DNA from: Petrosia ficiformis
Lineage: Eukaryota > Porifera > Demospongiae > Haplosclerida > Petrosiidae
Reading direction: 5' to 3'
DNA length: 64,000 nucleotides
Assembly (NCBI GenBank): GCA_947044365.1
Contig: OX345636.1
Span: forward strand, 44,269,037-44,333,036
The translations under genes and the position numbers were made by a program. This document shows positions 1 to 64,000 of the stretch, piece by piece (position 1 is the stretch's first letter; each line of letters begins with the position of its first letter). The notes beneath the pieces are model-generated. The model saw only the letters and a program-made list of their open reading frames with translations, was not told the DNA's origin and searched no databases.

Positions 1-138
1 ATCATCAACAGCTGGTTGTATTCTTCTTGGTATATTAACCCCTACTTCTCCCACTCCCTCACCTCTGAGTCATAGTTTTGCTTCATTCCTTAACCAACGT
101 TGGCATATCATTGGAGACAATTGTGGGAGGTAATACTG

Positions 139-262
139 TATATATATATATAATAATATAATTATATATATATATATATATGTATGTACATGTATATACA
201 TGTATGTATATACATGTACATATGTATATATACATGTATATACAGTATATATATATATATAC
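139..262. repeat. TA / ATGTAC microsatellite
   Basis: Runs of TA alternate with TACATGTA motifs. The short reading frames across it are low-complexity artefacts (Tyr/Ile repeats). Confidence 0.85.
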
Positions 263-276
263 GTACATGTAACAGT

Positions 277-493
277 GTTTTTGATAAGCTCATATGATGC
301 ACTATTGGCCCATTGAGCTTCTTATTTGGCACTGTACAGTTCTTTCTTTGGGCCAATGGTGCAGTTAATTATGATTATATTCTCACTAATAGCATTAATT
401 GTTTGTTGGTTCAAGATGTACATATATTCCCAATGGCTCACACACTAACTATTGCTGAGCCAATTTGGCCCATGATTCAAAATTTATCAAAAC
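277..493 (+). mobile_element. MITE with GTTTTTGATA ends, copy 1
   Basis: The 217-bp element starts GTTTTTGATAAG and ends TTTATCAAAAC, forming imperfect terminal inverted repeats. A second copy lies reversed at 13473-13699, and the two align along their whole length when one is reverse-complemented. The reading frame running through it is not a gene. Confidence 0.7.
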
Positions 494-631
494 CTCTGAC
501 ATGTACATGTATATATACGTATATACATTGTATATATACAGTACGATATGATATACAGTATAATATGATATTGTATTTAAAAGCAAGTTGTAGAGTGACA
601 GTTATTATTGCAATAAACTTAAACCCTTTTT

Positions 632-1009
632 CAGGGGTTCATACAAGGGGGCAGGGGGGGGGGAGTCAGGGTAGGGTGAGACCTGGGATATCCCCCCACC
701 CCAAGAAATTTCACAACCAAAATGAAATTTCAACATATATTCTCTGTTTTAAAATGCTGAGGATTCCATCGAAGCCAATGTCAGGTTTTGGGCATGTGCT
801 AATTACCTTAGAATGGCTATACATGTAAGTACATGTACATCCAGAATGCCTCAGAATCAATCTCAGAGCATCTGTTTTTGAAAAATTTCTTGGGTGGCCA
901 TGCCCCCAGACCCATAGTTGGGGAATGATTTAGCTCTTGTCAATGCCAAATTTTGCTGTTTCCCACTGCATCACCCCACCCCAAGCTCAAAATCCTGTAT
1001 GAACCCCTG
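632..1009. mobile_element. MITE with CAGGGGTTCATACA ends
   Basis: The terminal inverted repeats are CAGGGGTTCATACA (632) and TGTATGAACCCCTG (ending 1009). The element is 378 bp, contains a G-rich run near its left end, and has no coding capacity. The CAG-G start suggests a hAT-like family (inference). Confidence 0.65.
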
Positions 1010-1973
1010 CTTTTAGTAACCCTATTATTATTATAATTAATCTATTACTAAAATTATGAGAAAAGTATCGTATAAATGTAGTACAGTGTAGGTATTATTG
1101 GCAGTAGGAAAATTTTACGAAACTCTAAAAATCTTCATATTGACGAAGTTAAATTTAGTGACATTAATTAAATACAGAAGGTCTACAGATTCAGAGAAAC
1201 CGAAAACTTTCCTAGAAACTTCCAAAATGTTCACCTTGTTAATAACTTCAGAGTAACCTGTCTTACCTTTACTGATGTGTGAGAACAGACCAATTCGATC
1301 ACGTGTTCTAAGAGATACAGAGATTAGAAATTAGCACTATCCTTTTTCTGTAAGTATAGTAAAGTCAGGTATTGGTACAGTTGGTCACTTTCAACTGTAC
1401 CAACTCTATTTTACTGGACAAATTGTCTGATTAGTTATAAGAATACTACAACCAAATACATAAGTACAGTATGATTGCAGAGAAATTAATTATTAGTCAA
1501 AAGCAGTCATGACCTACCTAGCAGGTTCATAAGACTTGCTTTTTGTCCAGACAAATTCACAAATTGCTGGTAAATATTGTTTTGTCCAAATGTTTCTGCT
1601 GGACACTTTCAAAAACTATTTTGAGCACTTTAATATTATACTGTTTCAGTAACAGAAAAATATAGAGAATGTACATGTACACTGTGGTTGTTTCACTCAT
1701 CACAGAAGTTCCTTTATGACTCTCCTGAATGTTGTCGTGCTGTAACTCTGACTCTTTCAGCCCATGAAATCCACTAGCACTACTTCTTTATTGCATATAA
1801 ATTAATATAGTAATCACACACATTATAACTAGTATCAATGGAGAGAGTACAATATAGTACAATATAGTACAGATAAAAATTATAAACAGGATACATAATT
1901 GTCAAAATAATATTACATAATTATGTAGTATGATAATAAATTAATGTAATGTGTTTAACTACATGTACCTAAA

Positions 1974-2988
1974 GTCTGTTCACGTTCAGGAGTCGCGAAC
2001 GTTTGCGGTTATAACTTCCTTATATGTCGTCGTATTGACACGCAACAAAAACCATTCTACTCGTCGTAACTTGCCAAATCCAACAATGTGCGATATGATC
2101 ACAAATCATAAACTATATGAATTGTACCATTAAACTCCATGCTTAGGCACAGGAATTCCTAAGACCACAAGGAATTTACAAGATATTTGAAAATAAATGG
2201 CTTATAAGTAGATACTATGTAAACAATTATAATACAATTTATACACTGCAATATAATACTCTGCAATTAAATATATATTATTTATATCTACATATATTCT
2301 CCATCCCTACTGATGCTGCCATCTGATTCTGAATTGCTGTTCTCTTCTGATAACTCATCTGATTCTCCACCAAAATAAATAATAATCTCTTCTATGTATT
2401 CTTCTTGTATCTAAATCCTATTTTTCTCAATAATTTCCAGTGAAATTCGTTCTCCGTTAAATAACATCTTCTCCTACAGAACCTGCAATAGTTTGTTCAG
2501 TGTTCGATACTCTTTTTTTCCTCATAAAACTCATCATGTACAGTATGACGAATAGCATCAGTATCAAAGGCAATAACATCTACACGTTCTCTGCTTTCCT
2601 TATATCTCTTATTTGGTGATGTAAAAGAACTTCCATCCAGCTTTCGTAGGACACGGTTGACTTAAGTGGCTTAAGCAGTTTTCTTACATAACTTCAGTGG
2701 AGTGGACTTTTGTTTCTTATTTTGCCGATCAAAATAGTCATGTACATTGCAAATAATACTCTTCAAGGTACTCTTAACACTCGTATTCCCTTTGGCATTG
2801 TCAATTCTATATACAGATGCAGGTCGATAATCACAGCAACAGTTTCTCTAACTTTCCTGCCAAGACAAGCGGGTATACACGAGGTAAGTACAGCCTCACG
2901 TGAGAAACCACAAACACGCAATAATTTTACAATCCAATGATGCAATTCTTCCACTGTTGACTTCCGCGACTCCTGAACGTGAATAGAC
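1974..2988 (-). mobile_element. Decayed IS630/Tc1-like DNA transposon with inverted ends
   Basis: The ends are GTCTGTTCACGTTCAGGAGT (1974) and its near-perfect reverse complement ending at 2988, about 1,015 bp apart. On the minus strand, disrupted frames read RERVDVIAFDTDAIRHTVHD (about 2520-2650), which resembles the segment before the DDE core in IS630/Tc1-like transposases. A second stretch, LLRVCGFSREAV (about 2860-2930), looks like a helix-turn-helix. Several frameshifts are present and no full transposase remains. The target duplication was not clear. Confidence 0.6.
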
Positions 2989-3190
2989 TATAGTAGTGTC
3001 TGCTTTTGTGTTTTTTTATTTATCGAGTTTTAGTCTTAGAAATGCTTCCAAAACATGATAGATACATAATTGTCAAAATAATATTACATATACATGTATA
3101 TTAAACACTAAATTCTATGAATAAAGCTGAAAGAGGAAAGTGAAAAAATGCTGATAGTCGCTCTGAATTGAATCACTTTGTAGTCGTCTC

Positions 3191-3445
3191 TTATGTGTTA
3201 AGGAGAAGTGTAATATTTTGCATATTAGAAAATGTAGGGTTTTTGTATCTTTTAAAAGAATTAAAACATTTACGACAGATAACTCCAGGATTTGTAGATG
3301 TATCATCTCCTACTAGAGATGAAATATTAACTTCCTCTTCTAATACTTGTATTTTCTTCTGTAGAGCATCTCTCCATACATCAATTATTTCTTTGCTTGA
3401 ATCTGTATAGATTATAGAGCAATATAGAGCAACTGAATGTTGCAT
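3191..3445 (-). pseudogene. Zinc-knuckle-like ORF fragment
   Basis: The open frame reads EIIDVWRDALQKKIQVLEEE, then NPGVICRKCFNSF, resembling the Cys-x2-Cys start of sponge zinc-finger ORFs associated with transposons. The C-terminal part is lost, no promoter was seen, and it overlaps a hairpin. It is probably a fragment inside the WDR7 intron, not a working gene. Confidence 0.3.
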
Positions 3446-3506
3446 GACTCTCTCCTAATCGTTGTTGAAAACCATTAGGAGAGAGTCATTCAGTTGCTCT
3501 ATATTG
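3420..3506. repeat. Long hairpin (foldback)
   Basis: A left arm of about 40 bp (3420-3459) and right arm of 33 bp (3474-3506) are complementary except for a small bulge, with a 14-base loop. The core arm is GACTCTCTCCTAAT / ATTAGGAGAGAGTC. It lies 135 bp before WDR7 exon 3641. Confidence 0.8.
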
Positions 3507-3640
3507 TTATATGTTTCCAAAGTGTTATTCTATATTATGCAGTTATGGCTACATTCAGAGTGTATTCATCAAATTAATATTTTATATAAATATACATGAG
3601 TAATAATTACTATTATTATATATGTTTTCTCTTCATTTAG

Positions 3641-3791
3641 ACTTCAAGTATGGCACATTGACACTGTTCTTCGTCAAACCATTGCAACTGATTCTCATGA
3701 TTCGGTTTGTAATTTTAAAAGTAATGTATCTGCTGCTCTATCTGACTCATGGGATAGTCCTGCCTTACCTTGTTCACTAATAGATACATTG
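3641..3791 (+). CDS. WDR7: WDR7 exon 1 of window
   Basis: The acceptor ttcatttag precedes and the donor gtatgtg follows. The exon enters needing two bases from an unseen upstream exon and leaves in phase 0. It encodes LQVWHIDTV, matching the family GxLxIW strand, followed by a Ser/Ala-rich linker. The next exon joins in phase. Confidence 0.8.
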
Positions 3792-6700
3792 GTATGTGTG
3801 CATCTATGTACATATGTACATTGTATATAATGTGCAGTTGCATGTGTTTTAGTTAGTATCTGTGTATATGTGTTTGTATAATTATATCTCACTGTCTCAA
3901 ACTATTGATGTAAATTAAATTTAACAGTACTATTTTTGTTGTTGTTCAGTCATTTTTGTGGCCTGTAGGGCCATCTCTATGATTGCTTTCCCACTGGTTC
4001 GATGTATGTATCTATATTATGTATTCTTGTGTCACCTACTGAGTATGCGTTGTAATCGTAGTTAAGGAAGTTGCATCATTTTAGGGGCTTTGTCAATGAA
4101 TGGGCGTGACATGTAATAGAACGTGCGCTCGAGCTGACTCGATACCAGGAATCAAAGCACTAGTATCAAATACTCAAGTACTTTAGTATCATTCGCCTAT
4201 CACTATCAAGCTCTACAGACCAGCAGGAAGAAAGAAAGCTGCTTGTACAATGTAGCTTACGTAGATAGAAACTAGAACTAATAGCTAGCTATTCTTATAT
4301 ATTCTTAAAGTTTATTCAGATCCTTTAAAAGGTAAGGAGAGTAGACAATCAAAATAATAACTATAATAGACTGTTGTGTTTCAGGCACTGATGCTACAGC
4401 CAGAAGGAATTTTGGGATGGCCAATGAATGTACAGCAATCTATGACATCATACAAAATGTGATAGATTCTGATTAATAACTATTAACTATAAGTTCGGAT
4501 TAAAATTATAGTTATCATACAAATTTTAATAATTACAATAAAATTTACAAATTCTATGATCAGTGAATAATGTGTGTGTGTGTGCATATGCATATTAAAA
4601 ATTGTGGTTGAATTTTTGGGCTACAGTGCGTGATTTGGCTAGTGTGTTCTTGTGTCTATTGATTTTCTTAATAACTTTTTGAGTATTGACTTTCATGGCG
4701 TTTTATTCCTTTGAAGTGTGTAATCAAATACTTGGGATTCTTCCAATTATAGCCTTTGAATGAGATACTATGCAGATTGTGATCTTTATGAAATTGTTCA
4801 ACTGTTTCTATTACACCTTTTAAACTTTACGAAATTGTCTCTTGACTTGCATTTGGCCCAATAGCAGCAACACAATATTTTAGTGTTCTAATCAAGTGAT
4901 GATTAATTGGTATATATTGTGTCTTTTTTTACCACAAGTGTTAATGAAACACGAGTATTTCAGTTGTTCCGCTACTCTAGGAGTTGCTGTGGCATTGACC
5001 ACTGCCTGTAAATATACAGCTTCCTTTACATAGTTTGTGTGACCAGGAACATGGAAATGAAGGAGCAGTGCCTTCCAGCAACTTAAACGTCTTCCACCAT
5101 CACTTTCTCTTATGCATCCTTAAGTTCGAACAATAGTAAACAATCTTTCAAAACGGCAGAGGCATAGTCAAACACCCTATCAGCAGCTGTCTGTCTGACT
5201 GCAATTGTGGGACAATTTCTATCACCAAACCTCGTCGGTGATGATGGTAGTTGTTGTTCTGTTAGTAAGTAATGCACCAAACATATGTTCTCTAAGTACC
5301 ATATTTGCATGACGATTAGCAACGACTGTAAGTTGAGGTTCTGAAGCATCAACATTGCATGTCATTGTAGACATACACTGTATGTTATACTTGTTAGTTA
5401 TAAAATACATGTACATGTAGATGTCTACAATACTTGTTAGATGATTAACCCTTAGAGGACTGAGCTTGTTTTTCAAAATTCTTCCCATTTCTGACACTGA
5501 CGTCTCTATTTCTTATATTTTGGCCACCGTTCACTTTCTCTATCCCAAACTTGGCTCTTTTTTCGACATGGAGTACTACTTCTACCAACTTGCTTACTGG
5601 GACTCGAACGTCCCCAAGCGCTTTATAGGATTAAATCAAATGCAGTGTTCATTCTCTTTTGACTGGAACTGGGGGGCAAATAAAATGACCCTATTGCATG
5701 TTGGCACCAGCTACACCCATGATTTCAGGTTTTACAGCAAGGGAAATCCTTCAGCTACCCACCAGAGCGCGTGGGCGGGGTCGCTGAAGCCACAAATTGC
5801 GTGGGCGGTGAGGGGGCTGTACCCCCTTTGAACCCCCATTAACGGGGGGACACCCCGCTTTAAAATTCCCCCTGTACTCATTATTTAGGCGAAAGGGCAG
5901 CCGAAAAACCATCAACTTTTTAAGGCATTTTCATGGGCTTGTCCCTCACACCAATTGCAAGCATTTGGAGTGCTTCGTAATGCTAGGAACACACTCCGAA
6001 TCACATAGGGGTTAAATGTCACATATGTGACACCAGTCATCTAAAGGTAAATTAAAGAGCAGATACATTCTTCTGGTCAGAGATAAAGAAGAAATGTCTT
6101 CAGAAAATGTGTTTAAGCTGGGTTGATCTTTTTGGGACTCTATACCAGCATTGGACATCCAATAAGATGATCCGAAATGACTAATTCTAAGAAATCTTCA
6201 ATTTCATTGACTCTCCATTTCAAATTAGCTATAACATTGCGTTGGTTTATTAAATTTCATAACTGATATAGTGTACATCCTTCCATTCTTGATTTGGTAC
6301 TGAATAGTCATTTTCAAATAGTCTACAAAACACAATATAATTTATTGTACATAGTACATAGTCAAAGTATACCTAAATTACCTCCATAAAATTAACTGTG
6401 TTATGCCAATCACCAACAAAAATTTAAACCCACTTAAGGCATGTTCCGCAGGAGAAGTCACTCTCACTTCTTGTGCAGTATGAGCTAGGGCCACAGTTAA
6501 TTGGTCACCACAAAATGCAAGAGGTAAGAATCTTTTTTGATCACTTTCTACCATGTAAGGATCATATCCATGTAGCCTCTCAAGGATAGAAAGCATTTGC
6601 TCTACATATTGCTCATTCTTGAGAAGTAAACCTAAAAGGGACATATAAACATACATGTATATGTAATTAATTAATTGATTGTATACTTACAGTGACAGAT

Positions 6701-9700
6701 TTCTTGCTCATTTGTGCACTATACTTGCAAGGTACATGTGTGTGGTCTGGTATGCAATCACTGAAATTCTTTATAAGAAAGGGAAGGTGTGCAATAAGTT
6801 CTCTTCCAAGCATGTTGCATAATTATTTCTAAGAATTGTACAGTCATTCAAATTTGGCAGGAATACAGATAAGTCAAGACTCAGAACATCATGAATTGGT
6901 GCATTGTCACCCTAACAAATGAAATCCATCCTGTCGAGAACAGCAATTGAAATAAGATATATTATCCCTATATTTGCTTTGTGATGACCATGTATCAAGC
7001 ATTGCTAATGGCACTAGTGTCTCTACCTTTCTGTGTACTCGAAAGCTGGGGCCTGAAGAAGCAAGTGTAAGCCTGATTGCAGTCTAAGTACACAGATCTC
7101 TGATGAACTGACTGAAGTACTCCTTCAAGGTTCTAAATGATGACTTCCTCGTATCTGAAACTCATATGCTTTCTGCTGATGCTTGTTGTTCATCTATTAC
7201 AATTACAACAAGTGTATATAGAGAAAAAAGTATCCCCTATGATTGCTTTATGGTGAACAGCATTCAGTAATCATGGCTGACTTTATCATGCCTGAAACAC
7301 AACAGCCTATTATAGTTATTATTTTGATTTTCTACTCTCTTTACCTTTTAAAGAATCTTGTAGAACTTTAGGAATATATTTCAGGTAGAATAGTTAGCTA
7401 GTAGTTCCAGTTTCTAATTCTACGTAAGCTGCTGAGTTCGAGCACGCATTCTATTACGTGCCATGCCCATTAATTGACAGAGCTGAGCCCCCAGGAATGA
7501 CGCAACTTCCTTAACGTTTAACTATGTATACAATGCATACTCGCGAAGTGGACACAAGAAAAAAAAAAAAAATATATATATATATATATAGTTCGAACCC
7601 GTGGGAAAGCAATCATAGGGATGGCCCTACGGGCCATAAAAACTTAACATCTGAAGTAGTAGGTATGGTATGATATTATCATACCTGTTTTCCTCCTCAT
7701 CAGAGTCTTTATCTGTTGTCCACTCATCTCTCATTTCTCTTTTTTCCTATACATCATGCTTGCAAGCATCCATTGCACTTGCAAAATATTTTGCCAATTC
7801 TTTACCAAATCATCATGATTATTTTCCAACTGCTTGATAGTATCCATTGTCTTAGAGCTACTCAAACATATACCTGGTGTATTAAGTCCACAAAATACCA
7901 TTAAAACAAACAACACTAATTATAATGCATACCAACGATAGTTTCCAAATACATACCTTCTTTGAGCAGTGCCCTGCATACAGTATGATTGATATTACTG
8001 TATGCAAGATGGGTACAGGGATGGGTACAGGGATGTTTTAAAAGAAGTAAGGCAGCGAATACTAAGCTAGAAAAATTGAATTTAAAATTTTTTTAATTAA
8101 TATTTCAGAAGATGTCCCATCAGCTGGTCTACCTGGGAGACCTCATAATAATTATGACAATAAAAATAACAATACAGGCTAAAGAAAATTAGTATTTATA
8201 ACAAACCAACAGAAAGTTAATTAATAAAACGGACAAGAAAGTAAATTAAGGAAACAAAAGATACAATAAAACCTTGTAACAAAACATGGTCGTGCTTCTT
8301 CAAGACAGCCTTTAGTATAGACATGGGAGCTTTGCTTGACAGTTCTTTCACAATACGATTACACGAGAATGTATATGTCTCAGACGATGAAGAAAGTCCC
8401 CGTGCTTCCTACTGACTCTTTGTTGAACTTCTTTCCTCACATCTCTGCAAACCTCTTTCACAGTTGCTTATCTCAGAGAGCTTCTCATTACAACTGGTGC
8501 TGTGTATGGTGACTTCTGATATCTTGTTGACATAACAACGTTTTTAAATCTTTTTGCTACATTGAATTTTGTTGTTTTTCCACTGGGTCTTATTATACAT
8601 GTAGCAGTCTACAAGACAGTAAGTGTAAAAAAAAAACAACAAAAATGTATCTTACTTTAACAACAGGACTATCTATCTGATGGAGAGATAGTTTCAGGTT
8701 TAGCACGCTTTGGTGTCGACTGAATGGACTCTGATAGACTGTGTTTGCATAATTCCTTTAAAACTACATCTAACCATCATACACAAGTCAAGATTTGAAC
8801 AATTATATAGTTGTTACTGACTTAACCACTAGTTTCCACAATCTTTTCTTCTACTACATGTATAACTTCTGCCTTCAGGTAGTTGAATAATTCTTCAATC
8901 CCATTAACAAATACTTTAATTGTGTCAAGTTCACGTCCAGCTCTCTCAACCAGAGACATGCAGCCTTTACAAATGTATAAACTATTTAAAAATGTGTGGT
9001 CAACTGCCACAGCAACTCCAGAAAACTTAGTAAGATCGATTGCTACTTCACTGCTCTTTAGCATTTGTCATTTTACACAGACAACAGGGAACAGCCATCT
9101 CACGACCAATGTGTGAAGTTGAAGCTCCTTTTTGAGGTCGTGTGACTAACATCTGTTTACATACTTCCTGTAATGCCAAGAAAATGCTCTATACACAATG
9201 TATGTGCCAAACGCCCTTTTTCATGTTAATTGAGGTGGCGACTGGGGCACAAGACTGGCTATCACAGTGATACTTTTTTCTACATACACTGTATCTTGTT
9301 TTATACATTTGTATATAAATCAAATTATTATATTATTTTAAGTTCCTGCATGTAATAGTCACTGTTTAAATCAGTACCTCCCTATATGAAAATGTAGGTA
9401 TATATTATTACTATACAGAATTACAGACACATATAGATGACTGTTGTATGTATTTTACACAATAGTACACAATGATTATAGTACATTGTGTACTATATTT
9501 ATGCATTTTTTCTCATACATGTAGTATTCTGAAGAAACTGTGAAGTGTCCTGATATAACCTGTTCTCTTTACTTGACAAAGTTCGGTAGACTAATATGTG
9601 GTCAATCTAATGGAGAGATTGTAGTGTTGTTTGCAAATCAATCAGCTACTAAACTATTGTTACAAAAAAGAAAGTTCACCAGAAGTGAATAATAATTAAC

Positions 9701-11874
9701 ATACTATCATCAGACATTTACAATATACATGTTATCAAGTTTTAATGATTGTTAAAAAGGTGTTAGCCAGAGCTCAGAGAAAGGAGGGTGGTAATGTTAA
9801 AAGCATGTTAAAAGCATGACCACATCAAAGTCCTCTATGACTACATCAAAGGAATTGAGTCAAGGAAGGAGGGTGGGCCCCTCCCTGCCTGTTTGGCTAA
9901 ACTCTGGTTATGTATTTAGTCACCTCATCATGTCATCATTCTTCCATCTTTTCAAATGTGATACATACCTATTCATTCATTAATTCATTCATTCAATCAT
10001 TCATTCTTTCACTTGTTGGTTCTGTCATGCAGCATGGCCTCAACATTACTTCCTGAAAGGTCATACTGGAAAGGTCACAACACTTCTCTATCCCAGTGAC
10101 TATAGTTCAGCTTATGATAATAATTATTTGCTGAGTGGAGGGGCAGATTTCTCTGTGCGACTCTGGGATCTGTATAAAGGGACACTGGTACACACATTTG
10201 CTGTACATGGTGGTGATGTGAAATATATTGTTACTTGTCCTCCTGAAGTTAATGTAAGTTTGTATTATTTGTTATAATTAATAAATTAGAAGCAGCAGTA
10301 CAATATACTTGTACTTGTAACATATCACAAAGAAATTTAGTTTAGTGCATAGTACATATTAGCACTTTAATGCATGTACCAGTGTTTCCCCTAAAATATG
10401 ATACCATGGCACTCCCCCCACCCTTCAGTCTTGCACCCCACTCTTTAATTTTAAGTTTGTTCTGAAAAACAATATTTTACAACATTGTTGACCAAACATC
10501 ATACATCACATCATGTACTCCTCTGCCTTTAATATTAATTTTATCCTGGGGGAAGCATTGATCGATGTGCATGTACTGTACACTGTATATCCACTTTTAT
10601 AATTGGAAGCATTGATGTACATGTATATCCTCTTTTACAATTGGAAGCACTGATGTACATGTATATCCTCTTTTACAATTGGAAGCACTGATGTACTGTA
10701 CATGTATATCCTCTTTTACAATTGGAAGCACTGAAGTACATGTATATCCTCTTTTACAATTGGAAGCATTGATGTACATGTACCTGTGTATTCTCTTTTA
10801 CAATTGTATGCTATAGTTTTTGTTACATGTACATTTATGGATGTTGGTTCTGGAGCACTGGTGTATTCATTCAGGCTTAATCAATCTTGCTAAATTATGT
10901 CAGGAAACATGCTGCTTTGCCACTCATAATTAATTATTTTTACCTGTTTTGTTTATATTTCACCAAATTGAGATCTTTTTACTAGCCAGAGTAGGAATAT
11001 GCTCACGGTAGTATAAGAATCAACCTCAAAACATCTGCAATTACATTTTTTCCCGAGAAAGCATGCTCCAGACACCCCTACTGGTCTCTCTGCTAATCAC
11101 CCACTCTATTAAATATTTCTACATGTACTTGTAGATAGAACATTGTTATATATACATTTACAATGTGTAGTACCTCTCATTACATCCCTGTTTGTCTGTT
11201 ACAGCCTCGTCTTCAAACCTGTATTTGCTCAATAGCAGAGGATAATTCAGTAGCTGTTCTCTCCACTTCACAAAACAAGTGTTTGTTATTAGCTTCATGT
11301 CATATCTCTCCAGTTGTCTCTGTACATTGGAGGCTTGAAGAAGACTTCCTTCTTGTCCATTGTTCTGATGGAAGACTTTATGTCTGGCAGATTGAAACTG
11401 GTAAGACTGGTTTCTCTTGTCATATAAGATTGTTTTTGTTTGGGTATGGTGGGAGGGGATTCGATCCTAAAACACCCCTCCTCTGTATGAAACCATGTTC
11501 TATGAAGAGTATGTATCACTGAATAAACAAGTGTATATAGAGAAAAAAAACATCCCTATGATTGCTTTACAAATTTAAGTATCCCTGTGACTGCTTTATT
11601 CAGTAATCATGGCTGACTTTATCATGCCTGAAACACATCAGCCTATTATAGTTATTATTTTAATTAATTATAATCTACTCTTTGCCTTTTAAAGAACCTT
11701 AAGCTTGTAGAATATATTTCAGGTAGAATAGCTAGCTATTAGTTCCAGTTTCTACGTAAGCTACACAGCTTTCTTACTGCTGGTCTGTAGAGCTTGACCA
11801 ACCCCCCTGGGAATGATGTAACTTCCTTAATTACGTATACAACGCATACTTGCGTAAGTGACACAAACATATAA

Positions 11875-11907
<33 letters not shown>

Positions 11908-14900
11908 GTTCGAACCCGGAATTGTTGTTCAGATAGAGGATATTACATTTGAGTGATTGAATATGATTTGTATTGTAAACATGTTCATGTTCTAGTATAA
12001 CACTTTTATGAATTATTAATATCACTATAATTATGTATACAGGATATTTTTGTAGTTTACTTTGCTAAAAAGTAATAGATATGTACTTTTGGTTTAAATA
12101 CATTGTGTAATTATTATATTTGATATTATGTGACCCAATTTGTGATAACCACAGTTGTCTTCAAATGCTTGCTATAAAGCCATTTTACATGTAAGTCAAG
12201 TAACTTGATGTGTATGCATGAGTTTGAAGGTTCATGTATATACAATGTACATGTAAGTGTTTGCTCAGAGTCTAACATAAATATTTTCTTGAGGGAGCAT
12301 GCCTCCAGACCCCTCTAGTTGGCCATGTGCTTATGTACATGGATGGGAACTTTGCCCTCCTTTATTTTCGGCAAATACCTGATTTGCCCCCAGCAACGTT
12401 TATAAAATTAATGCAGCACAGGGAGGGGATTGGATCCTAAGACACTTCTCCTCTGTATGAAACCCTGATTGATTTGTTACATTATTACATATGCATATAC
12501 AGGATATTACATTTGAGTGATTGAATATGATTTGTATTGTATACATGTTCATGTTCCAGTATAACACTTTTATGAATTATTAATATCACTATGTGTTAAC
12601 AGGATGTTTGTATGGCCCGTAGATTGCTTTCCCACAGTTTTGATGTATGTTTATATATATTCTTGTGTCACTTACGTGAGTATGTGTTGTATGCGTAGTT
12701 AAGGAAGTTGTGTCATTCTGGGTGTCTCGGTCAATTAATGGCCATGGTGCATAATAGAACACGCACTCGAGCTCTGCAGACCAGCAGAAAGAAAGCTACT
12801 TGTAACTTACTTAGAAATTGGAACTAATAGCTAGCTATTCTAACTGAAATATATTCCTAAAGTTCCACAAGGTCCGTAAGGAGAGTAGATAATCAAAATA
12901 ATAACTATAATAGGCTGTTGTATTTCAGTCAGGCGTGATAAAGTCAGCCATGACTACTGAATGCTGGACACCACAAAGCAGTCATAGGGATACTTTTTCT
13001 CTATACATGTATATATCTTGTTTTTTTTTTTTTTACCACACATGTGGTTTCAATGACATGTTTATATTTGTAGGAACACTTGATCGATGTGTGGATGGAG
13101 AGAGAGCTCAAATTATTTTAGAAAACACGATCTCTGTTACCAAACCTCTTTCAACATCTAGTTCTTCACCTGTACAGGTATATGCATACATGTATTTGTA
13201 ATCATGTTTGTGTGTCTGTCTGTGCATGTTGATATTAGTGATGCACCAATATCAATTGATAATCAGTGTTGGTCACTATCGGCTAGTATCAGTATTTTGC
13301 AGTTATTTCTGAAAGAGTAACTGATATTGTAATAAGTGTACTAAATGTTCATTTCTTGTGATTATGACATCATCAATTCCTTTATGATGCTCATCATTAT
13401 TGAAAAAATACTCATTTTCATTGACATGCAGAATATCAGAAAACAGAAGGTACATGTACATGTTGTAACAGAGTTTTTGATACGTTTTGATGCATGGGCC
13501 AAATTGGCTCAACAATGATTAGTGTGTGTGCCATTTGGAATACATCTTGAGCCAATTAACAATTACAACATGTACTATTGTTGTTAGTGACAATATAATC
13601 ATAATTAACTGTGTCACTGGCCCAATAAGAGAACTGTGCAGTGCCAAATAAGAAGCTCTTTGGGCCGCCACTGGTGCGCCATATGAGCTTATCAAAAACA
13701 CTGTGTTGTAATACTGTTTGATCAGTATCAATTATTAGTACACATTTCAAGTAATTATGGGTTTATTGGAATATCAGTAAAATCTCTTATCACTACTTAA
13801 TATACAGGTATATAATAGTTGTACAGTAAATAGCTTAGTGAATAATACATGTATAATGGAAAATCTAAGGAACGTTACGTGTACATGTACATATCAGCTA
13901 CTGATAAACAGCAGCAAGAAAGAACTAGTAGATAAATGCAATTTATATTGTCTACATTGTACATTGTTTGATTTCACTACATTTTACCTGTAAGTTCTTG
14001 CTACATGTTTTTCCAACATCCCATATCAGGGTTTTATGCAGGATTTTTGGGTGGAAGGCTGGAAGCATAGGTCATTAATTATTTATTAGTCTTGACCATA
14101 TGCTAAAATGTAAGGGGGGGGGGGGGGGGGGGTATGGGATGGGAGTTGCATTATTTCAAGAGATACTGATGCATGTATCTTCCTTTTATCTATAGGTTCG
14201 TAGCCTTTCTTTTGGGAGAAACCATTCACTTGTCCAGGTCATCCTTTTTGATCCTCAAGTCCTCATCAACAAGCTACAAAAAATGGAACGGGCGGAATCC
14301 AAACATCGTCCAGTTCAGCATCCTAGTCAAGTGAGGGCATTCCGAACTTACATATCAGCTAGAAGCAAATACTCTATAACTGGTGTAGATACTCAGACTG
14401 GAATGTCTCCACCTACAAATAGGTACATATATAACTGGTGTAGATACTCGGACTGGAATGTCTCCACCTACAAATAGGTACATATATAACTGGTGTAGAT
14501 ACTCAGACTGGAATGTCTCCACCTACAAATAGGTACATATATAACTGGTGTAGATACTCAGACTGGAATGTCCCCACCTACAAATAGGTACATATATAAC
14601 TGGTGTAGATACTCAGACTGGAATGTCTCCACCTACAAATAGGTACATATATAACTGGTGTAGATACTCAGTCTGGAATGTCTCCACCTACAAATAGGTA
14701 CATATATAACTGGTGTAGATACTCAGACTGGAATGTCTCCACCTACAAATAGGTACATATATAACTGGTGTAGATACTCAGACTGGAATGTCTCCACCTA
14801 CAAATAGGTACATATATAACTGGTGTAGATACTCAGACTGGAATGTCTCCACCTACAAATAGGTACATATATAACTGGTGTAGATACTCAGACTGGAATG

Positions 14901-17900
14901 TCTTCACCTACTAATAGGTACATATATATCTGGTGTAGATACTCAGACTATATATGTATATAACTGGCTATGGGAAAACCAGGTTTATGGCTCACAATAT
15001 TTTTTTTAACGTTTGCATTTAAATGCTTACTATTTGATCATTTTCTACAGGAATTAAGACGACTACATTTTTTAAAAGCAACTATTTTTTTTCTTTTAAA
15101 TATCAAGTTTAGTCTGGTTCCTGTATAAATGACCAAATAATGATTTAAGTCAAAATTATCATAATCTTTAATCCTGATTTTCTCATAGCCATTCATATGC
15201 ATGTACATGTACACATGTACATGCGGAAGGTGTATGTTTGTTTGTATTACAGTAATATTGCCCATTTGACCATTTTGTATACATCTAATTAAATACTTCA
15301 TTTAGGGGAGGAGCTACCTTCCAATACAATATTTAGTTAGTTTGCAATGTGAAATTGCTGAACAAGTAAAAATTTACATTTGATGACAATTTGTTTACGT
15401 TATTGTTAAACAAACTTCCCTTTATCATGTTCAATCTGTATAGTGTATTGCAATGTACATGTACACATGTATGTGTATATACATACATGTATGTATATGT
15501 ACATGTATATGACTGGAATATCTTAAAATTATAATTATTACTGTGTAGTACATTGTAATTTTAATGATAACACATACACAGAAATATACATTGTACATAC
15601 ATGAATGTAAATGTACATATATATACATTTATATTCTTATATTATTTGTATTATGTGATTGCATCTTCATATAAGAAATCACAAAATAATGTTGTTATTT
15701 ATAATTATATGTTATAACAGACATTTATAGTAGATGTATAGCAATATTATTAGTAATCTGTGGTTTGTACAGTGGTGTACTGTTTTGATTGTAATGGTGT
15801 TCATGATGTTTCAACCAACAAACCAATTTTGTTTTAACCAATAGACCACTGTGCATGTTACAAAAGCTCTTTCTCAATTGCAATGTTCTCCATCTTTTGA
15901 CAGCAAACGGGGCAAACAAAACGACCCCACTACATGTTAGCACCAGCTACACTTGCAATTATGAACATTTGGAGAATAGTATTAGCTAGCTATTTGTCAA
16001 ATTGTCATTTGACGTACTTACTGTCGAGTTGTTTGATTCTTCATCGCCAGCTTTGACGACCTCATTCTAATTCCACATGGTTTTGCTCATGCGCAGTAGA
16101 TATTAATTATTCAGCACATGGGCGTTGATAATGGCAACACAAACCTCTCTCTTCGAGTTCTTTGGAGAATCTGGGCCTTCTTGTTCTGTGGATGACAGTC
16201 AAGACATAAGAGAACCTGAGTCTGAATATGAAATAAATGTAGAGAATGCCCAGATTCTCGTAAAAGGTCCAGGAGATCATTCTGCTAGTCCTGGCTAAAA
16301 ACATTTGTTTGGTTACAATACAATGAGTCTACTGAACATATGTACTGTACATTCAGCAGCCAAAGCCAATGGCAAACAGAATAAAGACTAAATTAAAGAA
16401 TCGTTTATAAGTATGTAGTGTTGAGATGGTACTTTACGTTTCAATTTAGGGACCACCTCTTCAACAGTTTAATTTTTTGAGAGCTTTGGAAATTTATAAA
16501 CATAAAGGATAACAAGATATTTAACAAATGATTGATTATATGATGTTCATTTCATACAAGTGTATTGAAAATTTTCTTTTAAATTGAGACTTCTATTATT
16601 GCTGTGACTCCTACTGTAGGTTGTAGGTAGTCAAACTGACTGGCTTTGATATTCCTACATACTATTCCATTTTTATGGCCCGTAGGGCCATCCCTATGAT
16701 TGCTTTCCCACGGGTTCGATGTATGTTTATATATATATTATATATATGTTTGTGTCACCTACGCGAGTATGGGTTGTATACGTAGTTAAGGAAGTTACAT
16801 CATTCCCGGGGGCTCGGTCAATTAATGGGCGTGGCGCGTAAAAGAACGCGCGATCAAGCTCTACACACCAGCAGAAAGAAAGCTGTTGAGCTTACGTAGA
16901 AACTGTAACTAATAGCTAGCTATTCTGCCTGAAATATATTGCTAAAGTTCTACAAGGTCCTTTGAAAGGTCAGGAGAGTAGATAATCAAAATAATAACTA
17001 TAATAAGCTGTTGTCTTTCATGCTTGATAAAGTCAGCCATGATTACTGAATTCTGGACACCACAAAGCAGTCATAAGGATACTTTTATCTTCACTTAAAT
17101 TTGTAAAGCAATCATAGGGATGTTTTTTTCTCTATATACACTTGTTTAAAATGCTTTTTTTATTATTCTTTATCTGTATATGATAACAGCCTTTGTGGAT
17201 ATGGTTCCTCATCATAGAATACATGTGTAGATAAACAATTATCAACTTACTCTTGTGAAGGTTTTAAGAGGCCATTTAAGATGTATTGTATTGAGGCCAT
17301 GTAACAGTATTGTCTATCATGTGATACAAAAGAGGTTATTCTTAACTAATAATTCTGTAAATTAGTTAGTGAATGTAATCATCATTTACATGTACCTATC
17401 TACATGTACAATGTATTATAATTAATATATTTATGAAGTATATTACAGTATACTAGTAATGCAATAGTTCATATACCTTCTTCTATATCATACCAAATGA
17501 AACAAACGATCACACAAAGACACTGTTTAGTTAGTCACATCTTATTGTTATAGATTCTTGGGAGTATGCTTTTATAACCATCCGTTTATGGGTGTGTTAA
17601 TTTTAACTACAATATGATCCATGTACATATTTACATACTAGTATAATTAAAGAAAGTGTACAATTTGACAACCCATTAGATTACTATTCCTGTGACTTGC
17701 TTTGTTTATTATGTAATGATAATTAATATCATGGTCTACTGAAACCAGTCTTATGACTTCAAAATTTTACAATCACAAAATTAATTTTATAATAATGAAT
17801 GAAAACATACATGTACATGTAATAACGAGCAAACTCTTTTTTATATTAACTTTAAAGAAGTTGAAAAGTATTACTTAGTACACACCACACAGGTAATTAC

Positions 17901-20143
17901 TTTATCAGTAACATATGGATCACATGGTAGACCAGTACCACATGTAGCTATAACATGATGGAATAAAGCACCATCAGTATTAGCATAACTACCAGGTACA
18001 GTTTCAGCATTCTTGTCCACACATTCATAAACTACATTGCTTTTTGAATCATAATATGGAGCCATCAGGTATCCCTCATATTCCTCAGTCCATGAGGAAT
18101 AACATGTTATTCTGGCTGGAATCATTAATTTTGATGCACGTTGGGAAGTATAACAAACAGCACATGGAACATTGTGACCATGTGATGTAAAAAGAGGACG
18201 TCGGTATTCTGCTCCGTACAATAATGAGTAATATTCAGGAAGTCCACTAACAAGGTACTGTGGTGTTGTAGGTAAACAAAGGTAGTTTGCTCCACCTCCT
18301 GAATGAGTGTAATGACTACCACCAGCTAAACCAGAATATACTAGTTCTGTTCCTGGAGTACCTGGACATGTAGTTCTTCCCCATCTTGTATATAAAGCTC
18401 CTCCGGATATTGGTCCAGGAGGTCCCTGTATTCCTTGTTCTCCAGGTGTTCCAGGTTCACCTGTATCTCCCTTCTCTCCATTGTTACCATCTCTACCAGC
18501 TGGTCCTGGTAAACCATCACGACCATCTCTACCTCTCAGGATTTCAATATAACGACTTGATATACAACAATCATTAGTAGTAGTATTTCTTGTAGATACA
18601 GTAGAGTCATGTTCAACAATATCATGATCACTACCTATTTAAATCATGAGAATAATAGTATCTCATTAAAACTGAATAAAATTCAAACTACAAGTGCATT
18701 TGCATGTATTTTAGTACATAATTTATCCCTTTTAATTGTTACATGTATTTTTTAGGCTAGCACATTTGATCGCACTTTGTTTTAACAGTTGGAGGGTATT
18801 GCTCATTTTGTTCTCCAACCAGTGAGGCATGTCTGTTTCGAATCTTAGCAAACATCCTAAAGCAAGTCATGCAAAATTCTCCCACCATGTGTGAGTGATG
18901 TCCAAGATTGCCATCAAATACTAAGATCACTTTAATTCAGATTGTACCCTAACCACAAGGGAACCCTAACCTAAATGAACCACATAATGATATTCATGAG
19001 ATATTGATGGCAATGTTGGACATAAATACCATGTGCATATATAGGAGCCAGAATAAACATTTTGATGCTATAAACAATAATATAACTGAGAAATATTATC
19101 GAAAATCCTTCCTTATGATTAACAATCAATGAATATCATTAATAACCTTATTGCTATTGCTTTGCATACTTACTCAACCACCATCGTAATTATCTAACTT
19201 AATTAATGTTGCTCATTTAAAATCCAAAACCTGTCTTACACAATTAGTACTAATGTATTTTGTTACCTTTTATAACAGCACCTTCACAATAGTTCCATTC
19301 CATTATAACAAGTACCACTATAACTAGAAGAATCTTCATTTTGTATCTTTTGTAGCAATTCACTTATCCTTGGGCTATGGATTTCAGCAGTAGATAGCTT
19401 ATAGTAACTTTTTGATAATTCCTGTGATCTATTTATACTGTAGTAAACTACTGCTAAACTAATAGTGACGTTGTATCAAAATAGTCTAAGTGGGATGGTA
19501 CCAGACATGGGGGCAATGTAATATATTACTTTTGCTATTACCTTACAAATCAGTATATTACTATTACTAATACTTGCTAAATCAATGTACTATTACTATT
19601 ACCTTAAAAATCAATAGAAGACACAAGTATAGTGTATTCTAATATTAATATTATTGTGTGGGTGTATCAATAATTAATATATAAAATTATACATAATTAT
19701 AAACATGATTACCTTCAATATTTATCACTATTGTCACAATTGTCACCACTCTTACAGTATTCAGTATCGTCACATTAGTCACTACTATCACGTTAGTCAA
19801 TATAGTCACATTAGTCACTAGTGTGAAATTGTCACTACTGTCATTAATTACCATTGCCAGAATAGATGTACAAAGAAGCAGAATAACATTTTAATTAATC
19901 ATTTTAGGTTTCCTAACCTTCTTTGTGTCATAAGGTTAATAATACATAATTATACTGTAACTCAATATCTTATATGTACTTTAATGTTATAAAGTTGATA
20001 CATTGTCTGTCTGTCTCTCTCTCTCTCTTTGTCTCTCTCTCTGTCTCTGTCTCTCTTTGCCTCCGTCTCTCTTTGCCTCTGTCTCTCCCTCTGTCTCTCC
20101 CTATGTCTTTCTCCTTCTTTGTCTGTCTTTCTCTTTCTCTGTC

Positions 20144-20180
<37 letters not shown>

Positions 20181-23100
20181 TTCTTTTTGTCTTTCTCTTA
20201 GTTGGTATTTAATAGGACAGTTTCATTAAAAGAAGACTCTGGAAAAAAATAATTCTAAATTTCAGAATTTAAATTGAATCATGATAATAGTGACTAATGT
20301 GACAATAGTGAGTACCGTAAGAGTAGTGACAATTGTGACAGTAGTGATAAATATTGAAGGTAATGATATGTTTATAATTATGTATAATTGCCGAGCACCT
20401 TAGTGCGAGGCAACTAATCTGGGAGTGTAGTGAAATCTCAACCTTAGTTTGTAAACATACATGTATACATGTATATGTTATAACACCCTGTGAGGTAACC
20501 CCCTAAACTTTGATCAACACAAACATCTCTACCAACATCAATGGCATTTAGACTATCAGTCACAAAACCAGATCCCTCATCAATTACTGGTACTCCTATT
20601 ATAAAGAAAGATCAAACTTATAAATAAGTGAAAAACATAAAATAATAGACTAGCTATCTGTCTGTTTGTTGGCTGGGCTATCTTCATATTGATCCTATAA
20701 CCCATCCAATCCAATATTATATATACATTCTAGTTTCTTATTCTTTCAATGAAAATCTCAATAATTATGAGTATCATAAAAGCAATTATCATGTTAGTCA
20801 CTATTGTCACATTAGTCACTACTATCACGTTAGTCAATAGCTATTGTCACTTTAGTCACTAGTGTGACATTGTCACCACTGTCACAGTAGTCACATTAGT
20901 TACCATTGTCAGAATAGTGACTACTATCACTACTGTCACATTAGTCACTACTGTCATAGTAGTCACTACTGTCACATTAGTCTGTCATAGTAGTCACTAG
21001 CATAAACATTAGCCATTATTTTCACATTAGTCACAACAGTCACTTTAGTCACCATAATCACCATAATCATGATAGTAATAATATCACTATTATCATTATA
21101 GACACTACTGTCACAACTTTCATAGTAGTCACTACTGTCACTATAGTCACTACTGTCACAATAGTCACTACTGTCACAATAGTGACTATAGTCCAAATAG
21201 GAACATAATAGTGACTACACTACAAAAATAAAATTGTTTAAATAACTAATTTATTGGTTAGTACAGTTGGAGGAATAGTGGAAATTGTAATTTAATTGGT
21301 CATGTAGGTTATTATGACTGCATGGTGACATACATGTACTATAATTCAATAATTGTAATTCCACTTATCCTTATACTGTCTATTAGATGTACAAAGAAGC
21401 AGAATAACATTTTAATTAATCATTTTAGGTTTCCAAACCTTCTTTGTGCATCTAATATAAGATATTTGGACATGATAATTGATTATAGTACAAATACGTA
21501 TATGTTATCATCCAGTCATAACAACCTGTATGACTAATTAAGTTATAATTTACATCCTTGCAACTATACTAACCAATACATTTGTTATTTTAACAATTCT
21601 ATTTGTGCAGTGTACTGTCACACAAGTCAATACGGTCACAATAGTCACTAATGTCATTGCTGTCAACCTAGTGTCTACTACCATCACAACAATGAACCAT
21701 GCAAAGGTTCTTCATGAGATTCATCAACACATTGTGTAGAGGGTCGTCCTTACAATGGGTATTTTTGATCACTATATATTACTATCATGACTATAGTGAC
21801 TATTGTGACAATAGTGATGTTAGTGGGTATACTACTATTACTAGTACTCTCATGACTATAGTGACTATTGTGACTGTAGTGGCAGTAGTGATTATTGGGA
21901 CAATGGTGACTAATGTAACTACTGTGACAGTAGGGACTATTGTGAGAGAAAGGATAATTGTGACAGTAGTGAAAGGTATTTAGATGTATAATTTTATATA
22001 TTATTGGTATACCCACACTATAATAGTATTAATATATATTAGGATACACTTTACTTGTGCCTTCTACCAATATGAGTATATTACTATTACCTTAAAAATC
22101 AGTATATTCATGGTTGAAGTGACAAAGAAATTAAAATCAAAGATTTTCCAATATATGGTACAATAATGTGTAATATTAATTTATTAATAAATATAATTAT
22201 TGTGTAATGTTAGGTTATATTTCAAAGAAAACAAATACATTTTAATTATTTATATATATATATATATAATACATGTACATATAAAACATATATATAATTA
22301 CACAATGTATATATATGTATAGGTTTTACATCGAGGTAAAGGTCTCTACTAGATTTATCAAACCGAGGGCCGAAGGCACGAGGTTTGATAAATGTAGTAG
22401 AGACACAGTGGAGATCACTGTTCAGCTGCCGAAGCCTATGGCATGAGAGCTTTTAGGGCTATAACAGCCAGCTTTGCAAGAATGGAGAATTTGCCTGAAT
22501 TAGTTCAATACCATGTGAAAGTGGATTCAGTGCAGCAAATAGAATAAAGACTAAATTAAGGAATCGTTTACAAGTATGTAGTGTTGAGATGTTACTTTCA
22601 GTTTAATTTCAACAGTTTAATTATTTGAGAAGTTTGGAAATTTATAAACATAAATGACAACACAGGGTATTTAACAAATGATTGATTATATGACGTTCAT
22701 TTTATAATTCACAAGTTTTTTTAAATTTTGTTTTTAATCGAGACTTCTAATATTATTGCTGTGACTCCTACTGTAGGCTGTAGGTAGTCAAATTGAATAG
22801 CTAATTCACTGATTTGGAGGGCTTTGTCATGCTCAGAATCAATCATGTCCAGAAATGGCTTGACATGGGCAATTTTTGTCAGTAATTTTTCCGTATATTA
22901 GCGGGAAAGTTTTGTGTGGCGTTCAATGGAGATTTTAAAATAGCAGGTTTTATCTCTTAACCAGTAAGGAAATTCCAAGATGTGCACCCTTTCACACGTA
23001 GGAGACATCTATATACTACATTACTAACACAATTTCTACTCCATTCATGCAGGTCTTCTTTATTCCTTTTGGCTATCTTTGAAAACGACATTTTTTAGAT

Positions 23101-26100
23101 TGCCTCCATTGAAAATGTATTAGCTAATAAAATTTTTCAAATTTTTGCTTTCTTGAAATGCATGTAAAAATTTTTTTATAAAGACATTTCAAGATGTGCA
23201 CCCTGGATGGCCTAGTCTAATATCTTAGCTTTCTTTTTAAATGGTGAAATACGGCATCACAAAGCCGGAATGGCAGTCCTTTTTTCCTTGAAAAGGGTCC
23301 AGTTCAGCAAATTTTTGTAATTTTAATTGACCACACCCACAACTAATTAAAATTTCAACAATGGATTGTGATTGTTTTACTGCTTTTAGTGCTGTGTAAA
23401 ATACTACTATATAGATGTCTTGATTGTTTAAATGAAGTACTTTAAACTTTAAGAATCCCTGTTTACTTGTTTGGAAGTAAAAATTTCTGACATTGGTTAT
23501 TTATTCGTATCACATATATATGCAGTGTTCTCCCTAGGCTCTTTTGGAGGAAGGGGCCTCACATCTTCTGCATCCAAATTCCTTTGATGTGGCAATGGGA
23601 GTGGCCTATATTCTTTGAAGACTCCAGGCCACACCCTCCCCCTACACCTTGATCATTTTCTAGGGAGAACACTGATATGTTTGTATATACATATCATGTT
23701 ACAGAATTAAATTCATTTATCTGTATATAATAGTATCATGGGAATGATGTGACACTGGTTATTTATTCCTGTTACTGTAGATACATTAGTACATTAGTAT
23801 ATTATACTGGTTAGTATCATTATATACATGTTTATGTACATTATGTATTATGTAATTCCATTTCATAAAGTACATAACTATATTATATTCTATCACGTGA
23901 TACTAAAGAGATAATTCATAGTTAATTATAATATGATAGTAAACATTACAAATGTAATCATTATTAACCTATCTATATCTGTATTATAATTAACATAATT
24001 ATAAAGTATAATATCAGAGAGTACGGTAGTACTCTCTATGTAGGGATGGCACGGAAAAAAAATGGCCGCCCATGCATTTCAATTGCAAGTGATGAGCTGA
24101 AATCTCTGGTAATATATACACATAAGTTTCTATACACACATGCCTGTTTATATCTAGTGTTTTTTATGACTACCAATACCTTCTAGATGGCCGAAGGTAG
24201 AGAACCGGCGAGTGGCAAAACTGGCAAAATCTTCATCATATTAATATTATTATTTTCCAGACAAATCATTTTTTTGTTTGTTGACCTATCACGATGATTC
24301 TAGCACCATTCCCGTCGCATTTATAGTAAAATTCTGGTCGTAAAGTATCGAGATGATATCTTCAGATACTATGAAAGAAGACAGTCTCAACGACTACAGA
24401 GATTTGATCTGGAATTGGACGCCATTTTCCTAAGTGGAATTTAATTACGCATGCGCATTTGTATACTCTTAACATGGATGTAAAACAAGGACGTCGGTAT
24501 TTTGCTCCATACAAGTATGAGTAAGCTGTAGGAAGTCCACTAACAAGGTACTGTGGTGATGTAGGTAAACAAAGGTAGTTTGCTCCACCTCCTGAATGAC
24601 TGTAGCGACTACCACCAGCTAAACCAGAATATACTAGTTCTGTTCCTGGAGTACCTGGACATGTAGTTCTCCCCCATCTTGTATATAGAGCTCCTCCTGA
24701 TATTGGTCCAGGAGGTCCCTGTATTCCTTGTTCTCCAGGTGTTCCAGGTTCACCTTTATCTCCTTTCTCTCCATTGTTACCATCTCTACCAGCTAGTCCT
24801 GTTAACCCATCACGACCATCTCTACCTCTCAGGATTTCAACATAACGACCTGATATACAACAATCATTAGTAGTAGTATTTCTTAGTAGTAGATACAGTA
24901 GAGTCAAGAGCACGTTCAACAATATCATGATCACTACCTATTTAAATCATGAGAATAATAATATCTGTATCAGAATAAAATTCAAACCAGATGTGCATTT
25001 GTATGTATATTAGTACATAACTTATTCCCTTTTAATTATTATATGTATATTTTTAGACTAGCACATTTGATCACACTTTGTTTTAATAGTTGGAGGGTAA
25101 ACTCAACATTATGAATATTCAATTTAGTGTAAACAAAATATATGATACACTATGATAGCTAGATTGTTATTGCTTTTAAAACTCATCTAACTTCTGTTGT
25201 TGTCCAACCACTGAGGCATATCTGTTTTGAATTTAGCAAGCATACTAAAGCAAGTTAATGCAAAATTCTCCCACCATGTGCATAGGAACCAGAATAAAAC
25301 ATTGTGATCTACTAAACGATAGTATAATCGAGAAATATTATCTTACAATTCAAATCTCTTTCCTTATGATGTACATGTACACGAATAACATCAATGAATA
25401 ACCACAATATATACATGTACATGTTGCTACTGCTTTGCATACATACTCAACTGCCATCTTAATTTCTGTGACCATGCTAACAAGTCAATGTTGCTCATAA
25501 CTATTAACACATTTTTAAATCTAAAACCTGTCTTGCAGGATTAATGCAAAAGTATTTTGTTACCTTTTATAACAGTTCCTTCACAATAGTTCCATGCTAT
25601 TATAACAAGTACCACTATAACTAGAAGAATCTTCATTTAGTATCTTTTGTAGCAATTCACCATCCTTGGGCTATGGATTTCAGCAGTAGATAGTTTATAG
25701 TCTTGTGTAAGTAACTTTTTGATAATTCCTGTGATCTATTTATACTGTAGTAAACTACTGCTAAACTAACAGTGAATTTGATATATATCAGAATTGTCTA
25801 AGTAGGATGGTGCATATATTATTAGTGTGATTATTGTCTCACAGTAAAAAATCAATGGGTCTTTTCAACATGTATTTGGGTCACAGTGTATTAGTTTTGT
25901 ATTATTCTTAATATGAAGTATGGCTTGAGCTATTCTCCTGCAAATGTAAACCATACAAGATAATTATTAGTATAATTTTCCTTTTTTTTTATCAGTTTCC
26001 CTCGTTATCAGTTTACTTAGCTATCACTTTTCCTTTGCAATCAGCTGCTTTCCCTCACTATGGATATTCCCTAGTCATAGCATTCCCCCAGTATCTGCTT

Positions 26101-29100
26101 TCCCTCACTATCGATATTCCCTAGTCATAGCCTAGAATCATAGAATTAATTTGTTTATTGATAAAATATTGATTGTTATCACATTCTATTTGTAATTAAC
26201 ATGTAACTGTAATTATGTATGTTCATTCAACGCATCTAAAATGAGAGAATGCATATACATGTAGGTGACCATCCATACAGAATGAGAAATGCCAAATGCA
26301 GCAAATGAATATTTTATAGAGGCTTTTAGTATGTCAATACTGACCACTTTTAGTTATAATTATAATATGCTTATATAGTTTCTTAACCCTTAGAGCACTG
26401 ATGTCACATATATGAAGCTCTCCAAATGCTTGTATTTGGCATCAGGCACAAGCCGATGAACGTGGCTAAAAAGTTGATGGTTTTTCGACCGCCCTTTGGC
26501 CTAAATAACGACTACGGGGGAAATTTTAAATGGGGGTGTCCCCCCCATTAATGCGGGGTTCGAAGGGGGCGCAGCCCCTTCGCTGCCCACGCAATTTGTG
26601 GTTTTTGTGACCTCACCCACGCGCTCTGGTGGGTACCTGAGGCATTTCCCTTGCTGTGAAACCTGAAATCGTGGGTGTAGCTGGTCCCAACATGCAGTGG
26701 GGTCATTTTGTTAGCCCCAGTTCCAGTCAAAAGAAGGAGAACACTGCATTTGATTTCATCCTACGAAGTGCTTGGGGACTTTCGAGTCCCGGTAAGCAAG
26801 TTGGTGAAAGTAGTACTTCATGTCGGAAAAGGAACCAAGTTTTAGGTAAAGAAAGTGAGCGGTGGCCAATTATATATGCAATAGAGTCGCCAACATTGGA
26901 AATGGGAAGAATTTTGAAAAACAGGCTTACTGCTCTAAGGGTTAATACTTTAGCTATAGTGTCATTAACTAAAACAAGATTTATAGAGAAAAAAGTATCC
27001 TTGTGACTGCTTTGTGGTGTCCAGCATTCAGTAATCATGGCTGACTTTATCATGCCTGAAACACATCAGCCTATTATAGTTGATTATCTACTCTCCTTAT
27101 CTTTTAAAGGACCTTGTAGAATTTCAGGAATATATTTCAGGTAAAATAGCTAGCTACTACTTCCAGTTTCTACACAAGCAAGTAAAGGTACAAGCAGCTA
27201 CTTCTCAAGTGTGCATTCAATTACGCACCACACCCATTAATTGATCAAGCGCCCCCCCCTTCCTTAATTATGTTTACAACGCATACTGGCGCAAGTGACA
27301 CAAAAATATAAACATACATCGAACCTGTGATAAAACAAGTACAGGCCATAACACTATTTCACTAATGTGTTTGTTGTTCAATACTTTTCACTGTCGTTTC
27401 TAAAACAAAATAATTATTGCATGTATTATCATAACGTAGGAAACACATTTTGTTTTTATAGCCTCCAGGGTTATCCCCATGATTGCTGTCTCACAGGTTC
27501 CAACTATGTAAACATGTATATACTTGTGTCACATGCATGTTGCATAAGTACTAAAGGAAGTTACGTTGGGTCTTAATCAATTGAAGGGCATGTCGCATAA
27601 ATGAACATGTGCTTGAGCTACCAGTACAGTCTAGTGAATCTAGTGAGTCACAATCATAGGGATATTAATTACTATGTAACTAGTTACAAATATCTTACAA
27701 CAAAATATTTTATGACCACAAAATTGTATTACAAATGCAAGAAAGGAAAACACATTTAATAACTGACATTTAATATCATGCAAACACTTTAAAATTTTAA
27801 TTCCTTGCTAACAAAAGCGTATTAGTTATATAGACCTTGATAACTGGGATTATTTATTTATTATTCTGTTTCACCAGTTAATAATATATATTATGATAAT
27901 ACCAACGTTTCGGCTATTTTATTCAATAGCCTTCATCAGGGTATAATGCAAAAAATACAAGCAACAGACAGTTTAAATAGGTTAGTTCTTACAATGATAG
28001 ACAGCATGATGGCTAGCTAGAGTGGTGTGATAATTAATTCTGACAATGACAGAAGACACAACGGCTATGATGAATGACATGACGGCTAGGTAAGATGGCG
28101 TGGCGAGTGGAGCTCAGTGGCTGACGTCACAGTTAACTTCGGTATGGCTGGGGTAGGTTTCCACTACCTTTTTTTCAATAGATTTGGAACCTGGTGGATA
28201 TACCATGACTCATGGATGCATCGCTGGATCCATCATTGATGTTGATGAAAAAGAGTAGCATCTTCCCAGGCTATGTGATGGTGAGAAGTCCAAGCATGGT
28301 CAGCTAGGGCACTGGAATTACAGTCACCTGTGATCACTGACTGTTGGTTTTTCTTGATCCTGCGGTTCAAAGTTCTGAGAGTTTGCCCGATGTAAGATTT
28401 TTCATATCCTTACAAAGAATTCTATAAACCACCCCGGACTTATGTGACGTGGGAATGGGATCCTTTGGGTGAGACAGAATTTGTCTGAGGGATCTGGTAG
28501 GAGTGAAGATGGTTTAAATACCAAGATCTTTGTGTAATGGAATTTATTCTGATAGTCCTTGTATATAGGGAACGATGGCAACAGTGGTTGGCTCTGGTTC
28601 ACTGTTAATGGTCTCCTGGGATTTCTCATTATAAAGTGTCTGGGATAACCATTCTCAATCAGGGACTGTACAACATGTTCCTCCTCCTCAGAATGTTCAA
28701 CTAAGGATGAAGATAACCTTTTCACTCAATGGAAAAATGTACATACAACAGAACTCTTGTGAGTGGTAGGATGGTGGGAGGTAAACTGTAAATACTGGTC
28801 CAGATGGGTATATACTGATATAGATACCAGACCATCACCATTTCGATGAACCATCACATCCAAGAATGGCAGATGGCGGTCAACCTCAACTTCAAAGGTG
28901 AACTTAATGGAGTCCACTACTGAGTTCAGATACAGATGAAATTTATGTATAGCAGTAAAGGGGTCATCTACATACTGTTTCCAAAAAAGGCGTTTAGTGT
29001 CAGAAAAACTATTGATAGCCCTCTGTTCTACCTCCTCTATCACCAAGTTAGCAACAACAACTGATACAGGTGAACCTATTGCTGTGCCATGAATCTGCTG

Positions 29101-32100
29101 ATAATAACTTCCTCGGAATTGCAGATATGTAGCATTGAGACAAAGCTTAAGCAAAAATATTATCTCTTCAACAGTTTGAGGGGTACGGATCTCCAACTCT
29201 GGGTCATTCCTCAAGTAATGCTTAGTGACTTGTATGGCTAGCTCCATAGGCATGTTAGTGAACAAGGAGACAACATCAAAGGAGACCATCACCTCATTCA
29301 TCAACTCTTGTGAACATATAAACCTCCGAGTTTCTGATGTATGAAGACCTTTTCCTATAAGGGGAGACAGAATCATGGTTAGGTACTTGGATAGTTTATA
29401 CGTAGTGGATATAACAAAAGACACGATGGGTCTAAGTGGAACTTGTGGCTTATGAACTTTAGGTAACCCATAAATCCTAGAAGTAACTTCCACAGAGCTT
29501 CGAAGCTTTTTATAAACTGTGTCAGGAAGCATACCAGTCCGATTTAAACTCAACAATTCTTTGTTCATCTTCTCAAGTGATGGAGTTGGGTCAAGCTTCA
29601 AACATTGGTAAATGGTTTCATCTCCCAACAAGGTTTACATTTTACTCTCATAATCATTTGCATCCATCACAACAGTTCTCCTCCCTTATCAGCTGGCAAG
29701 ATAACAATTTCCTTGTTCTCCTTGAGTCGTTTCAACGCTTTACGTTCAAGAAGAGGTAAATTCATGGATAGATGGCTGTTTGCTCAAAACTCCAATGATC
29801 TTCATTCTAGTTTTTCCAACGAGCTCCTCTGAGGCCTTGGATTGCTGCAAAGCATCCTCAACTTCAGCAACAATACTCTATACTTGTATTACTTAGTACA
29901 CACCACACAAGTAATTGTTTTGGTAGTAACATATGGAAGACAAGGTAGACCAGTACCACATCTAGCTATATCATGATAGAGTAATGCACCGTTTACTAAA
30001 ATTGTATGTCATTTAGCCATCAGGTATTCTTCGTATTCTTCAGTCCACATGGAAGGACATGTTATTCTGGTTGGAATTAATAATTTTGTTTCATGTTTAG
30101 AAGTATAACAAACAGCACATGGAACATTGTAATCATATGTGGCAAAACAAGGATGTTGGTATTATGACCTGTAATTAGGAATTCCATTGGCAATGTATTG
30201 TGGTCTTCTGGTAAACAAAGGTAGTTTGCACCACCTCCTGAATGAGTGTATAGACTACCACCAGCTAAACTAGAATACACTAGTACTGTTCCTGGAGTAC
30301 CTGGACATGTAGTTCTCCATCTTGTATATAGAGCTCCTCCTGATATTGGTCCAGGAGGCCCCTGTATTCCTTGTTCTCCAGGTGTTCCAGGTTCACCTTT
30401 ATCTCCCTTCTCTCCATTGTTACCATCTCTACCAGCTGGTCCTGTTAAACCATCACGACCATCTCTACCTCTCAGGATTTCAACATAACGACCTGATATA
30501 CAACAATCATTAGTAGTAGTATTTCATTAGAATCAAGAGTATGTTCGAAAATATCCTGATCACTTTCTATTTGAAGTTATGATGCATAATGGATGATATA
30601 CAAATTTAGTTTCTATTCAATGAACACATTTTATCAAATTCATAATATAATTGTGATTGTATTCCTGTATATAATAATTGTAAGAATTTTATAACACTCA
30701 GCCAATAAACACCAGCCAATATTAAATGTCTGTTTTATATGTACATGTATTACTTCACCACTGCATATTGCAATTTTCAATATAAATATCATTGGCACAA
30801 TATATACTCAGTAGCATTACACCTGTACATTGACCAAAAAATTGTTGTATATTATTTTTATATGAGTATGATCAAGTCTAAAGCGAGTATGTCTTATAAA
30901 TCTGATTGAATTTAGTATACATATTTGGTACATTACCTTTCATAATAGCTTTATAGTGCAGAAGAATCTTCATTTTATTACTTTGTAAGTAATGTTCTCT
31001 TTTAGGCTGTGGAGATTATAGTATTAGGTCTATCTTTTACAGTCTTATGTTACTAATAATTACAGTGACATAAATGCTGACTGTATTTTACCATATTGTA
31101 TGTTAAGATTGTAGAATTGTTATATTAATAACTAGTAGAATATAGTGGATGTGATCAGCTAATGGCTATTGTCATTGTAATAATTATGCAGTTTTCGTTA
31201 TCCAATTATAAGATTCTTATTCTGAAACACAACAGTTTAAGACACATTCCTATTCACTTACTAAACCCTATGAAATGTGTTATTTCCTTTCTACTTCACA
31301 ATGAATATGTTACACAAGCTTATGTCCCCTATACTAAGTACCTCTTTAATAATTCCTATACCAATACCTACATGTATCCTAGTGTAGATACAAACTTTTT
31401 GTATATGTATGCATGTACATTATGTATGTACATGTATGTATGTATGTATGTACAACTGTTTTAATTTTACTTTAAACATGGTTGGACATGAGCTGACCTT
31501 GCTTTCAAAGCTTTTGTATCTACAATTTGTGCTATTTGAAATGTTTTTAGATAGCATGTAATGTATCAACCTACACGTGTACATGACTACATGTACATGT
31601 GTACTAACCATGCTGTATGTGTACATAGAATACACACATAATTATATTTATTATTATCCTAAATTATTTTTGTAGGGCTGAGTTAAATCCACCAATTCCA
31701 CGAGTACAAGCTAAAGCTATGGAAGCAATAGGAGATGCAGTTGCTGGAGGTCAGAAACAAGAAGTCATTAAACCTGAGTCTCCTGCTATGACTGTTAATA
31801 TAGTACGTTTATTAGTGTCCTGTCTTCATGCCTGGAATCTGGATGAATCACTAGACAGGTTTGTGAAATGAAACATTGTAAATACCTGTATTGAATATAA
31901 TTAATTAAGATACTTTTCGATGGCTCTGGGAGTGCATTATGAACCTCCCTGTTCTGTAATGAGCATTGCATTGAAGGATAAGAGGTGCTTTCCCACAAAA
32001 TCTTGATCAAGTGGTTACCATCAATCACTCAATGGCTTGCCATTCTGCTATTTTTTAATTAACCGATTAACTGCCATAGACGCCAATTGGCGTCAAACAC

Positions 32101-35100
32101 GGAGGGCATTGAAACGCTGTAGACACCAATTGGCGTCTTGGATGCCACACCTTACTCTTATGCTTATATCTCACGAAGGATATCAGTTAGGGCCCTGATA
32201 TTTTGGCAACACTGAGAGGAGTGCTTGTGCTAAAAATAAGCTGTACTGGGTCTAGAAGCTTACCATAAGAAAACATGGAGTTTTTCAGCACGAAGATTTA
32301 TCGTGGTTTTACAGTGCATTTACACTGTTTAGATTATTATAATAATATTTCTAAATTTTCTGTAAACAAGTAAAGTAAGTATGACACAGAAGACAAAGAT
32401 ATGAGATAAGTGATGTCTTGAAAATGATGGTCAGCAATACTGAATCTGAAGATCCACTGATATATAGCACAGATTGATGATTTTGACAATGATAACTGTG
32501 AGCCCTCTAATGATGAAAGGAATCCTTCACCATTACACCTTACAACATCACCAGTAGACTGTACTTATATTATTTTACCATCCACTTCTTCTCTTCTACA
32601 CTGACAGTGTTCCTTCGTCACTGCCTATAGTATAATTACTAGCAACACCTACAAATAGACGGGATACACAGGGGTATGGTAATAAATGCTGACATTTCTT
32701 TTGCCACTGTAGGCCAATTTTGTTATCTGTTTCAATATCTCCTTCCTACACAGAGAGTGCGAAAATACTCTAGGACTTGTAAGGCCCTCACGACCTATAT
32801 CATTTGGTCTTCTCAGCTATGGTGGTTCCCTCTCTCTAGTTCTCCCTGGATGGGGACTTGTCAAATCAGAATCTGTTTCTGAAGCTTTGTCTCCTGAGAA
32901 GGTTTCGACAGTACATGTAACTGAGTCTCCTGGTATTATGAAATCTGATATTAATATACTGAGACAATTGTCTGCTCATCAGATGAAAGGTTTGTGTCAA
33001 CAATGACTTCTGTTTGTCAATCTATAATGATAATCTACTAGAGTTCACTTATCATAGTTTACATTATTGATAATTACAAGGATCTTTTTGTATACAAAAT
33101 GTGATATCTATGAATATGTACGTTGATACCGAAACTTTATATTTAACAGATAAAAGATCATAGTTAATTAATCAGGCACAAAGGATGATGTAACTAAAAT
33201 TAAATACAATTAAAGGTCATTCACATTCACTGTGACTAAGTGACGCACCGATAAGAGATTTTACCAATATTCTGATAAACCAATAATTACTTTTGATGTG
33301 TACCGATAACCAATACCAATCTGATATTATGTCTGGTTTCTGAGTATTTCAATGAAATTGAGAAATTTCTCAATAATTATGAGTATCATAAAAGCAATTA
33401 AGGATGTTATAATCACAAGAAATGACATGATTAGTACACTTACTATAATAACAGTTACATCTTTCAGAAATAGCTGATACCAATTGTTGAAATAATGGCA
33501 GATAATGATCAATACCGATCCGGTTATCAGTGTATCACTAACTGTGACCTCAGAAAAATGTTCATAAATTTTGACCAACAATCCTATTATCGAAACAATT
33601 TTCATATTATTCATTCGTTTTGTGTACGTCAAATTTCATACCATTATAGAGTTTCATGTATTAACCTTATTACAATAAGCTATGCACTATATTATATATA
33701 AACATATCAGTTCATCTTGAATGTCAATAGATTTTAAAGTACTTCTAATTTGGCACGTGTTACAAAAACTTACATATGTGCTGTACTCCTTCCAGTTAAT
33801 ACACCCCCTTTAGGACCTAAACATAATTATTGACAAAAAGTCCACAGATGGAAGTTTTCTACTGTTATCACTATCAGTGCTACTGGCTACTCCTATCAAG
33901 TATCAAGAGAATTGACAGTTGGGTTTACAACTTTAAAAATTATAATGAGTGTTTTGGAAAGATTAAATCACAAAAGTTACACACATGTGAAATAATTAGA
34001 GAGGTGTATTAATTGCAGAGAGTTCTGTAGAATAAAACCTTGACCAAAAAAAATTGTTATCAGTTGTTTGGTTTCAGAAACACAAGAAACAATTTCATAG
34101 ACTTATTCTCTCTATATTTTTGAGTGTTGCTAACATTATAAGTAAATTAACAAGTTCTTCAAAACAATGTTCATGTATGACTCCTATAAAGATAAAACTT
34201 TCACTCTGTATTTCTCTTAGTTCAAGATATGGTGCATCCTCAATCTATTGCCATACCAAAGGAATTTGATCAAAAGGTATTATTGTCACAGAGAGGAGAT
34301 GACAGTCTTCCACAAGACTCTACAGATGATCTAGATGAGGAACAGAGCGAAATGGCTTATCATGTACGCTGGCAACTCTCTCGATCATTGACTACTCAAC
34401 ATTTATTGACTGTGGTATCAATTACTAATACACTAATGAATCAGACAATGGGAGCTCATGCCCTGGCATCTAGTTCAGGTTTGTCATTTATCTTTTATTA
34501 TATCCTATACAAGTTATACATGTATACTAAAGGGACATGTTAACATGATATAACAGTCCTGTATTTGGTCATTTGTTCAGTTATTGTTAATGTTTATTCA
34601 CAAGTGCTGAATATTTGTTTGTCCAGATATTCATCTGTTATTTCAAGATATGGTATTTTAAAGTGTATTTGGTTGGTTATTTAATGTTTGCATATACACA
34701 ATCTTAAGAAATTAAATGGCACCAAAGAAGTTTTTTGCTCTGCATGACTTCCTTAGGTTGTAAATCATAGAACAGACAATAAAAACACCGATTTTTGTAA
34801 ACATCTATTGTAGTTACTTCCAGCAAAACGGTGAGCTAATACCAAGAAACACAAGTTATGATAAGTAGATGTAAACAAGCTAATAATAAAGTATTTGTTT
34901 GTTAAGGAAAGCATATCCAATGCCTAAACTAGCATTTCTTATACAGTACATGTGTACATTGTACTTACAATACATTGTACAATAATATACTGTGTCTACT
35001 GCGGGAATTACAGCACCAGATGCATTTGTGTAACTGTAGGTGATCATAAACTTGTCTTAAAGACTATGAAAGTCCACTAGCAAGGAGGAGTAATAGTTCC

Positions 35101-38100
35101 TTCTCTTAGATACTAAGTTACCTGGATGGATATGCCAAACCACTGATTAACAAGTGTTTCAACCATTAAACACTCAGTCGTGTATAAGTCCCAATTCCAC
35201 TAATACGTTAGTGTTATCATCCAGTTCTAAACTTATCATATGTGCTTTATTCCCTTTATCATCAATCCTTGATTACATCAATTCATTCCATTTTATATTT
35301 GTAGGTATAAGAACAACTAGTGAGAGTACTGAGTCAGAAGGATCTTCTGATGAGGATGAACACACAGTGAAAGATAATGTTATTCGTGCAACATGGTCCC
35401 GTGTTGCTGCTCTTCACTGTGTGATGTTGCCAGAGAGGATGGCTGGATATTTCAGAGCTCCTCATCTTCCTGTTTTGGCTTCAAGATTTATGGACCAAAG
35501 TCAAGCAGTGAGTCAAGTTCATACAAGTTATACATACTATTTGTAACAAAAGTATAATAAAAGAAGAAAGTATCAGGCAGATGGGAGTATAAGTAGGCCT
35601 ACAGTGAGCATTTCAAGAAAAGCATTTTATCAAAATTGTTTTGTTGGAAAAGGCTCCCTTTTGCAAATCTGGTTACATACGAATGCTTTGTTTTAAAAGG
35701 CCCTTAACCTTATTTTGTAAATCCAACTGTAACTCTAAAGTCATGCATCAACAATTATAATAATTAGTATTAAATCATGTTAATATTTTTATGTATTAGA
35801 TACGTGAAGCTGCTCAAGCTTTATTGCAAGCTGAGTTACGTAGAGTGGGAGTATCTGGAAGACGAGAACTAGTGGCTCAATGGTCAGGGAAACTTCAAAC
35901 TCCCACTAGTTTCAGTCGTGTCATGCAAGACTCAAGGAGCAAGTCTGGGGTATGTTTGTGTATCTATTTGTTTGTGTATAGTGTGTGTCTGCATGTAGGT
36001 AAAATGTAAATTCCTGTAAATTTTTTTTTTTTAATTTGAGTTTAGGAATGGTTTACAATCTGTTTCAAAGTTTTGCCTTTCTGTGAATTTCTGTTTTAAA
36101 ATTTTCAGGGCACAAGGACCTGAAGCATGAGGGGAAAGTACTTTGGTTACTTGTGTTCTGTGTCTGTATCTGTGTTTGTGTCTGCATCAGTGTGTCTGTA
36201 TCTGTGTTTGTGTCTATTGTTTGTGCTTATATTTGTTAATTTGTTGTCATAAAATGATATATCATGCAGTGTTCTCTTTCGTTTGCTTTATGCTTCTTTA
36301 TGTCTCTCCTTCCTTTTCTTCTTTCTCTGTCTCCTTTTTTCCCTTTTCCTTATGATTTCTCTTCCTCCTTCGACTCTTTCCTTCCTCCTTACTATTTATA
36401 TGGAATTCCTTGGTATCTCACTTTCCTACACTTTCACATTCTTCCATCTTGTATATAGGAAGATAGTCTTGAACTTTCTGACCTTAGCAGTCATGCTACT
36501 CCCACCCAGCAACAACAAATAACAGCTCTCGTTATCCTAGGAATGATAGGAGCTGAGTTTAATACCTCTGGAAGGACCACACCCGGTCAGACTAGGAGGA
36601 ATAGTAAGGGGAAAAAACGAATGGATTCTCTGTCTTCAGGTATGAGTTGTTGCTAGAATTACGATGATTTGAAATTGAGCTAATCATAAATTCTAGACTT
36701 TAATAAGCTTCTTGTGTTGTGTTTGCCTGCATGGTGTTGGTTGTTTCTCCCCTGACATCAATGATGATGAAATAAGTTTGTAAACTTCAGGAATAGCAAT
36801 TATCTGCTGCTCTTTTACTGTGTATCAACTGTATTTCTCAGAAACATAGTATCCAGACATACAAATTCTGTGTTTGTATGGGCAAAGTTGCATATGTGTT
36901 TACAATGCATGATTTTCAGTGTCTGTTCAGTGTCTGTTCTCTCCCTTCCTGACCATGCATCTGCGAGAGCTTGGGGACAAGGCGAGGCAAACTTAAATGG
37001 TGATTGAATCATTGATTAATCAGTGACCAAGGGACTGATTTTCTCATCCACAGTCACATAATAATGTTTTTTCTCCCATATATCAATGTTTTCAAGAGAA
37101 AAATAGCACATATAAATTCTAACTATTAGTTTAAAATGATTAAGATTATAATAATAATTATAATAACTATAATTTGTATAGAATATTTTCTCATATATCA
37201 TTGATTTCATTGTCTTTATCAAAGTTTATTTTATAAACAACTACATTTACAAATGCATCTTCTGATATCGCATTCTTCTTATTTATGAGATATCTTATTG
37301 TATTTCAGATACACCCTCTGCAGTTTCAGAAATATTAGATCCATCGATTGCGAGACAAACTGCTAAAACTCTCCAAGCCGTATTACTAGAAAAGCCAGTT
37401 ACTAAATCCAGTTTATACTCATCGCTGAGATGCTCTGCTGCAGAATTAATGGGACGTGGGTTCCATTTATGGGAAAACTATGTAGATGTGTCTGCTGTTA
37501 TTATGGGACTCCTGGATTTAGCTGTTCTCCCTCAACTGACTCATTCTAGTGAAGAAAGAGTTTCTAAGAAAGTCCGTGCTGCAAAGTTTATGGCCGAGAT
37601 TGCTCGTAGAGCTCTTAACTTAATGGTTCTTATACGACCTGTGACTGTAGTCACTGCCATTGCTAAGGAAGTATCTCTCTATCTTGGTACACAACATGGA
37701 ACTTCTTTTCCTCACTCCTCTTTACCCCCTATACAGGTTCGTTGTTCGTTTTTCCATCATACACAAATCTTGTGCAGTTACATATATATCTTTAAATTTA
37801 TTCATTCATGCACAAAAGCATCATCAATTCATCCATTCACCATTCATCAAGCATGCGATCAAATACTTTTTAAAAATATTTTTTTTGAACTAAAAATGTA
37901 TTTAAATACAGCTAAATACACAAATACTATAATATTTCACTTCAAGTTCGTCATTCATATAGCCTATCCCTTCATTCACTTGTCCATCTATTCATTAGTA
38001 TTGAAATGAATATATACAGGTGTTTAGTATTTGAATATTTGCACAAACAAATATTCAAATATTCATTCACTTACTTACTTATCATTAATTGTTTGACTCA

Positions 38101-41100
38101 ATTGAGAAATATTAAGTATAGCTCATCGTGTTGCTTTAAGAAACTACTATAGATATTTATAACAACCACTTCTGTGTTTTATTATTCATTGTGTGCTCTA
38201 CAAGCCTGGCAGAAAGCCAGTAACACAAACCATCACCATTTAATTTCTACGTGTATAAAGATTGGACATGTTTTGTTGTTGCACATGCATACTGCATAGA
38301 CATTAAAAACATAACCAACTACCTTCAAATACCAAAGTAATGTATCAGAGAGTACAGTAGTACTCTCTATATAGGGATGGCACAGAAAAAAATGGTGCCC
38401 ATACATTTCAATTGCAAGTGATGAGCTGAAATCTCTGGTAATATATACATATAAGTTCTAATACACACATACCTATTCATAGAGAACCGGCGAGTGGCAA
38501 AATATGCTTCATATTATTATTATTATTATTTTCCAGACAAATAATTTTTTTGTTTGTTGAACTATCACAATGATTCTAGCACCATTTCAATGGCATTCAT
38601 TGTAAACTTCTAGTCTACAAATATTGAGATAATATCCTCAGATACTATGAAAGAAGAAAGTCTCAACAACTACAAAGATTCGATCTCGAATTGAACGCCA
38701 TTTTAATAAGTGTATTCATTAATCGAAACTATTTACGCATGCACATTTGTGTACTCGAAACATGGAGGAGAAAGCATTGGAACTCATAAGCATAGTAATA
38801 ACGTTTGTGAGCAAATACATTCTTATAATAATGAATATAATAGTTATTAATATTAAAGCCATTGTATAATAATATTATATACTATGATAAGCATTGGAAT
38901 GCTGAATGGTTGACACAGTGACTGACACTAGGACTGCAGATAGTGCTATAAGTGAAATAGAGAATAGACATCATCTGTAAGTGAAAAAGAATGCATAGAT
39001 AATTGATATATACAAAAGACTGACCTTCATCGATGAACAAATTTTAATGAATATACGATTGTAGGATTTCATGATATATAACTTACACAAGTATTTCTGC
39101 AATCTACAAAAAAATATTCACACCATTCAGAAAAAAAACATTGGAAACAAGAATAGTAAAACAAAATTTTCAATAAAAACCAAAACCCAAAAAGCATGCG
39201 AACTTGAAGATCGTATAACTTATGTAGCACGTAAAGTTGTTCATCTTGGAGACCAGCTAGAGGCATCTAACTCACATCTAACTAACTCACACAGAAGCAG
39301 AGATGCAGAAGCTGAGAGACTAATGGAAATCATGATGGAATTCAAGTTAAAATCAAAATCATCTCAAAGTATATGAGTATGTAGCGTCTAATGTCAAAAA
39401 TTTTTTCAGTGCAAATGGTTTTGGTTTTGGTTTTGGTTTACTTTCCTGACGATGAAGCTGTTTCTATTGTAAAAGAAACCAGAATCGTGAATTGCAAAGA
39501 AGTGATCGAAGGAGCTGAGTGTGGAGTGAAGGGAGGCTAACATAGGACCCAAAATTAAACAAACCACTTCCATATAACCCGACACATAAATACAGCTTTT
39601 TGTATTTCGATAATAGTGGTGTAAGTACTTACATGTATGTAGGGTTATATGGAAGTGGTTTGTGTCCCTACATCTTCTTTCATTTTTTATTGAAAATGTT
39701 TTTTATTATTCTTGTGAATATAGGTGTGGTAATAAAGGAGTGTATTAGTTTCAATATTTTGTTTCAGTACTACCATTCATCCATCCAATCATACATCTAT
39801 TCTTTTACCTTGGTTCTTCTATCAGTATAGTATAGTAATTACTGTCTCACTACTGTGGTGTTGAATTAACAAGTATACATGTACCAATAATATTACTATC
39901 GAAACTATATAGTGTTGAACATCTGTTGTGGGAAAATGAAACTACTGAGTAATCACTGTACTGTATTGACCTTTTGTTGAATTTACTGTACATGTAAGAT
40001 TTCACTCTAATAATAAAATGTAAAATGTTCATTCATTTATCTTTCATTCACTTCAATTTATGAATTCTTCTATTCGTCTATTAACTATCTATTTATATCT
40101 CCATATCTATCTATCTATTATTTATTCTTGTATATACAGGTTGGAGTAACTCCTCCTCCAAATACACCAGGTATTGTAACTCGAGCTGATATTCTTCTTT
40201 CAGCTGCTAAGAAAGACATATTGGAGTTGATCAGAACTATCTTAGAGAAATGTTCACCACATGTCTCATTACAACTTCTTGATGTTAGTTATAATCATTT
40301 ATACATTTAAATCCTCCTTGTGTCACCATGTAAAGTAGTTATTTGTATTGTTTGTTTGTCTATCTGACCTGTGGTAGTAGACATTGTCTGCAAAAGGTTC
40401 TTCCTCAACCTGGCTTCTGTAACCCAGATGGTAGATTAGGGTTCAATCCCAGGCTTCATAGAACATGTATCTCTCTTTTAATTTCTACATACGTATGTAC
40501 TGGTATACTGTTCTATTTTCTAGATTGTTGATGTAGTACTATTTTGTCTTGATCAGGATGAACTAAAGAAAAGTAATTTAGATCAACTGTTCCCATCACT
40601 CACTAGGTATGTACATGTACATACATGTCTTACATATTTACTTGGTTTGTAGGCAGAACATATAGCCGAAATAATATGTCTATATAGTTTTTACATGTAC
40701 AAGAAATAACTGAATAAATGAAATTTGCTATCCAATCATTTGACATCTTGAATGTCAATTTGAGCGCTAACTTTGAGGTAATAATAGAAGCAAACGTTTA
40801 CAAACACATGATATATTACTTCTAACAATTGGCTACCTTGCTTCTATTGTACCACATATAATATATATATATAATTGTAAACACATACAAATGTATACAT
40901 TCAGATATACCAACACAATGTTTATTGCTTACTTCTAATACAGACTGCCCAATGTGAGTTATACTGTCAAAACGAAACGTTTAGCTGTAGGAGCTCGCTC
41001 TGGACAGGTTGGTGTGTATGATTTGAAGCAGCGAAAGACCAACATGGTTAATGCTCACAATCATCCAGTGACAGTTTTGTGTTTCTCAGAAGATGGTAAA

Positions 41101-41808
41101 CTATTAGCAACATACTCCTATGGTGACTCTACTTTGAGTATTTGGCATGTAAGAGATGATATTGAACTAAAACATGGAGTGTAAGAGGTATGGGAGGGAA
41201 GAGAAAAAAAGGAAGAGAAAAGTACCGGTAATGATTGTGAAATATAGGTGTTGTAATAGAGGAGAGTATTAGTTTTGGTAGAGAGAATAAACAACTTGTG
41301 CTCATTCTGTGAGTTATGGTATCTTCAATGAATCATTTATGAAATAACCATTAGCCCAATGTTTGTGCAAGACCTGTTTGTTAGTACTTAAGGTTTTTCA
41401 GTTGGTCATCTTAACACCTGACCTGCACACACTATTATAAACAACACTTTCTTGCTAAAACCATCAAGTACTTCCTTATCATAGAATGGAATATAATGAC
41501 AACTTCCTCTTTATGCAATAATTATAATTTTTATTGTAGGCACAATTAACTCTGGATTAAAATTAACATCCATCTATTTTAACCCCTAATATGTTCTCTT
41601 TCTTTCACACACACACACACACACACAGGTCGGTTCTTCTTATCTTGGTGGTGTTATAAGCCAAAATCCAAAATGCCTTCATAGCTGGCCTGCAATTTCC
41701 AGTTCATCTTCATCAACATATTCCAGTTATGTGCGTCTTGAGTGGGCCAGCAGTAAAATCATAGTACTGTATATGCCTGGAGGAATAGAATACAGATACT
41801 CTTTATGA
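3641..41808 (+). CDS. WDR7: WDR7 / rabconnectin-3 beta, 17 exons, 5' end outside the window
   Basis: WD-repeat protein that, with DMXL proteins (rabconnectin-3 alpha), regulates assembly and acidification by the V-ATPase on endosomes and vesicles (established for animal homologues). Seventeen exons with GT-AG borders join in phase from 3641 to a TGA at 41806-41808, giving about 1,102 codons. Human WDR7 has about 1,490 residues, so roughly the first quarter lies upstream. WD signatures are visible: DFSVRLWDLYKG (exon 3), DGRLYVWQIETG (exon 4) and DSTLSIWH (exon 16). Diagnostic family stretches are VSCLHAWNLDESLDR, ISFGLLSYGGSLSLVLPG, TTQHLLTVVSITNTLMN, REAAQALLQAELRRV and LVILGMIGAEF. The introns are large and packed with transposons, and one contains an antisense collagen cluster. 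No frame break was seen, so the gene looks functional. Confidence 0.93.
3961..4390 (+). mobile_element. MITE family M1, copy 1 (3' truncated)
   Basis: It begins with gcctgtagggccatctctat followed by the family body and ends within the internal GTTTCAGGCA block, lacking the right terminus. M1 is about 410-450 bp with 17-18-bp inverted ends (CATCCCTATGATTGCTTT). Seven copies occur in this window. Confidence 0.7.
4640..6925 (-). pseudogene. DUF6589-type transposon gene relic
   Basis: Read on the minus strand, coding segments run in order. They are GDNAPIHDVLSLDLSVFLP (about 6840-6915), CKYSAQMSKKSVTV (about 6695-6735), QMLSILERLHGYDPYMV and LAFCGDQLTVALAHTAQEV (6400-6630), VGDWHNTVNFME (6385-6420), and CWKALLLHFHVPGHTNYVKE to VAEQLKYSCFINT (about 4940-5100). 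The last is PINHHLIRTLKYCVAAIGPN and onward to about 4640. The GDQLT and VGDWH motifs and the GHTNY segment are characteristic of DUF6589 proteins, a transposon-associated family of unknown mechanism. Decay shows as a frame shift in the T-run at about 6420, several stops, and a TTAA MITE inserted at 5445-6015. Confidence 0.65.
5445..6015 (+). mobile_element. TTAA-flanked MITE, copy 1
   Basis: 571 bp from TTAACCCTTAG to AGGGGTTAA, with TTAA at both edges, as expected for piggyBac-type target duplication. A second full copy lies in reverse at 26383-26945 and a fragment at 15907-15960. It interrupts the DUF6589 relic, so it inserted later. The GC-rich interior is unlike the AT-rich surroundings. 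Confidence 0.75.
7232..7638 (-). mobile_element. MITE family M1, copy 2
   Basis: Full-length reverse copy. It begins ATCCCCTATGATTGCTTT and ends AAAGCAATCATAGGGATGG, followed by the GGCCCTACGGGCC mini-palindrome. It contains an internal A-run plus TA microsatellite at about 7559-7590. Confidence 0.75.
8106..8290 (-). mobile_element. Internally deleted derivative of the 47.6-49.9 kb CACTA-like element
   Basis: 8106-8177 matches 47620-47692 and 8188-8285 matches about 49760-49850. The two blocks are adjacent here but about 2 kb apart in the longer copy. This is what an internal deletion of the transposase gene would leave. Confidence 0.5.
8300..9065 (-). pseudogene. Zinc-finger-like ORF remnants of transposon origin
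   Basis: 8822-9064 on the minus strand encodes LYICKGCMSLVERAGRELD, a Cys-x2-Cys motif followed by an amphipathic helix. At 8290-8580 scattered frames read TVKEVCRDVRKEVQQRVSRK and then KELSSKAP. It could be the 5' part of the element whose ends lie just downstream. No intact gene. Confidence 0.35.
9066..9524. other. WDR7 intron, no feature seen
   Basis: AT-rich sequence with short TACATTGTGTACTA-type palindromes near 9460-9495. No coding, RNA or mobile signal was recognised. Confidence 0.5.
9525..9684 (+). CDS. WDR7: WDR7 exon 2 of window
   Basis: 160 nt, phase 0 in and one base out. Acceptor acatgtag, donor gtgaat. It encodes ITCSLYLTKFGRLICGQSNG, corresponding to the family LVCGREDGSIV blade. 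Confidence 0.85.
10033..10253 (+). CDS. WDR7: WDR7 exon 3 of window
   Basis: 221 nt. Acceptor tcatgcag, donor gtaagt, phase 0 out. It encodes FLKGHTGKVTTLLYP and LLSGGADFSVRLWDLYKG, a typical WD repeat strongly similar to animal WDR7. Confidence 0.93.
10381..10562. mobile_element. MITE with CAGTGTTTCCCC ends
   Basis: The left end CAGTGTTTCCCCTAAAAT pairs with a right end reading CAATGCTTCCCCCAGGATAA on the opposite strand, about 182 bp apart. It is non-coding and hAT-like by its ends (inference). Confidence 0.55.
10570..10805. repeat. 38-bp minisatellite, about 5 copies
   Basis: The phrase ACAATTGGAAGCA(C/T)TGA recurs at 10601, 10639, 10677, 10720 and 10758, giving a 38-bp period with one 43-bp unit. 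It lies in the intron after WDR7 exon 3. The minus-strand reading frame over it only reflects the repeat. Confidence 0.85.
11205..11400 (+). CDS. WDR7: WDR7 exon 4 of window
   Basis: 196 nt. Acceptor gttacag, donor gtaaga, one base out. It encodes CICSIAEDNSVAVLS and VHCSDGRLYVWQIETG, the next WD blade. Confidence 0.93.
11551..11919 (-). mobile_element. MITE family M1, copy 3 (truncated)
   Basis: It begins CATCCCTATGATTGCTTT and runs through the family body, including TA repeats at 11877-11908. It stops at GTTCGAACCCG, so the last terminal repeat is missing. Confidence 0.7.
12612..12992 (+). mobile_element. MITE family M1, copy 4
   Basis: It runs from GGCCCGTAG through the family body to CACAAAGCAGTCATAGGGAT. 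The left end has a deletion removing part of CATCCCTATGATT. Confidence 0.7.
13074..13177 (+). CDS. WDR7: WDR7 exon 5 of window
   Basis: 104 nt. Acceptor atttgtag, donor gtatat. It encodes GTLDRCVDGERAQIIL, equivalent to the family GALDRCV segment, then a Ser-rich linker that is much shorter than in vertebrates. Confidence 0.9.
13473..13699 (-). mobile_element. MITE with GTTTTTGATA ends, copy 2
   Basis: The reverse complement matches 277-493 throughout. Its ends are GTTTTTGATACG and GCTTATCAAAAAC. The two overlapping minus-strand reading frames are not genes. Confidence 0.7.
14114..14132 (+). repeat. Run of 19 G residues
   Basis: An uninterrupted poly-G tract lies 63 bp before the exon 6 acceptor at 14195. 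It could form a G-quadruplex in DNA or pre-mRNA. Its length may also be an assembly artefact. Confidence 0.85.
14196..14422 (+). CDS. WDR7: WDR7 exon 6 of window, ends in the first copy of a 55-bp repeat
   Basis: 227 nt. Acceptor tctatag. It encodes HSLVQVILFDPQVLINKLQ, matching the family VHVLFFDVEALI stretch. The only in-frame junction to exon 7 uses the GTACAT donor at 14423 and gives Arg across the junction. The last 47 exon bases and the donor form the first unit of a 55-bp tandem array that continues into the intron. Confidence 0.85.
14376..14950 (+). repeat. 55-bp tandem array containing a splice donor in each unit
   Basis: Units start at 14376, 14431, 14486, 14541, 14596, 14651, 14706, 14761, 14816 and 14871, plus a partial eleventh at 14926. 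Each contains ACAAATAG|GTACATATA (CTAATAG in unit 10). The first unit ends WDR7 exon 6. Unit length is 1 mod 3. Reading through unit 2 ends at a TAG at 14475-14477 whose G is the last base before the second donor. Use of donor 2 or later therefore gives a truncated product. Confidence 0.93.
15907..15960 (-). mobile_element. Fragment of TTAA MITE family
   Basis: About 54 bases (ggggcaaacaaaacgacc...) resemble the interior of the elements at 5445 and 26383. Confidence 0.45.
16131..16298 (+). pseudogene. hAT transposase N-terminal fragment
   Basis: An open frame of 55 codons starts MATQTSLFEFFGESG and ends at a TAA. It is acidic and followed within about 50 bp by a piece of a hAT C-terminus (16354 onward), so the locus looks like an internally deleted hAT element. 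It could alternatively be a small unrelated ORF. The hAT link rests mainly on the adjacent C-terminal remnant. Confidence 0.4.
16340..16645 (+). pseudogene. hAT C-terminal (dimerisation) relic, copy 1
   Basis: The frame reads NRIKTKLKNRL, a stop, then VCSVEM and PPLQQFNFLRALEIYKH. The same block with the longer CESGFSAANRIKTKLRNRL occurs at 22500-22610. The SGFSAxNRIKT motif is typical of the hAT dimerisation region. Stops are present. Confidence 0.55.
16675..17121 (+). mobile_element. MITE family M1, copy 5 (most complete)
   Basis: It begins ATGGCCCGTAGGGCCAT, a 17-base palindrome, then CCCTATGATTGCTTTCCCAC. It ends AAAGCAATCATAGGGATG, so the inverted ends are about 18 bp. It is non-coding. 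Confidence 0.8.
17122..17870. other. Intron / 3' flank of collagen locus 1, nothing recognised
   Basis: AT-rich with scattered TACATGTAC motifs. No coding or repeat copy was recognised. Confidence 0.4.
17871..19339 (-). CDS. Short-chain (C4-type) collagen, intact, two exons
   Basis: Secreted sponge short-chain collagen (spongin-like). Exon 1 is complement(19267..19339): ATG plus a hydrophobic signal peptide, MKILLVIVVLVIMEWNYCEG. Exon 2 is complement(17871..18634), with donor gtaaca, acceptor ttaaatag and a 632-bp intron. In total about 278 residues. After a Cys-Cys segment come about 15 Gly-X-Y triplets (from GRDGRDGLPGPAGRDG to GPPGPISGG). The C-terminal domain has LYTRWGRTTCP, HYTHSGGGANYLCLP, VPCAVCY, ETVPGSYANTDGALFHH and a terminal TCVVCTK, all hallmarks of the sponge C4 family. 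It is nested antisense in a WDR7 intron, and two damaged paralogues lie downstream on the + axis. The frame was checked through exon 2 and has no break. Confidence 0.9.
19430..19451 (-). promoter_or_regulatory. TATA box and GTAGT palindrome of collagen gene 1
   Basis: Read on the minus strand, TATAAATA lies about 90 bp upstream of the ATG, directly preceded by GTAGTTTACTAC. The same arrangement is kept at collagen locus 2 (25737-25758). The conservation argues for a shared core promoter (inference). Confidence 0.55.
20003..20195 (+). repeat. TCTG / TC pyrimidine microsatellite
   Basis: Almost pure C/T on the + strand with TGTC insertions, ending in a (TGTC)n run. Three overlapping Ser/Leu/Cys-rich frames are artefacts. 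Confidence 0.9.
20380..20780. other. Unassigned intron sequence
   Basis: It contains a GCGAGGC-like motif (ccgagcaccttagtgcgagg, 20389-20410) similar in style to repeat ends elsewhere, and no coding signal. Confidence 0.35.
21217..21612. mobile_element. Foldback MITE, copy 1
   Basis: The left arm starts near CAAAAATAAAATTGTTTAAA. The right arm ends ATTTTAACAATTCTATTTG, its near reverse complement. An inner palindrome ATTAGATG..ACAAAGAAG / CTTCTTTGTGCATCTAAT sits at the centre (21383-21453). Copy 2 lies at 54105-54470, and the inner 70-bp piece also occurs alone at about 19862-19930. Confidence 0.65.
21775..21978 (+). repeat. GTGAC nonamer array, inverted relative to 20788-21195
   Basis: GTGACTATTGTGACTGTAGTG-like units run in the opposite orientation to the arrays at 19.7 and 20.8 kb. 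The two opposed arrays flank the foldback MITE. Confidence 0.7.
22342..22404. repeat. Hairpin with GAGGGCCGAAGGCACGAG loop
   Basis: Arms GTCTCTACTAGATTTATCAAAC and GTTTGATAAATGTAGTAGAGAC pair with about two mismatches around an 18-base GC-rich loop. Confidence 0.8.
22430..22800 (+). pseudogene. hAT C-terminal relic, copy 2
   Basis: RAFRAITASFARMENLPELV is followed, after a one-base frame shift, by CESGFSAANRIKTKLRNRL and QVCSVEMLLSV, then a stop. It is the dimerisation end of a hAT transposase, related to the copy at 16340. Confidence 0.6.
22800..23522. other. Unassigned intron repeat
   Basis: The phrase AAGATGTGCACCCT occurs at about 22979 and 23194, suggesting an old internally repetitive element. 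No coding or termini were identified. Confidence 0.3.
23523..23674. mobile_element. MITE with CAGTGTTCTCCCTAG ends
   Basis: Perfect 15-bp terminal inverted repeats CAGTGTTCTCCCTAG / CTAGGGAGAACACTG enclose a 152-bp element. The flanks share ATATG. It is non-coding and hAT-like by its ends. Confidence 0.8.
24012..24478 (+). repeat. Interspersed repeat R1, copy 1
   Basis: It begins TATCAGAGAGTACGGTAGTA (a small palindrome) and ends near ACGCATGCGCATTTGT..ACATGG. A second copy lies at 38344-38768 with about 85-90% visual identity. Its insertion marks the point where collagen locus 2 loses its C-terminal half. Confidence 0.7.
24478..25636 (-). pseudogene. Short-chain collagen locus 2: frameshifted and C-terminally truncated
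   Basis: Exon 1, complement(25564..25636), keeps a clean signal peptide (MKILLVIVVLVIIAWNYC) and donor. Exon 2 starts at 24937. Relative to locus 1 it carries a 6-base insertion and then a 4-base AGTA-type insertion. The spliced frame therefore meets TAA just before the collagen domain. The Gly-X-Y block and the first half of the C4 domain (LYTRWGRTTCP, HSGGGANYLCLP) are intact in another frame. After about YGAKYRRPCFTSM the gene is replaced by repeat R1, so the second half of the C4 domain is gone. A frame opening at an internal ATG would begin MILLNVLLTLLYLLL, a hydrophobic, signal-like start. Confidence 0.8.
25737..25758 (-). promoter_or_regulatory. TATA box and GTAGT palindrome of collagen locus 2
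   Basis: TATAAATA on the minus strand is preceded by GTAGTTTACTAC, as at locus 1, about 100 bp upstream of the exon 1 ATG. Confidence 0.5.
25975..26135. repeat. Imperfect duplicated CTTTCCCTCACTAT block
   Basis: The sequence CTGCTTTCCCTCACTAT.GATATTCCCTAGTCATAGC occurs twice in tandem (about 26042 and 26095). No gene. Confidence 0.6.
26383..26945 (-). mobile_element. TTAA-flanked MITE, copy 2
   Basis: 563 bp from TTAACCCTTAGAGCACTG to CTAAGGGTTAA, with TTAA at both sides. It is the reverse orientation of the copy at 5445-6015. The opposed reading frames across it (26548-27053) are artefacts. Confidence 0.78.
26996..27331 (-). mobile_element. MITE family M1, copy 6
   Basis: It begins GTATCCTTGTGACTGCTTT, keeps the family body, and ends CATCGAACCTGTGATAAAAC. 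It abuts the TTAA MITE. Confidence 0.65.
27465..27664 (+). mobile_element. MITE family M1, copy 7 (short)
   Basis: It begins agcctccagggttatccccatgattgct and ends CACAATCATAGGGATAT. The middle is deleted. Confidence 0.6.
27870..29880 (-). mobile_element. Penelope-like retroelement (PLE), degenerate
   Basis: A single pseudo-ORF runs on the minus strand. It starts with ENKEIVILPADKGG and, after a frameshift, TVVMDANDYESKM (about 29630-29740). Then comes the reverse transcriptase (28726-29631) with IYGLPKVHKPQVPLRPIVS, SFDVVSLFTNMP, HGTAIGSPVS and the catalytic YVDD box. A linker follows, then a GIY-YIG-like endonuclease (VVYRILCKD .. SYIGQTLRTLNRR, about 28330-28440). Damage: at least two frameshifts upstream of the RT, an in-frame TAA, a TGA between RT and linker (about 28725, consistent with CGA to TGA decay) and a one-base shift inside GIY-YIG. 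The 3' end carries a hammerhead ribozyme. It lies just 3' of collagen locus 3, same strand. Confidence 0.88.
27896..27947 (-). ncRNA. Hammerhead ribozyme, PLE type, minimal stem III
   Basis: On the minus strand the order is stem I (ATTATACC), CTGATGA, stem II (GGCTATT - GAATAA - AATAGCC), GAAA, CGTT, then GGTATTAT. The two conserved core boxes are exact, stem II has 7 perfect pairs, and stem I pairs 7 of 8. Cleavage is expected after the GTT that follows ACG. Stem III is only the ACGT palindrome, which matches published PLE hammerheads thought to work as dimers (established knowledge). Confidence 0.8.
29889..30973 (-). pseudogene. Short-chain collagen locus 3: pseudogene
   Basis: Exon 1, complement(30937..30973), retains only MKILLHYKAIMK, so half of the signal peptide is deleted, but the donor gtaatg survives. 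Exon 2 (from about 30564 down to the TAA at 29889) keeps the Gly-X-Y block, YTHSGGGANYLCLP, and the end CGTGLPCLPYVTTKTITCVV. It has frame shifts before the collagen block and after LCLP, a TGA after YLMAK, and a deletion of the ETVPGSYANTD region. It is the third member of the nested cluster. Confidence 0.85.
30975..31675. other. Intron sequence before WDR7 exon 7
   Basis: AT-rich with ATGTACATGTATG repeats at 31395-31452. Nothing else was recognised. Confidence 0.5.
31676..31858 (+). CDS. WDR7: WDR7 exon 7 of window
   Basis: 183 nt. Acceptor ttttgtag, donor gtttgt. It enters with one base completing AGG from exon 6 and leaves with two bases. It encodes IVRLLVSCLHAWNLDESLDR, a strong WDR7 match. 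Confidence 0.93.
32057..32660 (+). mobile_element. Possible piggyBac-like 5' relic with GACGCCAATTGGCGTC palindrome
   Basis: It starts TTAACCGATTAACTGCC, then the perfect 16-bp palindrome GACGCCAATTGGCGTC (about 32079-32094), repeated as GACACCAATTGGCGTC about 35 bp later. Downstream fragments read RYEISDVLKMM and DDFDNDNCEPSNDE, like the acidic N-terminus of piggyBac transposases. No catalytic domain and no right end were found. Confidence 0.35.
32754..32989 (+). CDS. WDR7: WDR7 exon 8 of window
   Basis: 236 nt. Acceptor cctacacag, donor gtttgt. It encodes LGLVRPSRPISFGLLSYGG, equivalent to the family VSFGLLSRGGHMSLMLPG block. Confidence 0.93.
32990..34220 (+). other. WDR7 intron 8, nothing coding recognised
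   Basis: It contains an ATAATTATGAGTATCATAAAAGC block (about 33371) also found at 20761, so there is a dispersed repeat. Overlapping Ile/Ser-rich frames on both strands are artefacts. Confidence 0.4.
34221..34478 (+). CDS. WDR7: WDR7 exon 9 of window
   Basis: 258 nt. Acceptor ttctcttag, donor gtttgt. It has an acidic linker, then WQLSRSLTTQHLLTVVSITN, matching family RAVTTQHLLSIISLANTLM. Confidence 0.93.
35305..35507 (+). CDS. WDR7: WDR7 exon 10 of window
   Basis: 203 nt. Acceptor atttgtag, donor gtgagt, phase 0 out. It encodes WSRVAALHCVMLPERMAGYF, matching WSQLAAMHCVMLP of the family. Confidence 0.93.
35800..35949 (+). CDS. WDR7: WDR7 exon 11 of window
   Basis: 150 nt, phase 0 on both sides. 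Acceptor tgtattag, donor gtatgt. It encodes IREAAQALLQAELRRVGVSG, near-identical to the animal consensus. Confidence 0.93.
36459..36639 (+). CDS. WDR7: WDR7 exon 12 of window
   Basis: 181 nt. Acceptor gtatatag, donor gtatga. It encodes QQQQITALVILGMIGAEF, then a basic stretch (RRNSKGKKR). Confidence 0.92.
37309..37736 (+). CDS. WDR7: WDR7 exon 13 of window
   Basis: 428 nt, the largest exon. Acceptor tatttcag, donor gttcgt. It encodes AAELMGRGFHLWENYVDVSA and VTVVTAIAKEV, matching the family [26 protein letters not shown] and ITTIAKEV regions. Confidence 0.95.
37737..38343 (+). other. WDR7 intron, CATTCATTCA-rich
   Basis: Loose ATTCATTC repeats and nothing coding. The apparent reading frame running out of exon 13 is intron read-through. 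Confidence 0.5.
38344..38768 (+). repeat. Interspersed repeat R1, copy 2
   Basis: It begins TATCAGAGAGTACAGTAGTA and ends ACGCATGCACATTTGT..ACATGG, matching 24012-24478 with small indels. Confidence 0.7.
39185..39345 (+). pseudogene. EXOC5 (exocyst Sec10) coding fragment inside a WDR7 intron
   Basis: An open stretch encodes ELEDRITYVARKVVHLGDQL and then RSRDAEAERLMEIMMEFK. This matches the conserved animal EXOC5 segment (YVATKVCHLGDQLEGVN .. AVEAQKLMKYFNEF). Upstream and downstream EXOC5 sequence is absent, the surrounding frame is low-complexity, and there are insertions after the Leu-Glu. It is best explained as a duplicated or retrocopied gene fragment, not an exon of WDR7. Confidence 0.65.
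39560..39662. mobile_element. Hairpin MITE with 21-bp perfect arms
   Basis: CAAACCACTTCCATATAACC plus C at 39560-39580 is the exact reverse complement of 39642-39662. The 61-bp loop is AT-rich. Confidence 0.8.
40140..40283 (+). CDS. WDR7: WDR7 exon 14 of window
   Basis: 144 nt, phase 0 on both sides. Acceptor tatatacag, donor gttagt. It encodes KKDILELIRTILEKCSPHVS, the helical segment before the last WD repeats. Confidence 0.92.
40524..40606 (+). CDS. WDR7: WDR7 exon 15 of window
   Basis: 83 nt. Acceptor attttctag, donor gtatgt. It encodes IVDVVLFCLDQDELKKSNLD, corresponding to VMDIIMYCLEGSLVKKKGL in human. Confidence 0.9.
40944..41148 (+). CDS. WDR7: WDR7 exon 16 of window
   Basis: 205 nt. 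Acceptor aatacag, donor gtaaga. It encodes RLAVGARSGQVGVYDLKQ and LLATYSYGDSTLSIWH, the two C-terminal WD blades. Confidence 0.95.
41629..41808 (+). CDS. WDR7: WDR7 terminal exon
   Basis: 180 nt with stop TGA at 41806. The acceptor is preceded by a CA microsatellite in place of a normal pyrimidine tract. The C-terminus GGIEYRYSL matches family DGKEHRFMV. No canonical AATAAA was seen in the next 200 bases, so the poly(A) site is unassigned. Confidence 0.93.
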   Translation, partial: VGSSYLGGVISQNPKCLHSWPAISSSSSSTYSSYVRLEWASSKIIVLYMPGGIEYRYSL

Positions 41809-43020
41809 ACTGGAGTTTGGAATTATAAATTTACTCATAATTATTATTACTAGTATTTTAGAGCATTCTTGTATTTGAATTGAGTGAATTTTTCAATTGA
41901 TGAGTAACATGTCGTGAGTTTCATACTATGGCGTAAGAGCGTGGGTATGAGGCTATATGCATATGTGGAATTTAAACCCCTAAACATGAAGTATAGAGAC
42001 ATAGAATAATGATCATTGTAAGACATTTAGTTCATATTAACTTCAGGCCAGGGTTGATTGAATGAAACATACTCCAAGTGTTGCTACAGATATTTATTGT
42101 TCTTTTCTCCATTCTGTTGTTTTAACATCTAATAACTAATTTGCTAAAGTATTAGAAAACAGAATCCTAGTTGGAATAACTTTGAGGATTCTTGCATAGA
42201 GAGAAATGACTATCGCCATCAATCCAGGAGTTGACATGCATCAAAGCTTAAGTCATAGTTGCCAGCTTAATGAATATGTATCACATTAAATTAATACTAT
42301 ATTATAGTAATTCAATAATAGTTCATATATAATCTCTGTGTTTTAAATTATCTACAGTATGCATAAATTACGGACAATTGGATGATGTGAATCAAATAAT
42401 TACAATCTGCATCATTATAATAATAAGCAAAATACTTAAGCAGTATAATATAAACCAGATTCGAATTCTAGTAATGTAGAATATAAAATTAGGACACAAG
42501 CTTAAGAGTCCCCATTAAAAAATATACCAAGCTAAGAATTCTCAAAATTGAGCATTTTGAATTAAAGCAAATTATTGTATCAGATGTTTAGACAATAGAA
42601 TGGAGCCAGGAAATGATTAATTTATGATACACCTATTTGGAAGTATTTTTGCCATTTAGATCCTGAAGGCGAAGCTCGAAGGATGCTAAATAGCATGAAT
42701 CCCCAAGAAATAGATGTATAAGCATAATTTTTCATAGATAATGTTCCTGAGTGATGGCGTATTCATATATAGTTGAATCTGCTAAGTCATAACACTTTAA
42801 AACACATTCATAGCCAAATTACTGCCAAATTTTGTCTATAATAACTTAAATCCATTTATGAGGTATAAATAAGAACCTTTAATTTTTCAAACTGTACAGT
42901 ACAAAATAATCTGAAATTAATGTACAAGAGGAATATTTTCTTTGTATATATGCTCTGGAATAACTTTTGTGTGGTGTCTGGATTCTTGTGTCATCATTCT
43001 ACTGGCATTATGACACAGAA
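41809..43020. other. Intergenic region after WDR7
   Basis: No gene was seen. A short hairpin at about 42652-42706 (CCATTTAGATCCT .. AGGATGCTAAATAG) surrounds a GAAGGCGAAGCTCGA loop, like the hairpins at 22342 and 56185. Confidence 0.5.
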
Positions 43021-43259
43021 TTACCCAAAATGTGAATAATCAAAAGTTCTAATGAAATCATTTAAATATATAATTGAGGAAATCGTGACACCATCAGGTA
43101 TGGATATAATTACATGAATGCAGTATGCACATGAACACACCATTTGTGCACATGCATATATGCAGCATTTGTGCACATGTTTGTTGGTGTGTGTGCTTGC
43201 ATGCATGCTCATGTTACATATGCATGATCATGTAAACATGCATGCTTGTAGCTTGCGTC

Positions 43260-43265
43260 TATAAA
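43260..43265 (+). promoter_or_regulatory. TATA box of small basic gene copy 1
   Basis: TATAAA lies 80 bp before the ATG in the conserved context CTATAAAATGTTTCCTCACACTG, shared with copies 3, 4 and 6. Confidence 0.6.
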
Positions 43266-43344
43266 ATGTTTCCTCACACTGAAGCTTATTCATTATTTCA
43301 TAGTAGCTCTTTCAACAGAACAAGAACTCAGTAAGCAACAGAAG

Positions 43345-43548
43345 ATGTCAAACATAACTACTGAACAGAAAGACTTAAAGCGGTTAACAGATATTGTCCA
43401 TTCGTTTACCTTCGATAGTGAAGTCGCCAATATTGTACATGATTACTTATTCAATAAAGAAACAGTAATAAGTGGATTGAAGAGAAAGAGGGAATCTGAG
43501 AATATTGTTGGCACAAAGAAAAGTAAAAAGAGACTGGGAAGACTTTAA
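43345..43548 (+). CDS. Small basic protein family, copy 1 (67 aa)
   Basis: I do not recognise the family. The single-exon frame starts MSNITTEQKDLKRLTD, has a middle with YLFNKETVISGLKRKRE, and ends NIVGTKKSKKRLGRL. The N-terminal half is mixed polar and hydrophobic. The C-terminal third is strongly Lys/Arg-rich and resembles a bipartite nuclear localisation signal (inference). Upstream there is a TATA box and CATG-rich DNA. Copies 3, 4 and 6 keep the same length and start context (gcaacagaagATG). It could be a nuclear basic protein or a secreted cationic peptide, although no signal peptide is visible. This copy is the most diverged of the four intact ones. Confidence 0.6.
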   Translation: MSNITTEQKDLKRLTDIVHSFTFDSEVANIVHDYLFNKETVISGLKRKRESENIVGTKKSKKRLGRL

Positions 43549-44591
43549 GCCTTGAACGTATTCAAACTGCAAAGTATTTCAACTGTTCATGGATAAAGAC
43601 CTACTACAGTTGCCAAGAGATACAGTTGGTGAAAGACAAACAATCACAGCTAGATATTCTATATAGTATAGAAGAGCAACCATGCATAAAACATTGATGA
43701 ACACAATATAATATAGAAACTTTCTATAATATATTTATTTGCAAATAATAATGTGATTGGTTCAGTATTACTTTTTTAATAGAAAATATGCTAACTACTG
43801 TAGGAGTATAGTATGTATTAATGCAATTAGTAACATTGTCATATGAAATTATGTACATCACAGGCTGTAAACATACTAATATCTTGTTATTATTTTTTAG
43901 TTCTTCTTGTTACCTTTTATTTACTCTTTTTCTTATATTTAAAAGAAATAGTTATATAGTGAATCAGTTTGTCCATTCTTTCACAGGTATAATTGTTCAA
44001 ACATTGAAACATATTTCCTTCAACACAGATATTAAATTTAAAAACAGCAATACTTAACCATAGTTTAGTATGCTCAATCTGTTTTAATGTATATTGTATC
44101 ATCTGAGGGCATCATTATGTAACATCAAAATAAAGAATTACGAAAGCAAACTCAATACACGAAAGTTAAAACTTCTTTATCATGCAAGCACAGTCATCGA
44201 CTATACATTTATAAGGCTGTAATTATACATACTATTCCTGAAAAACAAATAGCTTAATGCACTAGTCTCATTCCAACCACACACACAAGATCATGTTGAC
44301 ACAAAGGATCACAGTGAAAAACATGCATATTAATTATCCTACATGAAAGCATTGACGAACATTTTAATTAAAACACTTGATTGTAATTATATGAAAGAAG
44401 AAATTGAGGAAGCTGTTCATGGAAGAAAATAATAATTATGGATATGCAGTTACCTACATGCATACATGTGGCATTTGTGCACCTGCATATGTATGCACGC
44501 AGTATTTGTACACGGTGTATGTGCTTGCAATGGCATGCTCATCTCATGCTTGCTTGTAGTTTGCATTTATAAATGTTTCATCACACTGAAT

Positions 44592-44790
44592 GTATTAATT
44601 ATTTTATAGTAGCGAAACAAGATCTCAGAAGATAGATATTGATCATTCCCTAACCTTCAAATGTAAGGTCTCCAGACCCAATATTGTAGACGATTACTTA
44701 TTCACTAAAGAAACAGTAAAGAGTGGATTGAAGAGAAAGAAGGAACCTGAGAATATTGTTGGTACAGAGAAAAGTAAAAAGAGTCTATAA
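44592..44790 (+). pseudogene. Small basic protein family, copy 2 (start codon lost)
   Basis: The body is conserved (ETVKSGLKRKKEPENIVG, EKSKKSL, stop). The segment from the ATG to the first Asp is deleted, joining CTCAGAAG directly to ATAGATATTGAT. A TATA-like TTATAAAT lies at 44567-44574. It belongs to the same subtype as copy 5 (shared insertion RPNIV and EKSKK). Confidence 0.65.
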
Positions 44791-45404
44791 GTAGACTTTA
44801 AAGCTTCAAACTGCAAAGTATTTCAAGTTATACTTGTTCATGGATAAAGAACTACACATCTCCCAAGTGATTAGTTTGTGAAAGACAGATATTCTGGTAT
44901 AGAAGAGCAACCACAAAAATTGATAATTATTGTATTGCAATTTTGTGTAATACATGTTTTAATAAACAATAGCTATATTATATTATTGTTTAAAAAAGTA
45001 TTGCAAATATCTTGAGTGAATTTATGGACATTCAAATTGCAAATTAATAATGTAATATTCTGCAAAATTTAATGTAGATAATAATAATAAAGAAGAATGT
45101 AAAATTTCAGTTCAATGCTACTTGTTTCTCAACAGAATGATTGCTAATTATAGTTTGTATTCATTAATGATTATTCAACATAATAAACAATCTATATAAC
45201 AGCACTATGCAAACTTCAACAATGAACACAACACATTATAGTGATATATAATAACATAATGCATGTGACATTGCTATAAACATATTATATATGCAGTTAT
45301 GTATATCACAGCTTGTGATCATACTAATGTCTTGTTATTCTTTCTTAGTCTTCTTCTTATTAATTATATTCACTTTTTCTTGTATATTCAAGCCTTTGTG
45401 GCTA

Positions 45405-45990
45405 GGTAGAACCATTGGGTAAGTCATTATTTAGCATTTAGAATGAAAGAACATAATAGAGCTGCTGTAATTGGAGATATGAATGCCTTAGCAAAACAGA
45501 ACAGGTCCTAGAATTGAACCCTATGGTACACCTCTATGAACACTAGTCCACGAAGTGTATACATCCTTTACATTTATTCGCTGTTTCCTATGACTGAGAT
45601 AATTGCGAAACCATTTCAGTTCTCCACTTTTGATCCCATATACAGACATCTTATCAACAAGTATGTCATGATTAATAGAGTCAAAGACCTTACTAAAATC
45701 CAGCATAAATCTACCCACAAGCTCATCTCTATCAAGGGCTTTTCTCCAGTCATCGACCATACCCACAAGTAGATCTTGTGCTGTGTGGTGTGCTCTGAAG
45801 CCTGATTGTGATTTATTAATAATTGAATTTGATTAAAGATAGACATCAAACTGGTTATACACCAGCCTTTCAAGTACATTAGAAACACTAGGTAACACGA
45901 TATTGGTCGAAACTGACTGACAGATGACAGATTACAGCATTTGGAATTATATTCCCCAGTTTCCACTGACTTGGGATACAAGCAGATTTT
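45405..45990 (-). pseudogene. LINE (non-LTR) reverse transcriptase fragment, copy 1
   Basis: Minus-strand frames give SQSGFRAHHTAQDLLVGMVD, then LDFSKVFDSINHDILVDKMS and WFRNYLSHRKQR up to VHRGVP. These are blocks from the fingers/palm of a jockey/CR1-like RT, before the catalytic YxDD motif. A frame shift and truncation at both ends are evident. Duplicated at 49880-50300. Confidence 0.75.
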
Positions 45991-46099
45991 AGACTATCAT
46001 TTAGCAATGCCATCAGAGATTTAATCTCTTATACCATTATCACCAGTACGTTTTGATATATCAATCTTTTTAAAATAAAAATGAAGTATCCTCTACTTT

Positions 46100-46780
46100 A
46101 ACATCACAAAACTTAAACTGCAAAGCACAGACAGAAACTGTATCCATAATTATCACATTGTTGATGTTGGCCAATAATAGTTTGCAATGTCGTCCTAATT
46201 AGTAAGATCACCATGGTCACTATGAAGCTGTTGGCATATGATGAACTATCCAGATCGTGTGAATAGAGAGAAAGGATATTTATCATTCTCTCATACCTCA
46301 AATTGATGACTAAATCTGTATCATTAATTATTTCATTTTCCAAAATTAACTAATTATGTATAATTATTATTATGTTTTATAAAATTAATTATATAATTAT
46401 CATTATTGACATTACTCTAACTTTAGTATACAATAGTTGTTATTATTACTAACCTGTTTATTTATTAGATTCTACCTTGTTTATTTTTAGACTACAATAC
46501 CCTTTGTTATTAGGTTTATTCATTATCCCTTAACTTCTGTATCTACATAAAGACCTGAGTAGCTAGGTGTCAAAATGTTCTTTTCTTTTCAATAATGTTT
46601 AGGCTAATCAAAGGACACACAGAATTATTTCATAATGAATAATTTTCAACATGCTTACATGGAGGAAATTTCTAACCATTTAAGTATTATAATTATTATA
46701 ATTTAAATCGTATAAGTGGATAGATGATGTGCAATTACATGCATGCGCATGTGCATTATTTGTGCACATGCATGCATGCT
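46100..46780. repeat. Duplicated spacer of the small-gene array, copy 1
   Basis: It matches about 50510-51180 nearly base for base (for example ACTGCAAAGCACAGACAGAAACTG). It marks a segmental duplication carrying LINE fragment plus promoter plus gene. Confidence 0.7.
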
Positions 46781-46788
46781 CATGTTAC

Positions 46789-46814
46789 ACAAGCATGTAT
46801 GCATGCATGCTTGT
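46789..46814 (+). promoter_or_regulatory. CATGCATG palindrome upstream of copy 3
   Basis: A 26-bp near-perfect palindrome reading ACAAGCATG..CATGCTTGT, with CATGCATGC in the middle, ends 10 bp before the TATA box at 46825-46830. It is kept in copies 4 and 6 at the same distance. Confidence 0.6.
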
Positions 46815-46900
46815 AGCTTGCTTCTATAAAATGTTTCCTCACACTGACAATTATTCATTATTTCATAGCAACAAAACAAGATCTCAGTAAGCAACAGAAG

Positions 46901-47104
46901 ATGTCGAACATGACTACTGAAAAGAAAGACTTAAAGCAGTTAACAGATATTGACAATTCCTTTACCTTCAACAGTAAGGTCTCCAATATTGCAGATGATT
47001 ACTTATTCAATAAAGAAACAGTAAAAAGTGGATTGAAGAGAAAGAGAGAACCTGAGAATATTGTTGGTACAAAGAAAAGTAAAAAGAGACTAAGAAGACT
47101 TTGA
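46901..47104 (+). CDS. Small basic protein family, copy 3 (67 aa)
   Basis: MSNMTTEKKDLKQLTDIDNS starts the frame and KKSKKRLRRL ends it. TATAAA lies 76 bp upstream of the ATG. It differs from copies 4 and 6 at only a few residues, and all differences keep the frame open. Lysine and arginine cluster in GLKRKRE and KKSKKRLRRL. The likely 5' UTR begins near the CACTGA box, with no intron needed. Function unknown. Confidence 0.62.
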   Translation: MSNMTTEKKDLKQLTDIDNSFTFNSKVSNIADDYLFNKETVKSGLKRKREPENIVGTKKSKKRLRRL

Positions 47105-47538
47105 AGCTTGAATGTAATGAACTCTAAAGCATTTCATTGCTCATGGATACAGAACTACTACAGCTGGCAAGTGATATTTGAAGGACAAACAAACACAGAT
47201 ATTGTGGTGTAGAAGAGCAGCCATAATATTTGATGAACACAATAATTATTAATTTTGTTTCATTTTTTTAATAAACAAGTAACTATATATATACTTACAT
47301 GTATTTTAAAAGAATAAAGTAACATCTTGAGTGAATTTATAGACATTCAATTGATAATAATAATAATTTGTAAAACTGGCAACTCTACTATATAATCGTG
47401 TATTTTAATAGTTTAATCTTTTTATAAAAATATTATTATGTTAAATATTACAATAAATAAGAAAGTAAAAGTTTCAAGTGATTGGTTACATATTACCTTT
47501 TGCTTATAGAATTTATACTAACTACTTTTTGATATTAT

Positions 47539-47541
47539 ATA

Positions 47542-47579
<38 letters not shown>

Positions 47580-47592
47580 TATATATATATAT
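47539..47592. repeat. TA microsatellite
   Basis: Two TA runs separated by ATTA. Confidence 0.9.
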
Positions 47593-47697
47593 GCTTTTGT
47601 TTTTAAAAACATTTTCAGAGGATGTCTAATCAACTGCTGACAGCTGGTCTACCTTGGAGACCTCATAATAATTATGGCAATAACAATAACAATAAGG

Positions 47698-47880
47698 GTA
47701 CACTGTTAAAAATGGGGTGTTCCAATACACCCTGCATGAAGTACTTAACTACACCCACACCCTAGAGGGTGTTTCATCTACTCCCTGAGGTGTTGAAACC
47801 ATAATGTGATAATGATAGGGTAAACATTCAACACCTTATTGGGTGTTACACTCTTATTTGGAAGTGTAGAAAAAGGAGTT
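47698..47880. mobile_element. MITE rich in GGGTGT / ACACCC
   Basis: It begins tACACTGTTAAAAATGGGGTGT and ends GGGTGTTACACTCTTATTTGG. Several ACACCC and GGGTGT words inside form nested inverted repeats. It is non-coding. Confidence 0.5.
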
Positions 47881-48408
47881 GTAATAAGGCATGCTATGTT
47901 TCAGTAGTACTTCAGTATACAGACTACAGAAATTATTATCCTGCAGTCTCAATAATTACACAGAATATTGTTGTACGTTATAATGATATTACCTTACCTT
48001 TTCAGTGTGAAACTCCTTGGATATTACTATATATAATATTATGAATAATTCTTCTCCAAAAGCCATATTTGTGTTTGCATTGGGGCAAAAGGATTACATT
48101 TTACAAGCATGACTGTGTGTTAATTAATGTTAACTTTTGTACCTAAGGCCTATACAGGTAAAATTCTTTATGGCGCATCACTATACATTACTCATGTAAA
48201 ACCCAATCATCAACACCTTTATGATTATGCATTCTTGTCAGAGACGAGGCAGCAACCGTATGACACTGTGGAGTATCACATTCAACTATAATCTGAAATA
48301 TTCAATACAAAGTTATTATTATAACCATGTACTTTTTAATTCATTGTAGTAACTATAACAAAATAAAATGTAGTAATTAAAATCAAAAATAATGAAAGAT
48401 AGAAATTT

Positions 48409-49863
48409 CTAAACATTAATGTGAAATGGTAAGATTACTGTTTTGGAATGTGGCAATGCGCTTACTGTGCGTATGTGCACAGGATTTGGTACTACAAGGT
48501 CCTGAACAGTTATAAGCATTGTCTCAAACTCAAGTTCACTAAGAGTATATACTCTCAAGTGTTCAATATAAACTGTTGAAAAGCACTTTACTTCCAGAAC
48601 TGGTATCTTGTTGTTTACAACAAAAATTGATATGATCTGGCCAATGTTTGGTAAGTCATGGACCATGCTGTAAATAACACCAACATACTTTTTGTACTCT
48701 ATTCCGTCTACTTTTATCCACCTTGCTCCGTAAAACAAAGACAAGATTATCTTTAGTATGAAAACACCAAAACCACTCACTCGTAGGTACTGATAATTGT
48801 ACATGGAAGTTTCTCCTGTAGTTTGTCTTGAATAACAACATTACCTATATAGCATGATAATACTCAATACAAGTACATATGATTATGTTAGAAATATACC
48901 TGGTCCAACAATAAGTATACTTTCAAAATTTTCTCTGTTTGTATTCCAGTAACACTGCAGTTGTTGGTGTCTCATTGCAAGTGAGTAAGGCAGGTTTGTA
49001 AAGTTTCCCATTGACTGAGCCAGCTGTTTAAAATATGAATGCTTTGCTTCATATCTCATGGTCCAGTAGCGAACAAGTGGACCAAACCTAAAAATAAAAA
49101 AAACAGGTGAGATGCTTTAACAAAAAATGAAACAGTCAGGGACTTACTGTACTATGAGACGAGGCATATGCACCATAAAGTGCATTTTTGGAATCACACT
49201 GCTTTCTGGATAAAGGCGGCAAAACTCACGATGGTGGTCACTAATCAGCCATTTGATGTATGTAGCATCATCTTCTGAAACTTTCGGACTGAACAATCGA
49301 TCTACTAGATCTATATCCATCATTCTGAGAAAATTCTCCCATCTTTCATCATCCTCGGGGATGTAGTCACCTAACAGAATGGGCAGGATTCTAGCAAAAA
49401 GCCACATTTGGGCAGCTGAAGCAAAAAAGAAGTTAAATGAATGAAATTGTACAATACTTATACTACAGCAACTACCTGATTGTTTCAAAGAAATAACTGA
49501 ACTGGAGTTCAAAGTTGTTTCAGAAACTGGTGTTGGACGATCCTTGGCCTCCATGTACCCAAGTTCAATGTTAGTGATCCTGGTATTAAGATTGTCAAGA
49601 ATAAAATACCTCTCCTCGTACACCATTACCTGGTTGTCATTAATAGGAAATAATTTAACACTTAGTTCACTAAAGCAGAACATCACCTGCAGCATAAGTT
49701 TCACTTCGTACTGTAGGGCACCTTCTAGTACATCATGCATTACATCTGTAAAGATAATTATAACAAACCAACAGAAAACAATGTAAGTTAATTGAACAAG
49801 AAAGTAAATTAAGCAAACAAAAGATACATTAAAGCATTGTAACAAAACATAAGTATTACACAA
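48409..49863 (-). pseudogene. EnSpm/CACTA-like (HDVLEG) transposase gene, 5' truncated
   Basis: Minus-strand exons in order: 49480-49751 with DVMHDVLEGALQYEVKLML; a 50-60 nt intron; 49147-49420 with AAQMWLFARILPILLGDYIP and SVIPKMHFMVHMPRLIVQ; 48898-49088 with FGPLVRYWTMRYEAKHSYFK and NFTNLPYSLAMRHQQL; 48782-48845; and 48409-48758 with ARWIKVDGIEYKKYVGVIYS. The HDVLEG, MRYEAKH and LAMRHQ motifs mark the C-terminal half of CACTA-related transposases common in marine invertebrates. The exons have clean GT-AG borders and stay open, so this half may be recently active or domesticated. The 5' part is replaced by a LINE fragment at about 49870. Confidence 0.65.
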
Positions 49864-49879
49864 ATTAGACGTATGTCTT

Positions 49880-50300
49880 ATATTTTAAACACACTAAAAG
49901 GTACTGAACAGTATTTGGTAGAACGTTTACATACAACAAAAACAGAACAGCTCCTAGAATCGAATCCTGTGGTATACATCCTTTACATTTACTCACTGTA
50001 TCTTATGACTGAGACAATCACGAAACCATTTCAGTTTTTCACTTTTGATCCCACATCTTATCAACAAGTATTTCATGATTAATATAGTCAAAGGCCTTAC
50101 TAAATCCAGCATAATGCTATCCACAAGCTCATCTCTATCAAGAGCATTTCTCCAGTAGTCGACCATACCAACATGTAAATCTTGTGCTGTGTGGTGTGCT
50201 CTGAAGCCCTTATTAATAATTGAATTTGATTGAAGATAGACATCTAACTGGTTATACACCAGCCTTTCAAATACTTTAGAAACACTGATATTGGTTGAAA
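49880..50300 (-). pseudogene. LINE reverse transcriptase fragment, copy 2
   Basis: It repeats the 45.4-46.0 kb fragment with extra decay: MVDYWRNALDRDELVDSIML, then frame-shifted FVRPLTILIMKYLLIRC-like text and KWFRDCLSH. It is part of the duplicated block with 50510-51320. Confidence 0.7.
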
Positions 50301-51220
50301 CTGACTGACAGATGATGGATTACAGCATTTGGGAATGGGAATTATATTCCACATTTTTCACTAAGTTGGGACACTCATTTGGGATACAAGCACTTTTTAG
50401 ACTATCGTTTAGTAATCTAATCAGAGATTTCACCTTCTGCCAGTTTTAACATTTTAGGGCTTATACCATCAGCCTTTGATATATCAATCTTTTAAAATAA
50501 AGATTAGGTATCTTCTACTTTAACATCACAAAACATAAACTGCAAAGCACAGACAGAAACTGTATCCATAATTATAATGAGAATTATCACATTGTTGATG
50601 CCAATAATAGAGTAAAAGGGTTTGTTGAACAAATTTGCAATGTTGTCCTGATTAGTAAGATCACAATGATCACTTTGAAGCTGTTGGCATATGATGAACT
50701 ATCCAGATCGTGTGAATAGAGAGAAAGGATATTTATCACTCTCTCATACCTCAGATTGATGACTAAATCTATATCATTAATTATTTAAATTTCCAAAATT
50801 AACTAATTATGATTTATAAAATTAATTATATAATTATCATTATTCTAACTTTAGTATACAATAGTTGTTATTATTACAAACCTGCTTATTTTTTTGATTC
50901 TACACTGTTTATTTTTAGACTTCAATACCCTTTGTTATTGGGTTTATTCATTATCCCTTATCTTCTGTATCTACATAAAGACCTGAGTAGCTAGGTGTGA
51001 AAATGTTCTTTTCTTTCAATAATATTAATGTTTTGGCAAATCACAGAACACAGAATTATTTCATAATGAATAATTATCAACATGCTTACATGGTTGAAAG
51101 TTCTAATCAAAGCAAAACACTTAAGTATAATAATTTAAATCGTATAAGTGTATGGATGATGTGCAATTATATGCATGGGCATGTGCACCATTTGTGCACA
51201 TGCATGCATGCTCATGTTAC

Positions 51221-51246
51221 ACAAGCATGTATGCATGCATGCTTGT
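51221..51246 (+). promoter_or_regulatory. CATGCATG palindrome upstream of copy 4
   Basis: The same 26-bp near-palindrome as at 46789. The TATA box is at 51257-51262. Confidence 0.6.
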
Positions 51247-51329
51247 AGCTTGCTTCTATAAAATGTTTCCTCACACTGAAAATTATTCATTATTTCAGAA
51301 CAAAACAAGATCTCAGTAAGCAACAGAAG

Positions 51330-51533
51330 ATGTCAAACATGACTACTGAAAAGAAAGACTTAAAGCAGTTAACTGAGATTGACCATTCCTTTACCTTCAA
51401 CAGTAAGGTCTCCAATATTGCAGATGATTACTTATTCAATAAAGAAACAGTAAAGAGTGGATTGAAAAGAATGAGAGAACCTGAGAATATTGTTGGTACA
51501 AAGAAAAGTAAAAAGAGACTAAGAAGACTTTAA
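51330..51533 (+). CDS. Small basic protein family, copy 4 (67 aa)
   Basis: MSNMTTEKKDLKQLTEIDHS at the start and GTKKSKKRLRRL at the end. TATAAA lies 73 bp upstream of the ATG. One Lys-to-Met change in the KRKR cluster (GLKRMRE) distinguishes it. The 3' flank matches that of copy 1, with copy 1's gtacatcacaggctgtaa block at 51950. Function unknown. Confidence 0.62.
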   Translation: MSNMTTEKKDLKQLTEIDHSFTFNSKVSNIADDYLFNKETVKSGLKRMREPENIVGTKKSKKRLRRL

Positions 51534-51991
51534 GCCTTGAGTGTAATCAAACTACAAAGTATTTCAAGTCTTCATGGATGAAGACCTACTACAGTTGCCA
51601 AGAGATACAGTTGGTTAAAGACAAACAATCACAGCTAGATATTCCATATAGTATAGAAGAGCAACAATGCATAAATTATTGATGAACACAATATTATATT
51701 GAAATTTTCTATAATATAATTTGCAAATAATAATTTAAACATTTCCTGTGATTGGATCAATATTACTTTATAGAACATATGCTAACTACTGTAGGAATAT
51801 AGTTTGTATTAATGCATTAGTGTGAAAATGGCTATTTAATGTAATCAACAATACCATTATCTCTGTATTACATACAACGTCATGCATATTACTGTTTTGT
51901 GATATATAATTTTATACATTAATAACATTGATATGTATGATATGAAATTATGTACATCACAGGCTGTAAGCACAACTAATATCTCGTTATT

Positions 51992-52975
51992 ACCCTCGCC
52001 GCGTAGCGTAGGCGGAAGGGTACGGTAATCGTTTTGTCTGTGTGTCTGTCTGTCTGTGTGTTAGCAATTTTTCTGGAAGAATAAAAACATTGACATTTCA
52101 AACGGGGTACTGGTAGACTTCAAATTATACAAGGAAAAGATATGACAATTTTTATAACTCACAGTTACCGTTTCACGACTTTAAGATGAAACGAGGGCAA
52201 TAACGAGAGTATATATGGACACACAAACACAAGTTATCCTGTTTCATGGCCTGTCGCTAGCCAAGAAACACCTCAAACCAAAAACAATCGAGGTAATAGT
52301 TGCTACTAGTCTACTACTATATAGAGTAAAGTGTCAATTATCGGACACCACCCATATTCGGACGCTATAGCGCTCTCTCTACCACTGCAACTGGAATTAC
52401 TACACCATAGTAAGAAGGTATACTAAGTAATATCTCTGCATACCAAGTTTCATGACGATCGCTTGCTTGGTCTTAGAGTTATAAGCTTGCAAAAATGAAA
52501 TTCGGACTCGCCTATGATCGGAAAAATTAATATATATATTGACGGACAGCTATCCATACGTCTTATAGAACTGCTGGAAATAAATGGTTACTGTACCATA
52601 AGCTGCAACAACATCTACTCTAGTCATAAACCAAATCTCGTCTCTTAAAGTTGCTTGACTGATTTTTTGTATTCAACTGTCTGGGCCATTCTGAGCAATC
52701 AATAATCGGCCACACCTTTTTGTAATTAGTATAGAGTTCAATTGGAAATAATAAATTCTTCTAATTTTATTGGTCACCAAAATATTCTAAAAATTATACT
52801 TCCAACAAATACAACTTCCTGCTTTCACTCAAATATAATATAAAACACAATAAACTACATCATTGTTATTCTTATCATTAGATCTACACATAAATATATA
52901 ATATTATTATTATTATTATTATTATCACACAGCTACTGGTCTACTGATTCTGTTATAATGTGATTTTGTATCCTC
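51992..52975 (+). mobile_element. Insertion between copies 4 and 5
   Basis: Comparison with the copy 1-2 interval shows that sequence from ACCCTCGCCGCGTAGCGTAGG (51993) to about 52975 replaces the homologous 43905-44130 spacer. It includes a TCTG microsatellite and AATTATCGGACACC / AATAATCGGCCACACC phrases, perhaps the ends of a second element (52337-52720). No transposase. Confidence 0.5.
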
Positions 52976-53259
52976 TGAGACATCTCAAAATTCGAAATTG
53001 AACTCAATACACGAAAGATACAACTTCTTTATCATGCAAGCACAGTCATCAACTATACATTTATAAGGCTGTAATTATACATACCATTCCTGAAAAAACA
53101 AATAGCTTAATGCACTAGTCTCATTTCACCCACACACAAGATCACGAAGACACAAAGGATCACAGTGAAAACACGTGCATTAATTATCCTTAAAATTATG
53201 AAGATTGACGAACGTTTTACTTAAATATAAAGAAGAAATTGAGGAAGCTGTACATGTAC

Positions 53260-53691
53260 ATTTGCCTCCAAGCATGTGCATGTGCATGTGCGCATGCATG
53301 CGGCATTTGTGCACCTGCATGCTTGCTTGTAGTTAAAATGTTTCATCACACTGAAACATTTTCGTTATTTTATAGCAGCAAAACAAGACCCCAGAAGATG
53401 TTAAAAACTACTGAACAGAAAGGCTTAAAGATTTCAACAGATATTGATCATTCCTTAACCTTCAGTAGTAAGGTCTCCAGACCCAATATTGTTCACTTAT
53501 TCACTAAAGAAACAATAAAGAGTGTATTGAAGAGAAAGAAGGAACCTGAGAATATTGTTGGTACAGAGAAAAGTAAAAAGAGGCTATATAAGAAGACTTT
53601 AAAGCTTGAACATAATCAAACTGCAAAGCATTTCAAGTTATACTTGTTCATGGATAAAGAACTACGCATCTCCCAAGTGATTAGTTTGTGA
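53260..53691 (+). CDS. Small basic protein family, copy 5 (divergent, longer)
   Basis: The family-like ATG is at 53398 (MLKTTEQKGLKISTD), giving about 97 residues. An upstream in-frame ATG at 53239 would give 150, but the added part is translated CATG-rich promoter DNA and is unlikely to be coding. The body has SVLKRKKEPENIVG and EKSKKRL. An insertion then changes the frame, adding YKKTLKLEHNQTAKHFKLYL and ending QVISL. The TATA box is degraded (GTAGTTAAAATG), so expression is doubtful. It is a sibling of pseudogene copy 2. Confidence 0.45.
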   Translation: MCLQACACACAHACGICAPACLLVVKMFHHTETFSLFYSSKTRPQKMLKTTEQKGLKISTDIDHSLTFSSKVSRPNIVHLFTKETIKSVLKRKKEPENIVGTEKSKKRLYKKTLKLEHNQTAKHFKLYLFMDKELRISQVISL

Positions 53692-54104
53692 AAGACAGAT
53701 ATTCTGGTATAGAAGAGCAACCACGAAAATTGATGAACACAATAATTATTGTAATACAAAATTGTGTAATTTTAATAAACAATAGCTATATTATATTGTT
53801 CAAAAAAGTATTAAAAATTTCTTGAGTGAATTTATGGACATTTAAATTGTAAATTAATAATATAATATTCTGTAAATCTAGATAATAATAATAATAAAGA
53901 AGAATGTAAAATTTCAGTTCAATACTACTTTTTTTTCAACAGAATGTATGCTAATTACTGTATAGGGTGATACAGTTTGTATTCATAAATGATTATTCAA
54001 CATAATCAACAATCTATATAACAGCACTATGCAAACTTCAACAATGAACACAACCACATTATATAGTGATATATAATAACATATTGCATGTGACATTGCT
54101 ACAC

Positions 54105-54470
54105 TGCAAAAATAGAATTGTTAAAATGACTAATATGTTGGTTAGTGCAGTTGCAAGGATTTAAGGATAAATACATCTAACATCATTGCTACTTTGTACT
54201 AATTATATTAAAAGATATATGTACCAATTATAACAATTGCTCATCCCTAATATTTTGTATTAGATGCACAAAGAAGGTTTTGAAAATATACTTATTCTAT
54301 TCCTTTGTATATCTATTAGACAGCATAAGGATATTGAAGTTACAGATTATAATTACATGTATATCCATAACAACATACACGACCAATTAAATTACAATTT
54401 CCACTATTCCTTGCAAATGTACTAACCAATAAATTTGTTATTTTAATAATTTTATTATTTTAGTGTATAA
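54105..54470. mobile_element. Foldback MITE, copy 2
   Basis: It begins GCAAAAATAGAATTGTTAAAA and ends TTTTAATAATTTTATTATTTT. The centre carries the TTAGATGCACAAAGAAGG block seen in copy 1 (21217-21612). Confidence 0.6.
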
Positions 54471-54594
54471 ATATATTATATATGCAATTATGTACATCAC
54501 AGGCTGTAATCATACAAATATCTTGTTATTCTTTCTTAGTTCTTCTTGTTATTCATTGTATTCACTTTCTTTTGTATAATTATTATGAAAGGTC

Positions 54595-54720
54595 TTCGTG
54601 GCTAGGTAGAACCATCAGGTAAGTCATTATTTAGCATTTAGAATGAAAGAACATAGAAGAGCTGTTGTAATTGGAGATATGAATGCCTCAGCAATTGCAG
54701 ATGGCGTAAATTAATGGGAA
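54595..54720 (+). repeat. Duplicated tract GGCTAGGTAGAACCAT..GAATGCCT
   Basis: It matches 45405-45490 (including AGAACATAGAAGAGCTG). A weaker copy at 56455-56510 marks the edge of a third duplication unit. Confidence 0.6.
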
Positions 54721-55097
54721 GAAACTAAAGGATGTCTACTGGAATCTTGGCACATGATAAACCATCCTGATCATGTGAATAAAGAGAAAGGATATTTATC
54801 ACTCATTTGTACCTCAGATTAATGACTAAAGCTGTATCATTAATAATTTCATTCTAAATTAGTATACAATAGTTGTTATTACCACTAACCTGTTTATTTT
54901 TATTTTCAAAAAATCATACGAAATTATCACATAATGTGGATAATTATCAATATCCTTAGATGGATGAAAGTGCTAATCAAAACACTTAGTATAATAATTA
55001 TTTACTAAATTGAGGAAATCGTATAAGTGATGGATATGCAATTATAGGCATGCACATGTGTGCACCATTTGTACACATGCATGCATACTCATGTTAC

Positions 55098-55123
55098 ACA
55101 AGCATGTATGCATGCATGCTTGT
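55098..55123 (+). promoter_or_regulatory. CATGCATG palindrome upstream of copy 6
   Basis: The same 26-bp element as at copies 3 and 4. The TATA box is at 55134-55139. Confidence 0.6.
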
Positions 55124-55210
55124 AGCTTACTTCTATAAAATGTTTCCCCATACTGAAAATTATTCATTATTTCAGAGCAACAAAAACAAGATCTCAGTAA
55201 GCAGCAGAAG

Positions 55211-55414
55211 ATGTCGAACATGACTACTGAAAAGAAGGAATTGAACCAGTCAACAGATATTGACCATTCCTTTACCTTCAACAGTAAGGTCTCCAATATT
55301 GAAGATGATTACTTATTCAATAAAGAAACAGTAAAGAATGGATTGAAGAGAAAGAGGGAACCTGAGAATATTGTTGGTACAAAGAAAAGTAAAAAGAGGC
55401 TAAGAAGACTTTAA
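55211..55414 (+). CDS. Small basic protein family, copy 6 (67 aa)
   Basis: It starts MSNMTTEKKELNQSTDIDHS and ends KKSKKRLRRL. TATAAA lies 77 bp upstream of the ATG. It is the last recognisable member of the array. Its downstream flank matches that of copy 3 (CATTGCTCATGGATACAGAACTACT), so copies 3 and 6 form one sub-lineage. Function unknown. Confidence 0.62.
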   Translation: MSNMTTEKKELNQSTDIDHSFTFNSKVSNIEDDYLFNKETVKNGLKRKREPENIVGTKKSKKRLRRL

Positions 55415-55965
55415 AGCATGAATGTAATCAACTCTAAGGCATTTCATTGCTCATGGATACAGAACTACTACAGCTGGCAAGTGATATTTGAAGAAGAAAC
55501 AAACACAGATATTGTGGTGTAGAAGAGCAGCCATGATATTTGATGAATTGCAATTTTGTTTCATTTCTTTAATAGACAAATAGCTACTTAAAAAGAATAA
55601 AGTTATTGAAAAAATCTTGAGTGAATCATCAATTGATAATATATAATACATGTAGATCTAATACTTTGTAAAACTGGCCATAATATATTTATGCCTTTTA
55701 CGTAATCTATAATAGAAATATTATGTTAAATATTTCAATAAATATATACTAAAGTAAGAATTTCCAGTGATTGGTTACATATTACCTTTGCTTTTAGAAT
55801 TTATACTATGGGATATTTGAGCACTGTGTGTTTTGTGGCTTCATTAAGCTGTATAAACATGACTTTGAACTTGAAATATATTAGTTATGTCATGCCCATT
55901 GGTTACATATTACCTTTGATTTTAGAATTTATACTAACTATACTATGTGATATATAATCATATCA

Positions 55966-55968
55966 TTA

Positions 55969-56039
<71 letters not shown>

Positions 56040-56062
56040 ATATATATATATATATATATATA
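55966..56062. repeat. TA microsatellite, about 97 bp
   Basis: Almost uninterrupted TA with single C and G-free interruptions. The Tyr-Ile frames on both strands are artefacts. Confidence 0.95.
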
Positions 56063-56184
56063 TGCCACGATGAAGCCACCCTTCAAAGCTTCTGACAGTG
56101 CCATAAATGTGATTTGTGCACCGTGGTTTGATATGAGCACTGTGTGTTTTGTAGCTTCATTAAGCTGAACTTGAAATATATTTA

Positions 56185-56276
56185 TGTCATGCCCACTTGT
56201 GCAATATCAGGCTTATAATCACATCGCCCTCGGGCTTGGTGATTATAATCCTGATATACCACTCGTGGCATGAATT
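56185..56276. repeat. Hairpin with GCCCTCGGGC centre
   Basis: Arms TCATGCCCACTTGTGCAATA.. and ..TATACCACTCGTGGCATGA pair through AATATCAGG.TTATAATCAC around a 16-base GC-rich loop, like those at 22342 and 42652. Confidence 0.8.
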
Positions 56277-56714
56277 TATATGTAATATGATTATAATTAT
56301 ATAACTTATGTACTGTAAATCATACAAATAATGTAAATCAGACTATCAGAGGCTATAATCCTACTAATCTTTTGTTACCCTTTCTTGGTTCTAGTCACAA
56401 AGGCCTTTTCAAAATATTGTAATTTGTTCATTGAAAACAAGAGAAAGCGAATAAAAGAAATAGTCAAGTAGGTCATTGACATATAGCATGAAAGAACATA
56501 GAAGAGCTGATGTATTACTATATATACTAACAAATTAATTACCATTACAATTACTTTGTGTCTATATCATTACCTTTGCTATTACCCTCATGGCTTTGGT
56601 ACGTAATTAATTTACATTAAATTATTTGCTTGTTAATTACCATTATATTTCAATTCCATTCACTACATAATACAACTGTTAAGTTTCAAGAATAGAATTG
56701 TTTCAAGTTTTTTG

Positions 56715-57545
56715 GCAATAAGTGACATAGTTACTTTTTAGCAAGGCAACTAAGTATTGGATATGCTATACTATTATAGCCTTTCTTAATTACTTCTTCA
56801 CTGTGAACAGCTGCTAAGTAGCCATATAGTTCTTGATATGCAGTTCTTGTCTTGTTGGTAATGTGACTTTTGTCCATAAAGGAAAGAGCTTCCTCCTTTT
56901 GGATGGAGACACAGATTCAATGTCACCTTCAGATTGAGCAATAACAGGTGTATCAGGATTGCTATCCATATCTGCCCTCTTTTCTTCTTCGCATTATTGA
57001 TTTCTGAAACAGAGGAAGTCCATGATGGTTTAAATTCTGGATCAAGGACAGTTGCTATGATGAAAATTAAATCTGATTTGATTGCACTGAGTCTTGCCAT
57101 GAGGTTTCCTTTGAGAAAGTGTACTAGGTTCTGTAAGTGCCAAACGCTAGTGGTCTCAATGTGCTTCTGTAGGCCAATAAAACAAGGAAGTGCTACACAT
57201 ACAGATGCATATGTGTCACCTTGTACAAGTTTAGTTGCTTCTTTAAATTAATACTTGGACTAGCTCTTGTAAAACTGCTTTATCAGTTAGTGACAAATGC
57301 AAATCCTTCTTACTTACAGTGCCATTAATACCGTCAACCTGACAATAGAAGCATTACCATCATTAATTGTGAGTTCCATCGGGTGTCATTTTTTGCAATC
57401 AGTTGACTTCCGACATCTGCAACTATTTTGCGTGCCTTTGACAAAAAATGTTGCAGTTGTCTGCAACCCTTGATTCCATCACTGACATACAACTGTAAAG
57501 TGTGTACAAAACAACTGATAGTATCAGTTGTTTTGTACATACTTT
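56715..57545 (-). pseudogene. hAT transposase relic
   Basis: Minus-strand order: ISCFVHTLQLYVSDGIKGC and LIAKNDTRWNSQLMM (57334-57540), LVQGDTYASVCVALPCFIGL (about 57170-57240), LMARLSAIKSDLIFIIATVL followed by DPEFKPSW (57000-57100). The tail is YPILSCLAKK (about 56715-56745). HTLQL, TRWNS and the LDPxFK-like motif are classic hAT catalytic-core landmarks. Stops and frameshifts separate the blocks and the final dimerisation motif is missing. Confidence 0.75.
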
Positions 57546-57850
57546 CATCTCATTTCATCTTCATCTCCCACTCATCAGTAATAAGTGGCAGGTCACACCC
57601 AAATAGCTATGCATACGTCTGTTGCTCCCTATAACTAATGTAATATACTACAGCTATTCAATTTTAGAGCAAAGGCATCATGTGTGATTACAATAATAAC
57701 ATTTTTATAATTATAATGGCATCATGGGTTATTAATGTCAATTTTTGCATGTATCACAAAACCACTTTGAATGTGATTTTATAACATTCTCTGATACAGA
57801 AACACAAAGATCTATGTGAAACCACTCTTTGCAGGTATTGCAAATGATCA

Positions 57851-58530
57851 TCACACATCCAGGAATTTGTGATTGTCGACAATTACAACAAACTTCAACT
57901 GAGTGAGCAAATTTGACTTTCCGAATTCCTCTGTCAGAAAGAGATGAAGTTTGCCAGGTTCCAGACAGTGAAAAAGGTGATCCCTCATTTTTTTCTGGTT
58001 ATATAAAAAAGTACTAGGGTTCTCTTCATGAACAAGTGCAGTAGCATTTGCTAGTGCAAAAATATCACAATCTAAAAATTTTAAACTGTCCTGCATTTGA
58101 CAATCCATGTGGAACAAGATTATAAAGTTTATAATATAAAACAGGGTAGTATGAATAGCTACAATGACAACATTTAGTTCATTGTACTAAATGTTTTGAT
58201 ATAATTACTCACAGAAGGTTGATTTGTGATAACGGTGTTGCCAATAGTGCAGCAATTTGTGTTTACAAATCTTGTATTACAGTAGGAGGTAGACTATCGA
58301 AAATGTCAACATTACCTGGGCAGCATCCTATTGTTGAGATTGTAAGCCAGTGGCCTTGACCTGTATGCAGCACCTGGACAAATTCAGCTGGCTCTACACA
58401 AAATGCCAGGGTTCTACCCAAAACAACTGATTGGAGGCCAGGAACTACTTCAAACTGTCTTTTCAACAATTCCTGTCAAGTCTGTCATTGAGCAGGTCTG
58501 TTCCTGTAAGACTTTTTTGATCCATTAATG
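57851..58530 (-). pseudogene. Ulp1-like cysteine protease (C48) relic, probably of Ginger-type element
   Basis: Exon 58263-58490 encodes LLKRQFEVVPGLQSVVLG and VLHTGQGHWLTISTIGC, then NVDIFDSLP (His and Asp of the triad). Exon 57851-58117 encodes SLKFLDCDIFALANATALVH (candidate catalytic Cys in the DC motif) and KKMRDHLFHCLEPGKLHLF. A one-base shift before QELLKRQF breaks the frame. It lies directly 3' of an integrase C-terminus, as in Ginger elements, which are described as carrying Ulp1 proteases. Confidence 0.6.
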
Positions 58531-58594
58531 TCAGTCCACCTACCCACTGTGTTTTGTGTTATTTGTAGGTGAAAAAGAATCATTGAAACTGAAA

Positions 58595-59305
58595 TTAGAT
58601 CCATGTGATGTGAATACATGTGATTCTTGCCCTGACGCTTAGGGAAGGACATACGAATTTACTAATGTAATCATTGGAACTACTAGCCGCAGCAGAAGAA
58701 TGATGCAAGATGTTGTTGGAGTTCACTAAATTTGTTGTAGAAGATGATGTTGAATGAACAATTGGTGTTTCATATAACTTAAGATGAGCTCCATTCACTC
58801 TTTTCATAACCACATTGTCTATAATATAATACATAGATGGAAATACTTCTGTCAATAAGAACCCAAACATTATTTTACCTATATGTTTCAGGTTATAGAA
58901 AGCTTTCCCGACTTATCACGTATGGCCCAAGCCACTTATAGTCTAATTTTCCTCCTTTTCTCTTGAAGTCTTCCTTCAGAACCTTTGTGTCAACCTGTAT
59001 TGAATTATTTTATTACCTATCACACAATAAATCCACAACATATCTTAAAAGTAACCAGAGTAGCATGTTTCCTGTCATACAGTAACTGCTCTTTTTGTTT
59101 AATCTGGGCTTTCTTTACATTTTCCCTTACTTCCTTAAAAAACATACAGTCATTCTGTTGTAAGTGTATCAATAGCTTCTTGCATATCAACAGAAACATC
59201 AAGATCTGGTCTTGGTTGTTTATCATCTAAGTCTACTAGCAAAACTGGCTTTCTGCCAAACATCACCTCAAAAGGTGAATGAATACAGGGAGGACTCGTG
59301 ACTCA
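58595..59305 (-). pseudogene. Ginger-like (KRBA2-type) integrase C-terminus, degenerate
   Basis: Minus-strand pieces: HSPFEVMFGRKPVLLVDLDD (about 59230-59300), FKEVRENVKKAQIKQKEQLL (about 59080-59140), KVLKEDFKRKGGKLDYKWLG then PYVISRE (about 58900-58970), and VMKRVNGAHLKLYETP (about 58760-58810). These match the end of the integrase core and the GPY/F module of Ginger/Gypsy-type integrases. The pieces are in different frames with stops, so it is inactive. Confidence 0.6.
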
Positions 59306-59309
59306 ATTG

Positions 59310-60050
59310 AAGTTAGCCCCACATACATTCAGCCCCGCATTCTTGAAGTTTTGAAGTTAACCACAAAAATTTTCCTGCTAAATATCTGGCAACCTGCAGC
59401 CTCTCATTCAAAATTTATAACAATACCCGCTACTCATATTTATAAAGGTAGGTTTTATAAATTATTGCTGCATCTAACAAGGTATATCTAATTCTGTATT
59501 CTAACTGGCTCCAATGCTTTGGCTTCACATCATCCCAGTAGTTGGCTGTGCTCTAACATACTTATTATATATATATTGAGTAGATATTCCTGTTAATACA
59601 AAATTACAAGCAACCTGCTACACAACATTAAACAATTCCGCTGGTGTCAAAGAAACTATTTAAGACGTCAAGGAGTTTCCAAGTAATAAATTGTTCTTTA
59701 TTAAAAACCAGAATAGACAAAGAATGTTATAAAGATAACTTGTTTGTAATTTTATGCATTGTATATATGACAGAATGAACAGATCAAAAACGAACAATTG
59801 TGTAAAAATAATAATTATGCTGTGGGTGAACATCGGAATAACAGGCACACTGGATAACTACTGTATTGCTGACCAGTATGAGAGCAGATAAAGACATTGT
59901 CATAATATTATTATAATAAAAATATATTACATAAATATGTGTTTATACAGCATACAGATATAAGTAATTTAATGAATTATATTTTTATAGAATTACTAAT
60001 GCAGAGATGTCACCATCAACATTAGCTAGCCTGTAAGTAAATAATTATAT
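59310..60050. other. Intergenic, nothing recognised
   Basis: AT-rich. A short minus-strand stretch at about 59990-60035 could be a terminal exon remnant (LANVDGDISALVIL) but is too short to assign. Confidence 0.35.
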
Positions 60051-60059
60051 GTAAATTGT

Positions 60060-61232
60060 ACTGATCACAATACACACTAATGGTCTAACTTAAAAATATT
60101 TGTAAGTGACTGATACTATTATTAAAGTGATTTTCCTATTCATATGTATGCTAGGTATATATCCAAAAGTCACTTGGGTTTAGTTGTTACTATGTTAGTT
60201 CAATGGCGAATTCAAATTTAACGAACACCCATTCAATGATCACGATATACACTGATGATCTATCTTAAATCGCTATACTTGTGAGTAACTGATACTATTA
60301 TTAAAGTGATTTTCATATTCACATGTATGTTAGGGATCTAAAAGTCACTTGGATTTAGTTGTTACTGTGTTAGTTCAATGTTGAATTCAAATTTAAGGAA
60401 CACCCATTCAATGATCACGATATACACTGATGGTCTATCTTAAATCGCTATACTTGTGGGTAACTGATACTATTATTAAAGTGATTTTCATATTCACATG
60501 TATGTTAGGGATCTAAAGGTCACTTGCATTTAGTTGTTACTATGTTAGTTCAATGGCGAATTCAAATTTAAGGAACACCCATTCAATGATCACGATATAC
60601 ACTGATGGTCTATCTTAAATCGCTATACTTGTGGGTAACTGATACTATTATTAAAGTGATTTTCATATTCATATGTATGTTAGGGATCTAAAAGTCACTT
60701 GGATTTAGTTTTTACTATGTTAGTTCAATGGCGAATTCAAATTTAAGGAACACCCATTCAATGATCACGATATACACTGATGGTCTATCTTAAATCGCTA
60801 TACTTGTGGGTAACTGATACTATTATTAAAGTGATTTTCATATTCATATGTATGTTAGGGATCCAAAAGTCACTTGGATTTAGTTGTTACTATGTTAGTT
60901 CAATGGCGAATTCAAATTTAAGGAACACCCATTCAATGATCACGATATACACTGATGGTCTATCTTAAATCACTATACTTGTGGGTAACTGATACTATTA
61001 TTAAAGTGATTTTCATATTCATATGTATGTTAGGGATCTAAAAGTCACTGGGATTTAGTTGTTACTATGTTAGTTCAATGGCGAATTCAAATTTAAGGAA
61101 CACCTATTCAGTGATCACGATATACACTGATGGTCTATCTTAAATCGCTATACTTGTGGGTAACTGATACTATTATTAAAGTGATTTTCATATTCATATG
61201 TATGTTAGGGATCTAAAAGTCACTTGGATCTC
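60060..61232. repeat. 175-bp satellite, about 6.7 copies
   Basis: GTGATTTTC recurs at 60127, 60306, 60481, 60656, 60831, 61006 and 61181. The first interval is 179 bp, all others exactly 175. Copies 3-7 are nearly identical. The right edge lies at AAAAGTCACTTGGATC, where the last exon of the adjacent protease gene begins. Confidence 0.95.
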
Positions 61233-63951
61233 GTATCTCCAATGACATCTTCTAAGTGTTGCATATCTTCTTTGTATGCTTTCCTGACATAAGTAATACC
61301 TATACAAAATGCAGAGATACAAATTCATAATAAAATTATTGTATATAAATTAGTGGTTATATACCATATCCAGTTCACAGTAGTGGGAGATTCATTGTGT
61401 AGATGATCTATGTAGTAGATGATCTGATCATCCATGCCTATCACCTGTATATAATAACCATGATGATTAATATTATTGCACACAATCTCTGAACTTACAA
61501 CAAGGACCCAATGTGATGACAAATGCACTGGAAAGAGCAGGTATTCCATGGAAAATATATCGACATGCTATGCAAAGCAAACATAGAATTTATAAAGTGA
61601 TTGAATGACTTGAATGGGTTACCTTTGTGAATTTTTGAACAGCTGGTAACCATTTGCTTTTAGTTTGAGTAAAAACACAGGATCAAAACAATGCATTTTT
61701 GTTTTATTCTGTTGACAAAAAATAATATTCTTTACACGATGTGTACACAACAACACACTTTTAATTCAGTACAAAGTAGATGGAGATACTTCACAATAGC
61801 CTATTATGGAAGTATTAGTTAATTTACAAATGAGTGATTCCAAGCAAACCTCAGATAAAAGCCTGGTTGTTCCTCTGAATGACTGCAAGTGGATGTCTGA
61901 GTTACTCTCAACCAAGTCATTCCATACCTAAATGAAAAATGCAGCAATGCAATGAGATTTACAAGTATACCTTAGTTGTGCAGTGTAATCCAAATGTCTC
62001 ACACTGTGCATGAATTGTGAAGATTATATATAATATATATAATACTAAATAATAATTATTTACTGGAGGCAATCTTGGAGAGAGTGGTGGTGGCCATCCA
62101 GCTAATGGCTTCAAAAACACCTAATCAATACACTCACTATAATTATAAAGTACCAATGTCTACAACAAAACCATAGTGTATACATTTACCTTTGAATCTG
62201 GTGATGTGTACACTGCTATTGCCACGTTTGTCTGCAATTGAAAGGTAAAGATATCATTAATGCTTTTGCTGACATCATACAAGTACATACTGCAACATAT
62301 TCATCCAGGTGATATTCTGCATTCTCGTATGTGACACTTGAATCGTTATAATGGATCCAACATTCATTATCCCATACCAGAGATGTATCTGTTAATCCAA
62401 TTAGATGTAATATTTTAATTTATTTTTGCAAAACTATTTACAATGTCCAGAGTTAGTCCCACCTCTGGTCCCACCATGATGAATCTGATGAAGTTCAAAG
62501 ACGTAAAAACACAATATAAAGTCTATAGTTTTGTCTTACAATAATAGAGGCCAATGTGTACGACATTATACTTGAATCATGAAGACTTGCAGAAAAGTAT
62601 CTTGAAATGCAATGCGAATATGTTGTTATCAACATCATGTGTAATACATTCTTACAAACCTTTCCAAGATTACTCCACACTTTGATGGCATGGCACCTCC
62701 AACACAACAAAAGCACATGAGTAATGTATCAGGTAGTTTGATCAGCTTGCCAGATACAGATAAACGTTTAGTACAAATTCCACAGGCACTGCACAAACAT
62801 TTGGCAAATACTATTACATTTCATTTATTTATTACATTACATTACCTTTTGCAACTTAACAATCCCTCAGATGTTGTCGAACTAAGAAATTGTGAATACA
62901 ACTCAGACACAGTGCTTGATTTCACTTGTATGGTCATATTCATTTCACAGTGATAATGTGTAACAACTTCTTGCTTAACCTTTTTTTGAAAAAGAGATTA
63001 ATATAATGGATAATAATAAATAATCACTTACAAAGTTACAATCTGAACAAATTCCTGTTCTTTCAATTAAAATGGAAGTTAGCTGATCATCATTGTCCTT
63101 TACAAAATTGAATTCAATAACAAGATAAAAGTCTGCATGAATATAAGATCTCCAAGTTGTTGCACAATATTAGCAATCCTTCTGCAGCATCATTTTGCAA
63201 AGCCATGTTCATAGAAGTGATCCCTTGCTGTGGAATGCAAAGCACATTAAGGAAAGAAACAAAAATACAATTTACCAGAAGAGTTGATGCATCACCAATC
63301 TTTCCTTTTTGTAAGCGACAATGTAATTCAAGGTAATCCTGTTGCATCTTATTCAATGGAATTCCTGTTGAGCGTGACATGCATGTTGAATATAAAATGA
63401 GGTCAATAGTGTAAGTTTACCTTGTAGAAAAAGTGGCAGTCTAGTGCATTCCAGGGTTGAATGACTAAGTTACCCCAACAATACTTCAAACATTTATTAG
63501 AAAGGCCCCTATTTGGCAGCTTTCTCAAGATTATAGGCAACGATGTAATATCCTAGACAAAGCATTTTGTGACATAGGATTGTGTATAATATCATATTTA
63601 ATATTTACCTCAGTTTTCTGACTAGTTGCTCTTTAGCAAAATTGATAAATGAACAGCAAAAATGTTTATAAGTGCCACATACCTGCTGCTTTTAATGATT
63701 ACACAATTCAAAACTGGGTCCATTTTGTCTACTTCATCTTGCTCTGGGGTGCTATTATAGTGAATGCATATAGGGAATTACTGTGTGCATGCATGTTCGA
63801 ATTCATTTGTAGTATAACCATACTTTAAAATTTTGAAGTTTTTTAATGGTGGTTGCTGATAAACTCCACGATTAGTAAAAGGTAACTTCCTCTTCTTAGG
63901 TCTCCTTGCCCACTCTTTCTTCAATGGTTTGTTCGGTTTATTCAAGGTTCT
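61232..63951 (-). pseudogene. USP/UCH ubiquitin protease joined to Ulp1-like protease, many exons, truncated
   Basis: Minus-strand exons: 63824-63951, 63683-63751, 63609-63630, 63421-63552 (Cys box GLSNKCLKYCWGNLVIQ), 63276-63364, 63032-63227 (LQNDAAEGLLIL; CSDC), 62846-62979, 62660-62788 (CKSACGICTKRL; LPDTLLM), 62540-62600, 62442-62484 (HHGGTRGGTNSGH), 62291-62388 (ECWIHYNDSSV), 62190-62231 (AIAVYTSPDS), 62064-62120 and 61850-61927. The last are about 61621-61710, 61499-61567 (YLLFPVHLSSHWVLV), 61365-61444 (IIYYIDHLHNES) and 61232-61307. The first fourteen form a UCH domain with Cys, zinc-ribbon and His boxes. The last four form the front of a Ulp1 fold with His and Asp but no Cys, lost at the satellite. 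Most junctions are in phase. Breaks occur near 63421/63364, 63140 and 61621/61567. More exons lie upstream of the window. Confidence 0.6.
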
Positions 63952-64000
63952 CTGCAAAAAAATTGATTATTATATACCATAACTAAAGTAAGGAAACACT

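Follow-up and report, generated by a model that had tools for sequence, protein, structure and literature searches.

A Rehavkus-like DNA transposon of the sponge Petrosia ficiformis with a gene predicted to join a transposase to a ubiquitin-specific protease and a SENP-type Ulp1 protease

We found that a run of minus-strand protease exons at the end of a 64,000-nucleotide stretch of the Petrosia ficiformis genome (hereafter the window; C1:44269037-44333036 in a 191.2-Mb assembly of 29 contigs) belongs to a Rehavkus-like DNA transposon, probably of the Mutator superfamily, the ends, duplications, repeats and transposase of which are seen in the DNA. We put at roughly three in four the probability that the gene of this element encodes a single protein, consisting of a PHD finger, a WRKY-like zinc-binding region, a DDE core, a ubiquitin-specific protease (USP) and a SENP-type Ulp1 protease; that the finding is a transposon in the first place we regard as very probable. 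A first-pass annotation had reported landmarks of UCH and Ulp1 domains at 63951-61232 of the window, which are indeed present in the sequence, and had offered two explanations, a piece of a transposon-encoded polyprotein or a sponge-specific dual deconjugase.

A DNA search of the same genome with the region of the finding gave 33 matches. Ten places, including the window, cover at least 2,660 of its 2,769 bases at 96-100% identity, and eight of these ten copies were read together with their flanks. Four of the eight (c11, c2, c1_19 and c1_22b) show both ends of the element, with up to 2 mismatches, and are 9.8-12.6 kb long, much of the spread being due to the length of a minisatellite and to internal deletions; in each of the other four, one terminus has been lost, has changed too much or lies beyond the stretch read. 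Perfect 9-bp target-site duplications, within the 8-11 bp range of the Mutator superfamily, border three of the four two-ended copies (c11, c2 and c1_19; none in c1_22b). The terminal inverted repeat of c11 is 24 bp long with a 92% match (ungapped-style BLAST). Before c11, at L024:7349-8655, lies an inverted, incomplete copy of the 5′ part of the element, arranged head to head with it and carrying its own terminal motif. Over the region of the finding the Kimura two-parameter distance (K2P) is 0.0014 between c11 and c2 and 0.0132-0.0150 between the window copy and the nine others, suggesting a recent burst of copies and an older copy in the window. Among eight young copies, 17 of 1,399 exon columns and 8 of 998 intron columns are variable, with no sign of selective constraint on exons relative to introns in this set. 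Dispersed copies, terminal inverted repeats, 9-bp duplications and an in-frame transposase core thus lend strong support to the transposon-encoded alternative of the first-pass annotation.

The copy in the window consists of the following features; exon borders were set by GT-AG sites and by phases derived from comparison of copies, and are the basis of every line for which no other is given.

59301..64000, minus strand: in-window part of the transposon copy (eight-copy comparison; location of the 3′ terminal motif)
59301..59324, minus strand: 3′ terminal inverted repeat, 24 bp (3′ terminal motif at 59301, 1 mismatch)
60062..61229, no strand: minisatellite ahead of the 3′ end, 175-bp unit, 6.7 copies (Tandem Repeats Finder and copy comparison)
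61230..61232, minus strand: deletion junction from the last Ulp1 exon into the minisatellite (window copy 9769/9772 against c11 and c1_4)
61232..61927, minus strand: Ulp1/SENP part, six exons (exon borders; Peptidase_C48 and SENP1 matches of close copies)
61299-61232, minus strand: Ulp1 exon 6, truncated
61444-61365, minus strand: Ulp1 exon 5, Asp
61567-61499, minus strand: Ulp1 exon 4, His
61708-61623, minus strand: Ulp1 exon 3 (one-base deletion at 61644)
61927-61850 and 61800-61759, minus strand: Ulp1 exons 1-2
61971..62120, minus strand: linker, two exons (62120-62064 and 62003-61971)
62190..63552, minus strand: USP/UCH part, ten exons (exon borders; UCH, 42.0 bits in close copies)
62231-62190, minus strand: USP exon 10
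62388-62291, minus strand: USP exon 9, end of the His box and WIHYND
62484-62442, minus strand: USP exon 8, GH of the His box
62979-62846, 62788-62660 and 62600-62540, minus strand: USP exons 5-7
63364-63276, 63227-63150 and 63097-63032, minus strand: USP exons 2-4
63552-63421, minus strand: USP exon 1, Cys box (one-base deletion at 63457)
63609..63951, minus strand: three exons in the interval between transposase and USP (63951-63824, 63751-63683 and 63621-63609, the last of 13 nt and uncertain)

The exons of the window copy thus number 21 (three ahead of the USP part, ten in it, two in the linker and six in the Ulp1 part, the last truncated) rather than the fourteen counted at first pass. 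At position 63951 an internal exon starts: the gene continues past the window edge and begins outside, the copy extending upstream to about C1:44336706, 3.7 kb past the window, where the 5′ terminal part is absent. At the other side, 61232 is not the end of the gene; it is a deletion junction into the minisatellite, a repeat also found in the other copies compared, with differing copy numbers. Beyond this junction the exon with the Gln and Cys of Ulp1 and everything after it are deleted, whereas c11 and c1_4 retain that exon. In addition, single bases present in all nine other copies are absent at 63457, directly after the USP Cys box, and at 61644, in the Ulp1 part, and the splice of the window copy contains 20 stops. 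The window copy is therefore a broken member of the transposon family, given the two one-base deletions and the loss of the Ulp1 cysteine at 61232. The in-phase run claimed for it does not hold; the claim of UCH and Ulp1 in one gene stands for the family, in which four of the ten copies are stop-free through 19 exons, and fails for the window copy with its broken frame.

Several further features lie near this copy. An open stretch with a second, unrelated-looking PHD finger (window 57741-57998, minus strand; PF00628, 25.3 bits, cut-off 24) is located 1.3 kb downstream of the transposon 3′ end. In another open stretch, at 58266-58475 (minus strand), the motif HTGQGHWLTIS looks Ulp1-like by eye, with nothing in Pfam. 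Two further open minus-strand stretches look like hAT transposase by eye, 56801-57247 (hAT-like_RNase-H, 12.2 bits, far below the Pfam cut-off) and 57337-57549 (no such match in Pfam). Elsewhere in the window, 14375-14949 is a tandem array of 10.5 copies of a 55-bp unit with 98% matches.

To characterize the protease domains, we ran Pfam profiles on the protein spliced from close copies instead of the broken frame of the window copy. Both domains score above the Pfam cut-offs, as the earlier domain assignment had anticipated: UCH, matched over profile positions 8-241 of 254, reaches 42.0 bits (E 1.1e-10), and Peptidase_C48, matched over 2-177 of 217, reaches 57.2 bits (E 2.7e-15). The Cys, His and Asn/Asp boxes of UCH are present, as C26, H245, N260 and D261, in both USP families described here. 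Among PDB sequences, the Ulp1 part finds SENP1 at E 3.1e-27, with chain residues 39-225 of 226 aligned, and SENP2 at E 2e-25; the USP part has a weak match to USP28 (E 0.0049). The residues that we take to be the catalytic His, Asp, Gln and Cys of SENP1 are each matched in the alignment. The Pfam scores and the SENP1 alignment rule out chance or HMM noise as the source of the domains. Judged by sequence, the two proteases are a USP (peptidase C19) and a SENP-type Ulp1 (peptidase C48), both putative enzymes. A profile search of the same genome found 136 UCH and 11 C48 places, none of which seemed, by eye and with short exons falling below the thresholds, to lie directly behind a transposase match. 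Four of the UCH matches (C1:46347853, C17:1349815, C1:57785548 and C2:10659277) share a near-equal score and the profile range 197-251; these places are possibly a separate repeat family with a piece of a USP.

In copy c11, 35 predicted GT-AG exons join into one open frame of 1,493 amino acids that runs up to the Ulp1 end (the model uses a guessed start codon and includes the 13-nt exon). The frame holds, in order, a PHD finger, a putative DDE-type transposase core, the USP and the Ulp1 part. The PHD finger (PF00628, cut-off 24) scores 31.2 bits on a spliced piece and 24.3 bits on the 942-aa N-terminal part, in which Pfam lists no integrase family at E ≤ 1. Neither the 1,493-aa protein nor the USP-Ulp1 protein had a match at E ≤ 0.001 among 5.8 billion proteins. 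A Foldseek search gave no match at E ≤ 0.001. The transposase core belongs to no Pfam family, and its exon has 52 relatives (P0001-P0052) of 32-53% identity across many public assemblies; judged by Pfam, the core may represent a widespread family of transposases that is still undescribed. A scan of viral contigs returned 62 pattern matches, none of them a relative.

USP and Ulp1, or the transposase and the proteases, could instead be separate proteins made from separate transcripts or splice forms. The 13-nt exon and the guessed start codon would allow other splice forms, and two-gene Ginger and MULE elements are described in PMC2836005 and PMC6446971. However, the introns of c11 are 43-82 bp throughout, too short to accommodate a promoter or terminator easily between the domains, and their phases agree from the transposase to Ulp1. 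We consider separate products improbable and retain the single protein.

Downstream of the Ulp1 exons, c1_4 (L030) has ten more predicted GT-AG exons, which give a stop-free stretch of 254 amino acids unjoined to the 1,493-aa frame; in c1_22b the same ten-exon splice lacks two exons and contains 3 stops. By eye this stretch suggested a second Ulp1-like domain (SENP-like 'CKFA', with the Cys replaced), a candidate that we dropped because neither Pfam nor PDB sequences match above cut-off. It is possible that the stretch is a C-terminal domain of a new type or a second transposon protein.

The union of transposase and USP is old. Searched against its own genome, the transposase exon gave 92 matches, some at 45-62% identity. 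Of the divergent families we read one, C9:1513800, over a 2.5-kb downstream stretch that ends before any Ulp1 position. Its transposase is 45% identical to that of the first family and occurs in four near-equal copies without stops. Behind it, ERTSGAVEGW and nine USP exons give 314 stop-free amino acids with a UCH score of 76.3 bits. The USPs of the two families are 32% identical (BLAST), and the Cys, His and Asn/Asp as well as the four zinc-ribbon Cys are identical in both; seven of the eight introns of the C9-family USP share alignment column and phase with introns of the first family, which has nine. Since the same USP with seven of eight introns in common stands behind a transposase only 45% identical, transposase and USP have stayed joined through deep divergence.

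These data bear on whether the proteases are captured fragments of host genes, carried as passengers in the manner of Pack-MULEs and playing no part in transposition. Plant MULEs are reported to have captured Ulp1 (the accessible part of PMC13317346), the Ulp1 part is strikingly near SENP1, which fits a later capture, and the young copies show no exon constraint. Passengers, however, would be expected to decay, and here a USP that retains its active-site residues and the four Cys of the zinc ribbon follows a transposase of 45% identity; the proteases also share one open frame with the transposase. Because the frame is shared and the USP so deeply conserved, passenger fragments are the less likely explanation, and an unlikely one overall, in comparison with proteases that are part of the transposon protein.

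The remaining explanation, an animal dual deconjugase encoded by a host gene, is nearly refuted. Both domains do have active-site residues, but they occur in ten near-identical dispersed copies with terminal repeats, duplications and an in-frame transposase, and the window copy is broken. Relatives at C2:15.45-15.48 Mb, whose matching pieces are 67-89% identical in nucleotides, keep the order of USP and Ulp1 and contain stops; we rejected this cluster as a host source because it consists of relics. Each relative that we came across is either a copy of the transposon or a relic, and we abandoned the host deconjugase as the main reading since inverted repeats and duplications bound the copies and a transposase lies inside them.

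The probable assignment of the element to the Mutator superfamily, and its likeness to Rehavkus, rest on the 9-bp duplications, the terminal repeats, the PHD finger and the minisatellite ahead of the 3′ end, together with a putative DDE core of the IS256/Mutator kind. The available text of PMC6446971, which lists groups with 8-11 bp duplications, describes Rehavkus, from arthropods and annelids, as a single-ORF element with a 9-bp duplication and inverted repeats of 26-400 bp, which encodes a PHD finger and carries a minisatellite ahead of its 3′ repeat. Compared by description only, our element is alike in the 9-bp duplication, in the PHD finger with the transposase and in the minisatellite before the 3′ terminal repeat. 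As to a single ORF, c11 has one predicted frame of 1,493 amino acids up to the Ulp1 end, and c1_4 has the further coding-looking exons behind it. Its size and repeat unit (9.8-12.6 kb, 175 bp) are near those given for Rehavkus-1_TC of Tribolium in the accessible part of PMC10218199 (9.5 kb, 164 bp). Its terminal repeat of 24 bp falls slightly short of the 26-400 bp given for Rehavkus. It differs in its USP and Ulp1, which are not described for Rehavkus in the main text of PMC6446971, where peptidase, Ulp1 and ubiquitin do not occur.

Transposases with a ubiquitin-like protease are known. Mutator elements (MULEs) with Ulp1 occur in hydra, lancelet and plants, according to the available parts of PMC2836005 and PMC13317346; these are likewise Mutator-type transposons encoding Ulp1, but in the plant cases Ulp1 and the transposase are encoded by different genes, and USP is not mentioned in those parts of the two accounts. 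As far as it is accessible, PMC2836005 also reports PHD beside Ulp1 in Ginger1 and Mutator transposases. Ginger1 resembles our element in having transposases with a C-terminal Ulp1 or OTU, one of them with PHD, but in that account it has an integrase-type transposase of another superfamily, is 2.6-7.1 kb long and has no USP. In the same source, Trichomonas XP_001314237.1 has a Peptidase C19 fused to a transposase (transposase_11), but this is pfam01609 in another kingdom, with no Ulp1 mentioned there. The Ulp1 part aligns with SENP1 and SENP2 over most of the chain, but in our element it sits at the C-terminal end of a predicted transposase protein. A search of literature titles and abstracts, outside Repbase, most subscription papers and preprints, found no transposase with both USP and Ulp1. 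To judge from this search, the new feature would be the USP and the SENP-type protease together in one transposase gene.

We propose that the transposase core would move the element by cut-and-paste and that the PHD finger would guide it on chromatin. The deubiquitinase and the deSUMOylase may target the transposase or proteins present at the donor or target site, and could in this way spare the transposase ubiquitin-dependent turnover and SUMO-dependent silencing, or aid repair. A role in transposition or in later repair was proposed for ubiquitin-like proteases in the 2010 Ginger paper, which leaves the role of the protease in the transposon open (PMC2836005, as accessible). A 2026 review notes, in its available part, that plant VANC genes with Ulp1 induce hypomethylation of related elements, with the function of Ulp1 there unknown (PMC13317346). 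The protective role of the proteases in transposition is putative, and we hold it only tentatively. Equally conjectural is the fuller picture, in which a self-stabilising, anti-silencing transposase, with the two proteases as permanent parts, would strip both modifiers from its own protein or from chromatin proteins where the element leaves and inserts, and be an animal counterpart of transposon-encoded anti-silencing. An element with USP and SENP in one transposase protein and with recently moved copies would make the role of proteases in transposons testable. It also illustrates how a transposon could enter an annotation under the name of an 'animal dual deconjugase'.
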